This document shows, one piece after another, positions 1 through 64,000 of a stretch of 64,000 nt of DNA. Numbering within the stretch: the first letter of the stretch is position 1; each line of letters opens with the position of its first letter. A program made the translations under genes and the position numbers. Below the pieces are notes generated by a model. It had not been told where the DNA came from. It saw only the letters and a program-made list of their open reading frames with translations, and searched no databases. The DNA is from Rheinheimera nanhaiensis E407-8 (GTDB lineage: Bacteria > Pseudomonadota > Gammaproteobacteria > Enterobacterales > Alteromonadaceae), in the NCBI RefSeq assembly GCF_000296695.1, contig NZ_BAFK01000018.1:1-64000 (forward strand), given 5' to 3'.

Positions 1-27
1 TGCCGCCAGTAGTGGTTAATTGTTAGC

Positions 28-63
28 AAAAAAAAGACGCGCTGTCAGGATGACAACAGCGCG
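28..63 (-). terminator. Rho-independent terminator after the YggN-like gene
   Basis: An 8-bp stem (CGCGCTGT at 38-45 with ACAGCGCG at 56-63) closes a 10-nt loop. On the minus strand it is followed by a run of T (A run at 28-35 on the plus strand). It lies about 75 bases beyond the stop of the minus-strand gene ending at 140, in the right place and orientation to end its transcript. Confidence 0.75.
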
Positions 64-139
64 CCAAAGTGGAGCCGGGGAGGCAATACAAACAACTACA
101 CACTGCGACTTAGCTAACACGACGCTACTGGCTGAGCTG

Positions 140-943
140 TTAGTTGAACGCCGTAGTGTTGTAACTTACGTCAAATAAATCATAGGCTTGCATTTGTGGC
201 AGCGCCTGTTGGATCTGGTTTTCCAGCAGGTCCAGTTGCTGCAGGTTGGCGCACATGCTGTCACCACGTTGTTCCAGTGCCTGCGCCTGTATGTCCATAC
301 GGGCTTCTAAATCTTCACCAAAGCGCTCCATACGCTGGCCAAAGGCCTCCATCCGCTGCTCAAAGGTGCCCTCGCCGCTGGCCATCGCCTTGCCGATGAT
401 CGTAAAAATACTGCCCATCGAACTGGTCACCGCCTGTTCAATCGCTTGTTCAAACTCCGGGCCAAACGCCTGATCGATAGTGTCAAAGCGGCTGCCATAG
501 ACATTAATGGTATCGCCACTGCGCTCCACCACGCCGGCGCTGGTGCTGCGGATCTTATCCAGCGCCTGCTGCAGGGCCGGGTGATTATCCAGCGTTTCAC
601 CGGTTAATTCGCTCAGCACAGCGTTCACTGCATCGGCCGCCAGCACCAGTGCATCTTCTACCAGCGCAACCGTTTCCAGAGTTTGCGTGCGGATACCGGC
701 CTGATAATCACGCAGTAAAGCTTGGGTGTCGGCATCAGTGTCTACCGCCTTGCCCTGCAGCCACAGCTGGCCGTTATCGTTAATGCGCCACAATTCCGTA
801 CCTTGGTGCTGCAGCGCCACCTGCTGGCTGCTGATGGTTAAATCTTTATCAAAATTAATGTTGCAGCTTTGGCTGTCATGCGCCATCACCGCAGTGCTCA
901 GGCTGGTTAACACAAAACCGCTGGCGATCATTAAGCTTTTCAT
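140..943 (-). CDS. YggN-like secreted protein (DUF2884 family)
   Basis: 267 residues. An N-terminal signal peptide (about residues 1-21, ending AVMA before HDSQSC) directs it to the periplasm. The rest resembles the DUF2884/YggN family: an early CNI motif, a short beta-rich region (LWRIND..GQLWLQG) and a long acidic, helical C-terminal half rich in Glu and Gln. An AAAGGAC ribosome site lies about 8 bases before the ATG. The molecular function of the family is unknown. It is transcribed away from cysJ and followed by its own terminator, so it appears to be a single-gene unit. Confidence 0.7.
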   Translation of the reverse strand: MKSLMIASGFVLTSLSTAVMAHDSQSCNINFDKDLTISSQQVALQHQGTELWRINDNGQLWLQGKAVDTDADTQALLRDYQAGIRTQTLETVALVEDALVLAADAVNAVLSELTGETLDNHPALQQALDKIRSTSAGVVERSGDTINVYGSRFDTIDQAFGPEFEQAIEQAVTSSMGSIFTIIGKAMASGEGTFEQRMEAFGQRMERFGEDLEARMDIQAQALEQRGDSMCANLQQLDLLENQIQQALPQMQAYDLFDVSYNTTAFN

Positions 944-1239
944 CGTGGTTGTCCTTTTGGCATGAGTCTGTTGATTACCGCATTAGCATTACAAGCTTAA
1001 TGCCAAAATTTAAGTCGATGTTATTTATGGAAAAGTTTACACAGGCATAAAAAATAAATTTTTCAGGTTAGTCAATTTAACTACTTTTTAGCCATTTTAG
1101 TGCTAGAGGCTAACGACAGCGGTAGCGGTTAACCGGGCTTTTTAATTACTTATTGGAATAAAGAAGAGATTTCCATTCTTTTACCGGCATACATATAGAT
1201 GGCTAAAATGCCCACAATTATAGTGTGGCAGGATCTATT
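944..1239. promoter_or_regulatory. Divergent intergenic region between the YggN-like gene and cysJ
   Basis: About 296 bases with no plausible gene. It is clearly more AT-rich than its flanks (runs such as TTATTTATGG and AAAAAATAAATTTTTC around 1020-1060) and separates divergent genes, so it should hold both promoters. Activation of cysJIH by CysB is expected from enteric bacteria, but CysB sites are too degenerate for me to place one. Confidence 0.4.
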
Positions 1240-3054
1240 ATGCTTTTATCTTCGTTGGTGGCGCAGGCCAGTCCGTTATCCGAGCAGCAGGTGCAACAGC
1301 TGCAGGGCTTAGTTAGCCAGTTAAACCCTATTCAGCAAGCCTGGGTCAGTGGTTATCTGGCCGCCAGTGCCCAGCTTGCAGGCCAGGTCGCCGGCCAGGT
1401 GGCCCCCGCTGCGGCGCAGGCTAATGCCGGCCTGACCATTTTATTTGGCTCGCAAACCGGTAATGCCCGTCATGTTGCCGAGGTGCTGGCCAAGCAGGCG
1501 CAAGGTAAAGGCATCGTCGCCAAAGTAGTGGATATGGCCGAGTACAAAACCAGCCAGCTGAAAAACGAGCAATATCTGGTTATTGTTACCTCAACCTACG
1601 GCGAAGGTGAACCGCCGGAAAATGCTATAGGCCTATATAACTTTTTATTCAGTAAAAAAGCGCCCAAGCTTAACGGCTTAAAATATGCGGTGCTGGGGCT
1701 GGGTGATACCAGCTATGAGTTTTTCTGTAAAACCGCACAAGACTTTGATCAGCGTTTAGCCGAACTGGGCGCCACCCCGGTACAAGCCCGGGCCGATTTA
1801 GATGTTGATTATCAGGCGCAGGCCGATAGCTGGAGCGGCGAAGTTATTGCCAAGCTAGAACCTGAGCTAAAAGCTGCTACGGCGCCGTCAGCCCAGGTCA
1901 TAGCCTGGCCAGGTAGTGACGCCACAGCAGGTGCAGCCAGCCAGTACACTAAGCAAAACCCCTTTGCCGCAGAGCTGTACACTAACCAGAAAATCACCGG
2001 CCGCGATTCAACCAAAGATGTGCGCCATATCGAAATTTCACTGGCCGGCTCTGGCTTAAGCTATCAGCCGGGCGATGCGCTGGGCGTATATTTCTCTAAT
2101 GATGTAGCTTTGGTACGTGAACTGTTGTTGCTTACGGCGATTGCCCGCGATACGCCGGTACAACTGGCAGGTGAAACCCTGACCATTGAACAGGCACTCA
2201 CTGATACGTTGGAACTGACGCAGTCGTACCCCGCCTTTGTCGAAAAATACGCCGCCGCTACCGGCAATACTGCTTTGGCTGAATTGGCGGCAGACAAAGC
2301 GGCACTACGGGCCTATCTAAGCGAACGGCAAATTATTGATATCGTGCGGGAGCACCCGGGCCTGTTAAGCGCCCAGCAACTGGCTGACGCGCTGCGTAAA
2401 CAGCAGCCACGGCTGTATTCTATCGCCTCATCACAAGCCGAAGTGGAAGACGAAGTACATTTAACTGTCGGCGTGGTGCGTTACGACGCTTACGGCCAGC
2501 CACATTTGGGCGGCGCGTCGGGCTTTTTGGCCGAGCGGTTAGCCGAAGGCGATAAGGTAAAAGTATTTGTTGAGCAGAATAATAACTTCCGCCTGCCACA
2601 GAATGATGACACACCGGTGATTATGATTGGACCCGGTACCGGTATAGCGCCGTTTCGCGCCTTTTTGCAGGAACGAGACGCCCGTGGCGCCAGCGGTAAA
2701 AACTGGCTGTTTTTTGGCAACCCGCACTTTACCCAGGATTTCCTCTACCAGCTGGAGCTACAAAATTACTTAAAGCGCGGTGTATTAACTAAGCTTAATG
2801 TGGCCTTTAGCCGCGATCAGGCGCAAAAAGTCTATGTGCAGGACAAACTGCGCGCGCACGGTAGCGAGCTATGGCAATGGCTTGAGGACGGTGCCCATCT
2901 GTATATTTGTGGTGACGCTAACCGTATGGCCAAAGACGTGCAACAGGCGCTTATCGATATCGTGCAGCAATACGGCGGCAAAACTGCCGAGCAAGCGCAA
3001 ACCTATTTAGATGAATTACGTGTCGCCAAACGTTATCAGAAGGATGTGTATTAA
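1240..3054 (+). CDS. cysJ: Assimilatory sulfite reductase (NADPH) flavoprotein alpha subunit
   Basis: CysJ carries electrons from NADPH via FAD and FMN to the CysI hemoprotein, which reduces sulfite to sulfide. Visible domains: a short N-terminal segment ending in the family-typical AWVSGYL, a flavodoxin-type FMN domain ([35 protein letters not shown]), an FAD-binding connector (RLYSIASS) and the NADPH-binding C-terminus ([12 protein letters not shown], ending KRYQKDVY). Length (604 residues) is close to E. coli CysJ. ATG 1240 is chosen because AGGA sits about 6 bases upstream; a GTG at 1225 would add five residues. The stop overlaps the cysI start (TAATG), indicating coupling. Confidence 0.96.
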
Positions 3055-4772
3055 TGAGCCAGTATACAATTAAACCAGAGCTAGTCGCACCGGGCGCACT
3101 GTCTGATAACGAGCGCTTAAAAGCAGACGGCGACCATTTACGTGGCACTATCGCTTCTGACCTGAAAGATGACATCACCGGCGGCTTTAACGGTGATAAT
3201 TTTATGCTGATCCGCTTTCACGGTATGTATCAGCAGGATGACCGCGATATCCGCGCCGAGCGTACCGCGCAAAAGCTGGAGCCGCTGCATAATGTGATGC
3301 TGCGCGCCCGCATGCCGGGCGGCATTATTACACCGCAGCAGTGGCTGGCGATTGATAAGTTTGCTGCCGACAGCACACTGTATGGCAGTATCCGCTTAAC
3401 CACGCGGCAGACGTTTCAGTTTCATGGCGTGCTAAAGCCGAACATTAAACCGATGCACCAGTTTTTACACAGTATCGGTATCGACTCTATCGCCACCGCC
3501 GGTGATGTTAACCGCAACGTGCTATGCACCTCAAACCCGGTCGAGTCTGAGCTGCACCAGCAGGCATACCAATGGGCAGCGAAAATCAGTGAGCATTTAC
3601 TGCCAAAAACCCGCGCCTATGCCGAAATCTGGCTGGATGAAGAAAAAATTGAAACCACGGAAGTGGAGCCCATTTTAGGTGATACCTATCTGCCGCGTAA
3701 GTTTAAAACGGCTGTAGTGATCCCACCGCATAACGATATTGATGTGCATGCCAATGATTTAAGCTTTGTCGCAGTTGCCGAAAACGGCCAGCTGGTGGGC
3801 TTTAACGTACTAGTGGGTGCTGGCCTGGCCATGACCTGGGGCGATACCGCTACCTACCCGCGGATGGCGGATGACTTAGGCTTTATCCCGCTCGAGCATA
3901 CATTAACAGTGGCCGAGCACGTGGTAACGGTGCAGCGCGATTACGGCAACCGCTCCAACCGTAAAAATGCCAAAACCAAGTACACCATTGACCGCATTGG
4001 CCTGGATGCGTTTCGCGCTGAAGTGGAAGCACGCACCGGCGTGGCGTTTGCACCGGTACGGCCTTACCAGTTTACCAGCCGTGGCGATCGGATTGGCTGG
4101 GTCGAAGGTATCGACGGTAAACAGCATTTAACGCTGTTTATTGAAAACGGCCGTATTCTGGATTTCCCCGGCAAGCCGTTAAAAACCGGCCTGGCCAAAA
4201 TTGCTGCTATTCATCAGGGCGATTTACGCATGACGGCGAACCAGAACCTGATCATTGCCGGTGTGCCCGCCGCGCAAAAAGCCGACATTGAAGCCCTGGC
4301 CCGTGCCCATGGTTTAATTGATGACAGCCACAGCGAGCAGCGCAAAAATTCGATGGCCTGCGTGTCTTTCCCGACCTGCCCGCTGGCGATGGCAGAAGCC
4401 GAGCGTTATCTGCCGGAACTGGTAACTAAAACTGAAGCCTTGCTAAGCAAGCACGCCATAGCTGACGAACACATAGTACTGCGCGTGACCGGCTGCCCGA
4501 ATGGCTGTGGCCGCGCCATGTTGGCGGAAGTTGGCCTGGTCGGCCGTGGGCCGGGTAAATATAACCTGTATTTAGGCGGTAACCGTGAGGGTACCCGTAT
4601 TCCACGCCTGCTGCTGGATAACGTCGGTGAAGCCGACATTTTAGCCACCCTGGATGGCTTAATTGGCCGCTGGGCCACAGAGCGTAATGCCGATGAAGGT
4701 TTTGGTGATTTTGTTATAAGGGCCGGTGTGGTTAAACCGGTAGTGGTGCCAAAAGATGACTTCCACAGCTAA
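3054..4772 (+). CDS. cysI: Assimilatory sulfite reductase (NADPH) hemoprotein beta subunit
   Basis: Catalytic subunit that reduces sulfite to sulfide by six electrons on a siroheme-4Fe4S centre. The four cluster cysteines are visible in two pairs: [11 protein letters not shown] and, about 40 residues later, TGCPNGCGR. Siroheme/sulfite-binding basic regions ([19 protein letters not shown]) are also present. At 572 residues it matches E. coli CysI. It overlaps cysJ by one base and cysH by 17 bases, so the three form one translationally coupled operon; siroheme would come from cysG at 10.3 kb. Confidence 0.97.
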
Positions 4773-5517
4773 AATCGCCCACACCGATTATCGCAACATT
4801 CTGCAGCAGGATGCCGCTACCCAGCAGCGCTGGCTGGCGGAGATTAATCACCTGCTGACACCGCTAAGCGCGGCTGAGCGGGTGCGCTGGGCGCTTACCA
4901 ACCTGCCACAAACCCCGATGCTAAGCTCAAGCTTTGGCATTCAGGCGGCGGTGATGCTGCATCTGGTGACACGCCAGCAGCCGGATATCCCGGTAGTGTT
5001 AACCGATACCGGTTATTTGTTCCCGGAAACCTATCAGTTTATTGATCAGTTAACCGGGCAGTTAAAGCTGAACCTGAAGGTGTACCGCGCAGAGTTGAGC
5101 CCAGCCTGGCAGGAAGCCCGTTTTGGTAAATTATGGCAAAGCGCCGAGGGCATTAAGCAGTACAACCAGCTAAATAAAGTAGAGCCGATGCAGCGCGCGC
5201 TGCAGGAACTTAAGGTTGGCAGCTGGTTTACCGGCTTGCGCCGCAGCCAGAGCAGCACCCGCGCCGATAAAGATATTGTCGAAATTAGCCGTGGCGTGGT
5301 GAAAATTCAGCCGATTATCGACTGGAGCAATAAGGCCGTGTTTTATTACTTAAAAGAGCACGGCTTAAGTTACCACCCGCTGTGGGAGCAGGGTTATGTC
5401 TCAGTGGGTGACACCCACTCTACCCGCAAATTAGAGTTAGGCATGAGCGAAGAAGACACCCGCTTTAACGGCTTTGGCCGCGAGTGTGGCCTGCATATTG
5501 ACGGTGATGGCATTTAG
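4756..5517 (+). CDS. cysH: Phosphoadenosine phosphosulfate reductase
   Basis: Reduces PAPS to sulfite and PAP using thioredoxin. The N-type ATPase/PP-loop fold is visible ([29 protein letters not shown]), followed by [13 protein letters not shown] and the C-terminal catalytic ECGLH that closes the protein. It lacks the extra CC..C pairs of iron-sulfur APS reductases, which supports PAPS as substrate and agrees with the presence of cysC. 253 residues. The ATG lies inside the end of cysI (17-base overlap). Confidence 0.96.
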
Positions 5518-5525
5518 CCATCACC
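5503..5525 (+). terminator. Hairpin overlapping the cysH stop codon
   Basis: A perfect 9-bp stem (GGTGATGGC / GCCATCACC) with a 5-nt ATTTA loop spans the cysH stop codon. There is no clean T run behind it, so it may stabilise or partly terminate the cysJIH mRNA rather than act as a classical terminator. Confidence 0.4.
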
Positions 5526-5582
5526 AAATCCTTTAAATAAAGCAATTTTTAGAACTCTCTCCGCTCCTATTTAAAATCATGA

Positions 5583-5945
5583 TTACTGGAATGTTTCCAA
5601 TAATGCGATGGCTTTACTCTGATATTTTATACACTCCTGCAAACTTATAACGTCTGGACGAGTGTTATCAGGAAAAGGTTGGGCATCTTCTACATAGAGA
5701 TCCTCTAGAAACTGCATCATTCCAGCATTTAATTGTGACTCGGCGTTATTAGATCTCTTGCTCGCAACAAACAATTTTTCCGCAAGAACAATCGATACAG
5801 CTTTTTGCTCATCAGTTAATGTTTTTGTCGTTGTTGAGCACATTGTCAAGCCGCCACTTATCAGCCCCGCGTCGAACCACGGATCTGCTTTTGCTCGAGG
5901 AATACATAACAATACCAATAGCCACAAACAAGACTTAACGTACAC
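5583..5945 (-). CDS. Small secreted protein of unknown function
   Basis: About 120 residues from a GTG at 5945, preceded by GGGAG at good distance; a TTG at 5963 would add six residues. The N-terminus (KSCLWLLVLLCIPRAKADPW) is a signal peptide with probable cleavage after AKA. The mature part has two cysteines (LTMCSTT and LQECIKY) that could form a periplasmic disulfide; it looks helical. I recognise no family. It is the last gene of a three-gene minus-strand operon and overlaps the gene before it by about 11 bases. It may act with the two membrane proteins upstream, but nothing in the sequence says how. Confidence 0.6.
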   Translation of the reverse strand: MYVKSCLWLLVLLCIPRAKADPWFDAGLISGGLTMCSTTTKTLTDEQKAVSIVLAEKLFVASKRSNNAESQLNAGMMQFLEDLYVEDAQPFPDNTRPDVISLQECIKYQSKAIALLETFQ

Positions 5946-6210
5946 TTCGCCAAACTCCCACAATTAACAGAACAGCGTGAACTAAAAAAAGTAACAACAG
6001 TGTAAGATCGACCGGCCATGGCAAATCAATTTGCAAAACATGTAGTAGGGAAACGGTTGCCCACCAAAACAACAGCGCCGCCGATACGGCGTAGGGAGCG
6101 AGCGTCAAAGGGTTAAAAACTTTGTCACGGCATAACAGAATTATTGCTGCCGCAAAAAACCAAGATGCGGCAACTAAAGATACCAAACCCCAAATCGCAT
6201 AACTGAGCAT
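5935..6210 (-). CDS. Small membrane protein with three predicted helices, unknown function
   Basis: 91 residues from ATG 6210, which overlaps the upstream stop codon (TGATG). Nearly the whole chain is hydrophobic: about residues 3-27, 36-58 and 67-88 form membrane segments, with short polar turns (CRDKVFNP, QIDLPWP). The C-terminus ends VWRSVR, suggesting a cytoplasmic positive end. No family recognised. Stop/start overlaps on both sides imply co-translation with its neighbours and possibly complex formation with them. Confidence 0.6.
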   Translation of the reverse strand: MLSYAIWGLVSLVAASWFFAAAIILLCRDKVFNPLTLAPYAVSAALLFWWATVSLLHVLQIDLPWPVDLTLLLLFLVHAVLLIVGVWRSVR

Positions 6211-6857
6211 CACATGGCTTCCATGTCCAATAAGCCACGAAGTATAAGCTCTTTCTTCGCATTTTTTGCATTAGTGGTAGTTGTAGCGAGTAATACCGAC
6301 GCGAACACGGTTACCACAGCCGCAGAAAAAGCAGCATTTTTTATACTTGATTGAGCAGCGTTAGATGTCGAGGCAATTTCTTTTGTAAGCGAATAATTTG
6401 TAGCTGACGCAGCTACCGATTTTACGCCATCCAATGCGCCATTTTTATACAAACTAAGTACAAACCCAGCTAAACCTGAAGCGGTAAGTAGCCCTTTCAG
6501 GTCATACCCAATGTAACTTAATGCAGAACTCGCTTCGTCATTGAGGCTGAAATGATTCCTTAGCTCTTCGTCGGTCAAGCTCCAGCAAAACCAGTACGGG
6601 TTGACTGAAAGAAATCCAATAATGCCGTATAAATGAGAGAAAAGCGGTCCATCGATATCTTTTAACTGCAACACACTAGCATTGATCCTTTGTTTGTCAT
6701 GATGATGCAGGCAGCGATAAGTAACGATTCCAGTAAGGATATACATTGCATTGTCCAGCTTTTCCAACTGGTTACTGAATTTGTTCAGTTCCATCAGTTT
6801 AATCAAAAACTTGAGTGGGTTTTGCTTGTATTGGTGATGTACGTAACTAGATTGCAT
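6210..6857 (-). CDS. Membrane-associated protein of unknown function
   Basis: 215 residues from ATG 6857, chosen over an upstream start at 6929 because GGGAG lies 7 bases before it. The N-terminal half is soluble-looking and rich in His, Lys and Asn (VHHQYKQN, LHHHDKQR). The C-terminal half has two hydrophobic stretches with small residues (GLLTASGLAGFVLSLY and AAFSAAVVTVFASVLLAT) separated by a Ser/Ala/Thr-rich linker, followed by a Lys-rich tail. This could be a membrane-anchored or pore-like protein; no family recognised. First gene of a three-gene operon; the AT-rich 6858-7090 stretch upstream should contain its promoter. Confidence 0.6.
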   Translation of the reverse strand: MQSSYVHHQYKQNPLKFLIKLMELNKFSNQLEKLDNAMYILTGIVTYRCLHHHDKQRINASVLQLKDIDGPLFSHLYGIIGFLSVNPYWFCWSLTDEELRNHFSLNDEASSALSYIGYDLKGLLTASGLAGFVLSLYKNGALDGVKSVAASATNYSLTKEIASTSNAAQSSIKNAAFSAAVVTVFASVLLATTTTNAKNAKKELILRGLLDMEAM

Positions 6858-7090
6858 CTTCAATCTCCCTATGTTTAGTTGCGATAAATCTCTCGTTACT
6901 AGTAGGGGAAAATACCATAAAGCAAACAATATTTAAATTATCATTAACAATTTTGCTTAAATGTTAAGTGTAGAACGGCCAAGGGCATCAGAAAGAGAAG
7001 TTGATGTATCAGGGCTACATTCACGACCGATTATGTTACAGCGGGAGTCCTCTCCGCTGATGGACAGTGATGGTATTCAGCCCACTTTAA

Positions 7091-7207
7091 TCGGATAAAA
7101 CCATTGAGCATGCCGTCAATCTTCAGGGGTTGTCGGTCAAAGCCGACGCCGATGACGCCTATCAGCAGCTGGCTGAGCGCTACCTGAGTCGCGCGAAAAC
7201 CGATTAA
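7091..7207 (+). pseudogene. Possible 3' remnant of a lost gene
   Basis: An open frame of 38 codons without a start reads SDKTIEHAV...DAYQQLAERYLSRAKTD and ends in TAA at 7205-7207. It has normal-looking amino-acid composition and much higher GC than the AT-rich sequence before it, as expected for the tail of a gene whose front was lost. A stop codon lies directly upstream in frame. It meets the META lipoprotein gene tail-to-tail with a 4-base overlap. Family not identified. Confidence 0.35.
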
Positions 7208-7584
7208 GGCTGAGCGACGAAACGGTACTCAGTGTCATCTTTGCGCAATACCAACACCTTATCTTCCACGCTCAGCGCCGGTTTGTTTTGCAAAAACTGC
7301 ATAAAGGCCTGCTCGCGCGCCATGGCTTGCTCACTGCACGCCATCATGGTGCCGGCCAGTTGAGAAACCACTAACACGCCCTTATCTACACTGAAGCCGC
7401 CCATGGCGCGGTTGCAGCCGGTAAAGCCACTTAGCCTGTCCTGCTCAAATTGCAGGCTAAGCGCTTTGTCGCCCTCGGCCGGGTTAAGCTGTAAGTACTG
7501 GCCACTGGGCAGTGCTGCCGGCTGACAGGCAACAAGGGTAAGGGCTGCGCCCAACAGCGTCGCACGGCGGATTAAGGTGATCAT
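7204..7584 (-). CDS. META-domain (HslJ-like) lipoprotein
   Basis: 126 residues from ATG 7584, with GGAG about 6 bases upstream; a start at 7671 would place the signal sequence internally and is unlikely. The N-terminus (RRATLLGAALTLVAC) is a lipoprotein signal with LVAC lipobox, so the protein should be lipid-anchored. The rest matches the META/HslJ fold: LQFEQDRLSGFTGCNRAMGGF, TMMACSEQAMAREQAFM and a terminal YRFV strand. Related proteins are linked with heat-shock or novobiocin resistance phenotypes, but the mechanism is unclear. Confidence 0.8.
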   Translation of the reverse strand: MITLIRRATLLGAALTLVACQPAALPSGQYLQLNPAEGDKALSLQFEQDRLSGFTGCNRAMGGFSVDKGVLVVSQLAGTMMACSEQAMAREQAFMQFLQNKPALSVEDKVLVLRKDDTEYRFVAQP

Positions 7585-7780
7585 AGAAACTCCTGCTAGG
7601 TAAAAGGACGGATGATGATGCCTGAGTATAGCTAAGTGCCGGCTGAACAACTGTGATAAAGTTTTAATCATAAAAATTGATTAAAGTAATTTGTTTTATT
7701 CGTTTTGACAAAGCATGCTGAAGCGTTACACTGCTCAGCGTTGAAACATGAACTGTTAACTCACACAAAGGAGCAAGACT

Positions 7781-8347
7781 ATGTCTTCTATTATCAATAC
7801 TAAAGTTAAGCCATTTAAAGCGACTGCGTTCCATCAGGGTAAGTTTGTTCCTGTTTCAGATCAGGATTTACTGGGCAAATGGTCTGTTGTGGTGTTTTAT
7901 CCAGCAGACTTCACGTTCGTATGCCCTACTGAGCTGGGCGACCTGGCTGATTTCTACGCTAAATTCCAGGAAATCGGTGTAGAAGTATACTCAGTGTCAA
8001 CTGACACCCACTTTACGCACAAAGCCTGGCACGATGCGTCTGACACCATCAAGAAAATCAACTATCCAATGATCGGCGACCCAACTGGCACTATCACCCG
8101 TAACTTCGGTGTGATGATTGAAGAAGAAGGTCTGGCCCTGCGTGGTACTTTCGTGATTAACCCAGAGGGTGAAATCAAAGTCGCTGAAATTCATGACCTG
8201 GGTATCGGCCGCAGCGCAGCTGAACTGTTCCGTAAAGTACAGGCAGCGCAATATGTAGCTAGCCACGACGGCGAAGTATGCCCAGCCAAGTGGACGCCAG
8301 GCGAGAAGACCTTAGCGCCTTCACTGGACCTGGTAGGTAAGATCTAA
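7781..8347 (+). CDS. ahpC: Alkyl hydroperoxide reductase subunit C (typical 2-Cys peroxiredoxin)
   Basis: 188 residues, the usual AhpC length. Peroxidatic cysteine motif [14 protein letters not shown] around residue 47 and resolving cysteine in GEVCPAKW near residue 166. Reduces hydrogen peroxide and organic peroxides and is re-reduced by AhpF, encoded just downstream. An AAGGAG site precedes the ATG. Its codons look highly optimised (GGT, GAA, AAA bias), as expected for an abundant protein. OxyR control is usual for this gene, but I cannot place an operator with confidence. Confidence 0.96.
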
Positions 8348-8379
8348 CCTTGCTGCAAACTGCAGGCAACTGCAGTGCC

Positions 8380-8471
8380 GGAAGCGGCAAACAGCTCCTG
8401 TCTTAAGAAGCTGTTTCCAGCTTCCCCACTGCGACTTATTGTGTTTGCACGGGCTGGCGTAACGCCAGCCC
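8380..8471 (+). other. Two strong hairpins between ahpC and ahpF
   Basis: Hairpin 1 spans 8380-8425: GGAAGC and AAACAGCT pair with AGCTGTTT and GCTTCC, with a 3/3 internal loop and a 12-nt apical loop. Hairpin 2 spans 8451-8471: GGGCTGGCG, loop TAA, CGCCAGCCC. Neither has a long T run. They probably protect the ahpC mRNA 3' end or attenuate read-through, so that AhpC is made in excess of AhpF. Confidence 0.55.
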
Positions 8472-8526
8472 GCTCCCCTGCGCCTGATATTTTTGCACTA
8501 TCTGAAAAACGTATTACGGAGTGATT

Positions 8527-10071
8527 ATGTTAGATACTAACCTGAAGCAACAATTACACACTTATCTGCAGAACCTGAAAACGCAGGTTGAGCTGGTGGT
8601 ATCTTTAGACGATAGCGCCAAGGCAGCAGAAGTAGACGCACTGGCTAATGATATTGCCAGCCTGTCGGATTTAGTTAGCGTACGCCGTGACGACAGTGCA
8701 GCCAAGCGCACCCCTGCGATGCTGGTACGCTCAGTGGCGAAAGACACCAAAATTACCTTTGCCGGTGTGCCGCTGGGGCACGAATTTACCTCGCTGGTAC
8801 TGGCATTGTTACACTCTGGCGGCCATCCGATAAAAGTGGATGCCGATATTATCGAGCAGATCCGCCAGTTACCCGGCAGCTTCGCCTTTGAGACCTATGT
8901 GTCATTAAGCTGCCAAACCTGCCCGGAAGTGGTGCAGGCGCTGAATATTATGTCAGCAATTAACCCGAACATTACTAACGTGATGATTGACGGTGCCATG
9001 TTCCAGGATGAAGTGGCGGCGAAAAACATCATGGCAGTACCATCGGTGTACTTAAACGGCGAGTTGTTCTCACAAGGCGCTATTACGCTGGAAAAAATCA
9101 TCCAGAAAATCGACGTTAACGCGGAAAAACGTCAGGCTGAAGCACTGAAAAACAAAGCCGACTTCGATGTGTTAGTGGTCGGTGGTGGCCCAGCCGGCGC
9201 AGCTGCCTCTATTTACGCCGCCCGTAAAGGCTTAAACACCGGCATTGTCGCCGAGCGCTTTGGTGGCCAGGTGGCCGATACCGTAGGTATTGAGAACTTT
9301 ATTTCAGTGCAGTACACCGAAGGCCCGAAACTGGTCAACAGCTTAGAAGCGCACGTACGTGAATACGGCGTCGACATTATGAACAACCAGCGCGCGGTAG
9401 CGCTGCGTAAAGACGGCAAAGTACAGCTGGAGCTGCAAAACGGCGCCGTGCTAAACAGCAAAACCGTCATTTTAACGCCGGGTGCGCGCTGGCGGGAAAT
9501 GAACGTACCGGGCGAACAGCAATATCGTGGTAAAGGCGTAGCCTACTGCCCGCACTGTGACGGCCCGCTGTTTAAAGGCAAAAAAGTGGCGGTTATTGGT
9601 GGCGGTAACTCGGGTATTGAAGCCGCCATTGACTTAGCCGGTATTGTCGAGCATGTCACTGTGCTGGAATTTGCCGCCGAGCTGCGCGCCGATGCGGTGC
9701 TGGTGAAAAAAGCCAACTCTATGGGCAATATCACCATCATTACCGAAGCCCAGACCACCGAAGTGATTGGCGATGGCAACAAAGTCACCGGCCTTAACTA
9801 CACCGAGCGTAAAACCGGTGCAGCCAAACAGGTCGAACTGGCCGGTATCTTTGTGCAGATTGGTTTGGTTCCGAACACCGAGTGGTTGCGCGGTGCGGTA
9901 GAGTTGTCACCACGCGGCGAGATCATCGTTGACGAGCGCGGCCAAACCTCAGTACCTGGCGTATTTGCTGCCGGCGATGCCACCACAGCACCGTACAAGC
10001 AAATTATTATCGCCATGGGCTCAGGTGCTAACGCCGCCTTAGGTGCCTTTGACTATATGATCCGTAACTAA
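8527..10071 (+). CDS. ahpF: Alkyl hydroperoxide reductase subunit F (NADH, FAD)
   Basis: 514 residues from ATG 8527, with GGAG five bases upstream (a GTG at 8521 is part of that site). AhpF passes electrons from NADH through FAD and two disulfides to AhpC. The N-terminal double thioredoxin-like domain has CQTCPEV; then an FAD-binding [17 protein letters not shown], the thioredoxin-reductase disulfide CPHCDGPLF, the NADH-binding [15 protein letters not shown] and a closing [10 protein letters not shown]. All redox cysteines of the family are present. It pairs with ahpC upstream. Confidence 0.96.
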
Positions 10072-10156
10072 TCCTTTAGTTAAAACAAGCTCGCGCAGTG
10101 ATCGTTAACAGCGCGAGCTACGTTAACCCTTTTAGCTTCACTCTCTCTGTAGCTTT

Positions 10157-10183
10157 AACGGCAACTTCGGTTGCCGTTTTTTT
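10157..10183 (+). terminator. Rho-independent terminator after ahpF
   Basis: A 9-bp stem AACGGCAAC / GTTGCCGTT with a TTCG tetraloop is followed by a run of T. It lies about 90 bases beyond the ahpF stop and separates ahpCF from the cysG operon. Confidence 0.9.
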
Positions 10184-10337
10184 ATCTCTGATCTGTAGTC
10201 TCTTATTCCAAACTCGCCATTAATTCCTTTTAGTTATATCTGAGCGTAATTAACTATTTTATTAAAGCCATGCAGACGGCTATTCTGCCCAACATAAGCT
10301 AGAGTTAAGTCCCAGTATCTGTGGTGCCGGAGCCGTT

Positions 10338-11759
10338 GTGCAGTATTTACCCTTATTTGTAAAGTTAACCGATAAACCGGTGCTGATTGTTGGCGGCGGC
10401 TCAGTGGCGCTGCGTAAAGCGGGTACGCTGTTAAGTGCCGGCGCCAGGCTAACCGTGGTAGCACCGGATTTTGCCGAAGAGTTTATTCAATGGCAGCACG
10501 AAGGCAAAGCGCAGCTGATTAACGGCTATTTTGCGCCAGAGCTGCTGGATGGCAAATTGTTAGTGATTGCCGCTACCGATAACGATGCAGTTAACGCTGC
10601 CGTGTATGACGCCGCCAGCGCGCGTAACATGCTGGTGAACACGGTGGACGACCAACCCAAGTGTGGCTTTATTTTTCCGTCGATCATCGACCGTAGCCCT
10701 ATTTTAATTGCCATTTCCAGCTTTGGCACTGCACCGGTATTAGCCCGCAGGTTGCGTGAAAAGCTGGAAGCTCTACTGCCACAGCATTTAGGCCCGTTGG
10801 CGCAGTTAGTCGGCCGCTTTCGTGACCAGGTTAAAGCCCAAATACACGGCTTTGCCGCCCGGCGGCAATTTTGGGAGCAGGTGTTCGACTCTGACGTAGT
10901 GCGTGATGTGCAGGCCAATCAGCTGCAAAGCGCCGAGCAGCGTCTGCACACTATGCTAGAGCAGCCACAAAGCCAGGCCGGAGAAGTGTATGTGGTCGGC
11001 GCCGGCCCCGGCGATCCGGAGCTGTTAACGTTAAAAGCGCTGCAACTGATGCAACAGGCCGATGTGGTGGTGTACGACTATTTAGTGTCGCCGCAGATCA
11101 TGGAATTGGTGCGCCGTGATGCCGAGCGTATTTGTGTCGGTAAAAAAGCCGGTGACCACTCGGTGCCGCAGCAGGATACCAACCAGTTACTGATTGATTT
11201 AGCCCTGGCCGGTAAAAAAGTCTGCCGCTTAAAAGGCGGCGACCCCTTTATTTTTGGCCGTGGCGGTGAAGAAATTCAGGCGCTGTTGCCGCATAACATT
11301 GCCTTTCAGGTGGTGCCGGGTGTTACCGCAGCGGCCGGCTGTGCCGCCTATGCCGGCATACCGCTGACGCACCGCGACTATGCGCAGAGCGTGCAGTTTG
11401 TTACCGGCCATTGCCGGCCGGATGGCAGCGAACCCGATTGGCACAGCATGAGTAAGAGCAACCAAACGCTGGTGATTTATATGGGCCTGATCAAAGCAGC
11501 GCATATTCAGCAACAATTGATCAGCGCCGGGCGCAGCGCCAGCACGCCGATAGCCATTATTGAAAACGGCAGCCGGCCCGAGCAGCGCATTGTTACCGGT
11601 ACCCTGGCACAACTGGCCAGCTTAATAAATCAGCACCAGCTGGGCTCACCCGCTTTGCTCGTTATAGGCGAAGTGGTAAGCTTGCAGCAGGACTTACATT
11701 GGTTTGGCCAAAGACCGCAAACAGCGGTATTTAGCCAGTCCATTACTCAGATGGAATGA
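10338..11759 (+). CDS. cysG: Siroheme synthase (trifunctional)
   Basis: 473 residues, like E. coli CysG. The N-terminal half is the precorrin-2 dehydrogenase/ferrochelatase ([19 protein letters not shown], then [10 protein letters not shown]); the C-terminal half is the SAM-dependent uroporphyrinogen-III methyltransferase ([53 protein letters not shown]). It makes siroheme from uroporphyrinogen III for the CysI hemoprotein. The start is GTG with GGAG upstream. It heads the operon that continues with cysD-cysN, so the cofactor is made together with sulfate activation. Confidence 0.96.
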
Positions 11760-11769
11760 GGATCACACT

Positions 11770-12681
11770 ATGTCTGCATTAACAGGCACCTTGTCACACC
11801 TGCAGCAATTAGAGGCGGAAAGCATCCACATTTTCCGCGAAGTGGCGGCCGAATTTAAAAAGCCGGTGATGCTGTATTCAATCGGTAAAGACTCATCGGT
11901 ACTGCTGCATTTGGCGCGCAAAGCCTTTGCACCGGGCAAAATTCCGTTCCCGTTGCTGCATGTCGATACCAACTGGAAGTTTCGCGAGATGATTGAATTT
12001 CGCGATCGGCTAGCCAAAGAGTACAACTTTGAACTGCTGGTGCATAAAAACCCGGAAGGGTTGGCGATGAACATTAACCCCTTTGTGCATGGCAGCGCCA
12101 AACATACCGACATTATGAAAACGCAAAGCTTAAAACAGGCGCTGAACAAGTACGGCTTTGATGCTGCTTTTGGCGGCGCGCGCCGCGACGAAGAAAAGTC
12201 GCGCGCGAAAGAGCGGGTGTATTCGTTTCGTGATAAACACCACCGCTGGGACCCGAAAAACCAGCGGCCGGAACTGTGGAATTTATACAACGGAGCCATT
12301 AACGAAGGCGAAAGTATCCGCGTGTTTCCGCTGTCGAATTGGACAGAGCTCGACATCTGGCTTTATATCCTGCAGGAAAACATCGACATAGTACCGCTGT
12401 ATTTAGCCAAGCCACGGCCGGTGGTAGAGCGTAGCGGCACCCTGATCATGGTAGATGACGAGCGCATGCCGTTGGAGCCGGGCGAAGTGCCACAAATGAA
12501 GTCGGTACGCTTTAGAACCCTGGGCTGCTACCCCTTAACCGGCGCTATTGAATCTACCGCCGATACGTTGGAAGGCATAGTAGAAGAGATGCTGCGCGCC
12601 CGCACATCGGAGCGCCAGGGCCGGGTGATCGATCAGGATCAATCAGGAATGGAACTGAAAAAACGCGAGGGCTATTTCTAA
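11770..12681 (+). CDS. cysD: Sulfate adenylyltransferase subunit 2
   Basis: Catalytic ATP-sulfurylase subunit that forms adenylylsulfate from sulfate and ATP, driven by the GTPase CysN. 303 residues (E. coli about 302) from ATG 11770 with GAGG upstream. PP-loop motif [18 protein letters not shown] near the N-terminus, [15 protein letters not shown] in the middle and the C-terminal ARTSERQGR. Its stop overlaps the cysN ATG by one base. Confidence 0.97.
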
Positions 12682-14117
12682 TGTCAGCAACTGTTACCTC
12701 GTTAAACGAGCAGCTAAACACCTTAGGTATTTGTGGTTATCTGCAACAGCATCAGGATAAAGGCCTGCTGCGGGTGCTGACCTGTGGCAGCGTCGATGAC
12801 GGCAAAAGTACCTTAATTGGCCGCCTGCTGCACGACAGCCAGCAGTTATATGATGATCAGCTCGATGCGCTTAAGCGCGACCATAAAGGCCGCAACAGCG
12901 ACGGCGAGCTGGAACTGGCCATGCTGGTAGACGGCCTGCAGGCCGAGCGCGAGCAAGGTATTACCATAGATGTGGCTTACCGGTATTTTTCTACTACCGA
13001 GCGTAAATTTATTCTGGCCGACACGCCGGGCCACGAACAGTACACCCGCAATATGGCCACCGGCGCCTCTACTTCAGATGTCGCGATATTGCTGATTGAC
13101 GCCCGCTACGGCGTACAAACGCAAACCCGCCGCCACAGCTTTATTTGTTCCTTGCTGGGCATTAAGCATTTAATCGTGGCGGTCAATAAAATGGATATCG
13201 TTGGCTACAGCGAAGATACCTACAACGCCATTAAGCAGGATGTGCAGGCGTTAATGGCGCAGCTGCAGGTACCTACTGTAGATGTGGTGCCGATCAGCGC
13301 CCTCAAAGGCGAGAACATTCTGACCTTATCGGCCAATATGCCCTGGTACAGTGGCACTGCCCTGCTACCGCTGCTGGAAACTTTGCCGATACCACAACGT
13401 GGCGGCGCAGCAACACGCTTTCCGGTACAGTATGTTAACCGGCCAGATCTGAACTTCCGTGGTTTTGCCGGTAACTTAGTCAGCGGCCGCTTAGCCGTAG
13501 GCCAGACCGTCACTGCTTATCCGTCCGGTAAAAGAAGTACCATTAAGCAGATTGTGACCTTTGAAGGCGAGCAGCCCTCGGCCATTGCCGGCCAGGCCAT
13601 CACCATTACGCTGAATGATGAAATTGACGTCAGCCGCGGCGACTGGCTGGTGCCATCAGATGAAACGGTTAACCTGACCAACCGCGCACTGGCCTATCTG
13701 GTGTGGTTTAACGACCAGCCGCTGCAGACCGGCCGGTTGTACGACTTAAAACTGGCAACGCGCAAAAGCAGTGTCAGCATTAACCGGCTAAACCATAAGG
13801 TAAATGTGAATACGCTGGTGCAAGAAGCCGCTGAGCAAGTGGCGATGAATGACATTGCGCTGGTTGAGCTGGAGCTAACTGAAACCCAGCCGCTGGACAC
13901 CTTTAAAAACCAGCCGGGTACCGGCAATTTTATTCTGATTGACCGCCTGACCAATGCCACAGTAGCGGCGGGGATTATTCAGAACGTGCTGGCAGAAGAA
14001 AAACCGGTCGCCGCCGACATCAGCGCCTTTGAGCTGGAGTTAAATGCACTGATCCGCAAACACTTCCCGCATTGGGGAGCGCAGGATGTGCGCGAGCTGT
14101 TTAAGGGTAAAGCCTGA
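12681..14117 (+). CDS. cysN: Sulfate adenylyltransferase subunit 1 (GTPase)
   Basis: Elongation-factor-like GTPase that powers CysD. 478 residues. G motifs are clear: G1 GSVDDGKSTLIGRLLHDS, G3 DTPGHEQYTRNMATG and G4 NKMD, followed by EF-Tu-like beta-barrel domains. It lacks the APS-kinase fusion found in some bacteria, in keeping with a separate cysC downstream. Overlaps cysD and the following permease gene by one base each. Confidence 0.97.
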   Translation: MSATVTSLNEQLNTLGICGYLQQHQDKGLLRVLTCGSVDDGKSTLIGRLLHDSQQLYDDQLDALKRDHKGRNSDGELELAMLVDGLQAEREQGITIDVAYRYFSTTERKFILADTPGHEQYTRNMATGASTSDVAILLIDARYGVQTQTRRHSFICSLLGIKHLIVAVNKMDIVGYSEDTYNAIKQDVQALMAQLQVPTVDVVPISALKGENILTLSANMPWYSGTALLPLLETLPIPQRGGAATRFPVQYVNRPDLNFRGFAGNLVSGRLAVGQTVTAYPSGKRSTIKQIVTFEGEQPSAIAGQAITITLNDEIDVSRGDWLVPSDETVNLTNRALAYLVWFNDQPLQTGRLYDLKLATRKSSVSINRLNHKVNVNTLVQEAAEQVAMNDIALVELELTETQPLDTFKNQPGTGNFILIDRLTNATVAAGIIQNVLAEEKPVAADISAFELELNALIRKHFPHWGAQDVRELFKGKA

Positions 14118-15838
14118 TGACGTATCAGCAGTATGGTGTGATCCTGCTGCTGCTGGCGCTGGTAGCGGCACTGATCTTCAGTAAACGCTCACCGGCGCTG
14201 TGGTTTGGTGGTGCCCTGTTGCTTAGCTATCTGGTCGGCTGGTTACCGCTGGACAAAGCGCTGGAAAATTTCGCCAATCCGTCACTTATTACACTGCTAC
14301 TGCTGCTATTAGTGTCGATTGGCATTGAAAAATCGCAATTAGTCAGCTGGTTAAGCCGCGGTTTTGCCGGCAAGCGCCTCGGCAGTGTGATTGCCCGGCT
14401 TAGCTTATCCAGTGCTTTTATGTCGGCCTTTATTAACAACACGGCGGTGGTGTCTACCTTAATGTCGTCGCTGCGGCATCATAACCATTTTGCGGCGTCT
14501 AAATTGCTGCTGCCGTTATCCTACAGCGCCATTTTAGGCGGCATGTTAACGCTGATCGGCACCTCGACTAACTTAATCGTTAACGGCTTTGTCGAACAAA
14601 GCGGCCACCCGGGTCTGGGCTTTTTCGACTTTACCCTGCTCGGGGCTCTGGTGCTTACCGCCGGTATTATTGTGCTGGTGATTGGCAGCCGCTGGCTGCC
14701 GGACAACAGTAAAAGCATTGAGCAGACCACGCCCTACTATTTAACCGCGCATGTCCGGGCCGACAGCCAGTTAATTGGTAAAACCGTAGAGCAAAACCAG
14801 CTGCGTGAGCTGCAGGCACTGTTTTTGGCTGAAATTCAGCGTGGCCCTGAGCGGCTGTGTCCGGTAACACCAGACACCATTATCGCCGCTGGCGATGAGC
14901 TGCGCTTTGTCGGCGATTTAGCCGCCGTATCACGCTTACAGCAGTTCCCCGGCCTGGAGTTGCTGCGCCGCGATGAGCATCAGGGCGAACTGCTGGAAGC
15001 CGTGCTCAGTTACAGCTCGCGCCTGGTGGGTAAAAGTTTAAAGCAAATCCGTTTTCGTCATGAGTATGATGCGGTGGTAATAGCAGTGCGCCGCGGCCAT
15101 GAGCGCTTGCAGGGTGGGCTGGGTGACTTGGTGCTGCACGCCGGCGATGTGCTGATTTTATCAGTCGGTAAACATTTTCCCGGCCAGCATCAGCTAAACC
15201 AGGAATTTATCTACGTTAATGGCCTGTCTATTGCCACGCCATTGCCGAAACAGCGCAGCCATTGGGTGCTGGCCAGTTTTGCGCTGGCGCTGACGCTGTC
15301 TGTCGTTGAGGTTATCCCACTGATTAAGAGCTTGCCGGTGTTGCTGTTGCTGTATGTCGCAGGCGGTGCGGTCAGCGTTAACGAGATTAAAAGCCGCTTT
15401 CCGCTGGAGCTATGGGTGATTGTTGGCTCGGCTATAGGCCTGGCCCAGCTGATGATCGCAACCGGTGTGGCGGGCAGTGTTGCCAACGGCTTAATTAGCC
15501 TGGTCGAGGGCTATGGCGCCTATGGTGCCCTGGTGGCGGTGTTTGTCGCCACCTGGCTGTTTACCGAGCTGGTGACCAATAACGCCGCGGCGGCACTGAC
15601 CTTCCCGATTGCTTATGCCATCGCACAGAATTTAGGCGTCGATCCGGTGCCGTTTTTTATGGCGGTGGCCTTTGGCGCCTCAGCCAGCTTTATCTCGCCC
15701 TTTGGTTATCAGACTAACCTGATGGTGTACTCGGCCGGTAACTATCAGCTAAAAGACTACATTCGTCTGGGCGTGCCAATGGCTCTGGCGTACTCGTTAG
15801 TGGTGCTGATCTTTCTGCCGCTGATTTATCCGTTTTAA
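14117..15838 (+). CDS. SLC13-family permease with RCK domains, probable sulfate importer
   Basis: 573 residues. About six hydrophobic segments, then two regulatory RCK_C (TrkA-C-like) modules (roughly residues 205-290 and 295-370), then a second block of membrane segments. The two SLC13/DASS signature loops, each with an Asn-Thr motif, are present (GTSTNLIVNGF and TNNAAAALTFPIA). It lies between cysN and cysC with a one-base overlap to cysN, so sodium-coupled sulfate uptake is the likely role; no cysTWA-type ABC transporter is present in the window. Transport of other divalent anions cannot be excluded from sequence. Confidence 0.85.
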   Translation: MTYQQYGVILLLLALVAALIFSKRSPALWFGGALLLSYLVGWLPLDKALENFANPSLITLLLLLLVSIGIEKSQLVSWLSRGFAGKRLGSVIARLSLSSAFMSAFINNTAVVSTLMSSLRHHNHFAASKLLLPLSYSAILGGMLTLIGTSTNLIVNGFVEQSGHPGLGFFDFTLLGALVLTAGIIVLVIGSRWLPDNSKSIEQTTPYYLTAHVRADSQLIGKTVEQNQLRELQALFLAEIQRGPERLCPVTPDTIIAAGDELRFVGDLAAVSRLQQFPGLELLRRDEHQGELLEAVLSYSSRLVGKSLKQIRFRHEYDAVVIAVRRGHERLQGGLGDLVLHAGDVLILSVGKHFPGQHQLNQEFIYVNGLSIATPLPKQRSHWVLASFALALTLSVVEVIPLIKSLPVLLLLYVAGGAVSVNEIKSRFPLELWVIVGSAIGLAQLMIATGVAGSVANGLISLVEGYGAYGALVAVFVATWLFTELVTNNAAAALTFPIAYAIAQNLGVDPVPFFMAVAFGASASFISPFGYQTNLMVYSAGNYQLKDYIRLGVPMALAYSLVVLIFLPLIYPF

Positions 15839-15851
15839 GTGAAGTAACTGC

Positions 15852-16451
15852 ATGAACGCAAACAATATTAAATGGCAACAACACGACATTAATTCCCAAA
15901 GCCGCGAGGCGTTATTTGGCCATAAAAGCGCGGTGATCTGGTTTACCGGCTTATCCGGCTCGGGCAAATCGACTATCGCTAATGCGCTGGAGCAAGCGTT
16001 AGCCGCACAAGGCAAGCACACCTATTTGCTCGATGGCGACAATGTGCGCCACGGCCTGTGTGCCGACCTGGGTTTTAGTGCACAGGACAGAACCGAGAAT
16101 CTGCGCCGTGTCGGTGCCGTCGCCGGCTTAATGGTCGATGCCGGTTTGCTGGTATTAAGTGCTTTTATCTCGCCCTACCGTAATCAGCGTGAACTGGTAA
16201 AAAGCTTTATTCCACAAGGTAAGTTTATTGAAGTGCATATCGCCACGCCGCTGGAAGTCTGTGAGCAGCGCGACGTCAAAGGCCTGTATAAAAAAGCCCG
16301 TGCCGGTGAAATCAGCCACTTTACCGGTATTTCCGACCCATACGAAGCGCCCGAAGCAGCCGATTTGGTGCTGGACACGTCAGTGACCTCGCTACAAGAT
16401 AGCGTGCAGCAATTGCTGGCATTGCTGAAAGAAAAGCAGATTATCAGCTGA
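15852..16451 (+). CDS. cysC: Adenylylsulfate kinase
   Basis: Phosphorylates APS to PAPS, the CysH substrate. 199 residues. P-loop [18 protein letters not shown]-binding [16 protein letters not shown], then [10 protein letters not shown] and the C-terminal [18 protein letters not shown]. It follows the permease after only 13 bases and precedes a structured repeat and cysQ in the same direction. Confidence 0.97.
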
Positions 16452-16455
16452 TGCC

Positions 16456-16572
16456 AAGGCGCAGCGACAAGGTGTACTTTCGTAGCAGCGGCAGGGATGC
16501 CGCGCAGGCTGAGACAGCACAGGGACGTGCTGTTGAAGGCGGCGAAGAAAGTATTTCCTTGTCGCTACGCTT
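16456..16572 (+). repeat. Structured intergenic repeat, copy 1 (between cysC and cysQ)
   Basis: A long imperfect inverted repeat (arms 16456-16481 and 16547-16572, sharing GAAAGTA..CCTTGTCGCT.CGC) encloses two small hairpins: GCGGCA-GGGA-TGCCGC (16488-16503) and CAGCAC-AGGGAC-GTGCTG (16515-16532). The same inner plan, GGCA-NGGA-TGCC followed by AC-AGGGAC-GT, recurs at 37.7 kb. It occupies nearly all the spacer and contains no credible gene. Confidence 0.7.
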
Positions 16573-16631
16573 AAAACTGAGCTGAAAGCTCCGACTTTCA
16601 GGTGTAATGCCCAAAACAAAAGGTTACTTAG

Positions 16632-17393
16632 ATGAACTATTTACCCGCCATTATCGATATCGCTGAACAAGCCGGTCAGGCGATCCTGGCGGTCTATCAG
16701 CAAGATAACGCCGCCTTTAATATCACTGGCAAGGCCGACGACTCACCGCTTACCGCGGCCGATTTAGCCGCACACCAACTGATTGTTAAAGCGTTAACGG
16801 CTCTTACACCCGAACTGCCGATATTGTCAGAAGAAGCGGCCGATATCAGCTGGGATATCCGAAAGACCTGGCAGCGCTACTGGTTAGTCGACCCCTTAGA
16901 TGGCACTAAAGAGTTTATTAAACGCAACGGTGAGTTCACGGTAAATATTGCACTGATTGAACAGGGCGAGCCGGTGCTGGGCGTTATTCATGCGCCGGTA
17001 TTGAACAAAACCTACTATGCCGCTAAAGGCCAGGGTGCCTTTTTAAAACAAGGCGCCACTAGCAAGGCCATTGCAGTAGCCACGCCGGGTGATGTTGTAC
17101 GTGTAGTCGGCAGCCGCAGCCACCCCAGCCCCGATCTAGCCGGTTATCTGCAGCAGTTTGCCAGGCATGATATGGTGCCGGTCGGCAGTTCGTTAAAGTT
17201 TTGCCTGGTTGCTGAAGGCGCTGCCGATGTGTATCCGCGCTTTGGCCCTACTATGCAATGGGACACCGGTGCCGGCCATATAATTGCACTGGAAGCCGGC
17301 GCCAGCGTGCAGTTTGACGGTATTGCCAGCCAGGTGTATCAGCGGGAAAACCTGCGCAACCCCAACTTTATTGTCTCGGCGCTAGCCGACTAA
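16632..17393 (+). CDS. cysQ: 3'(2'),5'-bisphosphate nucleotidase
   Basis: Hydrolyses 3'-phosphoadenosine 5'-phosphate (PAP), the toxic by-product of CysH, to AMP. 253 residues of the inositol-monophosphatase fold: metal-binding SEEA and DPLDGTKEFIKRNGEFTVNIAL, then a C-terminal WDTGAGHIIALEAGA. It follows cysC after the repeat in the same direction, so the operon removes PAP as it makes and uses PAPS. Confidence 0.94.
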   Translation: MNYLPAIIDIAEQAGQAILAVYQQDNAAFNITGKADDSPLTAADLAAHQLIVKALTALTPELPILSEEAADISWDIRKTWQRYWLVDPLDGTKEFIKRNGEFTVNIALIEQGEPVLGVIHAPVLNKTYYAAKGQGAFLKQGATSKAIAVATPGDVVRVVGSRSHPSPDLAGYLQQFARHDMVPVGSSLKFCLVAEGAADVYPRFGPTMQWDTGAGHIIALEAGASVQFDGIASQVYQRENLRNPNFIVSALAD

Positions 17394-17449
17394 ATAGCGA
17401 CTACTCGCCTTAAAATGGTTACACTAAGCGCAACATAAGTAGGTGATGT

Positions 17450-18145
17450 ATGCGTTTAGATAAATTTATATGTGACTGTACCGGTGTAACCCGCAGCCAG
17501 GCCGGTAAATTAATTCGCCAGGGGCTGGTAACGCTAAACGGCGAAACGGTAAAACAGGCTGCCTTGCAGGTAAAAGATACCGATGTGGTCTGTTTGGACG
17601 ACGAACAACTACAACTGATTGGCCTGCGCTATTTTATTATGCATAAGCCGCAAGGCTATGTCTGCTCGACCGACGACCCCGATCACCTTACCGTATTCAC
17701 ACTGATGGATGAACCTTTGGTTGAGCGTCTGCATACCGTCGGCAGATTAGATTTAGATACCACAGGCCTGGTGCTGCTCACCGATGACGGCCAGTGGTCA
17801 CATCGTATCAGCAGCCCCAAGCATCATGTGGCGAAAACCTATCGCGTCTGGACGGCAGACCCTATCCCGCCAGAGGCGGTGCAGCAATTTGCTGCAGGCG
17901 TGATGCTGCGCAATGAGAAAACCGCCACCCTGCCAGCCGAGCTGGAACTTACCGGCGACAGCGAAGCCCTGCTCACTATCCACGAAGGCCGCTACCATCA
18001 GGTAAAGCGCATGTTTGCTGCTATCGGTAATAAAGTGGTGCGGCTACACCGCGAAAAGATAGGTGGCCTGCAACTGCCGGATGATTTGGCAGAGGGTGAG
18101 TATCGGCAACTGACAGCGGCTGAATTGACGCTGCTTAAGGTATAG
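17450..18145 (+). CDS. rsuA: 16S rRNA pseudouridine-516 synthase
   Basis: 231 residues. An N-terminal S4-like RNA-binding domain (MRLDKFI...TRSQAGKLIRQGLVTLNG) is followed by the RsuA/RluB catalytic domain with GRLDLDTTGLVLLTDDG, whose Asp is catalytic, and GRYHQVKRMFAAIGN. The KPQGYVCSTDDPDH segment is typical of RsuA rather than RluB/E/F. It lies 56 bases after cysQ and is probably co-transcribed, although unrelated to sulfur metabolism. Confidence 0.9.
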   Translation: MRLDKFICDCTGVTRSQAGKLIRQGLVTLNGETVKQAALQVKDTDVVCLDDEQLQLIGLRYFIMHKPQGYVCSTDDPDHLTVFTLMDEPLVERLHTVGRLDLDTTGLVLLTDDGQWSHRISSPKHHVAKTYRVWTADPIPPEAVQQFAAGVMLRNEKTATLPAELELTGDSEALLTIHEGRYHQVKRMFAAIGNKVVRLHREKIGGLQLPDDLAEGEYRQLTAAELTLLKV

Positions 18146-18149
18146 CCAG

Positions 18150-18776
18150 ATGCGGGCAATGTTGTGTGGCTTACTACTGTTTAGTATCGTGACGTCGGCG
18201 CAACCGGCGGACTGGCAGTTATATAAAGCTGATGACGTTACCACTGTAGAGTATCGCCGCAGCGATGCTCAGTTGCTGCAAATCCGCGCGGTTACCGAAG
18301 CCGATTCTAAGATCAGTGCTTTTTTGCACCTGTTAGAAGACACTGCCAGTATCAGCAACTGGGTCGCCAATAGTGAAAAAGCTGAGTTGCTGGCTAAGCC
18401 AGATGGCAACACCCATCTAGTGCATACTTATTTCAGCGCGCCCTGGCCGGTATCAAAGCGCGACATGGTAACGCAATCAGTCTGGCAACAGGACGCCGCT
18501 TCTGGCGTATTGACACTATTAATATCCGATATGGGTGAGCATTTTCCGCCAGTTAACGGATATGTGCGGATGCAACAGGTACAGGGGCAATGGACACTAA
18601 CCCCGCTAGGGAATGGCCGCATTAAAATTGCGTATCAGGGCCAGGCAGACCCTGCCGGAAAATTACCCCGCTTTATCGCCGATAAAGTGGCGTTAAAGGC
18701 GACATTGTCTACATTCAAGCAGTTGTCACAGTTACTGGCGCAGTACCAGAAGCCCTATTCAGGGATTTCGGAATAG
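18150..18776 (+). CDS. START-domain secreted protein
   Basis: 208 residues with a short signal peptide (MRAMLCGLLLFSIVTSAQPA). The mature part resembles bacterial START/SRPBCC lipid-binding proteins: WQLYKADDVTTVEYRRSD, LEDTASISNWVANSEKAELL, YFSAPWPVSKRDMVTQSVW and a last helix ATLSTFKQLSQLL. Probably a periplasmic hydrophobic-ligand carrier; the ligand is unknown. It starts four bases after the rsuA stop, so it is the last gene of that transcript. Confidence 0.75.
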   Translation: MRAMLCGLLLFSIVTSAQPADWQLYKADDVTTVEYRRSDAQLLQIRAVTEADSKISAFLHLLEDTASISNWVANSEKAELLAKPDGNTHLVHTYFSAPWPVSKRDMVTQSVWQQDAASGVLTLLISDMGEHFPPVNGYVRMQQVQGQWTLTPLGNGRIKIAYQGQADPAGKLPRFIADKVALKATLSTFKQLSQLLAQYQKPYSGISE

Positions 18777-18977
18777 CCAACTTACCAAGCAAAATTAAAC
18801 TTTATATTCTTACCACAACTTGAAACTAGTTACTTCTTAAAGTACATTCTTATCGCGTTGATAGCGCCCGGATATTGAGTTGCAAAGCAAGGATTGCTGA
18901 AATAGACCTTCTTTTCAATCTTACCTGTGTCAGGTTAAAAATATCCGCCTCAATATAAAAAACAAGGATAATAAAAA

Positions 18978-19568
18978 TTGAAAATGATTCGTCTGATAGT
19001 GCTTTTTATTGGTGTGACTCTTATTGCAGGTTGTACTATTAAACATCCTATTGCTAAGGATTATTCCCAATATCTTGCAAATAATAAAGGTGAAGTAACT
19101 TTACCAAAATCCACATTAGAAGCTGATTATGAAATTGATTCAGCCACAGAAACGCATCGGTATGAGTTCCGCGCCGCTACTGTCGGCTATGCCCATTTGT
19201 GGATCGTGGAATTTGGTCAGATGTTGGAGGCTACGCTGCAATCTGATGATGTACAAGCTTCATTTGGAAAATTGAGTAAAATCAATGGAACACCACAGAA
19301 TTCAGGACTATTGCGCTTTAATCTTGAAAACTATGAGTTTAAAGATCATATGGCTCATGTAACTTTGAATATCAGCTTGGAGCAGGACGGTAAAACAGTA
19401 CTGAACAAAACCTATCATGCCAAAGGAAAGTCGCAAGGCGGTAAAATGTTTTTTGGCGGTCCTTTTGCCATGAAAAATGCAACACAGCAGTCTACCAAAT
19501 TTGCTATTGACGAAATTCTGCGGGATTTTATCAACGATACTAAAGCGGCAACTGTCGCAGCGCGCTAA
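18978..19568 (+). CDS. Lipoprotein of unknown function
   Basis: 196 residues. The N-terminus (LIVLFIGVTLIAGC) carries the lipobox LIAGC. The mature part has alternating beta-type sequence and a glycine patch (GKSQGGKMFFGGPFAMKN). The start may be TTG 18978 (GGAT about 10 bases before) or ATG 18984. Base composition is more AT-rich than the neighbouring cys genes, and the 200-base spacer upstream is AT-rich too, so it has its own promoter and may have been acquired separately. Family not recognised. Confidence 0.65.
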   Translation: MKMIRLIVLFIGVTLIAGCTIKHPIAKDYSQYLANNKGEVTLPKSTLEADYEIDSATETHRYEFRAATVGYAHLWIVEFGQMLEATLQSDDVQASFGKLSKINGTPQNSGLLRFNLENYEFKDHMAHVTLNISLEQDGKTVLNKTYHAKGKSQGGKMFFGGPFAMKNATQQSTKFAIDEILRDFINDTKAATVAAR

Positions 19569-19580
19569 TAGCATATAGCG

Positions 19581-19603
19581 AAGGCGCCAAAAATCGGCGC
19601 CTT
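19581..19603. terminator. Hairpin between convergent genes
   Basis: Perfect stem AAGGCGCC / GGCGCCTT (19581-19588 and 19596-19603) with a 7-nt loop, in a 39-base gap between two genes that converge. It could end both transcripts. There is no long T run on either side, so strength is uncertain. Confidence 0.5.
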
Positions 19604-19607
19604 ATCG

Positions 19608-20039
19608 TTAGAATTTTACGAGATCACCTTTTAAAGCGACACCGGCCATAATGGCACCGGCACCACACTGAAATTCCGTCGCGCTGCTGAATTCTTTGTT
19701 CTGATAATTAGAACGGATATTCACCACAGCATCATACCCGCGTTGCTGCGCGGCTTCCTGCAACACTTTTAATGCTGATAGCAACACCCACTGACAGGCT
19801 TCTTCATCTGATTTGCCAAAAGCATTGGTTTTGCGGCTGGTAGACGTTTCGCCCCAATTTTTGCTGATTGCCGGGTGTTCCTGGCCGGCAAAATATACCG
19901 GCACATTGTGTAGCGCCTGCTTGGCTTTTTCGGTGCCGATAATGCTGTCCAGCGGTAAAGTCAGCACGTCGTTACGGGCCTGAGCGGCGCCACTGACTAC
20001 CGCGGCAGATAACGCCAGTAGGGTGATAATTTTATTCAT
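19608..20039 (-). CDS. Small secreted protein, weakly YbjQ-like
   Basis: 143 residues from ATG 20039, with AAGGAT about 8 bases upstream; longer starts would hide the signal peptide (MNKIITLLALSAAVVSGAAQA). The mature part begins with a beta strand, has GETSTSRKTNAFGKSDEEAC and ends with AAQQRGYDAVVNIRSNY...ATEFQCGAGAIMAGVALKGDLVKF. The GYDAVVNIR...F...G.A pattern recalls the YbjQ/heavy-metal-binding-like fold, and similar proteins are often mislabelled as excinuclease subunits. Function unknown. Confidence 0.65.
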   Translation of the reverse strand: MNKIITLLALSAAVVSGAAQARNDVLTLPLDSIIGTEKAKQALHNVPVYFAGQEHPAISKNWGETSTSRKTNAFGKSDEEACQWVLLSALKVLQEAAQQRGYDAVVNIRSNYQNKEFSSATEFQCGAGAIMAGVALKGDLVKF

Positions 20040-20235
20040 CGAAATATCCTTGTTGGTTAAAAATCCATGCCAGTACCACACCAAAGCTGGCGTTATGCTG
20101 GCGTTGAAATAAAGGGCTATCGGCAAAACTGACGCCCTGCAGGTTATCGTAGCGGACAAAAGCCCCCAGCCACCGGCGTTTATGCTGCCAGGGCGTTAGC
20201 ATAAAACAGAACCGCATAATGCCAAAGCGGCGCAT
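20032..20235 (-). pseudogene. C-terminal remnant of an outer-membrane protein (MipA/OmpV-like)
   Basis: A 67-codon frame begins with an ATG that touches the stop codon of apeR. It reads like the last two strands of an outer-membrane barrel: RRWLGAFVRYDNLQGVSFADSPLF followed by ASFGVVLAWIF. The pattern fits the C-terminus of MipA/OmpV-type proteins. It has no signal peptide and is far too short for a full barrel (about 250 residues), so I read it as a fragment left by a deletion at the end of the pigment cluster. It overlaps the next gene's start by 8 bases. Confidence 0.45.
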
Positions 20236-21465
20236 CTAACCGCGCCACCGTTTAAAGATCAGTGACGTATTAATGCCACCAAAGGCAAAGTTATTACTCA
20301 TCACATAGTCGGTATCGAGCTCACGGCCACTGCCGCGGATATAGTCGAGCTCGGCGCAGGCCGGATCGACTTGCTGCAGATTCAGTGTCGGGGCAAACCA
20401 GTTGTCGCGCTGCATCATAATGCTGGCCCAGCTTTCAATGGCGCCACAAGCCCCCAGCGTATGGCCCAGATAACTTTTTAACGAGCTGATCGGCTGTTTG
20501 GCACCAAACACTCTGGCGGTAGCCAGGCTTTCGGCGATATCACCGCGGTCGGTCGAGGTACCATGAGCATTGACATAACCAATAGCGGATGCCGGTAAGC
20601 CAGCATCCTGCAATGCCAGCCGCATTGCTGTTTCCATGGTGCTGTCGGTCGGCTGGGTGACGTGTACACCGTCAGAGTTGGTGCCATAGCCGACGACTTC
20701 AGCGTAAATAGTAGCGCCGCGTGCCAGTGCGTGATCCAGTTGTTCCAGAATCAAGGTGCCGGCACCTTCGCCGATTACCAGACCATCGCGACCGGCATCA
20801 AAAGGCCTGGGCGTCAGCTTTGGCGTGCTGTTTTTTGTGCTGGTGGCGTACAGGGTGTCAAACACTGCCGCTTCGGTCGGGCACAGCTCTTCGGCGCCGC
20901 CGGCGACCATCAGCAGCTGCTTGCCATACTTTATCGCTTCGTAGGCATAACCAATACCTTGTGAGCCGGAAGTGCAGGCTGAGCTGGTGGTATGTACCCG
21001 GCCTTTAATGCCAAAAAATACCCCGACATTTACTGCCGTAGTGTGGCCCATCATCTGGATATAGCTGGTGGCCGTAACGCCGGTCATATCGCCGGTGGCC
21101 ATCATGCGGCCAAAGGCCAGTACCGGCTCAGTGCTGCCGGTGGACGAGCCATAAGCAATACCACAGCGGCCGTCTGTCAACGCCGGATGGTCTAGCAAGC
21201 CGGCATCCTGCAGCGCCAGTTCAGTGGCGCGGGTGGCCATTAAAGACACCCGGCCCATTGAACGGATTAACTTACGCGGATAGTGCGCTGGCTTCACAAA
21301 ATCGGTAACCGGTGCAGCCAGTCGGGTGCTCATATTGCTGTACAGATCCCACTCTGGCATTACCCTAACAGCGTTCTGGCCCTGTTGCAGCGCCTGTTTA
21401 AACTGCGGCCAGTTATCGCCCAGTGCCGTCACAACTGACATGCCGGTTACTACTACCCGCTGCAT
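20236..21465 (-). CDS. apeR: Aryl polyene beta-ketoacyl-ACP synthase (ApeR type)
   Basis: 409 residues, FabF-like ketosynthase. The Cys-His-His triad is complete: Cys164 in SSACTSGSQG, His301 in NAHGTSTDRGD and His335 in YLGHTLGACG. By analogy with the E. coli/Xenorhabdus APE pathway, ApeR serves early elongation of the aryl starter while ApeO with ApeC extends the polyene. It is the last intact gene of the minus-strand cluster and overlaps apeQ by one base. Confidence 0.88.
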   Translation of the reverse strand: MQRVVVTGMSVVTALGDNWPQFKQALQQGQNAVRVMPEWDLYSNMSTRLAAPVTDFVKPAHYPRKLIRSMGRVSLMATRATELALQDAGLLDHPALTDGRCGIAYGSSTGSTEPVLAFGRMMATGDMTGVTATSYIQMMGHTTAVNVGVFFGIKGRVHTTSSACTSGSQGIGYAYEAIKYGKQLLMVAGGAEELCPTEAAVFDTLYATSTKNSTPKLTPRPFDAGRDGLVIGEGAGTLILEQLDHALARGATIYAEVVGYGTNSDGVHVTQPTDSTMETAMRLALQDAGLPASAIGYVNAHGTSTDRGDIAESLATARVFGAKQPISSLKSYLGHTLGACGAIESWASIMMQRDNWFAPTLNLQQVDPACAELDYIRGSGRELDTDYVMSNNFAFGGINTSLIFKRWRG

Positions 21466-22187
21466 CAGACTAAGCCGCCATTAACCGAAATAACCTGCCG
21501 CGTAATATAAGCAGCCGGTTCAGAGCATAAAAATGCCACGGTAGCGGCGACTTCTGCCGCACTGCCCGCGCGGCGTAGCGGGATCATTTTCATTAGTTCT
21601 TCCTGCGCCACGTCTTGCAGCATATCAGTATCTATTAAGCCCGGTGCTACGCAATTTACGGTGATTTTGCGTTTTGCCAGTTCCAGTGCCAGCGCTTTGG
21701 TGGCGCCAATTAAGCCGGCTTTTGACGCACTGTAATTGACCTGCCCCCGGTTGCCGGCAATGCCCGACACTGAGGCGATAGTTACGATGCGGCCACCACT
21801 GCGCAGTTGTATCATTGGCATGACCAGCGGCTGCAGTACATTGTAAAACCCGTCCAGATTAGTGTGGATCACGCTGTCCCAATCGTCTTCCGTCAGCGCC
21901 GGAAAAGCACCGTCGCGGGTGATACCAGCGTTACACACTGCGCCATAATAAGCGCCGTAGCTGGCGATATCCTGCTCCAGAGCTGCCCGGGCCGCCGCGC
22001 GGTCAGCCACATCAAACTGTAACAGGCTGGCATGGCGGCCTAAAGCCCGGATCTCGGCCACCACAGCCTCAGCACTGGCGCGATCACTGCGACAATGCAC
22101 CGCAATGGCAAAACCATCTTTGGCCAGTTGCAGGGCGATAGCTTTACCAATGCCACGGCCAGAGCCGGTGACTAATACTCGTTTCAT
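21465..22187 (-). CDS. apeQ: Aryl polyene 3-ketoacyl-ACP reductase (FabG-like)
   Basis: 240 residues from ATG 22187 (GGAG upstream, two bases after the apeP stop). Short-chain dehydrogenase with the NADPH motif TGSGRGIGKAIA, NAGITRDG, catalytic Ser in IASVSGIAGN and YSASK. Reduces the beta-keto group after each condensation of the polyene. Confidence 0.9.
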   Translation of the reverse strand: MKRVLVTGSGRGIGKAIALQLAKDGFAIAVHCRSDRASAEAVVAEIRALGRHASLLQFDVADRAAARAALEQDIASYGAYYGAVCNAGITRDGAFPALTEDDWDSVIHTNLDGFYNVLQPLVMPMIQLRSGGRIVTIASVSGIAGNRGQVNYSASKAGLIGATKALALELAKRKITVNCVAPGLIDTDMLQDVAQEELMKMIPLRRAGSAAEVAATVAFLCSEPAAYITRQVISVNGGLV

Positions 22188-22189
22188 CG

Positions 22190-22642
22190 TTACTCCGTTA
22201 ACCAAACCCGGTAATCTTCCGGTTCAAATACATTAAGTTTGGCGTTTACCAGCACCTCGCCGTGCTGCGAAATCTGGCAGTCAAATACGCTAAGGCCCGA
22301 CTCGTCCATCACCACTTTAGTGACACTAACATTAAGTTCTGCGCCTTCAGCAAAGGCCGGCACTGCAGGTTGATATTTACGACAGCCGAGCAAAAAACCT
22401 AAGCGTACACTGTCACCTGCCGCCAGCTTATGTGCTCCGGCATAGGCGGCAATAGTCTGCGCCATATACTCGATACCGACATAGGCCGGCACTGAGCGGC
22501 TGGCAGCGTCAAAAAATGCACTGCCGGCACTGATATTCACTTTACATACCGCATGCTCGGTGCCGGCTTCGATAAAATGGTCCAGCAGGATCATCGGCTG
22601 CGCATGGGGCAATATCTGCTCTATCGGATAACCCGTTATCAT
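22190..22642 (-). CDS. apeP: Aryl polyene dehydratase subunit (ApeP type)
   Basis: 150 residues with a hotdog fold. It resembles the 3-hydroxyacyl-ACP dehydratases of APE clusters (QILPHAQPMILLDHF...YVGIEYMAQTIAAYAGAH). In characterised systems ApeI and ApeP form a heterodimer, and a matching apeI is at 32.1 kb. Overlaps apeO by four bases. Confidence 0.87.
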   Translation of the reverse strand: MITGYPIEQILPHAQPMILLDHFIEAGTEHAVCKVNISAGSAFFDAASRSVPAYVGIEYMAQTIAAYAGAHKLAAGDSVRLGFLLGCRKYQPAVPAFAEGAELNVSVTKVVMDESGLSVFDCQISQHGEVLVNAKLNVFEPEDYRVWLTE

Positions 22643-23826
22643 GCTGTAGTTCCTAAAATTACTGCAACATTATTGCCACCAAAGGCAAAAGAACTGGATA
22701 AACAATAACGTAGCTGTTGTTGCTGGCCCTGTTGTACCAGCTTAAGCTGTGGTAACTGCGGGTCAGCTGCGTTATCCCAACAATGCGGGATCAAATAATG
22801 CTGTGGATTATAGTCGGACAACATCAGCCAGCAAAGCGCGGCTTCAAGTGCACCGGCGGCGCCCAGTGTGTGGCCGGTCATCCCTTTGCTGGAACTGGCA
22901 GCCACCTGCTGCAGGCCCAGTGTTGCCAAAGCGGTACTTTCCATACTGTCGTTAAGCGCTGTCGCCGTGCCGTGCAAGTTAATATAATCCAGTTGCTGCG
23001 CGCTAATGCCGGCGCTTTGGCAGGCCTGGTTAATTGCCGCTATTGCGCCCAGCCCGTCTGGCTGCGGAGCCGACATATGGTGAGCATCGCTGCTGGCACC
23101 ACCGCCGAGCAAGGCAATGCCGCTGTTACCGCGCTGCATAACAAATAACACGGCCGCTTCGCCAATATTGATACCATCGCGATTGGCACTAAAGGGCTGA
23201 CACAGGCCGGCCGATACGGCTTCCAGCGCGGAAAAACCGCGCAACGTCAGCTGACATAATGAATCGACACCACCTACGATCACCGCATCTGCCAGGCCGG
23301 CTTGCAGCAGGCTTTGCGCGCTGAGTAGCGCCCGGGCGCTGGATGAGCAGGCTGTAGATATGGCATAAGCCGGCCCACGGACATCAGCCAGCCAGCTGAT
23401 AAATTCGGCCGGTGCCGCCATTTCCTGCATCTGATAATCAAAATCCGGCGCAAACTGCTGCTGTTGCATCTGTAGCGCTAAGGCCTGCTCGCCTTCAGCA
23501 ATACCTGAAGTGCTAGTGCCAATAATAACGCCAATGCGTTCAGCACCAAACTGGCTGCGCAAAGCACTAACCTCGCTGGCAATCTGGCTAAAGGCGAATG
23601 CCGCCAGCTGGTTATTGCGGCTACGATAACGCGCTGGCCAGGCGCTGTAGTCAGGCAATGCCGCCCTGACTTCACCAACTATGACACTCTGGCCTGCGGT
23701 CAGTAAATCGGTGCGCGCTCGCATACCGGCGCGGCTGGCGGCAACGGTATTGTGCCAGACTTCGCTTTTGCTGTTGCCTAATGCGCAGCACAGGCCAAGT
23801 GCGCTTAAGCGGCTAAACGTTGTCAT
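22639..23826 (-). CDS. apeO: Aryl polyene beta-ketoacyl-ACP synthase (ApeO type)
   Basis: 395 residues. Cys160 in ISTACSSSARA, His285 in NLHGTATALNDS and His319 in MTGHTLGAAG form the decarboxylating Claisen triad. In known APE systems ApeO is the active KS that pairs with the KS-like length factor ApeC (present at 35.6 kb) to extend the polyene with malonyl units. The ATG overlaps the lipoprotein gene stop by four bases. Confidence 0.88.
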   Translation of the reverse strand: MTTFSRLSALGLCCALGNSKSEVWHNTVAASRAGMRARTDLLTAGQSVIVGEVRAALPDYSAWPARYRSRNNQLAAFAFSQIASEVSALRSQFGAERIGVIIGTSTSGIAEGEQALALQMQQQQFAPDFDYQMQEMAAPAEFISWLADVRGPAYAISTACSSSARALLSAQSLLQAGLADAVIVGGVDSLCQLTLRGFSALEAVSAGLCQPFSANRDGINIGEAAVLFVMQRGNSGIALLGGGASSDAHHMSAPQPDGLGAIAAINQACQSAGISAQQLDYINLHGTATALNDSMESTALATLGLQQVAASSSKGMTGHTLGAAGALEAALCWLMLSDYNPQHYLIPHCWDNAADPQLPQLKLVQQGQQQQLRYCLSSSFAFGGNNVAVILGTTA

Positions 23827-24395
23827 AACAGCTCCTGCAGTAACGTAGTGATCTGCAACTGGTAGCCCGCGCTACTAAGCTCAATCTGGCTGCCGGGCAG
23901 CAGTTGTCCGGCCTGTTTGATGCTGAGCAACACTGAGCCATCGCGGCGTACCAGCTGACGCAAACTGTCTTGCTGACGCAAACTAAGCTGTTGCAAGCGG
24001 CCGGCTATCAGTGACGGCTCCAACAGCGCCAGCTGCATTTCCGCCAACAGGCGGCGGGCAAATTCTGGCTGATCAAACGGCGGTATCCCCGATACGCGAA
24101 GCTGATGGCCATGGCTATATTGCAAACGCCATAATTCATGCCCCAGCGGCGATAAGGCCACCAACAAATAGCCATCGGGCTGTAACAGCGCCGTCAGTAA
24201 AAATTGGTGCTGGCGCTGGCCGTCTTGCCAGTGTAGCTGTTGCACCAATTGCTGCGGTGCGCCAGGCCAGTTGTCCAGTAACTGAAAATGGCCGCCATCC
24301 AGCGCCACCCAGCCCGCCTCAGGCGGCAGCCGCCATTGCTGGCAAGCGCTTAGTAGCAACAGGCAAATGGCGAGTATTACTCGGCGTCCAGACAT
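23823..24395 (-). CDS. DUF3261 lipoprotein of the APE cluster
   Basis: 190 residues. Signal sequence RRVILAICLLLLSAC with lipobox LLSAC. The rest is beta-rich and Gln/Leu-rich (LLQPDGYLLVALSPLGHELWRLQYS), typical of the DUF3261 lipoproteins (ApeN type) found in pigment clusters next to the MMPL exporter and LolA-like carrier. Likely helps place the polyene lipid in the outer membrane. Overlaps the oxidoreductase gene by 19 bases. Confidence 0.8.
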   Translation of the reverse strand: MSGRRVILAICLLLLSACQQWRLPPEAGWVALDGGHFQLLDNWPGAPQQLVQQLHWQDGQRQHQFLLTALLQPDGYLLVALSPLGHELWRLQYSHGHQLRVSGIPPFDQPEFARRLLAEMQLALLEPSLIAGRLQQLSLRQQDSLRQLVRRDGSVLLSIKQAGQLLPGSQIELSSAGYQLQITTLLQELL

Positions 24396-25618
24396 AATTC
24401 CCTTAACACATTTAACCGCCGCTCCGGCTCTGCCACATAAGGGTTAGCCTGATCCCAGGCATAACCGGCCAGTATTGAGCTGATCATCGCCGTGACTTTT
24501 GCCTGGCGCTGACGGCTGAAAATCACATCCTGAAAGCGGCCGTCATACCAGGCCGTAACAAAAGCACGGAAGGTATCGATACCTTTGCGCAGTGGCTTAC
24601 TGTACTCGGTGTCCCAGTTGGGCTGCTCACCGTTAAGCTGACGCAGCACCAGCGGCACTGCCATCGCCGCTGAGCGCAGTGCTATGGTGACACCAGAAGA
24701 AAACACCGGGTCGAGAAACTCGCCGGCATTGCCCAATAACGCAAAGCGGTTACCGTGCAGGCTACGCACATTGGCAGCATAGCCGGTTAAACTTTGCGCT
24801 TCATTAACCGGTTCGGCCTGCGCCAGCAACTGTGCCAACTCGGGTGTTTGCTGCACATGCTGCCATAAGTTGTCAGCGGCACTGCGGCTGGCGTCGAAGC
24901 GCTGTTGCTTACCCACTACGCCCAGGCTGGCGCTGCCATCGCTAAACGGGATCAACCAGAACCAGACATCCGGCAAACTGGAGTGCACGGTGATCAGAAT
25001 TTTATTGCGGTCAAAGCGCGGATCACTGATGTTATCGCGGATATGACAAAAGCTGGCCTGACGCACCGGAAAATCGGATGGCTGCTCCAGATCCAACAAT
25101 TTTGGCAACACGCGACCAAAGCCGCTGCCATCCAGCACAAAACCGGCACTAAGCTGATACTGCCGGCCATTATCATCGCTGACTTGCAGTAATGCCTGCG
25201 CCGCGCCGGTTATATCCACCTGCTCTACTGTGACACCGTAACGAATTTGCAAGCCCTGCTCTGCAGCGGCGTCGGCCAGTATTTTATCAAAGGCGGCCCG
25301 CTTTACCTGAAAGGTAGTACCGGGGCCAGGGCTGAATTTGTCCGTAAAATCAAAAGCCGTACGAAAATCATTTTTTAAAAATGCCGCGCCGTTTTTAAAC
25401 TGAAAGCCATGCGCGGCAGCCTGTTGTTGCAGTGCTGGTTCCAGCCCGGCTTCGGCCAGAAATTGCATACAGTGTGGCAGCAGGCTTTCGCCAATACTAA
25501 AACGCGGAAAATGCTGTTTTTCGACACACAACACCTTTTTACCGGCCTTACGCAGCAAGGCACCGGCACAGGCACCGGACGGGCCGGCACCAATTATCAC
25601 GACATCAAAGTGTTCCAC
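24377..25618 (-). CDS. Flavin-dependent halogenase-like oxidoreductase
   Basis: 413 residues from a GTG with AGGAG upstream. FAD-binding GAGPSGACAGALLRKAG at the N-terminus; the family segment FPRFSIGESLLP (about residues 37-48); Lys75 in GFQFKNG, where phenolic flavin-dependent halogenases carry their catalytic lysine; and WFWLIP (219-224), an exact match to the WxWxIP halogenase motif. These suggest halogenation, perhaps of the aryl head or its carrier-bound precursor as in brominated xanthomonadins. Related non-halogenating oxidoreductases share parts of this pattern, so the activity is inferred. It sits inside the cluster, overlapping both neighbours. Confidence 0.75.
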   Translation of the reverse strand: MEHFDVVIIGAGPSGACAGALLRKAGKKVLCVEKQHFPRFSIGESLLPHCMQFLAEAGLEPALQQQAAAHGFQFKNGAAFLKNDFRTAFDFTDKFSPGPGTTFQVKRAAFDKILADAAAEQGLQIRYGVTVEQVDITGAAQALLQVSDDNGRQYQLSAGFVLDGSGFGRVLPKLLDLEQPSDFPVRQASFCHIRDNISDPRFDRNKILITVHSSLPDVWFWLIPFSDGSASLGVVGKQQRFDASRSAADNLWQHVQQTPELAQLLAQAEPVNEAQSLTGYAANVRSLHGNRFALLGNAGEFLDPVFSSGVTIALRSAAMAVPLVLRQLNGEQPNWDTEYSKPLRKGIDTFRAFVTAWYDGRFQDVIFSRQRQAKVTAMISSILAGYAWDQANPYVAEPERRLNVLRELCLDAE

Positions 25619-27872
25619 CAGAGACAGGCTCCTTCTGACTTAACAGGGTTAATAGTGGCGCCAGCAGGGCAGACAACGCAACGCCGGAAAAGACCGTAAA
25701 ACCAAAGCTGGCAACGGCCGGTGTCTGGCTGAAACTTAACATACCGAACGCCAGGCAACTGGTGGCAGCCGATAACAGCACCGCTTGCATTACTTCCGTC
25801 TTACGCAGGCTGGAAGTGAAAAACACCGCATAATCCAGTGCCAGCGCCAGCACCAACAACGCTGCCACCAGATTAAATACATTAAGTTGCTGTTGCCGCC
25901 ACAAACTAAAATACAGCGCCGCCCCTATCGCCAGCGTCAGCAGCAGGGCACTGGCCAGTGCAGCCTTAATACCGCGACGCCAGCTTAGCACCGCAATACT
26001 TAGCAGCAGCGCCAAAGCCAGCCAGATTAACAGCTGAACACGCAAATGCTGCAGGCTGCTATTGGCGTCGGCAATCGGATCCAACAGGTAGACCGCCGGC
26101 AGCTGCGCCAGCGCCTGCTTTAACCGCGCTGTATCGCTGACACCACGCAATAGCACTACTGCGGCGGTTTGGCCTTCAACACTAAAATGCTGCTGTAGCA
26201 GCGGTGAAGTAAAGTTGTCTGGTGTTAAATAGTCGCTGCGCGCTGCCGGCGCAGCTAACTGTAACTGTGTCAGGTAAGCCTGCACCGGTGCGCTTTGATA
26301 AGCCCGTTGCAATAATTGCTGGTGCAGTGCTTGTTGTTGTTGCGATGCCAGTTGCTGGCTTAGCCCTTGCCACTGCGTAAACCAACCCTGCTGTTGCCAC
26401 TGCGCCAACTGTGCCTGCAGTGCCTGCTCTTGTTGCAGCGCCTGCTGCGGCGTGTCGGCCAGCAGCACCAGAAAACGGCTATCCCACTGCTGGGCCCCCA
26501 GAGCGCGCACTTCAGCTTCCTGCTGCAGTAAACTGGCCGGACTTTGGCTGAACAAGCGGACATCGTCACTAAAGCGGCTCTGCAACAGTAATACTGTCAG
26601 CAATACCGCGCTAACGCCGATACCTGTCAGCCAGACCGGTTTGGCCGGTAAACCCTGATAGCCGTGGTTAATATAGCGGCAGCCCTGTTGCAACCAGTGG
26701 CTGTTGTGCAATTGTTGCGGTGCCAGCAGCAGGGGTAACAGCAGCCAGACGCTGATAAAGGCCACCAGCAGACCAGCGAGCATAAACAGCGCCACCTGTT
26801 GCAGCAAACCAAACGGCAGCCACAGCAACGCCAGATAGCCGAGCAAGGTGGTAAGCAGGCCCAGCGCCAGGCTGGGCAACATGGCGCTAAAGGCCGCTTT
26901 ACCCTGATTGGCAGCTAAGATACCGTGAAAGGAATAATCTATCGCGATGCCAATTAGCGTGGTGGCAAATACCAGTGCCAGTACATGCGGTTGTTCAAAC
27001 GCCAGTAACAGTGCCGCCAGGCCGGCAATCACCGCCGGCAGCAGTACCAGGCTGGCCAGCAGCAGTGGCCGGGCGCTGCGAAAACATAGCACTAACAGTA
27101 GCAAAATCGCTAACAGTGAGATGGCGCCATAAAACTGCATCTCAAAGCTGGCATTATCGGCCGCATGCACAGCATGAAACAACACGCCGCTGCGTGCCAG
27201 CTGCAATTGGAGCCATTGGCTTTGCAGTGCGGACAGTTGTTGCTGCAGTGCCTGGTGCAGCGCGCTGGCTGGTGCGCGGTCAAACGGGTCTGCTGCGGTT
27301 TCGCCGTACAATACGATGGCATCGCCCTGCCGTGTTTCAAACCAATGCTGTTGTAGTGTCAGGGTGCCTGCGCTTTGCTGCTCCATAAACTGTTGCGTCA
27401 GTAACAAGGGGTCCTGGCTTAAGGCGTTGCTTAGTAAAGGTGCCGGGCTGTATAACCGCTGCCAGGCAGCGTCGACTAAGGCCTGATACTGGCCCTGTTG
27501 CAGCAAGTCGCTGGCTTGCGCTGATAGCAGTAAAGACTGGTGCTGCTGATACTGTTGCTGCAGCTGTGTCAGCATAGCGCCCGGCTGGTACCAGCTTAGG
27601 CCACTGATGTTATGCTGCAGTAGCGCGCTGGCAGCGTCGCGCAGTTGTGGCAGCGGCAGGCCGGATAACTTAAGGGTCAGCTGCCGGCTGCTATTCACCT
27701 GTGATAGTAATTGTTGCTGCCAGGGTTCGGCGGCGGCAGGTAACAAGGCCGTGATGCTGCTGCTCCACTGCCGCTGTGGCAACTGCAGTAGCAGATAGGC
27801 CAGCAGGCACAGCACTAGCGCCAGCCAGCCGGATGCTGCCAGGCGGGGCAGCTTAGTCAAGGCTGGCCTCAT
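25605..27872 (-). CDS. MMPL/RND-type exporter of the APE cluster
   Basis: 755 residues with the two-times-six transmembrane layout of MMPL/RND exporters: one N-terminal helix, a large Gln-rich periplasmic domain (about 30-230), five or six helices (about 230-380), one more helix, a second periplasmic domain (about 420-600) and the last helix block. GIAIDYSFH and ALALDYAVFF are the usual Asp-containing proton-relay segments. Probably moves the lipid-linked polyene out of the inner membrane to the LolA-like carrier encoded upstream (ApeM role). Confidence 0.87.
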   Translation of the reverse strand: MRPALTKLPRLAASGWLALVLCLLAYLLLQLPQRQWSSSITALLPAAAEPWQQQLLSQVNSSRQLTLKLSGLPLPQLRDAASALLQHNISGLSWYQPGAMLTQLQQQYQQHQSLLLSAQASDLLQQGQYQALVDAAWQRLYSPAPLLSNALSQDPLLLTQQFMEQQSAGTLTLQQHWFETRQGDAIVLYGETAADPFDRAPASALHQALQQQLSALQSQWLQLQLARSGVLFHAVHAADNASFEMQFYGAISLLAILLLLVLCFRSARPLLLASLVLLPAVIAGLAALLLAFEQPHVLALVFATTLIGIAIDYSFHGILAANQGKAAFSAMLPSLALGLLTTLLGYLALLWLPFGLLQQVALFMLAGLLVAFISVWLLLPLLLAPQQLHNSHWLQQGCRYINHGYQGLPAKPVWLTGIGVSAVLLTVLLLQSRFSDDVRLFSQSPASLLQQEAEVRALGAQQWDSRFLVLLADTPQQALQQEQALQAQLAQWQQQGWFTQWQGLSQQLASQQQQALHQQLLQRAYQSAPVQAYLTQLQLAAPAARSDYLTPDNFTSPLLQQHFSVEGQTAAVVLLRGVSDTARLKQALAQLPAVYLLDPIADANSSLQHLRVQLLIWLALALLLSIAVLSWRRGIKAALASALLLTLAIGAALYFSLWRQQQLNVFNLVAALLVLALALDYAVFFTSSLRKTEVMQAVLLSAATSCLAFGMLSFSQTPAVASFGFTVFSGVALSALLAPLLTLLSQKEPVSGGTL

Positions 27873-28377
27873 GCTGCAAATCTATCGTCGTGCTATTGCC
27901 GTTGGTTTCCAGCAGCACAATTTGCTGCAGAGTACTGCCGCCACACAGGCGGATCTGCACAAACAACTTACTCAGCGGCGCCTGTAACGGTTGCAGCAAT
28001 TGACAGCCGCTGTCATCGTTGCTGAGAACAAAATGGCTGCTGATAAACTGATGCTGCTGTTGCAGCACCGCCAGCATCAGTTGGCCGACAAATTCACTAC
28101 CGGCAACGGCAACATACTGTTGTTGCTGCCACTGGCTGACACCGGCCGGGCTAACCTGCAATTTGCTGTCCACTGGCGTGGTGGTGTGCCACAGCAGTTG
28201 CTCGGCTTCAAGCTGAATATAACCGCTACTTTTCAGTGCAACCGGCAGGCCCTGCAATTGTTTGGTTTGGTTGAACTGCAGCTGGCCCTGCAACGGCTGA
28301 AAGCGCAGTTGCGGGCTGTCGTCCGCCTGAACGGGCAGCAGCAAACCAAGGAGTAACATTGCGTAAATTCGCATCAT
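27853..28377 (-). CDS. LolA-like outer-membrane lipoprotein carrier of the APE cluster
   Basis: 174 residues with signal peptide (MMRIYAMLLLGLLLPVQA). The mature part is a LolA-type half-barrel: RFQPLQGQLQFNQTKQLQGLPVALKSSGYIQLEAEQLLWHTTTPV and further strands. It likely ferries the polyene lipid across the periplasm from the MMPL exporter to the outer membrane (ApeL role). ATGA overlap with the thioesterase gene upstream and a 20-base overlap with the exporter gene. Confidence 0.8.
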   Translation of the reverse strand: MMRIYAMLLLGLLLPVQADDSPQLRFQPLQGQLQFNQTKQLQGLPVALKSSGYIQLEAEQLLWHTTTPVDSKLQVSPAGVSQWQQQQYVAVAGSEFVGQLMLAVLQQQHQFISSHFVLSNDDSGCQLLQPLQAPLSKLFVQIRLCGGSTLQQIVLLETNGNSTTIDLQHEASLD

Positions 28378-28784
28378 GGTCGTGACAGCCCAAGTTTGTC
28401 AAACAGCACCGCCGGGCTTTCATAGCACATTTCCTTGCTGTTCATGTCGATAGCAACCTGGATGGTACTGGCTTTGGTCAGCTTTTTGCCGCTGGCGACA
28501 TCGGTGATTAGATAGTCTATTTTCAGCCGGTTTTGCCATTCTTTCAGCGTAGCGATAACTTTGATTTTATGCGCGAACAAGGCCGAACCGACATACTTGA
28601 TCTGCATATCAACAATAGGCCACATATAGCCCGACGCCGACATCTCGGTGTAGTCGTAATTAAAGCTGCGCAATAGCTCGCAGCGGGCCACTTCCAGATA
28701 CTTCACGTAGTGGCCATGCCATACAACCTGCATCGCATCGACATCAAAAAACGGCACATCAATAATGATTTCAGCGCTGCGCAT
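28374..28784 (-). CDS. apeK: 4HBT-type thioesterase of the APE cluster
   Basis: 136 residues, hotdog thioesterase of the YbgC/4HBT type: VPFFDVDAMQVVWHGHYVKYLE with the catalytic Asp of the D-x-x-x-V-W-H-x-x-Y pattern. Probably releases a stalled or finished acyl chain from the ACP. Overlaps the end of the ammonia-lyase gene by 14 bases. Confidence 0.83.
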   Translation of the reverse strand: MRSAEIIIDVPFFDVDAMQVVWHGHYVKYLEVARCELLRSFNYDYTEMSASGYMWPIVDMQIKYVGSALFAHKIKVIATLKEWQNRLKIDYLITDVASGKKLTKASTIQVAIDMNSKEMCYESPAVLFDKLGLSRP

Positions 28785-30375
28785 CAGTGTTCTCCTGATA
28801 TAGCGGCCAGTGTTGCTGCTGTAACTGCGTCACCAGCAGACGCAATTCGGCTTCCAGCGGCCGGTCTTCGCTGATCTGCGCATGTTGCTGCTGCAAACTG
28901 TGCAGCATCTGCTGCAGTTCAGCGGTTAAACTGCTAAAACACAGCTCGCCCCGGGCGATACGCAGCTGCACACCTTGTTGCACCGCCAGCAGCGAGGCCG
29001 CCACCACCTGCTCGGTTAACTGCAGCACCCGCAGACAATCGCGCGCTGCTATGGTGCCCATGCTGACCTTGTCCTGGTTATGGCATTCAGTAGAGCGCGA
29101 AAACACGCTGGCTGGCATCGTCAGCTTCAGCGCTTCGGCAGTCCAGGCACTGCAGCCAATCTGTACGGCCTTAAAACCGTGATTAATATAGCGCCGCTCC
29201 GGCGTTGCGGCAGATAAGTTTGATGGCAAACCATTGTTAAACTTAGTGTCCATCAACAATGCCATCTGACGGTCATGTAAATCGGCCAGGTTGGCCACCG
29301 CCGTTTTCATGGTATCCATCACCATCGCAATATGGCCGCCATAAAAATGGCCACCATGCAGCACATGCTCACCGATACCGTCGATAATAGGATTGTCGTT
29401 GGCACTGTTCAGTTCGTTCTCAATCGTCTGCTTAAACCAGGGCAGCGCATCGCGCAGCACACCAATAATATGCGGCGCACAACGAATAGAGTAGCGGTCT
29501 TGCAAGCGGCTGGAATTGCGCGGGTGCTCATAGTGGTTTAAGTCGTGGCGGATCCAGCCGGCCACTTCATTTTGCCCCTGATGTGGCTTAACACTGAATA
29601 AAATATCATCAAAATGATGGCTGTTGCCTTGCAGCGCCAGGCTGGCCAGTGCGGTGATGCGGCTGGACATCCGGGTTAGGTATTCTGCGCGCTGGTAAGC
29701 CTGGCATGCCAGCGCCGTCATCACGGCCGTGCCATTCATAATGGCCAGACCTTCTTTGGGTCGCAAAGTGACCGGGTTCAGCCCGTAAGCCGCCATCACT
29801 TCTGCTGCCGGGCGTATTTGCCCCTGATGAAAAACATCCCGCTCGCCAATTAACGCCGCAGCAACATATGACAACGGCGTTAAATCGCCACTGGCACCGA
29901 CGCTGCCTTCCTGTGGAATACAGGGCACGATATCGTGATTTAAAAATGCCACCAGCAAATTAAGCAGTTCAAAACTGACGCCGGAATAACCCTGGCTGAG
30001 CGAACATAAGCGGGTAGCCAGAATGGCACGGCCCTGTTCAGGCGTAAAGTGTTCGCCAAGGCCACAGCCATGAAAGCGGGTAAGATGAATGGGCAACTCA
30101 TACACCTGAGATAACGGCACCTTTACCGTTACACTGTCGCCGTAGCCGGTGGTAACGCCATAGATTACGCCATCTTCCTGCAGCAGCTTATCCAGAAAGG
30201 CCACGCCGGCATTAATTTTCTCTGCAAAGTGGGCGTCGTCACTCAGGCCTACCGGTGCCGCCTGGCCGGCAATCGCATTGATCTGCTCGATGCTGATGCG
30301 GCCTTTGCCAAAGCTAATGACCGGCTTAGCTGTCTGGGCTGGCTGCGATAAACCGGTTTCAAGTACTGCTGTCAC
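28771..30375 (-). CDS. Aromatic amino acid ammonia-lyase (HAL/TAL family)
   Basis: 534 residues from GTG 30375, chosen because AAGGAA lies 7 bases upstream; the open frame continues back to 30570 inside the acyltransferase gene. The MIO-forming Ala-Ser-Gly is at 161-163 (GSVGASGDLTPLSY) and the catalytic Tyr in YGVTTGYG. At the selectivity loop, where histidine lyases have Ser-His, this has FHGCG (101-105). With the pigment context this points to tyrosine (or phenylalanine) as substrate, giving a coumarate-type starter. Substrate is inferred; the family is certain. Confidence 0.88.
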   Translation of the reverse strand: MTAVLETGLSQPAQTAKPVISFGKGRISIEQINAIAGQAAPVGLSDDAHFAEKINAGVAFLDKLLQEDGVIYGVTTGYGDSVTVKVPLSQVYELPIHLTRFHGCGLGEHFTPEQGRAILATRLCSLSQGYSGVSFELLNLLVAFLNHDIVPCIPQEGSVGASGDLTPLSYVAAALIGERDVFHQGQIRPAAEVMAAYGLNPVTLRPKEGLAIMNGTAVMTALACQAYQRAEYLTRMSSRITALASLALQGNSHHFDDILFSVKPHQGQNEVAGWIRHDLNHYEHPRNSSRLQDRYSIRCAPHIIGVLRDALPWFKQTIENELNSANDNPIIDGIGEHVLHGGHFYGGHIAMVMDTMKTAVANLADLHDRQMALLMDTKFNNGLPSNLSAATPERRYINHGFKAVQIGCSAWTAEALKLTMPASVFSRSTECHNQDKVSMGTIAARDCLRVLQLTEQVVAASLLAVQQGVQLRIARGELCFSSLTAELQQMLHSLQQQHAQISEDRPLEAELRLLVTQLQQQHWPLYQENTDAQR

Positions 30376-31357
30376 CTGGCGCTTCCTTCTGTTGACTAAG
30401 TTTGTGCTGACTGGCCGCTGGCAATTGCCAGAAGTCATAAAAATTAAACCATTGCAACGGGTAGCGACAGGCAACCTGTTCCAGTTGCTGAGCATATTGC
30501 TGCACGGCATTTTGCAGTGCCTGTTGCCGGTCTTTACGCGGTAGCTTAAGCTGCCCGGCAAAGGGTTCAAACATCAGGTTGTAGCCGTTATCCTGCCGCA
30601 TGCAAAACATCAGATAAACCGGACATTGCAGTATGCTGGCCAGCACCCAGGGGCCGATGGCAAAAGGGGCCGGTTTACCAAGAAAATCCGCCCAGATGGC
30701 ACGTTCCGGCGCCTGCACTGAAATACGATCGCCAACAATCACCACCAGCTCACCGCGTGCAATACAATCACTGAGCATCACACCGACGGCCGGGGTCAGC
30801 TCTGTCACTTCAATCAGTTGCAGATCCACGGCACTATTGCTGTCCTTTAAGATACGGTTGAACGCAGCAGCGTGACGGGTATGGGCCAGTACGTTAATTT
30901 TTACCGGATATTTGCTGCGCACCAGGGCGCGACACACTTCGAGGTTACCTAAATGGCTGCCAATTAACACTGCGCCTGTGTCGTGCTGCATAATAGTGTC
31001 AAAACCAACACTACCGCCGTAATACACCTGTTTGCCGTCCAGCCGGCCCAGCCAGGCATCTATTTTCGCCAGCGCCGCCATGGCAAATTGCCAGAAGTGG
31101 CGATAACTTTGCCAGTAACCCGGCGGGCGCTGAAACGGGCTTAGTGGCCCTTTAAAAGTATGTACCTGTTGCAAAAACTGCCTTGACGCGGTGCGGGCGC
31201 TGCGATCTTTGATAAAAAAATAGCCAAGCACCGGCACCATAACCAATAAAATCAGATATTTACCACCAAATCTGTACAAACCCAGCAGTAAACGGATGGC
31301 CAGATAACTGCCATTTTCACGTTTTTGCGCCCAATGACTGCGTTGCGCCGTTGTCAT
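30359..31357 (-). CDS. LpxL/HtrB-type acyltransferase of the APE cluster
   Basis: 332 residues from ATG 31357, which overlaps the glycosyltransferase stop (ATGA). Hydrophobic N-terminal anchor (KYLILLVMVPVLGYFF) and the acyltransferase motif SHLGNLEVCRALV (H-x4-E), as in lipid A late acyltransferases. In several APE clusters this domain is fused behind a glycosyltransferase in one ApeJ-like protein; here they are two genes. Probably links the polyene to its lipid or sugar anchor. Confidence 0.83.
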   Translation of the reverse strand: MTTAQRSHWAQKRENGSYLAIRLLLGLYRFGGKYLILLVMVPVLGYFFIKDRSARTASRQFLQQVHTFKGPLSPFQRPPGYWQSYRHFWQFAMAALAKIDAWLGRLDGKQVYYGGSVGFDTIMQHDTGAVLIGSHLGNLEVCRALVRSKYPVKINVLAHTRHAAAFNRILKDSNSAVDLQLIEVTELTPAVGVMLSDCIARGELVVIVGDRISVQAPERAIWADFLGKPAPFAIGPWVLASILQCPVYLMFCMRQDNGYNLMFEPFAGQLKLPRKDRQQALQNAVQQYAQQLEQVACRYPLQWFNFYDFWQLPAASQHKLSQQKEAPGDSST

Positions 31358-32091
31358 GCCTGGCTCCATTTACGCCACAACAGCACCGGCGCGCGCCATA
31401 ACATGCCAAAAAACAGCCGGGTATGCATTTTGCTGATCAGCCAGTTGTCACGCAGCAGATTAAAGTGCGAGCGGCCACCTTGTGGGTACACAACCTTAGT
31501 CGGAATAAACTGTACCGGCACGCCTTGCCAGTACAACCGCACCATAATTTCAATATCAAAATCCATGCGTTGGCCCAATTTTACCCGGTCCAGTAGCGCG
31601 ACAGTAGTGGCCAGCGGATACACCCGCAGCCCCAGCATAGAATCTTTAATATCTCTGGACAGGGTTTCAATATGTACCCAAAAGTGCGTAATATGCCGGC
31701 CTATGCGCCGGCTGCGCGGCATAGAGTCGTCATACAAGGGCGCGCCGCTGATCAACGCCAGCGGCTGTTGTGCGGACAACTGCCAAAACGCCGGTATATC
31801 CTGAATGTCATGCTGGCCATCGGCATCAATTTGCAACGCATGGCTCAGGCCGGCAGCCAGAGCATGGCGCAGGCCGGCGCTTACTGCCGCGCCTTTGCCG
31901 CCATTTTCGGCCAGCGTAAGCAGTTGGATCAGGCTGTGCTGTTGTGCCAGTTGTGCCAGTACCTGTTTGGTCGCCATATCAGAGCCGTCGTCGACAATAA
32001 TCAGCGGTAACTGATACGGCAGTAAGGCCGCAACCGTTGCGGCTATGGTTTCATGATGGTTGTAGATCGGGATCACAAAGCAATTACGCAT
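31354..32091 (-). CDS. Family 2 glycosyltransferase of the APE cluster
   Basis: 245 residues of GT-A fold: CFVIPIYNHHETIAATV, VDDGSD (UDP-sugar site) and QIDADGQHD (DxD-type metal site). Probably transfers a sugar to the lipid anchor of the pigment. Coupled to the acyltransferase gene by a four-base overlap, and overlaps apeI upstream by 8 bases. Confidence 0.85.
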   Translation of the reverse strand: MRNCFVIPIYNHHETIAATVAALLPYQLPLIIVDDGSDMATKQVLAQLAQQHSLIQLLTLAENGGKGAAVSAGLRHALAAGLSHALQIDADGQHDIQDIPAFWQLSAQQPLALISGAPLYDDSMPRSRRIGRHITHFWVHIETLSRDIKDSMLGLRVYPLATTVALLDRVKLGQRMDFDIEIMVRLYWQGVPVQFIPTKVVYPQGGRSHFNLLRDNWLISKMHTRLFFGMLWRAPVLLWRKWSQA

Positions 32092-32440
32092 CGCTGGTCA
32101 GGCTCCATTTTAACCGGCCAGACGCAACCTTTTCACCGTTACGGCTGTAACTGAACAAGCTTGTCTGTTCGGCACTGCGCTCCAGTACTAACAGCAGTTG
32201 CTGCCCCGGTCTTATCATCTGCTGAAACTTCAGCACTTCTACCGACACAACCTCGGCGAATGCCGAAAAATACCGCTTGCTGTAGTGCACTGCCCAGTCC
32301 AGCTGGGTTACGCCAGGCAGTACCGGCGCATCGGGAAAATGACCGGCAAACCAGTGAATATCAGCACTGATCTCCAGTAGCAAGCTAACCTGTTGCTCAG
32401 TCTGGCTTACTAGCGTCAGCGCGGGGAATAACTTAGTCAT
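32084..32440 (-). CDS. apeI: Aryl polyene dehydratase subunit (ApeI type)
   Basis: 118 residues from ATG 32440, one base after the apeH stop; a start at 32488 would lie deep in apeH. Hotdog fold with the FabA/FabZ-like HWFAGHFPDAPVLPGVTQLDW, where the His is catalytic. Expected partner of ApeP in removing water from the growing polyene. Confidence 0.87.
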   Translation of the reverse strand: MTKLFPALTLVSQTEQQVSLLLEISADIHWFAGHFPDAPVLPGVTQLDWAVHYSKRYFSAFAEVVSVEVLKFQQMIRPGQQLLLVLERSAEQTSLFSYSRNGEKVASGRLKWSLTSDA

Positions 32441-32441
32441 G

Positions 32442-33779
32442 CTAAAACAACGCCTCCAGTAGCGCGCGCGGTAATTTACCCTGCGCATTGTACGGCAACG
32501 CCGTTAAATAACGAAACCGCTTAGGTAGCAAGACCCGTTCAAAGCGTTGTAGCAGGTGCTGCCTGAGCAACTGATTCAGTGCCAGCTTACCCTGAGTCTG
32601 CAATACCGCCTGCCCGGCCGCTGATAACACAACGACCAGCGCCAGCTGTACTTTTGGCTGTTGCAGGATCAAGGCGGCAGCAGCACTAACCAGTTCACTG
32701 TGTTGGCAAAACTGTTCCAGCTCAGGCAGTGACAAACGTTTCTCTTCCAGTTTAACAATACGGTCCAACCGGCCTTGCAGCATAAAACTGTTGTCTGACA
32801 GCAACTGTACTTTGTCCTGCGTCTGGTAGCAGCCATTATCCGGCAGATGCGGTGATTGCAGCACTAAGGCGCCTCGCTCGTCGCTGGCCAGTTGTACACC
32901 GTTAAACGCCTGCCACGGGCTGTTGCTATGCTGGCGCTGGCGAAAAGCAATGCCACCGGTTTCAGTACTGCCGAACACTTCTGTCGGCAGCAGCCCTAAC
33001 GCCTGCTGATAGCGCGGCGGCACAACATCGGCTAAAGGGCCACCAGAGCTGAAAATAGCGCTGATCCTGTCAGCCAGCGGTGCCAGTTTAGTAATATCGT
33101 CAAAGCGCGCCAGATGCGCCGGGCTGGCAACAAAAACAACCTTGTGTTGTTGCAATAAGGCTTGCCATTGTTCCAGATAGCTAAGCTGCTCAGGGTAAAA
33201 CGGCCGGTTGTTGCACAGTGGCCACAGCAAGCGAAACAGCAAACCGTAGATGTGCTGCAGCGACACTGTGCCGGCCACCAGTGTCACCTGTTGTAGCACA
33301 GCACCAAATTGCTGTTGCAGCGTCTGCACTTCGCACAGCAACTGTGACAGGCTTTTGCTGATCAGCTTAGGTGCGCCACTGGAGCCGGAGGTAAAAAAAC
33401 TCAGCCGGCATTGCTTGCTTAACTGCAGTTGCAGCTCTGCTTGCGCTGTAGCCGGGTTTGCAGCGCCACTAAAGGTTTGCCCGGCCTGCCAGTCACAATG
33501 CTGTGCCGCCAGTGCCAGTGTGGCCGGTTGGCCATCGGCAGACAGCACTATATGCTTGCCGGCTATCGCCAGTGCCACCAGCCAGATACTAAACTGCAGG
33601 CCGTCCGGCTGATATAGCAACACGCTATCGCCATCCTGCTGCAGGATATGTTGGTAACACTGCTGTACACTGTGATACCAGCGCTCATAGTTATAATGTT
33701 GGCCATGGCTGTCCAGTGCGATAATTTGCTGTGCCGACGCCCAGCTTAGCTGCCAGGTATTATTCTGTTGCTCTAACAC
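32442..33779 (-). CDS. apeH: AMP-dependent acyl-ACP/CoA ligase (ApeH type)
   Basis: 445 residues from a GTG overlapping apeG by 20 bases. AMP-binding family: SFFTSGSSGAPKLISKSL (phosphate loop), EVFGSTETGG and the hinge region LDRIVKLEEKRLS with a final KLPR. Probably activates the aromatic starter acid (coumarate or a benzoate) and loads it on an ACP. Moderately divergent from true CoA ligases, as in other APE clusters. Confidence 0.87.
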   Translation of the reverse strand: MLEQQNNTWQLSWASAQQIIALDSHGQHYNYERWYHSVQQCYQHILQQDGDSVLLYQPDGLQFSIWLVALAIAGKHIVLSADGQPATLALAAQHCDWQAGQTFSGAANPATAQAELQLQLSKQCRLSFFTSGSSGAPKLISKSLSQLLCEVQTLQQQFGAVLQQVTLVAGTVSLQHIYGLLFRLLWPLCNNRPFYPEQLSYLEQWQALLQQHKVVFVASPAHLARFDDITKLAPLADRISAIFSSGGPLADVVPPRYQQALGLLPTEVFGSTETGGIAFRQRQHSNSPWQAFNGVQLASDERGALVLQSPHLPDNGCYQTQDKVQLLSDNSFMLQGRLDRIVKLEEKRLSLPELEQFCQHSELVSAAAALILQQPKVQLALVVVLSAAGQAVLQTQGKLALNQLLRQHLLQRFERVLLPKRFRYLTALPYNAQGKLPRALLEALF

Positions 33780-34314
33780 GACGTCTTACCAGCCATTCTG
33801 CTGCCATTAACAAACCCATCAGCAGATAGGCAATAAAACCGTTATATAACACCCACAGATCCCAATCACCCCACCAAGCCGTCAGGGCCGCTATGCTGCC
33901 ATTTAGTAGAAAAAAACCACACCAGACCTGAGTCACTTTACGGGTATAGGCCACGCCTTTGGCATCCAGTTCACCTTCAACCAAACTCGCCAGCCGTTCA
34001 ACCACCGTCGGCGGATAACATAGCGACCAGCCAAACAGCAATAACATACCGCTGTTAACCCATACCGGGTAATACAGCATGGCTTGCTCGGCTTTACCCA
34101 GCACACTGGCAGCCAGCAGGATAATGGCGCTGAGTAAAAAGAAGCCGCGTTGTGACAGCGTACTTTGGCCAAATATCGCCTTCACCAATGCTATTAGCAC
34201 CAGTGGCGTTAAGGCGGCTGTCGGATGCCAGTGACTGACCGCCCACCAGATGTAGAAGGGGTAAGCCAGCAGAGTCAGTTGCAACAGCACTTTGATCAAA
34301 GGATGTTGCAACAT
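33760..34314 (-). CDS. apeG: APE cluster membrane protein (ApeG, COG4648 type)
   Basis: 184 residues with about six hydrophobic segments, e.g. ALTPLVLIALVKAIFG, FFLLSAIILLAASVLG, SGMLLLFGWSLCYPP and LWVLYNGFIAYLLMGLLMAAEWLV. Found in most APE clusters between the ACPs and the ligase; role unknown. The ATG overlaps the apeF stop (TGATG). Confidence 0.8.
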   Translation of the reverse strand: MLQHPLIKVLLQLTLLAYPFYIWWAVSHWHPTAALTPLVLIALVKAIFGQSTLSQRGFFLLSAIILLAASVLGKAEQAMLYYPVWVNSGMLLLFGWSLCYPPTVVERLASLVEGELDAKGVAYTRKVTQVWCGFFLLNGSIAALTAWWGDWDLWVLYNGFIAYLLMGLLMAAEWLVRRRVRATE

Positions 34315-34562
34315 CAGGCGTCGATCAGGGCGTATACTTCATCAACTACGTTAGCTACAGTGCGTACAGCTTTAAAGGCATCCGGTTCAATTTTCTTGCC
34401 GGTCAGCTCGCGCAGCTTTACTACCAGGTCAACGGCATCAATGCTGTCCAGATCCAGATCTTCGTACAAGTGAGCGCCCAGGTGTACCTGCTCTGCATCC
34501 AGTTCAAATTCCTTTACCATTAGTTGTTGTAATACGGCAAAGATGTCCTGTTTTGTTTTCAT
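34314..34562 (-). CDS. apeF: Acyl carrier protein 2 of the APE cluster
   Basis: 82 residues. Four-helix ACP with the phosphopantetheine site Ser40 in DLDLDSIDAVDLVVKL. Acidic, with the usual spacing. Carries either the starter or the growing polyene; needs activation by a phosphopantetheinyl transferase, and one is encoded divergently at 36.5 kb. Confidence 0.88.
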   Translation of the reverse strand: MKTKQDIFAVLQQLMVKEFELDAEQVHLGAHLYEDLDLDSIDAVDLVVKLRELTGKKIEPDAFKAVRTVANVVDEVYALIDA

Positions 34563-34576
34563 TGTTGTTGCTCCGG

Positions 34577-34834
34577 TTACTGCTGCTGTTGCTGCACATA
34601 AAGCGCCAGATTACTGATGCTGGCAAAGTGCTGTTTATTTTGTTCGGCGTTGGCGTCGGGTTTAATCTGGTATTTTTTCTTTAACGCCTGGCCCAGTTCT
34701 AAAGCGTCGATTGAATCCAGCCCAAGGCCGTCACCAAATAAGGGCGCGTCATCATCTATATCTGCGGCAGTAATATCTTCCAGCTCCAGCGTTTCGATGA
34801 TCAGTTGTTTTAGTTCGTGTTTTAAAGCGTCCAT
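34577..34834 (-). CDS. apeE: Acyl carrier protein 1 of the APE cluster
   Basis: 85 residues. Phosphopantetheine site Ser41 in GLGLDSIDALELGQAL. It differs from the second ACP in having a shorter first loop and a Gln-rich tail, which fits separate duties for the two carriers. It follows the acyltransferase gene after two bases. Confidence 0.88.
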   Translation of the reverse strand: MDALKHELKQLIIETLELEDITAADIDDDAPLFGDGLGLDSIDALELGQALKKKYQIKPDANAEQNKQHFASISNLALYVQQQQQ

Positions 34835-34836
34835 AG

Positions 34837-35598
34837 TTAACTCAATACCTGCTGATAAAAACCTTGTAAATCCCTTGTCAGCTGTCTGGCAGCAAGCGAA
34901 GGGGACGACAGATTACGGTAGCTTTGTACCGCTATCGGTTTAATAAAGTGAATAGCCAATGTCGGCTTGCGCTTGGGTACGTTATACCAGTGTTCTTCTT
35001 TGGTCAGGGTGCTGGGCTGGCAACTGATGCGCAGTGCCAGATAATCACAGCCTGAGCGCAGCGCTATATTGGCCGCGCCGCGTTGAAACTGCAGTGCCTG
35101 GCCAGGCTTGCTGCGTGTGCCCTCCGGAAAAATAATCAGGTTGTTACCCTGTGCCAACGAGGCCGCGCAGTCATCCAGCAACTGATCCGGATCAGCATTA
35201 CTGATATAGCCGGTACTGCTGATCACACCGCGCATAAAGGGGTTGCGAAACAGCTGCGCCTTTACCACGCAGTCAGCATTAGGCGTCATGGCGATTAAGG
35301 CAACCACATCAATCAGGCTGGGGTGGTTGGCAATAATAATCCGGCCACGCGCCTGGCGCAGCGTTTGCTCGGCGCTAAAATCAAAATTAAAGATCTGTAG
35401 CCACTGCATCAACTTGATAAAGCTGCGAAAAGTAAGATGCACTGTATGGCGGGCGCGGCGTTTACGTTGTTCGGCATCACGGATGATACAACGCTGTAAT
35501 GGCAACACAGTAACTGACAATAAAACGCTACCGACACCAAAGGCAATAAAGCAAAAGCCGGTGGCCAAAATGCGATACCAGTGATTCAGTGCTTGCAT
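34837..35598 (-). CDS. apeD: Lysophospholipid acyltransferase-like protein (ApeD type)
   Basis: 253 residues of PlsC type. N-terminal membrane segment (FCFIAFGVGSVLLSVTVLPL), NHPSLIDVVAL (H-x4-D catalytic motif) and IIFPEGTRSKPG. In APE clusters this enzyme is thought to move the polyene from the ACP to a lipid acceptor. Sits three bases after apeC. Confidence 0.85.
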   Translation of the reverse strand: MQALNHWYRILATGFCFIAFGVGSVLLSVTVLPLQRCIIRDAEQRKRRARHTVHLTFRSFIKLMQWLQIFNFDFSAEQTLRQARGRIIIANHPSLIDVVALIAMTPNADCVVKAQLFRNPFMRGVISSTGYISNADPDQLLDDCAASLAQGNNLIIFPEGTRSKPGQALQFQRGAANIALRSGCDYLALRISCQPSTLTKEEHWYNVPKRKPTLAIHFIKPIAVQSYRNLSSPSLAARQLTRDLQGFYQQVLS

Positions 35599-35601
35599 CT
35601 A

Positions 35602-36309
35602 TCAGCCCCTTTGCCACTGCCACAGACATTGACGACCGGCTATGCTGACTGACTGACATTGGTGCTGCAGCCAGGGTAATAATTGCTGCGTTTGTTGCTC
35701 AGATGCCAGCTGCGTCGGTGCACTGTGGCGGCTGAAGCAGACTTTCTCGCCGTCACTGCGGCTAAGTAACAACGCCAGTGCCACCGGTTGTGCCGGGTCC
35801 TGACAATACTGTTGATACACTTGCGGCACAGGCTCATCGGCATACAGCACCAACACCTGACTGAGGCCAGGCTCAGTTTGTAGCCTTGCGGCCGCTTCCA
35901 ACACCGCATAGTGCAGGCTATCAGCCCCAGCGGCTATGGCATTACTATCGGCGCGGTTTTGGCTGAATAAACTTAACTGGCCAATAATGGCATTGTGCAC
36001 TGACAAAGCGAATTGCGTCGGAGACAGCGCTTCTTGCTGTGCCACCTGCTGCAACAATCCCAGCGTTTTATGTAGATCGCCATGACGGGAGGCAAAAATC
36101 GTACTGATCTGTTGTTGCACTACTGACGTATCAGTGTTTGCTTGCAATTGTAAGGCAACCTCAAACGTCAGCTTGGTCAGTTTGCTTAAACGGCGGCGGG
36201 TCATGGCTGGCACCTTTGTCAAGTCAGGCACAGAACAAGCACCCAAGCCGGCATCACCCTGGGTTAAATCCGGCGTCCATACCGCCCAGTCGGTTAAGAA
36301 AAATTCCAT
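35602..36309 (-). CDS. apeC: Beta-ketoacyl synthase-like chain length factor (ApeC type)
   Basis: 235 residues from ATG 36309. It has the N-terminal thiolase-half pattern (KLTKLTFEVALQLQ, SVHNAIIGQLSLFSQNRADSNAIAAGADSLHYAVLEAA) but no catalytic Cys and no second half, as in the Ketoacyl-synt_2 family. In characterised APE systems this protein pairs with ApeO as KS/CLF and sets polyene length. First gene of the minus-strand cluster. Confidence 0.85.
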   Translation of the reverse strand: MEFFLTDWAVWTPDLTQGDAGLGACSVPDLTKVPAMTRRRLSKLTKLTFEVALQLQANTDTSVVQQQISTIFASRHGDLHKTLGLLQQVAQQEALSPTQFALSVHNAIIGQLSLFSQNRADSNAIAAGADSLHYAVLEAAARLQTEPGLSQVLVLYADEPVPQVYQQYCQDPAQPVALALLLSRSDGEKVCFSRHSAPTQLASEQQTQQLLPWLQHQCQSVSIAGRQCLWQWQRG

Positions 36310-36527
36310 CACAAGTTACTACTCAGTACGCTAAGATTTAAGCCGCCAAAAACCGCATATCATATATAAAACGGAGGCTAAAAGTAAATAAAGATGCTGT
36401 TTAAATCTACTTTGCTATCAGGATACAATCGGATTTATTACTACCGGACCAGCCATAATCATTCACTTATGTTAGCTCGCCGGCCATTATAAAATTTAAC
36501 GACATCGCAAGCGCCGGGTTATTAATT
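36310..36527. promoter_or_regulatory. Divergent promoter region between apeC and the phosphopantetheinyl transferase gene
   Basis: About 218 bases, AT-rich (e.g. CATATCATATATAAAAC around 36356-36372), with no gene. It separates the pigment operon (minus) from the PPTase gene (plus), so both promoters should lie here. I see no clear operator. Confidence 0.45.
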
Positions 36528-37103
36528 ATGATTAGCTTCGCCTACCGTCTTACGCTACAGACGCCAGAACAATGCAAACCCTGGCTCACCGCAGCTGAAT
36601 GGCAGTACAGTCAAGGGTTAAGCGCAAAACGACAGGCGGAATTCAGTAACGGCAGAACTTTGGCGCGCAAAATGTTGATGCAGAACAATCTGCTGACAAT
36701 AGCCGACATCGCTATCGACCTGCCATCGGAAAGTGCGCCCCGGCTGTTAGTACAGCGCAAAAAGATGCAGCTAAGTATAAGCCACAGCGGCACAGCTATT
36801 GCGGTTGCCCTTAGTGACCAACCCATAGGACTGGATATAGAGCAGATAAAGTGTCGTGACATTAAGGCGCTGACCGAACAACTGCCGGCAATGGCTGGCG
36901 TAACAACATTACAACAGTTTTATCAGCGTTGGACTGGCTGTGAAGCCTACAGCAAATATAGCGCTGACTCTATCTGGCAGACTCTGCAACGGCCTTTGCC
37001 AAAACAGATCTCGTTGTATTACTTGCCTTTATCAGACTATATGCTTTGCTTATGTTATCGCAAAAGTGATGTAGCAATACAAAACATCGGGGAACTACGA
37101 TGA
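36528..37103 (+). CDS. 4'-phosphopantetheinyl transferase (Sfp type)
   Basis: 191 residues. SISHSG (substrate loop), the Mg-binding GLDIEQ (101-106) and RWTGCEAYSK (134-143) follow the Sfp pattern, but the usual Lys in WxxKEA is Cys here. It is divergent from the APE operon and probably converts its two apo-ACPs to the holo form. It ends in an ATGA overlap with a small membrane-protein gene. Confidence 0.82.
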   Translation: MISFAYRLTLQTPEQCKPWLTAAEWQYSQGLSAKRQAEFSNGRTLARKMLMQNNLLTIADIAIDLPSESAPRLLVQRKKMQLSISHSGTAIAVALSDQPIGLDIEQIKCRDIKALTEQLPAMAGVTTLQQFYQRWTGCEAYSKYSADSIWQTLQRPLPKQISLYYLPLSDYMLCLCYRKSDVAIQNIGELR

Positions 37104-37342
37104 ACTTTATTATGTTTTTAATTATCGGCGCTATCGCCGGCTGGCTAGCCGGTACCATTATGAAAGGCCGTGGCTTTGGCTTACTGGGCAATATGGTGGT
37201 GGGTATTGTTGGCGCCTTTATTGGCGGCTTTTTATTCAGCGCGGTGGGGCTGGCCTCTTATGGCTTAGTGGGCTCGCTGATCACGGCTACCGTTGGCGCT
37301 GTAGTACTGCTGTTCTTAATCGGCTTAATTAAAAAAACCTAG
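37100..37342 (+). CDS. GlsB/YeaQ/YmgE-family stress membrane protein
   Basis: 80 residues, almost all hydrophobic and glycine-rich: three membrane helices with GAIAGWLAGTIMKGRGFGLLGNMVVGIVGAFIGGF, the signature of the transglycosylase-associated (YeaQ/YmgE) family. Exact function unknown; relatives respond to stress. Its start codon overlaps the PPTase stop, so the two are co-translated. Confidence 0.88.
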   Translation: MNFIMFLIIGAIAGWLAGTIMKGRGFGLLGNMVVGIVGAFIGGFLFSAVGLASYGLVGSLITATVGAVVLLFLIGLIKKT

Positions 37343-37348
37343 CTTGGG

Positions 37349-37591
37349 TTAAAACAAATCCAGTGACTCGCCACTTGGCCGAGCGTCCTGCTCTTTTTTC
37401 GCTTTAGCATTAAGCCGCGCCCGGCGCTGTGCCAGTAGTTTCAGAATGTGGGCGCGCTCTTCCACCGGCTTTTGGTGCCAGTTAAAACGTTCCTCACGCG
37501 AGCGCAGACAGCCAATGCAATAGCCACGGCTGTTGCTTTGGCACACGCCGATACAAGGATTGGGCAGGTCAAACAGCTCTAACTGATCCAC
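37349..37591 (-). CDS. DUF1289 small cysteine protein
   Basis: 80 residues. The cysteine motif PCIGVCQSNSRGYCIGCLRSREERFNW (C-x3-C-x8-C-x2-C) defines DUF1289 (YdhL-like) proteins and may bind metal or iron-sulfur. The C-terminal half is basic and helical (LKLLAQRRARLNAKAKKEQ). Convergent with the YeaQ-like gene, six bases apart. Function unknown. Confidence 0.85.
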   Translation of the reverse strand: MDQLELFDLPNPCIGVCQSNSRGYCIGCLRSREERFNWHQKPVEERAHILKLLAQRRARLNAKAKKEQDARPSGESLDLF

Positions 37592-37679
37592 GCTACTACC
37601 GCACTGGTTAATGAGTAGTTTAAGTGTACGTTGTGACTAACGTTGCGTGCAAATGGCTATGCATTCGGCCTAACAGCGT

Positions 37680-37776
37680 AAACCGGATTGCTCTAAGACA
37701 ACCGTTGACGGCATGGATGCCGGAATCGAGCCTACAGGGACGTATTCACGGCGTGTTGTCGTGGGCAATCCGGTTT
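37680..37776 (+). repeat. Structured intergenic repeat, copy 2
   Basis: Inverted arms AAACCGGATTGC (from 37680) and GCAATCCGGTTT (to 37776), extended inward by ACAAC/GTTGT, enclose CGGCA-TGGA-TGCCG (37709-37722) and TAC-AGGGAC-GTA (37733-37744). The inner hairpins match copy 1 at 16.5 kb. The segments CTCTAAG.CAACCGTTG, AATCGAGCC and TTCACGGCGTGTTG are shared with copy 3 (58.4 kb), which is in the opposite orientation. Confidence 0.75.
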
Positions 37777-37833
37777 TAAGCCTTCACTAATGGTTGTTCA
37801 ACTGACTATTTTTTAGCTAATCACAAAAATCTG

Positions 37834-37862
37834 TTGACTTCAGACTGATAGACGGCTATTTC
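37834..37862 (+). promoter_or_regulatory. Candidate sigma-70 promoter of the ilv operon
   Basis: TTGACT at 37834-37839 and TATTTC at 37857-37862 with a 17-base spacer. The -35 box is strong and the -10 box weak. It lies about 80 bases before the leader peptide start. Read from consensus only. Confidence 0.45.
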
Positions 37863-37940
37863 TAATAGCAATTCGATCTGCCTGACAGATCAATATAACT
37901 AAAACGATTTTTAACCAAGTAAATAAGTAAGAATCATAAA

Positions 37941-38030
37941 ATGCGTTTAGCTGCTGTTCTGAACATTATTGTCCTCGTGGTCGTGGTGATTATTAATCTC
38001 CGCGGGGGCGGTGTTTTGGAAAAAAAGTAG
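37941..38030 (+). CDS. ilvL: ilv operon leader peptide
   Basis: A 29-residue frame (ATG 37941, TAG 38028-38030). Its core, LNIIVLVVVVIINL, has 12 Ile, Val or Leu codons out of 14. It sits directly upstream of a strong attenuator hairpin and ilvG, exactly as ilvL does in enteric bacteria. Ribosome stalling at scarce Ile-, Val- or Leu-tRNA would let the downstream genes be transcribed. The residue order differs from E. coli IlvL, but layout and composition leave little doubt. Confidence 0.9.
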   Translation: MRLAAVLNIIVLVVVVIINLRGGGVLEKK

Positions 38031-38048
38031 CCTAAAAAGCGAATTCCA

Positions 38049-38084
38049 ACAAAACCCCCGCTCCGCAAGGACCGGGGGTTTTGT
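38049..38084 (+). terminator. Attenuator hairpin of the ilv operon
   Basis: A 12-bp stem (ACAAAACCCCCG / CGGGGGTTTTGT) with a 12-nt loop, 19 bases after the leader stop and 50 bases before ilvG. T bases lie at the 3' side of the stem and just after it. An upstream leader segment (GCGGGGGCGGTGTTTT, about 38002-38017) can pair with its 5' arm and loop as a competing antiterminator. Confidence 0.8.
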
Positions 38085-38133
38085 CGTTTCCGGGCCTTGA
38101 AAAAAGCGGTTTAGCATAACAAGGATACAGAAA

Positions 38134-39789
38134 ATGAAAGGCGCAGAATTGGTACTTAAGGTGCTGCAACAACACGGGGTCGATAGCATTTTCGGCTACC
38201 CCGGCGGTGCCATTATGCCGATTTACGATGCACTGTATCAAAGCAGCGTTAAACACTATCTGTGCCGCCATGAACAGGGCGGTGCCTTTTCCGCCATCGG
38301 CTATGCCCGTGCTTCCGGCAAGGTAGGCGTCTGTATGGCGACCTCAGGCCCGGGCGCCACCAACTTAATCACCTCACTGGCCGATGCAATGTTGGACTCG
38401 GTACCAGTGGTGGCCATTACCGGCCAGGTGTCACAAGCGGTAATGGGCACTGACGCCTTTCAGGAAATTGATGTTTTGGGCTTAAGCCTGGCCGTCACCA
38501 AACACAGCTTTATGGTGCGCAGTGTCGACGAGCTGGCCGCCACGCTAAACGACGCCTTTGCCATCGCCCTAAGCGGTCGCCCCGGCCCGGTGCTGGTGGA
38601 TATCCCCAAAGATGTACAGCTGGCAGAGCTTGATTATCAGCCTGAAGCTACCACCAGCGTTAGGCCTGTGCCTGTTGCTACTTCACTGGCCAATGCGGCT
38701 AAAGCCCGGGCCTTAATTGCTGGTGCGAAAAAACCTGTCGCCTATATTGGCGGTGGTGTGCATATGGCCGGCGCCATGCCACAGCTGCAGCAGTTTTTAG
38801 CGGCTAACCCTATGCCGTCGGTTACTACGTTAAAAGCTATGGGTTCGGTGGCGAAAGACAACGCGCATTACCTGGGCATGCTGGGCATGCACGGCACTCA
38901 GGCGGCGAATTTAGCGGTGCAGCAGTGCGATTTACTGATCTGTTTAGGTGCCCGTTTTGATGACCGGGTCACCGGCAACCTGCAAAAGTTCGCCCCGCTG
39001 GCCAAAGTCATTCATGTTGATATCGACCCGGCTGAAATTAACAAGGTACGCTTTGCCGATGCCGCCCTGCTGGGCGATATGCAGCAAATATTACCGGCTA
39101 TATCTGCCGGCACTGACTGCGCAGACTGGCTAAACCATTGTGCCCAGTTAAAGCAGCAATACGGCTGGCGCTATGACCACCCGGGCGAGCGCATTTATGC
39201 GCCCTTGATGTTAAAGCAATTAAGTGAGCGGATGCCGGATAACAGCGTAGTGGCCTGCGATGTGGGCCAGCACCAGATGTGGGTAGCGCAGCATATGCGC
39301 TTTAGCCACCCGCGTAACCATTTATCCAGCGGCGGTTTAGGCACTATGGGCTTTGGCCTGCCGGCCGCTATCGGTGCCAAGTTAGCCCGGCCGCAAGATA
39401 CGGTAATCACGGTAACCGGCGATGGCTCTTTTATGATGAATGTGCAGGAGCTGGCGACCATCAAGCGGTTTCGGCTGCCGGTAAAAATAGTCGTTATTGA
39501 TAACCAACGCCTGGGCATGGTGAAACAGTGGCAACAGCTGTTCTTTAATGCGCGCTACAGCGAAACCGATTTATCTGACAACCCGGATTTTGTTGCGCTG
39601 GCTGCCGCCTTTGCCATACCGGGCCACTGTATAACGCGCAAAGATGAAGTAGAAAGCGCACTGGAAGCCATGTTTACCTGGCCCGGCCCTTATCTGCTGC
39701 ATGTGTGTATTGATGATAAAGACAACGTTTGGCCGTTAGTACCGCCGGGCGCCGCTAATGAAGACATGATCACGGAGGCAAAAGCATGA
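38134..39789 (+). CDS. ilvG: Acetolactate synthase isozyme II large subunit
   Basis: ThDP- and FAD-dependent enzyme that condenses pyruvate with pyruvate or 2-oxobutyrate in the first common step of Val/Leu/Ile synthesis. 551 residues and intact (no K-12-type frameshift). Motifs: [33 protein letters not shown] with the catalytic Glu, [10 protein letters not shown], and the ThDP motif [29 protein letters not shown]. The stop overlaps ilvM by four bases. Confidence 0.96.
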
Positions 39790-40040
39790 ACCATATCCTG
39801 CATATCACCGCCAGTAATACCCCGGCCGTTGTTGAACGCCTGTTACAGGTGACCCGCTATCGCGGTTATCAGCTGACCGGCCTGCAAATGACACCGCGCG
39901 CAGACAGCCGCAGTGTGGCGATAAGATTAAGCGTTAGCGGCGACAAGCCGATTCATTTATTAACCAGTCAGTTGCATAAGCTGTATGACGTGCAGCAACT
40001 GGAACTGGCTGGCAGTGAGCTGGCGGTATTAAGCGCCTGA
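39786..40040 (+). CDS. ilvM: Acetolactate synthase isozyme II small subunit
   Basis: 84 residues, a single ACT-type domain ([31 protein letters not shown]). Small subunit that stabilises IlvG; the length is that of E. coli IlvM. Coupled to ilvG by an ATGA overlap. Confidence 0.92.
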
Positions 40041-40101
40041 GCCCAATATTAACTCCAGCTAACCCTATACTTTTTATTTACCGAACACACGGAGTACCAC
40101 A

Positions 40102-41952
40102 ATGCCAAAGTTAAGATCTGCCACCGTTACTGAAGGGCGCAATATGGCGGGCGCCCGCGCACTGTGGCGTGCCACCGGCGTAAAAGATACCGATTTTGGC
40201 AAGCCGATAGTGGCGGTAGTGAACTCTTTTGTTGAGTTTGTGCCCGGCCATGTGCACTTACGTGATTTAGGCAAACTGGTGGCGAGCAGCATTAATGAAG
40301 CCGGCGGTATCGCCAAAGAATTCAATACCATAGCGGTAGATGATGGCATTGCCATGGGCCACGGTGGCATGCTGTACAGCCTGCCGTCACGCGAGCTGAT
40401 TGCCGATTCGGTCGAATATATGATCAACGCCCACTGTGCCGATGCCATGGTGTGCATTTCTAACTGCGATAAGATCACCCCCGGCATGTTAATGGCCGCC
40501 CTGCGCTTGAATATACCGGTGATCTTTGTCTCCGGCGGGCCGATGGAAGCCGGTAAAACCAAATTATCGGATCAGATTATCAAGCTGGATTTAGTCGATG
40601 CCATGGTGTCGGCCGCTGATCCTAAAGTCACCGATGCACAAAGTGAGCAAATTGAGCGCAGCGCCTGCCCGACGTGTGGCAGTTGCTCGGGCATGTTTAC
40701 TGCAAATTCGATGAACTGCCTGGTTGAAGCTTTAGGCTTAGGCCAACCGGGTAATGGCTCGCTATTGGCCACCCATGCCGATCGTAAAGAGCTGTTTGTG
40801 CAGGCCGGCTTCAGAATAATGGAGCTGTGTAACCGCTGGTACAAACAGGATGACGCCTCGGCACTGCCGCGTAGCATTGCCAATAAAGCCGCCTTTGAAA
40901 ACGCTATGATGCTGGATATCGCTATGGGCGGCTCCACCAATACCGTGCTGCATTTACTGGCGGCCGCGATTGAAGCGCAAGTTGATTTTGGCATGAATGA
41001 TATCGACCGTTTATCGCGCATCGTGCCGCACCTGTGTAAGGTGGCGCCGTCGACGCAAAAATACCATATGGAAGACGTGCACCGCGCCGGCGGGGTAATC
41101 GGTATTCTGGCCGAGCTTAACCGCGCCGGTTTATTAAACCCTAACGTGCCGCATGTCGCCGGCCCCAGCTTAGCCGCCGTGCTGGAGCAGTGGGACATTA
41201 AAACCACCGGCAATGAAGACGCCAAACAAATGTACCTGGCCGGCCCGGCCGGTATCCGCACTACGCAGGCATTTTCACAAAACTGCCGCTACCCGACCTT
41301 GGATGATGACCGCGTTGATGGCTGTATCCGCAGTAAAGAACATGCCTATTCGCAAGATGGTGGCTTAGCCGTGCTGTTTGGCAACCTGGCACCGAATGGC
41401 TGTATTGTTAAAACTGCCGGTGTTGATGAGGAATGCTTAGTCTTTACCGGCCGGGCGCGCATTTTTGAAAGCCAGGACGACGCCGTAGAGGCCATCTTAA
41501 AAGGCAAAGTGGTCGCCGGTGATGCGGTAATTATCCGCTACGAAGGCCCTAAAGGCGGCCCTGGGATGCAGGAAATGCTGTACCCGACCAGCTATTTAAA
41601 ATCGATGGGCTTAGGCAAAAGCTGCGCGCTGATCACCGACGGCCGCTTCTCTGGCGGTACTTCGGGTTTGTCCATCGGCCATGTCTCGCCGGAGGCCGCC
41701 AGCGGCGGTGCTATCGCGCTGGTGCAGGAAGGCGACAAAATTGAGATTGATATCCCGCAGCGCAAAATTGGCATTGCTATCAGCGATGACGAGCTGGCGG
41801 CACGCCGCGCCGCGATGGACGCCAAAGGCAAGCAAGGCTGGAAGCCAGAAAACCGCCAGCGCGTGGTGAGTGCGGCATTAAAAGCCTACGCCCTGCTGGC
41901 CAGCAGTGCAGATAAAGGGGCGGTGCGTGATTTAACTAAGCTGGAGGATTAA
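40102..41952 (+). CDS. ilvD: Dihydroxy-acid dehydratase
   Basis: Dehydrates 2,3-dihydroxy-isovalerate and -methylvalerate to 2-oxo acids. 616 residues. Cluster ligands in [11 protein letters not shown] and [21 protein letters not shown], then the C-terminal [26 protein letters not shown] precedes the start. The stop overlaps ilvA by one base. No ilvE or ilvC is in this operon. Confidence 0.96.
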
Positions 41953-43520
41953 TGAGCAACCTGGCAACAGTACAAAGAGCACAGACAGATACCGAGTTAA
42001 TGCAGCAGTATCTGCGTGAAATTCTGCTGTCGCCGGTATATCAGGCTGCGGTAGAAACCCCGCTCGATGCCATGGCAAAGCTAAGCCAGCGGCTGGGGCA
42101 CAATGTGCTGTTAAAGCGCGAAGACAAACAGCCGGTGTACTCGTTTAAACTGCGCGGTGCCTTTCATAAACTGCATAAAGTACAGCAGCAAAACCCCGAC
42201 GCCCGCGTGGTGTGCGCCTCGGCCGGTAACCATGCGCAGGGCGTAGCGTTATCGGCCAGCAAGCTGGGCCTGAATGCCACTATTGTGATGCCGATCACTA
42301 CGCCTGAGATAAAAGTCGCTGCGGTAAAAGCGCTGGGCGGCAATGTGGTGCTGCACGGCACCGCCTTTGATGAAGCCAACAGCTACGCCATTAATCTGGC
42401 CAACACCGAAGGCGCGGTCTATATCCCGCCGTTTGATGATAACGACGTGATTGCCGGCCAGGGTACCGTAGCCAAAGAGCTGCTAAGCCAGCATAACCAG
42501 TTAAACGCCGTGTTTATTCCGGTTGGCGGCGGCGGCCTAATGGCCGGCATGGCAGTGTATATCAAGGCGATACAACCCAATGTCAAAGTGATCGGCGTCG
42601 AGCCGGAAGATGCCGCCTGCTTAAAAGCCGCGCTGGATGCCGGAGCGCCGGTTACGCTGTCGCGGGTTGGTTTATTTGCCGATGGTGTGGCGGTAAAACG
42701 CATCGGTACAGAAAATTTTAATCTGGCCAAACGCTTTTGCGATGAGGTAGTTACCGTTAGCAGCGATGAAATTTGCGCGGCGATAAAAGATATTTTTGAT
42801 GATTTACGCGCGGTAGCCGAACCGGCCGGCGCCCTGGCGCTGGCGGGCCTGAAGAAATACAGTCAGCAACTGAAAAACAGTACCTTAGCCAAGCCGCAGC
42901 AACTGGCGGCCGTGTTAAGCGGCGCCAATTTAAACTTTGATACGCTGCGTTATGTGTCAGAGCGCTGCGAGCTGGGCGAGAAAAAAGAAGCGGTATTTGC
43001 GGTGACCATACCGGAAGAAAAAGGCAGCTTCCGCCGTTTTTGCCAAACCTTAGGCGGCCGGGCAATAACTGAATTTAACTACCGCTATGCCAGCGATAAC
43101 AAAGCGCATATCTTTGTTGGCATTAAGCTGCGCCACGGCCAGCAGGAGCTGAACACAGTAAAGGAATTACTCAGCAGCGCTGGTTATGCATTTCAGGATC
43201 TATCGGATGACGAGCTGGCCAAACTGCATGTCCGGCATATGGTCGGCGGTATGCCACCAAGACAGCTGCAGGAGCAGGTGTATCAGTTTAACTTTCCGGA
43301 ATACCCCGGCGCACTGATGAATTTCTTAAACACCCTGGGCGAGCACTGCAATATTACCCTGTTTCACTACCGTAACCACGGCGCCGCCACCGGTGATGTG
43401 CTGGCCGGCTTTGAAGTGGCCAGCCACAGCGATATTGCCAGCTACCTGGATAAGCTGGGTTATCAGTACCAGCAAGTTAGCCACAACCGCAGCTACCAAA
43501 CCTTCCTCACGGCCGGCTAG
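41952..43520 (+). CDS. ilvA: Threonine deaminase, biosynthetic
   Basis: PLP enzyme that makes 2-oxobutyrate from threonine, the committed step to isoleucine. 522 residues. PLP lysine in YSFKLRGAFHK, PLP phosphate loop GGGGLMAGM, then two C-terminal ACT-like regulatory domains (about residues 335-405 and 430-510) for feedback control by isoleucine. Last gene of the operon; a strong terminator follows. Confidence 0.95.
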   Translation: MSNLATVQRAQTDTELMQQYLREILLSPVYQAAVETPLDAMAKLSQRLGHNVLLKREDKQPVYSFKLRGAFHKLHKVQQQNPDARVVCASAGNHAQGVALSASKLGLNATIVMPITTPEIKVAAVKALGGNVVLHGTAFDEANSYAINLANTEGAVYIPPFDDNDVIAGQGTVAKELLSQHNQLNAVFIPVGGGGLMAGMAVYIKAIQPNVKVIGVEPEDAACLKAALDAGAPVTLSRVGLFADGVAVKRIGTENFNLAKRFCDEVVTVSSDEICAAIKDIFDDLRAVAEPAGALALAGLKKYSQQLKNSTLAKPQQLAAVLSGANLNFDTLRYVSERCELGEKKEAVFAVTIPEEKGSFRRFCQTLGGRAITEFNYRYASDNKAHIFVGIKLRHGQQELNTVKELLSSAGYAFQDLSDDELAKLHVRHMVGGMPPRQLQEQVYQFNFPEYPGALMNFLNTLGEHCNITLFHYRNHGAATGDVLAGFEVASHSDIASYLDKLGYQYQQVSHNRSYQTFLTAG

Positions 43521-43545
43521 CCGCGCCAGATGACAGTCATAGCAG

Positions 43546-43585
43546 TGCGATAAGTGAAAATAATTCACTTGTCGCATTTTTTTTT
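43546..43585 (+). terminator. Rho-independent terminator after ilvA
   Basis: A 13-bp stem TGCGATAAGTGAA / TTCACTTGTCGCA (one G-T pair) with a 5-nt loop is followed by nine T. It ends the ilvLGMDA transcript. Confidence 0.92.
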
Positions 43586-43673
43586 ATCGTTTGTCAGTTC
43601 TGGAGCTTTTGCTCAAACTTACTCCTGCAGACCGACAGCGGCTGCCTGGATGGGAAATTGGGAGCGACACACT

Positions 43674-44198
43674 ATGAAAGCGAGATCAGTTAAATTAGGC
43701 AGTACTTTGGCGTTGATGCTAATGGCCTCAGGTTCATTTCTCGCATCAGCCAACACCAACGGCTATAAAATGGTCCTTATTGAAGATACCCCTGGCGTGG
43801 CAGCCCTGCAGGCTGGCCAGTTTGACCAGGGTATAACGGAAACACTAAACAGCAGCGTTGAAGTGGATAACTTCTCACGCCAGATGAGCCTGTGCGTAGG
43901 CTTTACTAAAAGCGCCCAGCTGGATAAAGCCGCCACGGCCTGCGACAGCGCGGTATCTGCCGCCCAGCAGCTGCACTTAGTCAGCAGCAGCGAAAAGCGT
44001 GAAATGCGCGCTTATGCCCTAACCAACCGCGGCGTACTGCGCCTGTTACAAAACAACAACCTGGCAGCCCTGGCTGATTTTAGCCGCGCCGCGGAATTAA
44101 ACCGCAGCGACGTTAATCTGCATAACCTGCAGCGGCTGGAGTTAGCATTAAACAAAGCCAACAACGGCTTAGACCTTGCCATGGTATCGGCTGACTAG
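43674..44198 (+). CDS. Secreted TPR-repeat protein
   Basis: 174 residues from ATG 43674 (GGGAG about 9 bases upstream); an earlier ATG at 43554 lies in the ilvA terminator and is unlikely. Signal peptide (SVKLGSTLALMLMASGSFLASA). At about residues 85-160 the chain forms TPR-like helices: AATACDSAVSAAQQLH and AYALTNRGVLRLLQNNNLAALADFSRAAELN. Probably a periplasmic binding adaptor; partner unknown. Confidence 0.75.
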   Translation: MKARSVKLGSTLALMLMASGSFLASANTNGYKMVLIEDTPGVAALQAGQFDQGITETLNSSVEVDNFSRQMSLCVGFTKSAQLDKAATACDSAVSAAQQLHLVSSSEKREMRAYALTNRGVLRLLQNNNLAALADFSRAAELNRSDVNLHNLQRLELALNKANNGLDLAMVSAD

Positions 44199-44315
44199 CC
44201 CACCCTATTCTGCTACCTGCAGATAGTGGCCCGGAGTAAGCGCCCGTGCCACGCTTCAGCTAACAGAGTAAGCGCCTGTTAACTGATGTTTTAACTACAC
44301 TCCCCCGTGTGTATG

Positions 44316-44348
44316 CAGCGTTATCTCCCCGGATAACGCTGTTTTTTT
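44316..44348. terminator. Terminator between the TPR gene and the exporter gene
   Basis: A 10-bp stem CAGCGTTATC / GATAACGCTG with a 6-nt loop, followed by seven T on the plus strand. It ends the TPR gene transcript. It adjoins the 3' end of the convergent exporter gene (stop at 44347) and may also act for it. Confidence 0.85.
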
Positions 44349-46428
44349 ATGCTCGGACAAATTGGGCTTTGTACGCCTCTGTTACATCCTGCAACTGGCC
44401 ATTATGCAGCTGCATAATGCGCTGTGCGTTAATAATGGTTTCTGGCCGGTGGGCAATAATAATACGCGTCATATTTAACTGTTTTATCGCCTGGTTGACA
44501 TAGTGCTCCAGCTGTACATCTAAATGGCTGGTGGCTTCGTCCATAAACAGAATTTTCGGCTTACGATACAGCGCTCGCGCTAATAATAAACGCTGCTTCT
44601 GGCCGCCAGACAGTGAACTGCCCATATCGCCGACCAGGGCGTTATAGCCCATTTGCATAGCGGCAATATCCTGGTGAATACCGGCCAGTTGCGCGCAGGC
44701 TATTACCTGCTGCATATCCATTTGGCTGTCAAAAAAGCTGATATTTTCCGCCAGCGTGCCGGACATTAACTGGTCGTCCTGCATTACCGCAGCAATTTGG
44801 CTGCGGTAATGGCGCAGCCCTAAATGGCGGATATCCACACCGTCTACTTCTACCTTGCCGCTCTCCGCTGGCAATAAGCCCAGCATAATTTTCATCAGGC
44901 TGGTTTTACCGGTGCCGGAAGGGCCAATAATCGCCACATTCTCACCGGCTTGTACTTCCAGATTTAAGCCGTTAAACAACAACGGGTCATTGTTGGCATA
45001 ACGAAAGCTAATATTGCTCAGGCTAAGCTGGCCGCTTAGCTCGCGGCCATCGCTGGCACTGCCTTCATCTTCTTTGTCGGTTAGGGCAATATCGGCCAGG
45101 CGATCTAAATGCAGTTTGGTCATTTTAACCTGCACCACCAGGCCAATCAGCGCCGACATCCGACCGGTGAACTGGCTTTTATATGCCATAAAGGCGAACA
45201 GCATGCCTACTGTCATACTGCCATCCATCACAGCATGCGCGGCTAAATACACTATCAAAATACCCTCAATGCCAAACAAAAGTTGGTTGGCCGTACTGGC
45301 ACTAATTCCCCACTTAGCCAACCGATACCCACTGTTTATCGCTTCAGCATGGCGGTTTTGCCAGATATTCAGGCGTTGGGTTTGCTGACCAAACAATTTG
45401 ATACTTTGCATGCCACGGATAGTTTCCATAAACACCGAGTCTTCCTTGGCGCCGGCGACAATGCTCTCTTCGGTTAACTGGCGCATCGGCCAATAAAATG
45501 CCCAGCGGATTAAGCCATACAACATAACCACTATCACTACCACCAGACTGAGCTGCGGGCTATACAGATACATCATGGCGAAGACAATGACCACCATAAT
45601 GCCATCTAAAATACCTTCAACCAAACTGTTAGTCAGCAGGGTTTGTACCGCTGACAGCGAGCCAAAACGCGAAGTGATATCGCCCATATGGCGCTTCTCA
45701 AAAAACGACATCGGCAAATGCAATAAATGACGAAACAGGTTGGTCACCATCTGCATGCTCATCATGATGCCAAGGTGCAGCGAAATCCAACTGCGCAGCA
45801 CGCTGACAACAACCTGAATTAGCATTACTAAGCTAAAGCCCAGTGCCAGCGCGGTAAGTAAAGGTTGGTCCTGACTGACAATAACCTCATCCACCACTAA
45901 CTGGGTGTAATAGGGTGAGGCTAACGCGAAAATTTGTAGCAATAACGACAGCGCAAATAACTTAATTAGCGCCGGCACCACGCCTTGCATTTTCGACCAA
46001 AAGGCAGTTAACCCAAGCTGAGCACGTTCATCTATTTTTTTAAATTCAATGCCAGGGGTAAGCTCCAGCGCTACGCCGGTAAAGGCTTTGTCTACCTCGG
46101 CAACGCTTAAGCGCCGTTCACCCATCGCCGGGTCAAGAATGGTAATGCCATTACGGTGTACTTTTTTCAGTACCACAAAGTGGTTCATTTCCCAGTGCAA
46201 TATGCAGGGTGTGCGCAGTTTTTTTAAGTCGTCTAAATCCAGCTTTAACGCCCGCGCTGTCATATTCAGCTGGTTGGCAAGCAGCATAAGCTGCTGCATA
46301 TTGGCGCCTTTTAATGACACGCTATAGCGGTTGCGTAGAGTAGTTAAGTCCAGCTTATGGCCATGATGATTGGCTACCATAGCGATACAGGCCAGGCCGC
46401 ACTCCGCAGTTTCGGATTGGTAGATCAC
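44347..46428 (-). CDS. Peptidase-containing ABC exporter for double-glycine peptides
   Basis: 693 residues from a GTG; no other usual start lies upstream before a stop. Domain order: C39 peptidase (about 1-125) with Gln4, Cys10 in AECGLAC, His83 in MNHFVVL and Asp99 in LDP, all catalytic residues present; six-helix transporter domain (about 150-430); ATPase with Walker A GPSGTGKTSL, signature LSGGQKQRLLLARAL and Walker B ILFMDEATSHLD. It cuts a leader after Gly-Gly and exports the peptide. The matching precursor, HlyD adaptor and small membrane protein lie just upstream in the same direction. Confidence 0.93.
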   Translation of the reverse strand: MIYQSETAECGLACIAMVANHHGHKLDLTTLRNRYSVSLKGANMQQLMLLANQLNMTARALKLDLDDLKKLRTPCILHWEMNHFVVLKKVHRNGITILDPAMGERRLSVAEVDKAFTGVALELTPGIEFKKIDERAQLGLTAFWSKMQGVVPALIKLFALSLLLQIFALASPYYTQLVVDEVIVSQDQPLLTALALGFSLVMLIQVVVSVLRSWISLHLGIMMSMQMVTNLFRHLLHLPMSFFEKRHMGDITSRFGSLSAVQTLLTNSLVEGILDGIMVVIVFAMMYLYSPQLSLVVVIVVMLYGLIRWAFYWPMRQLTEESIVAGAKEDSVFMETIRGMQSIKLFGQQTQRLNIWQNRHAEAINSGYRLAKWGISASTANQLLFGIEGILIVYLAAHAVMDGSMTVGMLFAFMAYKSQFTGRMSALIGLVVQVKMTKLHLDRLADIALTDKEDEGSASDGRELSGQLSLSNISFRYANNDPLLFNGLNLEVQAGENVAIIGPSGTGKTSLMKIMLGLLPAESGKVEVDGVDIRHLGLRHYRSQIAAVMQDDQLMSGTLAENISFFDSQMDMQQVIACAQLAGIHQDIAAMQMGYNALVGDMGSSLSGGQKQRLLLARALYRKPKILFMDEATSHLDVQLEHYVNQAIKQLNMTRIIIAHRPETIINAQRIMQLHNGQLQDVTEAYKAQFVRA

Positions 46429-46450
46429 GTCAACAGAGAACCTTAGTTTA

Positions 46451-46657
46451 CTAAGAATACGCTAAATAAATTAAATATGTAATAAGACAGGCAAGCGAAC
46501 CGAATATTACAGGGGCTAATGAAACAAATACATTTTGCCACTCACTTTGATATTTTGGCCATGCAGAAAACAATTTAACACCAAAAAGTCTCTTACCGAG
46601 CCAAGCGATTGTAAAATTTAAAATTATCAGTATGCTGAACCAAGCAATTGTTTCCAT
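46451..46657 (-). CDS. Small two-helix membrane protein, microcin immunity candidate
   Basis: 68 residues, AAGG about 7 bases before the ATG. Two membrane helices: residues 4-22 (IAWFSILIILNFTIAWLG) and 45-66 (VSLAPVIFGSLACLITYLIYL), joined by a polar, Trp- and Lys-containing loop (AWPKYQSEWQN). It sits between the precursor gene and the exporter gene in one operon, the usual place of a class II microcin immunity protein, and is AT-rich like such genes. The role is inferred from position and shape only. Confidence 0.65.
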   Translation of the reverse strand: METIAWFSILIILNFTIAWLGKRLFGVKLFSAWPKYQSEWQNVFVSLAPVIFGSLACLITYLIYLAYS

Positions 46658-46684
46658 AGTATGCCTTAATTTAGTTATATAGAA

Positions 46685-46705
46685 CGGCCCATTCTCTATG
46701 GGCCG
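46685..46705 (-). other. Hairpin between precursor and immunity-candidate genes
   Basis: Perfect 8-bp stem CGGCCCAT / ATGGGCCG with a 5-nt loop. On the minus strand it follows the precursor stop by about 20 bases and is followed by TTCTATATAA. It could partly stop transcription or protect the precursor mRNA, giving more precursor than exporter. Confidence 0.55.
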
Positions 46706-46724
46706 CTCAAAAATAGACCTAAAA

Positions 46725-47072
46725 TCAGTTTTGATTAATTATATATCCAGAGACACCTGCACCAACGTAACCAGCTGCAGTTCTCGCCGCTGACATTACT
46801 CCTGTCGCAGGGTTTAATGCACCTTGAATACCACCCGCGGCGGCACCAGCTAATATTACTGTAAGAGGGGTACCCTCATTGCTACCTCCTGAATGAGCCA
46901 TGATTGCTGCTGCCGCACCACCCAACGCACCAGCAACGCCTCCAACAATATTGCCAACTATAAAGCCATTTCCGCCACCGCCATCCATGTGACGTATAAT
47001 TTCCCAAGGCGCAGCAAGACCTGTAAATCCACCACTCACTTCTTCAACTTGCTCAAATGTTAACTCTTGCAT
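46725..47072 (-). CDS. Double-glycine microcin/bacteriocin precursor
   Basis: 115 residues with an excellent AAGGAGAG ribosome site. The first 15 residues (MQELTFEQVEEVSGG) are a textbook bacteriocin-type leader: acidic, Leu/Phe/Val at the recognition positions, ending Ser-Gly-Gly. Cleavage leaves 100 residues beginning FTGLAAPWE. The mature part is about half Gly and Ala, has no cysteine, and carries repeated glycine-zipper stretches (GNIVGGVAGALGGAAAAIMA and ILAGAAAGGIQGAL) suited to membrane insertion. It ends IINQN, without the Ser-rich tail of siderophore microcins. Flanked by its adaptor and exporter genes. Function as a toxin is inferred. Confidence 0.88.
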   Translation of the reverse strand: MQELTFEQVEEVSGGFTGLAAPWEIIRHMDGGGGNGFIVGNIVGGVAGALGGAAAAIMAHSGGSNEGTPLTVILAGAAAGGIQGALNPATGVMSAARTAAGYVGAGVSGYIINQN

Positions 47073-47124
47073 ACTATCTCTCCTTGAGACGCTTTTAAGT
47101 TTAAAGGTTTGCTCGTTACGAGCG

Positions 47125-48375
47125 TTATAACCGCCCTTTCAGGCTTAAAACCGGCTCGAACAACCAGGCTAACAGGCTGCGTTGTTCCAGCACGATATCT
47201 GCGCTTAACAGCATGCCCGATTGCAGCGGGACACTGTTGCCATAAGCGCGGATGTGTTGTGAAGCCAGGGCTACCTCTACCCGGTACACTGGCTCCTGTA
47301 CGGCGACAGGCATATCGACTTCTCCCGGAAGTACGATAGCCTGCGCCGTTTTTATTACTTCCCCTTCGTATAAGCCAAAACGCTGGTACGGAAAGGCGTC
47401 AAAACGTAAACGGGTATGCTGGCCCGGTTGCACAAAACCATAGGCGCGGGTAGGCACTAACAGTACGGCCTGCAATTCGGCGTTATCCGGCATGATGGTC
47501 AGCAGCGGTAAGCCCTGCTGTACGTTATTACCCACCTCTGCCACTAAGTTAGTTACCCGGCCGCTAATAGGTGCGGTGATCAGCAGTTCGCCCCGGGCGG
47601 CCAATTCGGTTTGCTGTTGTTGTAACCTGGCAATATCGCTGTCGAGCAGCGCCAGCTGTTGTTGCTGCTCGTTAGGAAGGCGCTGCAATTGGCCGCTCAG
47701 TTGTTCTATTTGCGCTTTTTGGTTTTGCTCACTGGCATTAAGCTCAGCCAGTTGCTGCTGAATATTCAGTACCAGTTCGTGTTGCTGCTGCAACTCGTTG
47801 GCAGAAATAGCGCCCTGCTGGCTTAGGCCGTTAAAGTTGTGATAGCGCTGCTGGTTTAGCTGCAGGCGCTGCTGCAACAGTTGCTGCTGGGCGTGAATAT
47901 CATCTAACAGGTTGCGGCTTAACGTTAGCCGGGCGTTGTACTCGGCTTGCTGTTGGTTAAACTGGCTGTGTAATTGCTGTTTACGCAGGTTTACCAGCTC
48001 AGTTTGCTGCAGTAAGCCCTGCAATAAGGTGCCGGTTAAGCTGTCACCGGCCGATAAATGCTCGGGTATGGCTACCAGCGCCAGCCTGTCGCCGGCCTGC
48101 ACTTGCTGGCCGTCATCGACATAGAGCTGCTGAATAACACCGGCACGGGACGACACTACTTTGGCCAGGCCAATATCAGGCTTTAAATAGCCGCTGACGG
48201 TTTCTTTGCGGTTGAATGATGTCAGGCTAAGAAAAGCAACAATAACAATCACCACCAACAATAATGTCACCGTCAGTACAGTACTGCTCAGCGGCTGGGC
48301 AATAATCACCTCACCGTCTAACCGTGCACTTTGTTGTTTAACCGCATTAGCGCGAAACAATCCTTGTCCTGCCAC
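47125..48375 (-). CDS. HlyD-family adaptor of the microcin exporter
   Basis: 416 residues. Short cytoplasmic N-terminus, one membrane helix (about 30-52, VLTVTLLLVVIVIVAFLSL), a lipoyl-like half-motif, a long Gln-rich coiled-coil hairpin (about 125-260), the second lipoyl half and a beta-barrel ending. This is the periplasmic adaptor joining the ABC exporter to a TolC-like channel (none encoded here). The GTG at 48375 is weakly supported; TTG at 48360, giving the typical LFRANAV start with AGGA upstream, is a good alternative. First gene of the minus-strand operon. Confidence 0.9.
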   Translation of the reverse strand: MAGQGLFRANAVKQQSARLDGEVIIAQPLSSTVLTVTLLLVVIVIVAFLSLTSFNRKETVSGYLKPDIGLAKVVSSRAGVIQQLYVDDGQQVQAGDRLALVAIPEHLSAGDSLTGTLLQGLLQQTELVNLRKQQLHSQFNQQQAEYNARLTLSRNLLDDIHAQQQLLQQRLQLNQQRYHNFNGLSQQGAISANELQQQHELVLNIQQQLAELNASEQNQKAQIEQLSGQLQRLPNEQQQQLALLDSDIARLQQQQTELAARGELLITAPISGRVTNLVAEVGNNVQQGLPLLTIMPDNAELQAVLLVPTRAYGFVQPGQHTRLRFDAFPYQRFGLYEGEVIKTAQAIVLPGEVDMPVAVQEPVYRVEVALASQHIRAYGNSVPLQSGMLLSADIVLEQRSLLAWLFEPVLSLKGRL

Positions 48376-48565
48376 AACAACCTCAAACTTCTATTGTGTT
48401 AACAATACAACCAAATTTGTTAGGCGCGCACCTTAACTGAACAGCAAATTAACACTCAATAAATTGTTATATTCTTTTTTGTTATATAACTATCGCGTTA
48501 ATAAATTAAATACTGAGCAGGGAAGATAATTCAATCACTTAACGAAGAGATAAAAGCGGGACAAG
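48376..48565. promoter_or_regulatory. AT-rich region upstream of the microcin operon
   Basis: About 190 very AT-rich bases (e.g. TTGTTATATTCTTTTTTGTTATATAAC around 48463-48490, with a repeated GTTATAT). It should contain the promoter for the minus-strand microcin operon. No single -35/-10 pair stands out enough to name. Confidence 0.4.
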
Positions 48566-48709
48566 ATGAACGACGCCCAACCAATTGCCGATTATTTAAC
48601 CAACTGGTTGGGCCAGCATGTCGTTTTGTGCTTTAACCAAACTGCTGCAATGCACCGGCGGCGATATCAGCCTGGTTATACACGCCGGTGTCCAACACCC
48701 AGCCGGTGA
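48566..48709 (+). pseudogene. Possible N-terminal gene remnant running into the mtnA 3' end
   Basis: A frame with a fair ribosome site (GCGGGACAAG) reads MNDAQPIADYLTNWLGQHVV and a few more protein-like residues, then at about 48633 runs antisense into mtnA and stops at 48707-48709. The first 25 residues look like a real protein start; the rest looks like an accidental frame. A 9-bp inverted repeat (GCCCAACCA / TGGTTGGGC, 48575-48613) overlaps it and could instead be a terminator for mtnA. Family unknown; may be spurious. Confidence 0.25.
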
Positions 48710-49658
48710 CCAGTGCTGCCGGGGTTACATCAAAGGCCGGGTTAAATACCGGTGCATCTTGTGGTGCCCAAATAGCCTGGCCAAAGCCGCCGCTGACACC
48801 GCGCACTTCATCGCCGTGGCGCTGCTCTATCGGTATCGCGCTGCCATCGGCGCAGGCTAAATCGACCGTAGTGTGTGGCGCCACCACATAAAACGGCACT
48901 TTGTGATAATGCGCCAGTACGGCTAAGGAGTAAGTGCCGACTTTATTGGCAAAATCGCCGTTGACGGCAATGCGATCTGAACCAACAAAGATACGGTCTA
49001 CCTGGCCACGCGCCATCAGCATGGCGGCCATATTGTCGCAGATCAGCTGATACGGAATGCCCAGTTGCTGGCATTCCCAGGCCGTTAAACGGCCGCCTTG
49101 CAACAATGGCCGGGTTTCATCTACCCACAGGCGGATGTTTTTGCCTTGCTGATGCGCCAGGTTAATTACCCCCAGCGCTGTACCGACGCCGGCGGTGGCC
49201 AAACCGCCGGTATTGCAATGGGTAAGTAACTGCTCGCCCTGTTGCACCAGCGCCGCGCCGTGCTCGGCCATGCGCTGGCACAGCGCGACATCTTCGGCAA
49301 ACAGCTGCTCAGCACAGGCAATGGCAGCGGCTTTAAAATCCGGCTGTTGCAGTGCGGCAATCATGCTATCGAGGTTATTCATCAGGTTTACGGCAGTGGG
49401 CCGGGCGGCGCGCAGCACTTCGGCATCCAGCAGTAGCTGCTGGCGGCTGTCGCCGACACTGGCCCGATACGCCAGCAATAAACAGGCGCCAATACCAATG
49501 GCTGGCGCACCGCGCAGCTGCAGCGCTTTGATCATGGCCACCATCTCGGCCACCGTGCGACACGCCAGCCAGCGCTGCTGCTGTGGCAGTAAGGTTTGGT
49601 CCAGCACATACAGCAGGCCCTGCGCGGTTTTCAGGCTAAGGGCGGTAAGGTTTTTCAT
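48633..49658 (-). CDS. mtnA: S-methyl-5-thioribose-1-phosphate isomerase
   Basis: Converts methylthioribose-1-phosphate to methylthioribulose-1-phosphate in methionine salvage. 341 residues of the eIF2B-like family: [15 protein letters not shown], catalytic Cys in [20 protein letters not shown], catalytic Asp in [22 protein letters not shown] and the C-terminal APHTTVDLA. Divergent from mtnK, sharing a short promoter region with a MetJ-like site. Confidence 0.94.
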
Positions 49659-49681
49659 AGCTTATTCCTGTTTGGCGTTGC

Positions 49682-49689
49682 AGACGTCT
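49682..49689. promoter_or_regulatory. MetJ-like operator half-site between mtnA and mtnK
   Basis: AGACGTCT, a perfect palindrome identical to the MetJ met-box consensus, in the 85-base gap between the divergent mtnA and mtnK starts. The adjoining 8-mers match poorly (ATCAGGTT has three of eight), while MetJ normally needs two or more boxes, so this is a candidate only. Confidence 0.45.
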
Positions 49690-49743
49690 ATCAGGTTTGC
49701 GATTATGCAGGCCGGCGTTTATCAACACAAGTAAGAGACTGCA

Positions 49744-50949
49744 ATGGCTGAGTACCATACTTTTAGCACTGAAGATGCTATGCGTTTTGCCGATGAACAC
49801 AGTGGTTTGTTTGGCGATCACAGCAAATTAAGCTGTGAGGAATTTGGCGACGGCAACCTGAACCTGGTGTTTCGGGTAAGTAATGACAAAGGCACCAGCC
49901 TGATTGTGAAACAAGCGCTGCCTTATGCCCGTTGTGTCGGCGAAAGCTGGCCATTGACAATTGACCGTGCCCGCATTGAAGCGCAAGTGCTGCTAAAACA
50001 CCGCAAACTCTGCCCTGAGCACACAGTAGAAGTTCTGCACTATGATGCCGAGCAGGCCGCCATTTTAATGGAAGACTTAAAGCACTACCGCATTTTGCGC
50101 ACTGAGCTAATTAGCGGTAAACAATTTGCCCACTTAGCGCCACAAATGGCGAGCTACCTGGCCAATACGTTGTTTTACACCAGCGACTTTGCCCTAACCG
50201 GGCCGAATAAAAAGCAACAGGTGGGTAAGTTTTTAAACCCGGAGCTGTGCCTGATCACCGAAGACTTATTTTTTACCGACCCCTATTGCAACCACGAGCG
50301 CAATAATATCCATGCCGAAATTCGCCAGCAGGCGCAGCAGCTTTGGCATGACGAAGCGCTGCAGGCCGAAGTGGCACAGTTAAAAGCAGATTTTTTATCC
50401 AAACCGCAGGCACTGCTACACGGCGATGTGCACAGCGGCAGTATTTTTATTAACGAAGAGAACTGCAAAGTTATCGACGCCGAGTTTGGCTTTTATGGCC
50501 CTATTGGTTTTGATGTTGGCAGTTTAATCGGCAACTTGCTACTAAACTATCTGGGCCACTTCGGCCTGACGCAAGACACTGACGCCCGGCAACAGCATCA
50601 GGACTACCTCGTGTCGCAAGTACAAAGCTTGTGGCAGGAATTTTCAGCACAGTTCACGCAGCTGATGCGCAGTGAATGCCATGAGCCGGCACTGCAAAAT
50701 AGCCTGTATCAGCAGCGTTTTATGCAGCAGCTGTGGGCTGACACCTTAGGCTACGCCGGCTGTGAGCTGATTCGCCGCACGGTAGGCTTAGCCCATGTGG
50801 CCGATCTGGATAAGATCAGCAACAGCACAGTGCGCGGCCAGTGTGAAGCGAAAGCGCTACAGCTTGGCCGCGACTTAATTATGCAGCGCCACAGCCTGGC
50901 TAATATGGCGCAGCTTATGCAGTTGCTACACTCATTGTCTGAGCGCTAA
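49744..50949 (+). CDS. mtnK: 5-methylthioribose kinase
   Basis: Phosphorylates methylthioribose to methylthioribose-1-phosphate, the MtnA substrate. 401 residues of the aminoglycoside-kinase-like fold: DGNLNLVFRV (ATP loop), the catalytic LLHGDVHSGSIFI and the metal-binding IDAEFGFYGPIGFDVG. Genes for the later steps (mtnB, mtnC, mtnD) are not in this window. Confidence 0.94.
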   Translation: MAEYHTFSTEDAMRFADEHSGLFGDHSKLSCEEFGDGNLNLVFRVSNDKGTSLIVKQALPYARCVGESWPLTIDRARIEAQVLLKHRKLCPEHTVEVLHYDAEQAAILMEDLKHYRILRTELISGKQFAHLAPQMASYLANTLFYTSDFALTGPNKKQQVGKFLNPELCLITEDLFFTDPYCNHERNNIHAEIRQQAQQLWHDEALQAEVAQLKADFLSKPQALLHGDVHSGSIFINEENCKVIDAEFGFYGPIGFDVGSLIGNLLLNYLGHFGLTQDTDARQQHQDYLVSQVQSLWQEFSAQFTQLMRSECHEPALQNSLYQQRFMQQLWADTLGYAGCELIRRTVGLAHVADLDKISNSTVRGQCEAKALQLGRDLIMQRHSLANMAQLMQLLHSLSER

Positions 50950-51017
50950 CCGCTGCAGCATGCGACAGTGCACATGCCGGGCTAGCGTTTGCCGGTATTA
51001 ATCCGTGGAGCTACGCC

Positions 51018-51938
51018 ATGACAACATTGCAACTGCAGAGCGTTAACTGTATCTGGCAACAGGCGGCACATAACGCCTTTACCGATCTGGTCGAGTTTAA
51101 CGGCGCGCTCTGGTGCGTGTTTCGTGAAGGTAGCGACCATGTATCCCCCGATGGCGCCTTTCGACTGTTGCGCAGCAGCGATGGCTTAAACTGGCACAGT
51201 GCTGCACTGATTAGCGATAACAGCGCCGATTTACGTGATGCCAAGCTTAGCGTAAGCCCAGAGGGCAAGCTGTTGCTGCTGGGCGCTGGCGCCCTGCATG
51301 ATCGCAGCGCGTTAAGCCATCAGTCTTATCTGTGGCAATCGGCTGATGGTTATCACTGGCCAGCGCCGCTGGCAGTTGGCGAGGCCAATATCTGGCTGTG
51401 GCGTATGGCGTGGCAGCAAAAAATGCTGTATGCCCTGGGTTATAAAGTAGGCCAGCCGCGCCTGGTACGCTTGTATCACAGTAACAATATGCATGACTTT
51501 ACTGCGATAACAGACGTATACAGCGGCAGTTATGCCAATGAAAGCGGCTTGCTGTTTACCACTGACGGCACGGCGCTGTGTTTGTTACGACGAGACCCTG
51601 AACATGGCTTATTTGGTCAAAGCGCCCCGCCCTACAGCAACTGGCAGTGGCAGGATCTTGGTTGTCGTATTGGCGGGCCACAGTGGTTGCAACTCCCGGA
51701 CGGCCAACTGCTGGCCTGCGTGCGGCTGTATGATGACAAAGTACGCACCAGCCTGTGCTGGATAGACCGGCAAAGCGGTAAGCTAACCGAAGCGTTAACG
51801 CTGCCCTCGGGCGGCGATTGCAGCTACGCCGGCATGGTGCGGCGCGGCAACAAGCTTTATATCAGTTACTACTCATCACATGAACACACCACCGCCATCT
51901 ATCTGGCGGTGGTTATTCTACAGCAGCTAGCCAGTTAG
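51018..51938 (+). CDS. Sialidase-fold (BNR/Asp-box) protein, cytoplasmic
   Basis: 306 residues without a signal peptide. Two Asp-box-like blades (SSDGLNW, 53-59; SADGYHW, 108-114) and further WD-rich blades suggest a beta-propeller of the sialidase superfamily. An early FREGSDHVSPDG and a late GGDCSYAGMV lie where glycosidase active-site loops would be. Substrate unknown. It follows mtnK by 69 bases in the same direction. Its stop overlaps the convergent redoxin gene by four bases. Confidence 0.6.
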   Translation: MTTLQLQSVNCIWQQAAHNAFTDLVEFNGALWCVFREGSDHVSPDGAFRLLRSSDGLNWHSAALISDNSADLRDAKLSVSPEGKLLLLGAGALHDRSALSHQSYLWQSADGYHWPAPLAVGEANIWLWRMAWQQKMLYALGYKVGQPRLVRLYHSNNMHDFTAITDVYSGSYANESGLLFTTDGTALCLLRRDPEHGLFGQSAPPYSNWQWQDLGCRIGGPQWLQLPDGQLLACVRLYDDKVRTSLCWIDRQSGKLTEALTLPSGGDCSYAGMVRRGNKLYISYYSSHEHTTAIYLAVVILQQLAS

Positions 51939-52534
51939 TATTTGATGCTGCAACCGTACGGCTTAGTCACTGCCGGATCAGGCGCCTGACCATCTAACAC
52001 CGCTTTGGCTGCATTGGCAAAATAGGGTGTGGCTTTGGCAATATCGTCAACCTTGGCCGACGGGATGCTGTCGATACCGCCCATATACTGCAGTACACCG
52101 GCCTTGTCGATCACATACATATGCGGTGTGGTTTTCGCATCATAGGCTTTACCCACTACGCCGCTTTCATCAAACACTACCGCCGTTGGCAGTGCACTGC
52201 GGCTGGCCGTCAGCTCATCGGCCTTGGCACCGCTGACATGGCCCTGTTTGCCCGGCGCAGAGGAAATGACGCTAAGCCATACCACGTCCTGCGCTTTCAT
52301 TTCGGCCTGTAGCGCCTGCATATTACCGTTGTAATGTTTCTTCACGAAGGGGCAGTCATGGTTGGTCCACTCCAGCACCACATTTTTGCCGGCAAAATCT
52401 TTTAAACTGTGGCTGATGCCTTTGGAATCGACCACGGTAAAGTCCGGTGCCGGTGCGCCGACCTGAGGTGCGGCGGCCAGCCCGAGTGACAACACAGCAG
52501 CAGACGCTGCCAGAACCAGTTGACGTACTTTCAT
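51935..52534 (-). CDS. Periplasmic redoxin (peroxiredoxin-like)
   Basis: 199 residues from ATG 52534, with AGGAG 8 bases upstream (an ATG at 52540 is too close to it). Signal peptide (VLAASAAVLSLGLAAA), then the AhpC/TSA-type fold: APAPDFTVVDSKG, VLEWTNHDCPFVKKHYNGNM with a single Cys at the peroxidatic position, the thioredoxin-like cis-Pro loop KTTPHMYVIDKAG and a conserved C-terminal YGCSIKY Cys. Probably a periplasmic thiol oxidoreductase; the DsbD-like reductase gene lies 34 bases upstream in the same direction and may recycle it. Confidence 0.8.
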   Translation of the reverse strand: MKVRQLVLAASAAVLSLGLAAAPQVGAPAPDFTVVDSKGISHSLKDFAGKNVVLEWTNHDCPFVKKHYNGNMQALQAEMKAQDVVWLSVISSAPGKQGHVSGAKADELTASRSALPTAVVFDESGVVGKAYDAKTTPHMYVIDKAGVLQYMGGIDSIPSAKVDDIAKATPYFANAAKAVLDGQAPDPAVTKPYGCSIKY

Positions 52535-52567
52535 CTGCATTACTCCTGTTTTGTTGCGTTGGGTAGA

Positions 52568-54637
52568 TTAAAGTTGCCGACTCAGTCGCTCCAAGGTGGT
52601 AGCGAGGGTGTCGGGGGTTAAAATTTGCGGCAGCACTTCAGGTGGCTGCCCGGGCCAGTACAGCACGTACAGCGGCACACCATCGCGCTGGTACAAACGT
52701 AAATACTCGGTAATGGCGCTGTCGCGCAGCGTCCAGTCACCTTTTAAGTAGGTCACATCGTATAGCGCCAGCGCCGCCTTACTGCTTTGTGTATTCAGCG
52801 CCACCCGCTCGTTAACTAAGCAGGTGATGCACCAGTCGGCGGTCATATTCACCAGCACCGGCTTACCCTCTGCCTTTAGCTGTTGCAGCTTTGCTGCCGA
52901 CCAGCTTTGCCAGTGCTGACTGCTTTGCTGCTGCACCGGCGCATTGCTGACAGCAGGTGTCAGCGCCGGCAATAACAGCGCCAGCAGCAACAGCAGCAGC
53001 GCCAACACCATGTTCACCTTACCTGCCTGGGCCAGCTGTTTACGGCCCCATAACCAGCAGGCCGCGGCAACACATACCACGCCAATTAACAGCAGCGCCT
53101 GCGCATCAATACCGGTTTGCCGGCCATACACCCACAACAGCCACACCGCGCTTAAATACAGCGGATACGCCAGCCACTGCTTAAAACTTTCCATCCAGGC
53201 GCCGGGTTTGGGTAACAGGCGGGCAAAGCCCGGCACAAAGGCCAGCAGTAAAAATGGCAGCGCCATGCCCAGGCCTAAGGCAACAAACACCGTAAGCGCT
53301 ACTACAGCACTTTGGCCGACCGCGTAGCCCAGCGCCGTGCCCATAAAGGGTGCGGTACAAGGGCTGGCCACTACTACGGCCAGCACGCCGGTAAAAAAGG
53401 CCCCCTTGCCACCTTTGGCACTGGCTAAACTGCTGCCGCTGTTCATCAGGCCTAAGCCAAACTGCACTACGCCGGACAAACTTAAGCCCAGCGCAAATAG
53501 CAAATACACCAGCAATGCCACTAAATAGGGGTTCTGCAGCTGAAAACCCCAGCCCACGGCCTGCCCGGCAGCACGCAGCGCGATCAATAGCAATGCCAGT
53601 AGCGCAAAACTGAGCACCACACCCGCGCTGTAAAGCAGCGCATCCCGTTGCTGCGCCGACCGCTGTTGACCGTTACTGGCCAGGCTTAACGCTTTTAATG
53701 ACAACACCGGAAACACACAGGGCATTAAATTCAGCAGCAAACCGCCACTGGCCGCCAGCAGCAAAATAAGCCACAGCGGCGTAGCCGTCTGTTGGCCCTG
53801 GGTGATCAGAATATCGGTGCTGCTATCACCGGCTTGAGTAAGCAGCACACTGTAAGCGCCGCTGTCGGTTACCAGCACCACTTCAAGCTGATTGGGCGCA
53901 GCGGAAAAATAGGTATTTAGCCCCTGCTGCAGCATCAGCTGGTTATTATTCAGCGTAATTTGCTGGTCGGCCGCGTGATCAACCAGTTCAGTGGCGGCGA
54001 CAAAAAACCGGCTGACATTAAGCCCCTGTGGTAAGTCAATCAGCGCAGAAAAAGCGGCACCCGAGGTATCAAAGCGGCCGCTGGCGTTAAGCGGTGTAGG
54101 TAAGCGCGTTTTAGCCTCGGTAAACAGCGGCTGATACTGCTGAGCTAACACTGCATTCGCGCCAACCGGCAGGCTTAAACTGAAACTGGCGCTGGCCGGA
54201 ATACAGACTTCTTCGCACACCAGCCAGTCTGCCGTCAGGCCAATATCCAATGTATCGGCGCTATAACCAGCCGGCAGGCGAAGCTCTGACAGCAGTATGG
54301 TCTGGCCTTCAAAGCCGTAGTTCATCAAAGGTGGTAAGGCAATGGCGCTGGGTGTTGGCCAGGCGATATCACCCACCGTTACGCCGTCAGGCAACTGCCA
54401 GCTTAAGCTGGTGGCCAGGCCAGAATCGCCCGGGTTTTGCCAGTAGGTATGCCAGTGCTCATCCGGCACAAAATGCAGCGCCAGCAACGCAGACTGGCCC
54501 GGCACCAGCTGTTGGTACTCGCTGACCAGTTCGGCTTTTAAATGGCTGGCACTTTGCCAGCCACTGCTGGTGGCAACTGCCTTAACCGGCACTAAGGCGA
54601 TACACAGCAGTAACAGCGCTACAATCAAATTTGGCAT
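52568..54637 (-). CDS. DsbD/ScsB-like thiol-disulfide reductase
   Basis: 689 residues. Signal peptide; N-terminal periplasmic domain (about 25-275) with the redox pair CEEVC; eight-helix DsbD core (about 290-560) with Cys in LMPCVFPVLSLKAL and ASPCTAPFMGTA; and a C-terminal thioredoxin domain with DWCITC. It carries electrons from cytoplasmic thioredoxin to periplasmic targets. The N-terminal domain is of the longer ScsB type. It is co-directional with the redoxin gene just downstream, a probable client. Confidence 0.88.
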   Translation of the reverse strand: MPNLIVALLLLCIALVPVKAVATSSGWQSASHLKAELVSEYQQLVPGQSALLALHFVPDEHWHTYWQNPGDSGLATSLSWQLPDGVTVGDIAWPTPSAIALPPLMNYGFEGQTILLSELRLPAGYSADTLDIGLTADWLVCEEVCIPASASFSLSLPVGANAVLAQQYQPLFTEAKTRLPTPLNASGRFDTSGAAFSALIDLPQGLNVSRFFVAATELVDHAADQQITLNNNQLMLQQGLNTYFSAAPNQLEVVLVTDSGAYSVLLTQAGDSSTDILITQGQQTATPLWLILLLAASGGLLLNLMPCVFPVLSLKALSLASNGQQRSAQQRDALLYSAGVVLSFALLALLLIALRAAGQAVGWGFQLQNPYLVALLVYLLFALGLSLSGVVQFGLGLMNSGSSLASAKGGKGAFFTGVLAVVVASPCTAPFMGTALGYAVGQSAVVALTVFVALGLGMALPFLLLAFVPGFARLLPKPGAWMESFKQWLAYPLYLSAVWLLWVYGRQTGIDAQALLLIGVVCVAAACWLWGRKQLAQAGKVNMVLALLLLLLALLLPALTPAVSNAPVQQQSSQHWQSWSAAKLQQLKAEGKPVLVNMTADWCITCLVNERVALNTQSSKAALALYDVTYLKGDWTLRDSAITEYLRLYQRDGVPLYVLYWPGQPPEVLPQILTPDTLATTLERLSRQL

Positions 54638-54860
54638 AAAGCTCTCGCGGGTGGTGATGCTAACCTATACGAGCCTACAACGATTTTGATCAGAGTGCTT
54701 AGAATGTACCCGCCAAACGTCGTCAAATTGAGCATTTTGTGCGACAAACTGCTATATTAGCCTACGTTTAGCCTTAGCGGCCGCTGTGGTCACTCCAGCA
54801 ATTTGGCTGCTACTAAACACACACAACTTCACAAAACTTATCAATAAAAGGTTCACCTTA

Positions 54861-57101
54861 ATGAAACCATTTACCAAGTCAGCGTTGTCAGTAGCTTTAC
54901 AGGCTGCCCTGTTTGGCGCAGCCGTTAGCCTTTCTCCTGTGCTGGTGGCACAGGAAAGTGACAAAGGCACCGAAGCGAAAGAACAGGAACTGGAAACCAT
55001 TACCGTTACCGCCCAGAAGCGGGCGCAGAGCATTCAGGAAGTGCCAATTTCTATCGCCACTTTATCCGGCGAGAAATTCGATGCCATTTTCTCTTCAGGA
55101 GACGACATCACTGCCCTGGCCATTAAAGTACCGGGCCTGTATGCCGAAACGTCAAATGGCCGCGCCGCACCGCGCTTTTATATTCGTGGTTTGGGCAACA
55201 CTGACTTTGACTTAGCCGCCTCGCAACCGGTATCCATTATTATGGATGAGGTGGTGATGGAGAACGTGATTTTAAAAAGTTTCCCGCTGTTTGACGTACA
55301 GCAGGTTGAGGTGATCCGTGGCCCGCAAGGCACGCTGTTTGGCCGCAACACCACCGCCGGTATTATTAAATTTGACAGCGTAAAACCACGGCAGGAATTT
55401 GATGCCTATGTAAAAACCACCGCCGGCACTTTGGGCCAGTTTAATCTGGAAGGTGCAGTGGGTGGTGGCTTAACCGACGAGTTATCTGCCCGGGTATCGT
55501 TGTTATCGCAGCACCGCAGCGACTGGGTGAATAACAGTTTCACCGGCGAAAACGATGCCATGGGTGGCTACAATGAACGTGCCGGCCGGGTACAGTTTTT
55601 ATACGAAGCAGCCGATTTTGATGCGTTGTTAAATGTGCATTCGCGTAATTACGATGGTACCTCGTCGCTGTTCCGCGCGAATATTCTTTCACCTGGCAGC
55701 GACAAGCTGAACGATAACTACGACCGCGATACCGTGGCGTACGACAACCCTACCGCCAATAGCCAAAGCTATGATGCCTGGGGTGCATCGTTAAAGTTTG
55801 ATTTCCGCTTTGATGGCATGACGCTGACCAGCATTTCTGCGCTGGAGCGCGCTGACGGTGGCGGTATTGGTGACATTGACGGCGGCACACCAGATGGCCC
55901 TGGCGTTATCCCATTTCAGGCGGTGACGGAAGATCAGTTAAAAGATTTAAAGCAATACACGCAGGAAATCCGTTTAGCCAGCGACACCAGCGACGCCTTA
56001 AGCTGGCAGGTGGGTGGTTTCTACTTCGACTCCACCTTTGGTGTTAACAGTATCGATGGTTTCTTTGGCGCCACCGAAGTGTTCCACGGTAACACCAGCT
56101 GGGCGCTGTTTGGCCAAACCTCGTATAAAATCAACGACAAACTGGATGTCACCGGCGGTATCCGCTATACCGACGACGTGAAAACCTTCTCTGTCGGCAA
56201 CCAGAACGTTGACGGTTTCGCGCTGGTGATTGGTGCAGCACAAATTCAGCAGTACGATCCGATTAAAGTGTCTGATGATCAAATTAGCTGGGAGCTAAAC
56301 GCGAACTACCGCTTAACCGACAAGACCAGTTTATTTGCCCGTGTCGCTGATGGCTTCCGCGCTCAGTCTATTCAGGGCCGTGATGTGGCCTTTGAAGCAC
56401 CACCGTCTGTTGCCGAGTCAGAAACCATTTTGTCTTGGGAAGTGGGTGCAAAATCAGATCTGCTGAATAACACCCTGCGCTTAAACGCCGCCCTGTTCTA
56501 CTACACCATTGATGATATTCAGTTATCCGCCATTGGTGGCCAAACCCAGGGTAACCAGCTGATTAACGCCGACAAAGGTGTCGGTTATGGTTTTGAGTTC
56601 GACTTTGACTATCGTGTACTGCCAAACCTGAGTGTGGGCGGTGGTTTTAGCTACAACAACACCGAACTGCAGGACGATACGCTGACCGTAGCGCCTTGTG
56701 GCTCAGGCATGTGTACCGTGCTGGATCCGTTAAATGCGCAAAATCTGGCACTGATTGACGGCAACCCGTTCCCGCAGGCACCGGAAACCATCCTTACATT
56801 GAATGGCCGTTATGATTTCCCGATTGAAAGTGGTGAAATTTATATTTACGGTGATTATCAAATTCAGGGTAAAACTAACCTGTTCCTGTATGAATCTGCC
56901 GAGTTTAAGTCAAACAACAACTACGAAGCCGGTTTACGCGTAGCTTATATCAACTACGACAATAACTACGAAGTAGGCGTGTTTGGCCGCAATATCACTG
57001 ATCAGGACAACTTAAAAGGCGCCATCGACTTCAATAACCTGACCGGTTTTGTGAACGAACCGCGCACCTTTGGTGTCGACTTTAAGATTAATTTCTATTA
57101 A
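54861..57101 (+). CDS. TonB-dependent outer-membrane receptor
   Basis: 746 residues from ATG 54861. Signal peptide (ALSVALQAALFGAAVSLSPVLVA), a TonB-box-like ETITVTAQKR segment, the plug domain (about 50-160: RFYIRGLGN, VEVIRGPQGTLFGRNTTAGIIKF) and a 22-strand barrel ending in the outer-membrane signature FGVDFKINFY. The substrate cannot be read from the sequence; this pattern is common for receptors of uncharacterised organic ligands. It is transcribed alone and has its own terminator. Confidence 0.92.
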   Translation: MKPFTKSALSVALQAALFGAAVSLSPVLVAQESDKGTEAKEQELETITVTAQKRAQSIQEVPISIATLSGEKFDAIFSSGDDITALAIKVPGLYAETSNGRAAPRFYIRGLGNTDFDLAASQPVSIIMDEVVMENVILKSFPLFDVQQVEVIRGPQGTLFGRNTTAGIIKFDSVKPRQEFDAYVKTTAGTLGQFNLEGAVGGGLTDELSARVSLLSQHRSDWVNNSFTGENDAMGGYNERAGRVQFLYEAADFDALLNVHSRNYDGTSSLFRANILSPGSDKLNDNYDRDTVAYDNPTANSQSYDAWGASLKFDFRFDGMTLTSISALERADGGGIGDIDGGTPDGPGVIPFQAVTEDQLKDLKQYTQEIRLASDTSDALSWQVGGFYFDSTFGVNSIDGFFGATEVFHGNTSWALFGQTSYKINDKLDVTGGIRYTDDVKTFSVGNQNVDGFALVIGAAQIQQYDPIKVSDDQISWELNANYRLTDKTSLFARVADGFRAQSIQGRDVAFEAPPSVAESETILSWEVGAKSDLLNNTLRLNAALFYYTIDDIQLSAIGGQTQGNQLINADKGVGYGFEFDFDYRVLPNLSVGGGFSYNNTELQDDTLTVAPCGSGMCTVLDPLNAQNLALIDGNPFPQAPETILTLNGRYDFPIESGEIYIYGDYQIQGKTNLFLYESAEFKSNNNYEAGLRVAYINYDNNYEVGVFGRNITDQDNLKGAIDFNNLTGFVNEPRTFGVDFKINFY

Positions 57102-57117
57102 TCCTGAATAACATGAC

Positions 57118-57145
57118 AAAGGGCAGCATCAGCTGCCCTTTTTAT
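57118..57145 (+). terminator. Rho-independent terminator after the TonB receptor
   Basis: A 10-bp stem AAAGGGCAGC / GCTGCCCTTT with a 4-nt loop followed by a T run, 17 bases after the stop codon. Confidence 0.92.
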
Positions 57146-57249
57146 TGCAGCCAATTATTTCAGCGAATAGTGCTGCGCTTTAAGCCATTCTGATTGCACA
57201 AGATGCCATGCCGCCTTAGTCTGTCTGCAGAATTTTTGTGGAGTACACC

Positions 57250-58332
57250 ATGGCCGATTTTCGCAGCGACACCGTCACCCAACCCTCATTAGCGATGAAA
57301 GAGCGTATGTTCAGCGCAGCGCTGGGCGATGATGTGTTTAACGACGACCCCACCACGCTGGAACTGCAGCGCACTGCCGCCGACATGCTCGGTTTTGACG
57401 CGGCATTATTTGCCCCCAGCGGTACCCAAACCAACCTGATTGCCATGATGAGCCATTGCCAGCGCGGTGACGAGGCTATTGTCGGCCAGCAGTGGCACAC
57501 CTACAAATGGGAAGGCGGCGGCATGGCGGTACTCGGCTCTATTCAGCCACAGCCGCTGGAACTGCAAGCCGATGGCACGCTGGCGCTTGCCGATATCGCT
57601 GCCGCCATCAAACCGGACGATCCGCATTTTGCCCGTACGCGCTTAATCGTGATTGAAAACAGTGTGGGCGGTAAGGTGCTGCCACTGAGTTATATGCGTG
57701 ATGTCGCCGCGCTGGCCAAAGACAAAGGCTTAGCCTGCCATATCGATGGTGCGCGCTTAATGAATGCCGCCGTGGCATTGGCACCAGAGCATGGCTTAAC
57801 GCCACAGCAAATGGCACGCGAGCTATGCCAGGGCTATGACTCGGTATCCTTGTGTTTATCCAAAGGCTTAGGCTGTCCGGTCGGCTCTTTGCTGCTTGGC
57901 TCACACGACTTTATCGCCCGCGCCAAACGGATACGTAAGATGCTCGGCGGCGGCATGCGCCAAACCGGTATTCTGGCCGCCGCCGGTTTATATGCACTGG
58001 AGCACAATATTAACCGCCTGGCTGATGATCATGCCAATTGCCGCTATTTAGCCGATGGCCTGACTATTCTGGCGGCGCAATTACCCGCCTTGCAAGGCAA
58101 GCTTACGCCGCTGCCGGTGCAGACCAATATTTTATTTACTGATGTTGAGCTTAAGCTGGCAGAGCAGTTAGTGCCGTACTTAGCACAGCGTGGCATTAAG
58201 CTGACTGGCAGTAACTACCAAAGCGCCAATGGCAGCATTAAGCGGCTGCGCTGGGTGTGTCATCTGGATATCAGCCGCGACGATATCGAGCGCACACTGC
58301 AAGCGGTAACGGCGTTTGCGCACAGAGCATAG
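57250..58332 (+). CDS. ltaE: L-threonine aldolase, low specificity
   Basis: PLP enzyme that cleaves threonine or allo-threonine to glycine and acetaldehyde. 360 residues from ATG 57250 (GTGGAG upstream). Motifs: DFRSDTVTQPSLAM near the N-terminus, FAPSGTQTNLIAMMSHC, HIDGARLMNAAVAL (PLP-binding Asp) and CLSKGLGCPVGSLLLG (PLP lysine). Confidence 0.93.
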   Translation: MADFRSDTVTQPSLAMKERMFSAALGDDVFNDDPTTLELQRTAADMLGFDAALFAPSGTQTNLIAMMSHCQRGDEAIVGQQWHTYKWEGGGMAVLGSIQPQPLELQADGTLALADIAAAIKPDDPHFARTRLIVIENSVGGKVLPLSYMRDVAALAKDKGLACHIDGARLMNAAVALAPEHGLTPQQMARELCQGYDSVSLCLSKGLGCPVGSLLLGSHDFIARAKRIRKMLGGGMRQTGILAAAGLYALEHNINRLADDHANCRYLADGLTILAAQLPALQGKLTPLPVQTNILFTDVELKLAEQLVPYLAQRGIKLTGSNYQSANGSIKRLRWVCHLDISRDDIERTLQAVTAFAHRA

Positions 58333-58340
58333 TGAGCCGT

Positions 58341-58491
58341 CTTACTCACACCAACACGCCGTGAACCCTTCCCTGGGGGCTCGATTACAAACTTCATCCG
58401 TGAAGTTTGTCCGGTGGACCTGCTTCGCTGTTCAAATTCGCTCCGGGCGAATTTGTCAGCATCCTGGCCTGCAACGGTTGGCTTAGAGTAA
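58341..58491 (-). repeat. Structured intergenic repeat, copy 3 (reverse orientation)
   Basis: Outer arms CTTACTCACACCAAC (58341-58355) and GTTGGCTTAGAGTAAG (58476-58491 region) pair. On the minus strand it shares CTCTAAGCCAACCGTTG, GGATGC, AATCGAGCC, CAGGGA and TTCACGGCGTGTTG with copy 2 at 37.7 kb. It carries two extra perfect hairpins: ACAAACTTCA-TCCG-TGAAGTTTGT (58387-58410) and AAATTCGC-TCCGG-GCGAATTT (about 58434-58454). No gene fits in this spacer. Confidence 0.7.
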
Positions 58492-58582
58492 GTCGACGCA
58501 CCTTTGCAACCGTGGAAAGATTTTGCACCTTTTGCCTGTCTATTACGTAACATCAGTGAAGTAACAACAGGCAGAGGTAACC

Positions 58583-59842
58583 ATGTTTAGCAAGCTTATG
58601 CAGCTGTGTGCGCTTAGTGTACTGTTTGCCAGCAGTGCAGCGGCCAAGATGCCCGCCACTGAACATATCGACAGCATTGTCGTCGGTGCCGGCTGTTTCT
58701 GGGGCGTAGAAAAACGCTTTGAAGCCATGCCTGGCGTAATCGATGCGGTATCCGGCTATGCCGACGGTAACGGTGTTAAACCCAGCTACCGCGTCATTAC
58801 GCAAAAACGCCATCAATTTAACCCCAATAACCATGCTGAGGTGGTGAAAGTGCGCTTTAACCCGGCACAAATCAGCCTGGATACCCTGCTTAAACGCTAT
58901 TTTGAAATGCACGACCCCACCCAGCTAAACCGCCAGGGCAATGATATTGGCACCCAGTACCGCAGCATAATTCTGACCAATAGCGAAGCGCAATCTGCTG
59001 CAGCGACCCGGTTAAAAGCCGAATTTCAGCCACTGCTGACAAAGGCCGGTTTTGGCGCTATTACCACCCAGATTAAGCCGCTGCGCGAGTTTTTCCCGGC
59101 CGAAGACTACCATCAGGACTATATTGCGAAAAACCCTAACGGCTACTGCCCCGATCACAGTACCGGCGTGCGCTTTGCTGATACGCCAGTGCCGCAAACG
59201 GCCAGCGTGGATAACAGCGCCCTGTTAACGGGTAAGCATATACTGGTGATCGATTCTGAAAGCTACTGCCCTTACTGCGAGAAATTTAAAGCTGAAACCG
59301 GCAATGCCTATCAGGGCGATATTGCGCTGCATTACCGTTATGCCAGCCAGTTGCAGGGGCTCAGTATCAGCTCACCCACCTGGGCCACACCAACCGTTAT
59401 TCTGCTGCAGGATGGCAAAGAACTATTTGGCCGCCAGGGTTATGTAAGCCCGGAGGAATTTTATTTGCTACTGGGTAAGTTTAAACTCGGCGCCAGTGAA
59501 GCCTTCGAGGTGGCCTTTGATAAAGGCACCGATGCGCGCTTTTGTCAGCAGTATGAAATCTTCAAAAATACGCCCGACGGCGTCTTTGTCGATAAGTTAA
59601 GCGGGGTGCCGCTGTTTGACACCCGCCACCGCTTTGACTCCGGCACCGGCTGGCTGTCGTTTACCCGGCCGGTGGCAGGGGCGGTAGTTGAAAAGCCGGA
59701 TAACCGCTATGGTATGCGCCGCACTGAAATCCGCGCCAAGGTGTCGGGCATTCATTTAGGCCATGTGTTTGACGACGGCCCCAATGGCCAGCGCCGTTAC
59801 TGCATTAATGCCACAGTGCTGGATTTTATCCCGCGCGGTTAG
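58583..59842 (+). CDS. Secreted MsrA-thioredoxin-MsrB methionine sulfoxide reductase
   Basis: 419 residues. Signal peptide (about 1-21). MsrA domain (about 30-195) with GCFWG (catalytic Cys38) and GTQYRS; a thioredoxin-like middle domain (about 215-300) with CPYC (229-232) and cis-Pro in WATPTV; and an MsrB domain (about 315-417) with GTGWLSF and catalytic Cys407 in RRYCIN. The zinc-binding CxxC pairs of many MsrBs are absent. It repairs both Met-sulfoxide epimers in the periplasm, with a built-in disulfide relay. Domain order differs from the Trx-MsrA-MsrB order of neisserial PilB. Confidence 0.92.
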   Translation: MFSKLMQLCALSVLFASSAAAKMPATEHIDSIVVGAGCFWGVEKRFEAMPGVIDAVSGYADGNGVKPSYRVITQKRHQFNPNNHAEVVKVRFNPAQISLDTLLKRYFEMHDPTQLNRQGNDIGTQYRSIILTNSEAQSAAATRLKAEFQPLLTKAGFGAITTQIKPLREFFPAEDYHQDYIAKNPNGYCPDHSTGVRFADTPVPQTASVDNSALLTGKHILVIDSESYCPYCEKFKAETGNAYQGDIALHYRYASQLQGLSISSPTWATPTVILLQDGKELFGRQGYVSPEEFYLLLGKFKLGASEAFEVAFDKGTDARFCQQYEIFKNTPDGVFVDKLSGVPLFDTRHRFDSGTGWLSFTRPVAGAVVEKPDNRYGMRRTEIRAKVSGIHLGHVFDDGPNGQRRYCINATVLDFIPRG

Positions 59843-59850
59843 CACAGGTG

Positions 59851-60738
59851 CTACAGCTTAATCGCCTCAGCCACCGCCACCACCGCTTTGGCTGGCTTAT
59901 GCCGCAGCGCCAGCAGCAAGCCGGTGGCGATAATCAGCAACACACCGCCCTGTTGCAGCGCGCTTAGGCTTTCAGCAAATAACCACCAGCCGGCCAGGAT
60001 TACCGTTACCGGCTCTGAATAGGCCAGCGTGGCATACACCCTTGTCGGCAAATGCTGCAGCGCAATAATAGCGCAGTAAATGGCGATAAAGCCGGGCAAC
60101 AGGCCGGCCAGCGCTATCCAGATCAGCTCATCTACTTTAGGCACTGTGATGTCGGTTAAAAACGGTAAAACGCAGCAGGCGCCAATCAAGAGTTGATAAA
60201 AGGTGCGCTGCAGCTGCGAATGCGCCGGCAGAGCACGGCGGTTAAGCAGCAAAAAGCCGCTGTAGGCAAACAAGGATAGCAAACCCAGCAGCAAGCCCGG
60301 CAGCTGCGCAGCATCCAGCACCAGATCAAACTTAAACTGCTGTAACATGGCAAAGCCGAAAAACGACAGCACGATCAGGCTACTGTCGGGTAAATCGAGC
60401 TTTTCCTGTAATAACCAATGGGCAATAAAGGCCGACAGTGGCGGCGCCAGATACACCAGCATAATAGCATTGGCCAGGCTAATGTATTCAATAGCTGACA
60501 GAAAGCTGAGCATAAAGCCGGCAAGCAGCACGCCATTAACCGCCATGCGCCAGTCGGGTTTACCTTTTAGTGCAGCAAGCTTACCGGTCAGCGTAACAAA
60601 CAGCAGCAAACACAGGCCACCGACAAATAAGCGGTAAAAGGTCAGCTCGGCTGCCGCTAAGCCACTAAAGCGGGCAATAATGCCGCTACTGGCCATTGCC
60701 ACCGCCGATACCAGTGCAAAAACTACGTATCTGCTCAT
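59851..60738 (-). CDS. EamA-family (DMT) transporter
   Basis: 295 residues from ATG 60738 (GAGG 7 bases upstream). Ten hydrophobic helices in two EamA repeats (about 5-135 and 148-285); IEYISLANAIMLVYLAPPLSAFIAHWLL and AYSEPVTVILAGWWLFAESLSALQ are typical of the two halves. Substrate unknown; relatives export amino acids or metabolites. Confidence 0.87.
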   Translation of the reverse strand: MSRYVVFALVSAVAMASSGIIARFSGLAAAELTFYRLFVGGLCLLLFVTLTGKLAALKGKPDWRMAVNGVLLAGFMLSFLSAIEYISLANAIMLVYLAPPLSAFIAHWLLQEKLDLPDSSLIVLSFFGFAMLQQFKFDLVLDAAQLPGLLLGLLSLFAYSGFLLLNRRALPAHSQLQRTFYQLLIGACCVLPFLTDITVPKVDELIWIALAGLLPGFIAIYCAIIALQHLPTRVYATLAYSEPVTVILAGWWLFAESLSALQQGGVLLIIATGLLLALRHKPAKAVVAVAEAIKL

Positions 60739-60749
60739 TGACTGCCTCA

Positions 60750-60778
60750 AAATAAAAACCGGCTTATTATGCCGGTTT
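60750..60778 (-). terminator. Terminator after the lipoprotein pair
   Basis: Stem AAACCGGC / GCCGGTTT (8 bp, 7-nt loop) followed on the minus strand by TTATTTT. It lies 29 bases beyond the stop at 60807 and just before the EamA gene, which therefore has its own promoter or depends on read-through. Confidence 0.75.
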
Positions 60779-60806
60779 ATTAGTCATCTGTAATAGCCTG
60801 ATACAC

Positions 60807-61514
60807 TTAATAAGTCATCTGCCTGATACCAATACGCAAATTTTGTAGGTGTATAGGCATGTCATCAGGGTGGATATGATAAACGGCGCTCCAATTCAGG
60901 ATAGCCTGTACACCTTGGACTCTATTGTAACGTTCACCGGTCAGTAGATTGTGTACATCAATGTGCACACTTATCGCAGGCATGGTGCCTTTTCTGCTAT
61001 CAAGTAGAAAATTAGGTGGTAAAGCGGTTTTGTCTTCTATGCTGTCCCAACGGGCTTTATCGCCGGAATATTCTGCTATAGCTTTTGCAAAATGCAAGGA
61101 CAGCAATACGTCTGCCTGGTACTTGTGCCGATACTCTGCAATAACGCTGTTATCTAACTGTTGCTTCAATTCGTGATTAAATCTGCCGGTTACTGCGTCA
61201 TAAAACTGTGTGTTTTCAGGTATGATTTGTTGCGCAATCTTGGCATAGTGTTCAGCAGCTACCACACGACTGTAGCCTTGTGTCGGCAAATAATTAATCA
61301 GATCAGTCTCAACTTGCTGAAGAAAACCGGCAGGCAATTTCAGCTCTTTGTCAGCCGATAGCTTAACTATACCTACAACTTTCTCCTTGCCGGTGACCCA
61401 GGGGTTGTGGTCGCGCTGCGTGATGCGAGGCTCTGGTGTAATGCGGCAGCCAATCAGTAGTACTACTGATAGCAGAAAAACACATCCTGTTCCTAACTTA
61501 ACTTTACTTTTCAT
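60807..61514 (-). CDS. Lipoprotein of unknown function, paralogue B
   Basis: 235 residues from ATG 61514 (GGAAG upstream), overlapping its upstream neighbour by 11 bases. Signal with lipobox (FLLSVVLLIGC). It shares a motif series with that neighbour: FYDAVTG, then RWDSIE, then GTMPAISVHIDV, then VQGVQAI. The two are therefore diverged copies. No known family recognised; a role as a paired cell-envelope lipoprotein is possible. Confidence 0.65.
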   Translation of the reverse strand: MKSKVKLGTGCVFLLSVVLLIGCRITPEPRITQRDHNPWVTGKEKVVGIVKLSADKELKLPAGFLQQVETDLINYLPTQGYSRVVAAEHYAKIAQQIIPENTQFYDAVTGRFNHELKQQLDNSVIAEYRHKYQADVLLSLHFAKAIAEYSGDKARWDSIEDKTALPPNFLLDSRKGTMPAISVHIDVHNLLTGERYNRVQGVQAILNWSAVYHIHPDDMPIHLQNLRIGIRQMTY

Positions 61515-62235
61515 CAAGCAGCTTCCTTAACGCTTCTGTGACAGAATACGCCATAGTGTTGCTATCTTGCAGCAGCTCAGCTACAGGTAGTGGCTCAAAC
61601 TTGTCTTTATCGTTTAACTTGCTTATCAGTTGAATACCTCCTGCCCCCATATAAAGCTCTTTTGCATTTACATCGTTGATAAATACCAGATAGGAAATGG
61701 CAGGCAGACGGCCTGAAGTTTGCTGCACCATAGAGCTGAAGAAATTAGCTACATCGCTGTTATTTTTCTCATACGCTTCTGATTGCCCATCCCACTCCGC
61801 ACGATATTGACCAAAATTGGCATTCCGCACCCGAATATCATGGTAAAGCACCGCATCAATATTGTGCGTTTGCTTCAAACGGGCCAGCGTTTCAAGCTGA
61901 ACCTTGGCAAATTTTTCGTCGTCACGCTGACCGGTTTGCGCATCAAAGTAGCCACCATTAGTGTCACGAATTTCATTAAAAGCGCTGTAATACACCTCAG
62001 GGTCAACTATCTGGATGTTATTACGGGCAAATATCTCTTTGATTTGTTCCAAATAATAACTACGTACATCTTGCCTGTGCTGTATAGCCTCCGGCAGGCT
62101 CAAATCGGTCAGCACCACCGTCTTGACCTGCATTTTAAAATCTTGTTTTGATACAGAACTGCGATGCACCGCAGTTGAGCAACCAGCTATAAATGTTATG
62201 GCAATAGCTAATAACGTTAATACAACCCTTTGCAT
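61504..62235 (-). CDS. Lipoprotein of unknown function, paralogue A
   Basis: 243 residues, AAGGAG 7 bases before the ATG. Lipobox TFIAGC. Matches its downstream neighbour at YFDAQTG (versus FYDAVTG), AEWDGQ (versus RWDSIE), GRLPAISYLVFINDV (versus GTMPAISVHIDVHNL) and GAGGIQLI (versus VQGVQAI). The early VKTVVLTDLSLPEAI and EIFARNNIQIVDPE suggest an alpha/beta domain like those of other envelope lipoproteins. Function unknown. Confidence 0.65.
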   Translation of the reverse strand: MQRVVLTLLAIAITFIAGCSTAVHRSSVSKQDFKMQVKTVVLTDLSLPEAIQHRQDVRSYYLEQIKEIFARNNIQIVDPEVYYSAFNEIRDTNGGYFDAQTGQRDDEKFAKVQLETLARLKQTHNIDAVLYHDIRVRNANFGQYRAEWDGQSEAYEKNNSDVANFFSSMVQQTSGRLPAISYLVFINDVNAKELYMGAGGIQLISKLNDKDKFEPLPVAELLQDSNTMAYSVTEALRKLLDEK

Positions 62236-62291
62236 TACAACTCCTTTTAATAAAAAGTTACAATTCTAAGGATTACTTTGCTAAAGGCAAT

Positions 62292-62315
62292 AAAAAACCG
62301 CCAAAAGGCGGTTTT
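62292..62315 (-). terminator. Rho-independent terminator after ppc
   Basis: Stem AAAACCGCC / GGCGGTTTT with an AAAA loop. On the minus strand it is followed by more T bases and lies 12 bases after the ppc stop. Confidence 0.9.
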
Positions 62316-62326
62316 CCAGAAGGCTG

Positions 62327-64000
62327 CTAGCCTGAATTTCGCATACCGGCGGCGATACCGGCGATGGTCACCATTAGCGCCCGGCTAATCATCGGGTTTA
62401 CCCGATCCGGCTGGTGTCGTACCCGGTGCAGCAACTCGGCCTGCAGAATATGCAGCGGGTCAACGTAAGTGTTGCGCAGCATTATCGACTCGCGGATCCA
62501 GCTCTCTTTCGCCATTAGTGTATCGCTGTGAATAAGTTTTAAAAGCAGCTCACGGTCAGCGGTCAGCTGCTCGCGCAGCTGCTGGCCTAAATGCTTCAGC
62601 TCGTCCGGCACCAGCACCTTGTCATAGTAAGCGGCAATATCGCTGTCGGCTTTTAAAAACACCATTTCCAGCATCGACATGCGGGTGGCAAAAAACGGCC
62701 ACTGCTGCTGCATTTCATCCAGCAGCGCCGCGTTATCCTGCTCGGCGGCTTTAGCCAGTGCCGCGCCGGCCCCGAGCCAGGCCGGTAACATTAAGCGGTT
62801 TTGTGACCAGGCGAAGATCCACGGTATCGCACGCAGGCTTTCTACGCCGCCGGTCGGGTTACGCTTGGCCGGCCGGCTACCGAGTGGCAGCTGGCCCAGC
62901 TCCTGCTCGGGCGTGGCGGCACGAAAATACGGCACAAAGTCTTTATTGTGCCGCACTACGGCGCGGTAAGCCTGGCAGGAATCTTCAGCCAGTTGGCTCA
63001 TCAGCGTACGCCAGCTTTGCTTGGGTACCGGCGGTGGTAACAGCATGCCCTCTAACACGGCACTGGCATACAGCGCCAGGCTGCGCTCAGCTAATTTGGG
63101 CAAGCCGAATTTAAAGCGGATCATCTCGCCCTGCTCGGTGACGCGCAAGCCGCCGGCTAACGACCCCGGTGGCTGCGATAAAATCGCCGCATGGGCCGGA
63201 CCGCCGCCACGGCCGATAGTGCCGCCGCGGCCATGAAACAGCGTCAGTTGCACTTTGGCCTGCTGGCAAATGGCCACTAAGGCTTCCTGCGCGCTGTATT
63301 GCGCCCAGGCGGCAGCGAACACACCGGCGTCTTTGGCCGAGTCGGAGTAGCCAATCATCACTTCCTGTTTGCCGTTAATATAGCCACGGTACCAGTCGAT
63401 GCTGAGCAGCTTGCGCATACAATCGGGCGCGTTTTGTAAATCGCTTAGCGTTTCAAACAGCGGCGCCACCGGCATCGGGAAGCTGATGCCGGCTTCTTTT
63501 AGCAGCAGCTGCACCGCCAGCACGTCAGACGGTTTACCGGCCATTGAAATGACATAGGTGCTTAGCGCTTCGCTGCCATGGCGGGCGACAATATCGCAGG
63601 TATCCAGCACTTCCTGCACGTCACTTGAAGGCTGCCAGCCTTTCGGAAACAGCGGCCGGCGGTTGGCCAGCTCGGCCAGTAAAAACGCCTGGCGGGCGCC
63701 TTCGTCCCAGGCGCCATAATCGCCCAGCCCCAGATATTGGGTTAACTCGCTGAATACCTGGGCATGACGGCCGGCATCCTGGCGGATATCCAGCTTTAAC
63801 AGTGTCAGGCCAAAGGCATAAGCGCGGCGCAGCGTATCCAGCAGCTTGCCGTTGGCAATCACCGCCATACCGCAATCGAGCAGTGACTGATAGCACAGCA
63901 ACAGCGGCTCAAGTAACTGCTGATTATGCCAGATCAGATCCTGCGGTCGCTGCAAGCGGTCGTGTTTTAATGCTTCGGTTAGCCAGTCGCGGGTGTGCAG
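62327..64000 (-). CDS. ppc: Phosphoenolpyruvate carboxylase, C-terminal part (cut by window edge)
   Basis: Makes oxaloacetate from PEP and bicarbonate. The frame stays open to base 64000, so 557 codons of an expected 870-880 are visible; the gene starts beyond the edge, and a TTG at 63955 is not the start. Catalytic motifs: [35 protein letters not shown] (active-site Arg/Gly loop) and GSRPAKR. The C-terminus ends IAAGMRNSG, close to the usual MRNTG. Confidence 0.96.

Follow-up and report, generated by a model that had tools for sequence, protein, structure and literature searches.

A class II microcin-like locus that may exchange peptide and immunity cassettes behind a near-invariant leader

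Microcin V is a class II microcin with CvaAB-type export. The group, in the sections of its description drawn on here, is defined by a double-glycine leader on a precursor of 75-120 aa, a C39 exporter, an HlyD-type adaptor and TolC (PMC9746304). According to those sections, only 10 class II microcins had been verified in 2022 (PMC9746304). Because the cores share no sequence, new examples are hard to find. For CDI/Rhs toxins, recombination in a conserved upstream segment has been proposed, in the portion of the work considered here (PMC3150448). In the open-access library searched, we found no description of such cassette exchange for microcins.

We analysed a 64,000-nucleotide stretch of contig NZ_BAFK01000018.1 from Rheinheimera nanhaiensis E407-8, here called the window. 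A sequence-only reading had claimed a complete operon of four genes. All four open reading frames, on the minus strand, are intact and lie exactly where they had been placed. An HlyD-type periplasmic adaptor (416 aa, GTG start, 47125..48375) was recognised from its reading frame and Pfam matches (HlyD_3, 8e-16; HlyD_D23, 8e-15). It is accompanied by a 115-aa precursor, a 68-aa membrane protein and a C39 peptidase ABC exporter (693 aa, GTG start, 44347..46428). The exporter matches Peptidase_C39 (PF03412, 3e-37), ABC_membrane (1e-47) and ABC_tran (7e-32), with Walker A at residue 502 and LSGGQ at 606. The peptidase residues named earlier, Cys10, His83 and Asp99, are present, together with Gln4, so the catalytic set is intact. 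Outside the operon, the genome encodes one TolC-family protein over the cut-off (384 bits), and four weaker matches. Hence, the membrane fusion protein and TolC needed by class II microcins are both available, and the proposed class II microcin-like anatomy is supported. PADLOC matched the exporter through ABC/ATPase cross-matches only, and its matches to the adaptor were weak. Taken alone, the four genes would amount to a class II microcin-like cluster of the ordinary kind. The larger point, a fixed leader with exchangeable cargo, is not visible from one window.

The precursor starts with a 15-residue double-glycine leader, MQELTFEQVEEVSGG (47028..47072, minus strand), and its 115 aa fall within the class II range of about 75-120 aa. 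Directly 3' of the hlyD stop codon is a conserved spacer (47073..47124, minus strand), with a hairpin (47111-47123) and the ribosome site AAGGAGAG. The mature cargo peptide is Gly/Ala-rich, 100 aa long, and forms the variable part of the cassette (46725..47027 with the stop codon, minus strand). The sequence-only reading had proposed database searches with the 115- and 68-aa proteins. Neither has a Pfam or NCBIfam family over the cut-off, and a tblastn search of 72,556 plasmid records with the precursor found nothing at E up to 1. Structure prediction for the precursor, made without an alignment, was uninformative (pLDDT 49, pTM 0.31).

In relatives, the leader recurs nearly letter-for-letter, mostly adjoining C39 exporters, and is therefore more than a chance match. 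Genus-wide, 19 mature-peptide clusters follow 27 leaders. Note that regions L112-L126 (L126 is G022) entered through the leader-ORF scan only. Cargo length ranges from 24 to 111 residues, no feature is common to all cargos, and some precursors (e.g. 39-64 aa) are below the class II size range. Among relatives, leader DNA identity in successive 15-nt bins is 0.91, 0.91 and 0.73; directly past the GG it is 0.31-0.32.

We consider, with a probability of about two in three, that the locus is a class II microcin-like cassette-exchange platform. The peptide and immunity genes would form the exchangeable cassette, and the export machinery and leader would be nearly fixed. The sequences themselves show the gene content, the fixed leader, its sharp boundary, hlyD tails, a shared site, and cassettes common across diverged flanks.

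One alternative is an ordinary class II microcin operon on the chromosome, with core peptides that diverge fast and no exchange of any unit. The leader would then be kept by the exporter's need to read it. In the relevant part of the source, microcins as a rule combine conserved exporters with variable cores (PMC9746304). C39 exporters are common, being present in 102 of 196 genomes of the family (E 1e-150 or better), and the window shows one cassette only. Even so, we regard this explanation as unlikely: leader DNA is kept even at synonymous sites, yet the mature DNA falls to 0.31 directly past the GG. It also fits poorly with two observations from relatives, extra cassettes headed by hlyD tails and a near-unchanged segment between diverged operons.

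Extra cassettes occur in 4 of 14 operons. Each is headed by a truncated hlyD 3' tail (nine in all, 80-510 nt long), with a leader ORF 55-62 nt after it. G028 also has an exporter 5' fragment. The remnants begin at many different positions in hlyD, between 80 and 510 nt short of its end, and the extra cassettes are found on both sides of the exporter gene. Since these cassettes keep start codon, ribosome site and leader, they may be expressed, and their products exported through the same machinery. Extra unrelated modules headed by main-gene fragments, as in orphan modules, are thus a feature of relatives. No hlyD tail is found in the other 10 of 14 operons, and in the genome of the window there is a single cassette, with no tail and no second leader copy reported. 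Hence, the case for exchange is drawn from relatives.

The near-unchanged segment is found in G013 and G028, both single-contig genomes. These have 965 bp of leader and cargo DNA in common, with two differences. The segment begins inside the spacer and reaches 270 nt into the exporter gene. The flanks are clearly more diverged, with 77% identity between the two hlyD genes. Identity is likewise 92-100% in other stretches of the exporter gene, so this exchange was not confined to the cassette. Similarly, the G028 cassette directly behind intact hlyD is 95% identical to the G013 cassette downstream of the exporter. The main cargo and membrane ORF of G010 match a downstream cassette of G013 (81% over 1165 nt).

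By our reading, 13 of 31 genus genomes have this type of operon. It adjoins mtnK/mtnA in seven, five of which have tprX on the other side. The same flanks, identified by Pfam and comparison with relatives, are present in the window: mtnA (IF-2B family, PF01008; 48633..49658, minus strand) and tprX (weak TPR match; 43554..44198, plus strand). In 11 other genus genomes, mtnA and tprX face each other with no operon trace. Traces were sought with nine operon regions as blastn queries (E 1e-3) in 12 operon-less mtnA-tprX intervals; 11 had none, and G030 gave one 35-nt reverse-strand match. In the same scan, the G018 matches were two cassette heads, and G008 gave no DNA match. Exporters on plasmid records are all less than 60% identical. 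Recent transfer of the whole operon was rejected as the main story. Since one neighbourhood is kept in seven genomes, only the cassette is clearly mobile. The earlier suggestion of transfer between housekeeping genes was therefore too simple: the visible movement is that of the peptide and immunity cassette, within an operon that stays in place. Likewise, the system had been described as AT-richer than its flanks. This applies to cargo plus immunity (GC 0.424; 0.333 for the 68-aa gene alone) and, mildly, to the exporter (0.489), but not to hlyD, where GC equals the window mean (0.529 vs 0.525). In each of 13 operons compared, the cassette has a lower GC content than hlyD and than the exporter.

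Two segments are proposed as recombination arms. The left arm, also marked by the remnant tails, is the last ~80 codons of hlyD (47125..47364, minus strand) and the right arm is the first ~30 codons of the exporter gene (46339..46428, minus strand). The codon comparison took in 13 operons; G004 was left out, its operon being divided between two contigs. In the hlyD arm, synonymous identity is 0.738, whereas the highest value among the 269 windows that do not overlap the arm is 0.517; the arm exceeds the rest of hlyD in 78 of 78 operon pairs. A linear test ranked it 7 of 349 windows, with all six higher windows overlapping the arm, and 39 of 427 circular shifts were at or above the observed value. 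For the exporter arm, the value is 0.677, rank 1 of 664 windows, with 6 of 692 circular shifts, and is higher than the rest of the exporter in 75 of 78 pairs. There is no such end effect in mtnK or mtnA. Outside the cassette, tprX also has an alike stretch, at 0.87-0.98 in its first 80 codons, and identity in the hlyD tail remains correlated with that in the remainder of the gene (r 0.76). High synonymous identity of the arms could, in part, reflect a promoter or RNA element.

The 68-aa membrane protein (46451..46657, minus strand) is a candidate immunity protein by its position in the operon and its homologs in G008 and G025, which stand without an accompanying precursor of this kind. It had been described as a two-helix protein. 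Simple hydropathy gives two hydrophobic stretches in both homologs; a single-sequence model of the protein itself, not relied on, instead has one long helix (pTM 0.38). Elsewhere, the membrane protein in the downstream G013 cassette matching the G010 main cargo is Rce1/CPBP-like (PF02517, 2e-15). The Rce1/CPBP family includes bacteriocin self-immunity proteins. Several cassettes, such as that of G029 and the FGVPG cassette of G013, have no clear membrane immunity ORF. Most candidate immunities across the cassettes have no family match, and cargo length is as variable as noted above without a shared feature. Hence, the peptides might instead be signals or other secreted factors, with neighbouring membrane proteins that are not immunities. 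This seems distinctly improbable: the cargos are extremely diverse and linked to membrane proteins, one of which is Rce1/CPBP-like, and immunity-like homologs stand without a peptide. Such a pattern fits toxin/immunity exchange better than signalling, where a signal would have to be kept together with its receptor.

The hairpin after the hlyD stop codon was scored in a set of 23 spacers, hand-picked as showing the spacer, with other leader ORFs left out. Stems of 4-6 bp, with varying letters, occur in all 15 distinct sequences of this set, 12 with at least 5 bp; shuffled controls gave 0.5 on average and at most 4. Reading the hairpin from a MAFFT alignment was rejected, and stems were scored per sequence, because they are out of register there. 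Site-specific or transposon-like movement at this hairpin, rather than homologous recombination, would account for a stem in all 15 distinct spacers of the chosen set, but is very unlikely given that remnant left ends are scattered over 80 to 510 nt, that the segment common to G013 and G028 stops within the exporter gene, and that no recombinase gene is among the ORFs listed.

Under the cassette-exchange reading, exporter, adaptor and TolC would recognise one near-invariant 15-residue leader, cut after the GG and export the rest. The segment from leader GG to exporter start, with mature peptide and immunity gene, would be replaced in one piece. Homologous recombination is the most likely route, through conserved arms formed by hlyD end, spacer and leader on one side and by the exporter start on the other. 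Displaced or incoming cassettes may persist as additional ones, each behind a truncated hlyD tail. The window's peptide, probably acting on the envelope of related bacteria, is likely to kill bacteria, and the 68-aa protein would confer immunity to it. We infer these steps, from recombination and processing to killing and immunity, as well as arrival of the window's own cassette by exchange.

More widely, we lean towards the view that Gram-negative microcin loci can run as cassette exchangers, with the leader joined to the adaptor 3' end, and the exporter 5' end, as arms, and displaced pairs kept as exportable orphans. If so, an incoming peptide/immunity pair is at once an exported weapon, and a single leader sequence gives access to an open-ended library of microcin families within one genus. 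With one exporter that reads one tag, many cargos could readily be tried on the same platform. Near-invariant leader DNA is a hook that exposes unrelated cargos (19 clusters behind 27 leaders). The locus also opens to direct test the idea that recombination exchanges small exported peptide weapons together with their immunities, as has been suggested for CDI/Rhs toxins.

Compared with class II microcins, as covered in the source sections used (PMC9746304), the locus has the same HlyD-type adaptor, C39 exporter, double-glycine leader, precursor size and TolC, and a small membrane protein in the immunity position. It differs in that the window's mature peptide and 68-aa protein match no family, the precursor matches no plasmid record, the chromosomal site is shared within the genus, cassettes appear to be swapped and plasmid exporters are below 60% identity. 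The pneumococcal blp locus similarly has double-glycine bacteriocins, variable content at one locus and recombination proposed as diversifier, but is Gram-positive, quorum-regulated and has several leader types; the portion consulted mentions no adaptor-gene tails (PMC4860687). The gonococcal nap island, which is Gram-negative, has several double-glycine bacteriocin-like peptides and an immunity-like protein. Unlike here, the peptides are different and have a role in autolysis, and the consulted part does not mention cassette exchange (PMC11798529). CDI/Rhs orphan modules, in the text available, are arrays of unrelated toxin/immunity pairs headed by main-gene leftovers, of varying length and common to strains (PMC3150448). 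There, the toxins are large surface proteins and, as far as that text goes, most CDI orphans lack start signals (PMC3150448); here, small leader peptides pass through a C39 transporter, and extra cassettes keep their start signals and lie on both sides of the exporter gene. The carrier is not a large CdiA/Rhs protein but a 15-aa leader with a C39 exporter. By analogy, then, the locus appears to work like CDI/Rhs orphan modules in organisation, without being a member of that class.

The sequence-only reading placed four co-directional genes here, and all four lie on the minus strand at the positions it gave: ORFs for an hlyD adaptor (47125-48375), a 115-residue double-glycine precursor (46725-47072), a 68-residue membrane protein (46451-46657) and a C39 exporter (44347-46428). 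The domains of the operon are intact, and so, as that reading held, are the exporter peptidase residues. No Pfam or NCBIfam family scores above its cut-off for either the precursor or the 68-residue protein, and tblastn of the precursor against 72,556 plasmid records found nothing. A search of the window's own genome at E 1 reported no second copy of precursor or leader. The same genome encodes two more C39-domain proteins; among its TolC-family matches, one exceeds the family cut-off and four score lower. In class II microcins, the precursor is guided to the C39 domain by its leader, which is clipped off behind the GG, and the product leaves via exporter, HlyD and TolC. Similarly, the leader of this operon would bring the precursor to the C39 domain and be cleaved after GG, and the mature peptide would exit through the exporter, HlyD and TolC.

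A scripted scan of the regions fetched for comparison (L-numbers) found 27 ORFs starting MQEL[T/N]F, 24 in the genus (genomes G000, the window's own, to G030) and three in other genera of the family. Compared ungapped in successive 15-nt bins, DNA identity among the 27 is 0.91, 0.91 and 0.73 through the leader, then 0.31-0.32 in all five bins past it. Before the start codon it is 0.40, 0.63 and 0.81, values affected by small indels in the spacer; when 23 chosen spacers are aligned, column identity averages 80%. The mature parts form 19 clusters (BLASTP, E 1e-3), the window's peptide being a singleton. Its weak relative, in G023, is 39% identical (E 5e-4) over a span that takes in the leader. 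Separately, a hairpin lies 3' of the hlyD stop (47111-47123). Its 4-6 bp stem, differing in letters, was scored on the same 23 spacers and is present in all 15 distinct ones; it could modulate how strongly adaptor and precursor are expressed relative to each other.

Because the hlyD end, spacer and leader make one conserved block, and the exporter gene start another, a foreign piece with matching blocks could replace cargo and immunity gene together. For 13 operons (78 pairs), we took the degenerate codons at which the amino acid agrees and scored the fraction in which the codon agrees as well. The last 80 codons of hlyD score 0.74 versus 0.48 for the rest, and the highest score in 269 windows outside them is 0.52. 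The first 30 exporter codons score 0.68 versus 0.51 for the rest, ranking first of 664 windows. The rise appears in 78 of 78 pairs at the hlyD end and in 75 of 78 at the exporter start. Control genes from the same neighbourhood, in genome sets differing from the operon set, have no end effect (mtnK, 27 sequences, bins 0.44-0.63; mtnA, 22 sequences, bins 0.42-0.60). However, two results count against simply reading these blocks as recombination arms. First, in tprX (43554-44198; 11 sequences), the listed ORF scores 0.87-0.98 over roughly its first 80 codons and 0.60-0.72 later. Hence, synonymous sites in this neighbourhood are in places constrained for another reason; the true tprX start may be internal to the listed ORF. 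Second, identities of hlyD tail and body are correlated (r 0.76).

Cassettes are also common to diverged operons. Between G013 and G028, each represented by one contig, there are two differences in 965 bp, from the spacer interior to 270 nt into the exporter, while 1387 aligned nt of the intact hlyD genes show 77% identity. Past this segment, exporter identity drops to 73-85% for 360 nt and is 92-100% in later stretches. The exporter gene is therefore itself mosaic. The cassette with NALWRF cargo directly 3' of intact hlyD in G028 matches a G013 cassette downstream of the exporter (95% over 1.5 kb), and a second, downstream G028 copy is 97.5% identical to the G013 copy. Similarly, the main cargo and membrane ORF of G010 match a downstream G013 cassette (81% over 1165 nt), whose membrane protein, scanned in its G013 form, is Rce1/CPBP-like (2e-15). 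Three of ten cassette proteins scanned reach the Pfam cut-off. The NALWRF/NFLWRF cassettes (L095 in G028, L096 in G013) also hold an 88-residue ORF that resembles the end part of signal peptidase S26 (PF10502, 8.6e-10) and is either a disrupted gene or a partner within the cassette.

Each of the 14 hlyD genes was compared with its own region. Four operons have remnants of the hlyD 3' end, nine in total: 243, 157, 86 and 87 nt in G028, 240, 205 and 80 nt in G013, 510 nt in G001 and 113 nt in G017. The other ten, including the window's own, have none. All nine tails stop no more than 6 nt from the end of the hlyD coding part, and each has a leader ORF 55-62 nt beyond. Tails lie 5' of the exporter in G001, G017 and once in G028, and 3' of it three times each in G028 and G013. 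An extra piece in G028 starts with 84 nt from the 5' end of the exporter and continues with an internal exporter piece.

Exporter matches at E 1e-60 or better, a count that takes in other exporter types, occur in 22 of 31 genus genomes. By our reading of the search listings, 13 of the 31 have the window's operon type (hlyD, MQEL-leader ORF, exporter), in 14 operons: G000, G001 (two), G004 (split over two contigs), G009, G010, G011, G013, G017 (exporter cut by a contig end), G019, G023, G025, G028 and G029. G020, where a 3.3-kb contig carries part of an exporter, was left out. The operon adjoins mtnK, plus mtnA where present, in seven (G000, G001, G004, G010, G017, G023 and G025), lying about 2 kb from mtnA in G001. 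On the opposite side, tprX is found in five of these (G000, G004, G010, G023 and G025, the last with about 3 kb of other genes between). It is absent from the 7.7 kb fetched beyond the G001 exporter, and the G017 contig ends before that side could show. The hlyD-mtnK distance is 3.7 kb in G028 and 4.7 kb in G019; operon and mtnA are on different contigs in G009, G011 and G029; G013 has no mtnA match, and no mtnK within the stretch fetched. In eleven genomes (G003, G006, G007, G012, G014, G015, G016, G021, G024, G026 and G027) mtnA faces tprX, 173-1238 bp apart, with no operon trace. The two genes also face each other in G030, where the 2663-bp gap between them holds one 35-nt match to the operon. 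The mtnA gene of G018 is 95% identical to that in the window, and the site there holds two cassette heads that include leader-like ORFs but lacks an exporter.

The 68-residue membrane protein likely protects the producer. A homolog adjoins mtnA in G008, a genome without an exporter match in the search of the 31, and another sits downstream of the exporter in G025. Family-wide, 7 of 246 genomes matched at E 0.01; besides G000, only G008 is convincing (E 6.6e-12). G025 is not among these matches, presumably not having been drawn into the set.

Other double-glycine loci occur in the genus. A second C39 exporter in the window's genome (L108; G000:C41:87010-89076) is 64% identical to that of the operon. 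At its locus the leader (MKNQDINKDKVLNLQQLEQVSGG) is longer, the peptide contains WSTMS repeats and hlyD lies about 3 kb downstream; the same type recurs in G014, G016 and G021. In G017 (L100:7132-7560), a 34-residue mature peptide (TGCTYDGKSYSDGSRKEQEG...) precedes a 72-residue DUF1496 protein (1.6e-6). This has a signal-peptide-like start and resembles the peptide by eye; perhaps it gives immunity by mimicry. A different exporter region in G003 (L104:5023-5475) has three short double-glycine ORFs in succession, with cargos similar in look (starting FICGGLC, FVCGGLC and LICGGLC).

The mode of exchange, expression of the additional cassettes and killing are all proposals. In E. coli, the clusters for microcins M and H47 are mosaic. 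In the open-access literature searched, judging partly from the best 15 of 83 and the best 12 of 52 items, we found no description of this arrangement in microcins. We rate the locus as combining microcin-type export with the cassette organisation of CDI/Rhs systems (PMC3150448).
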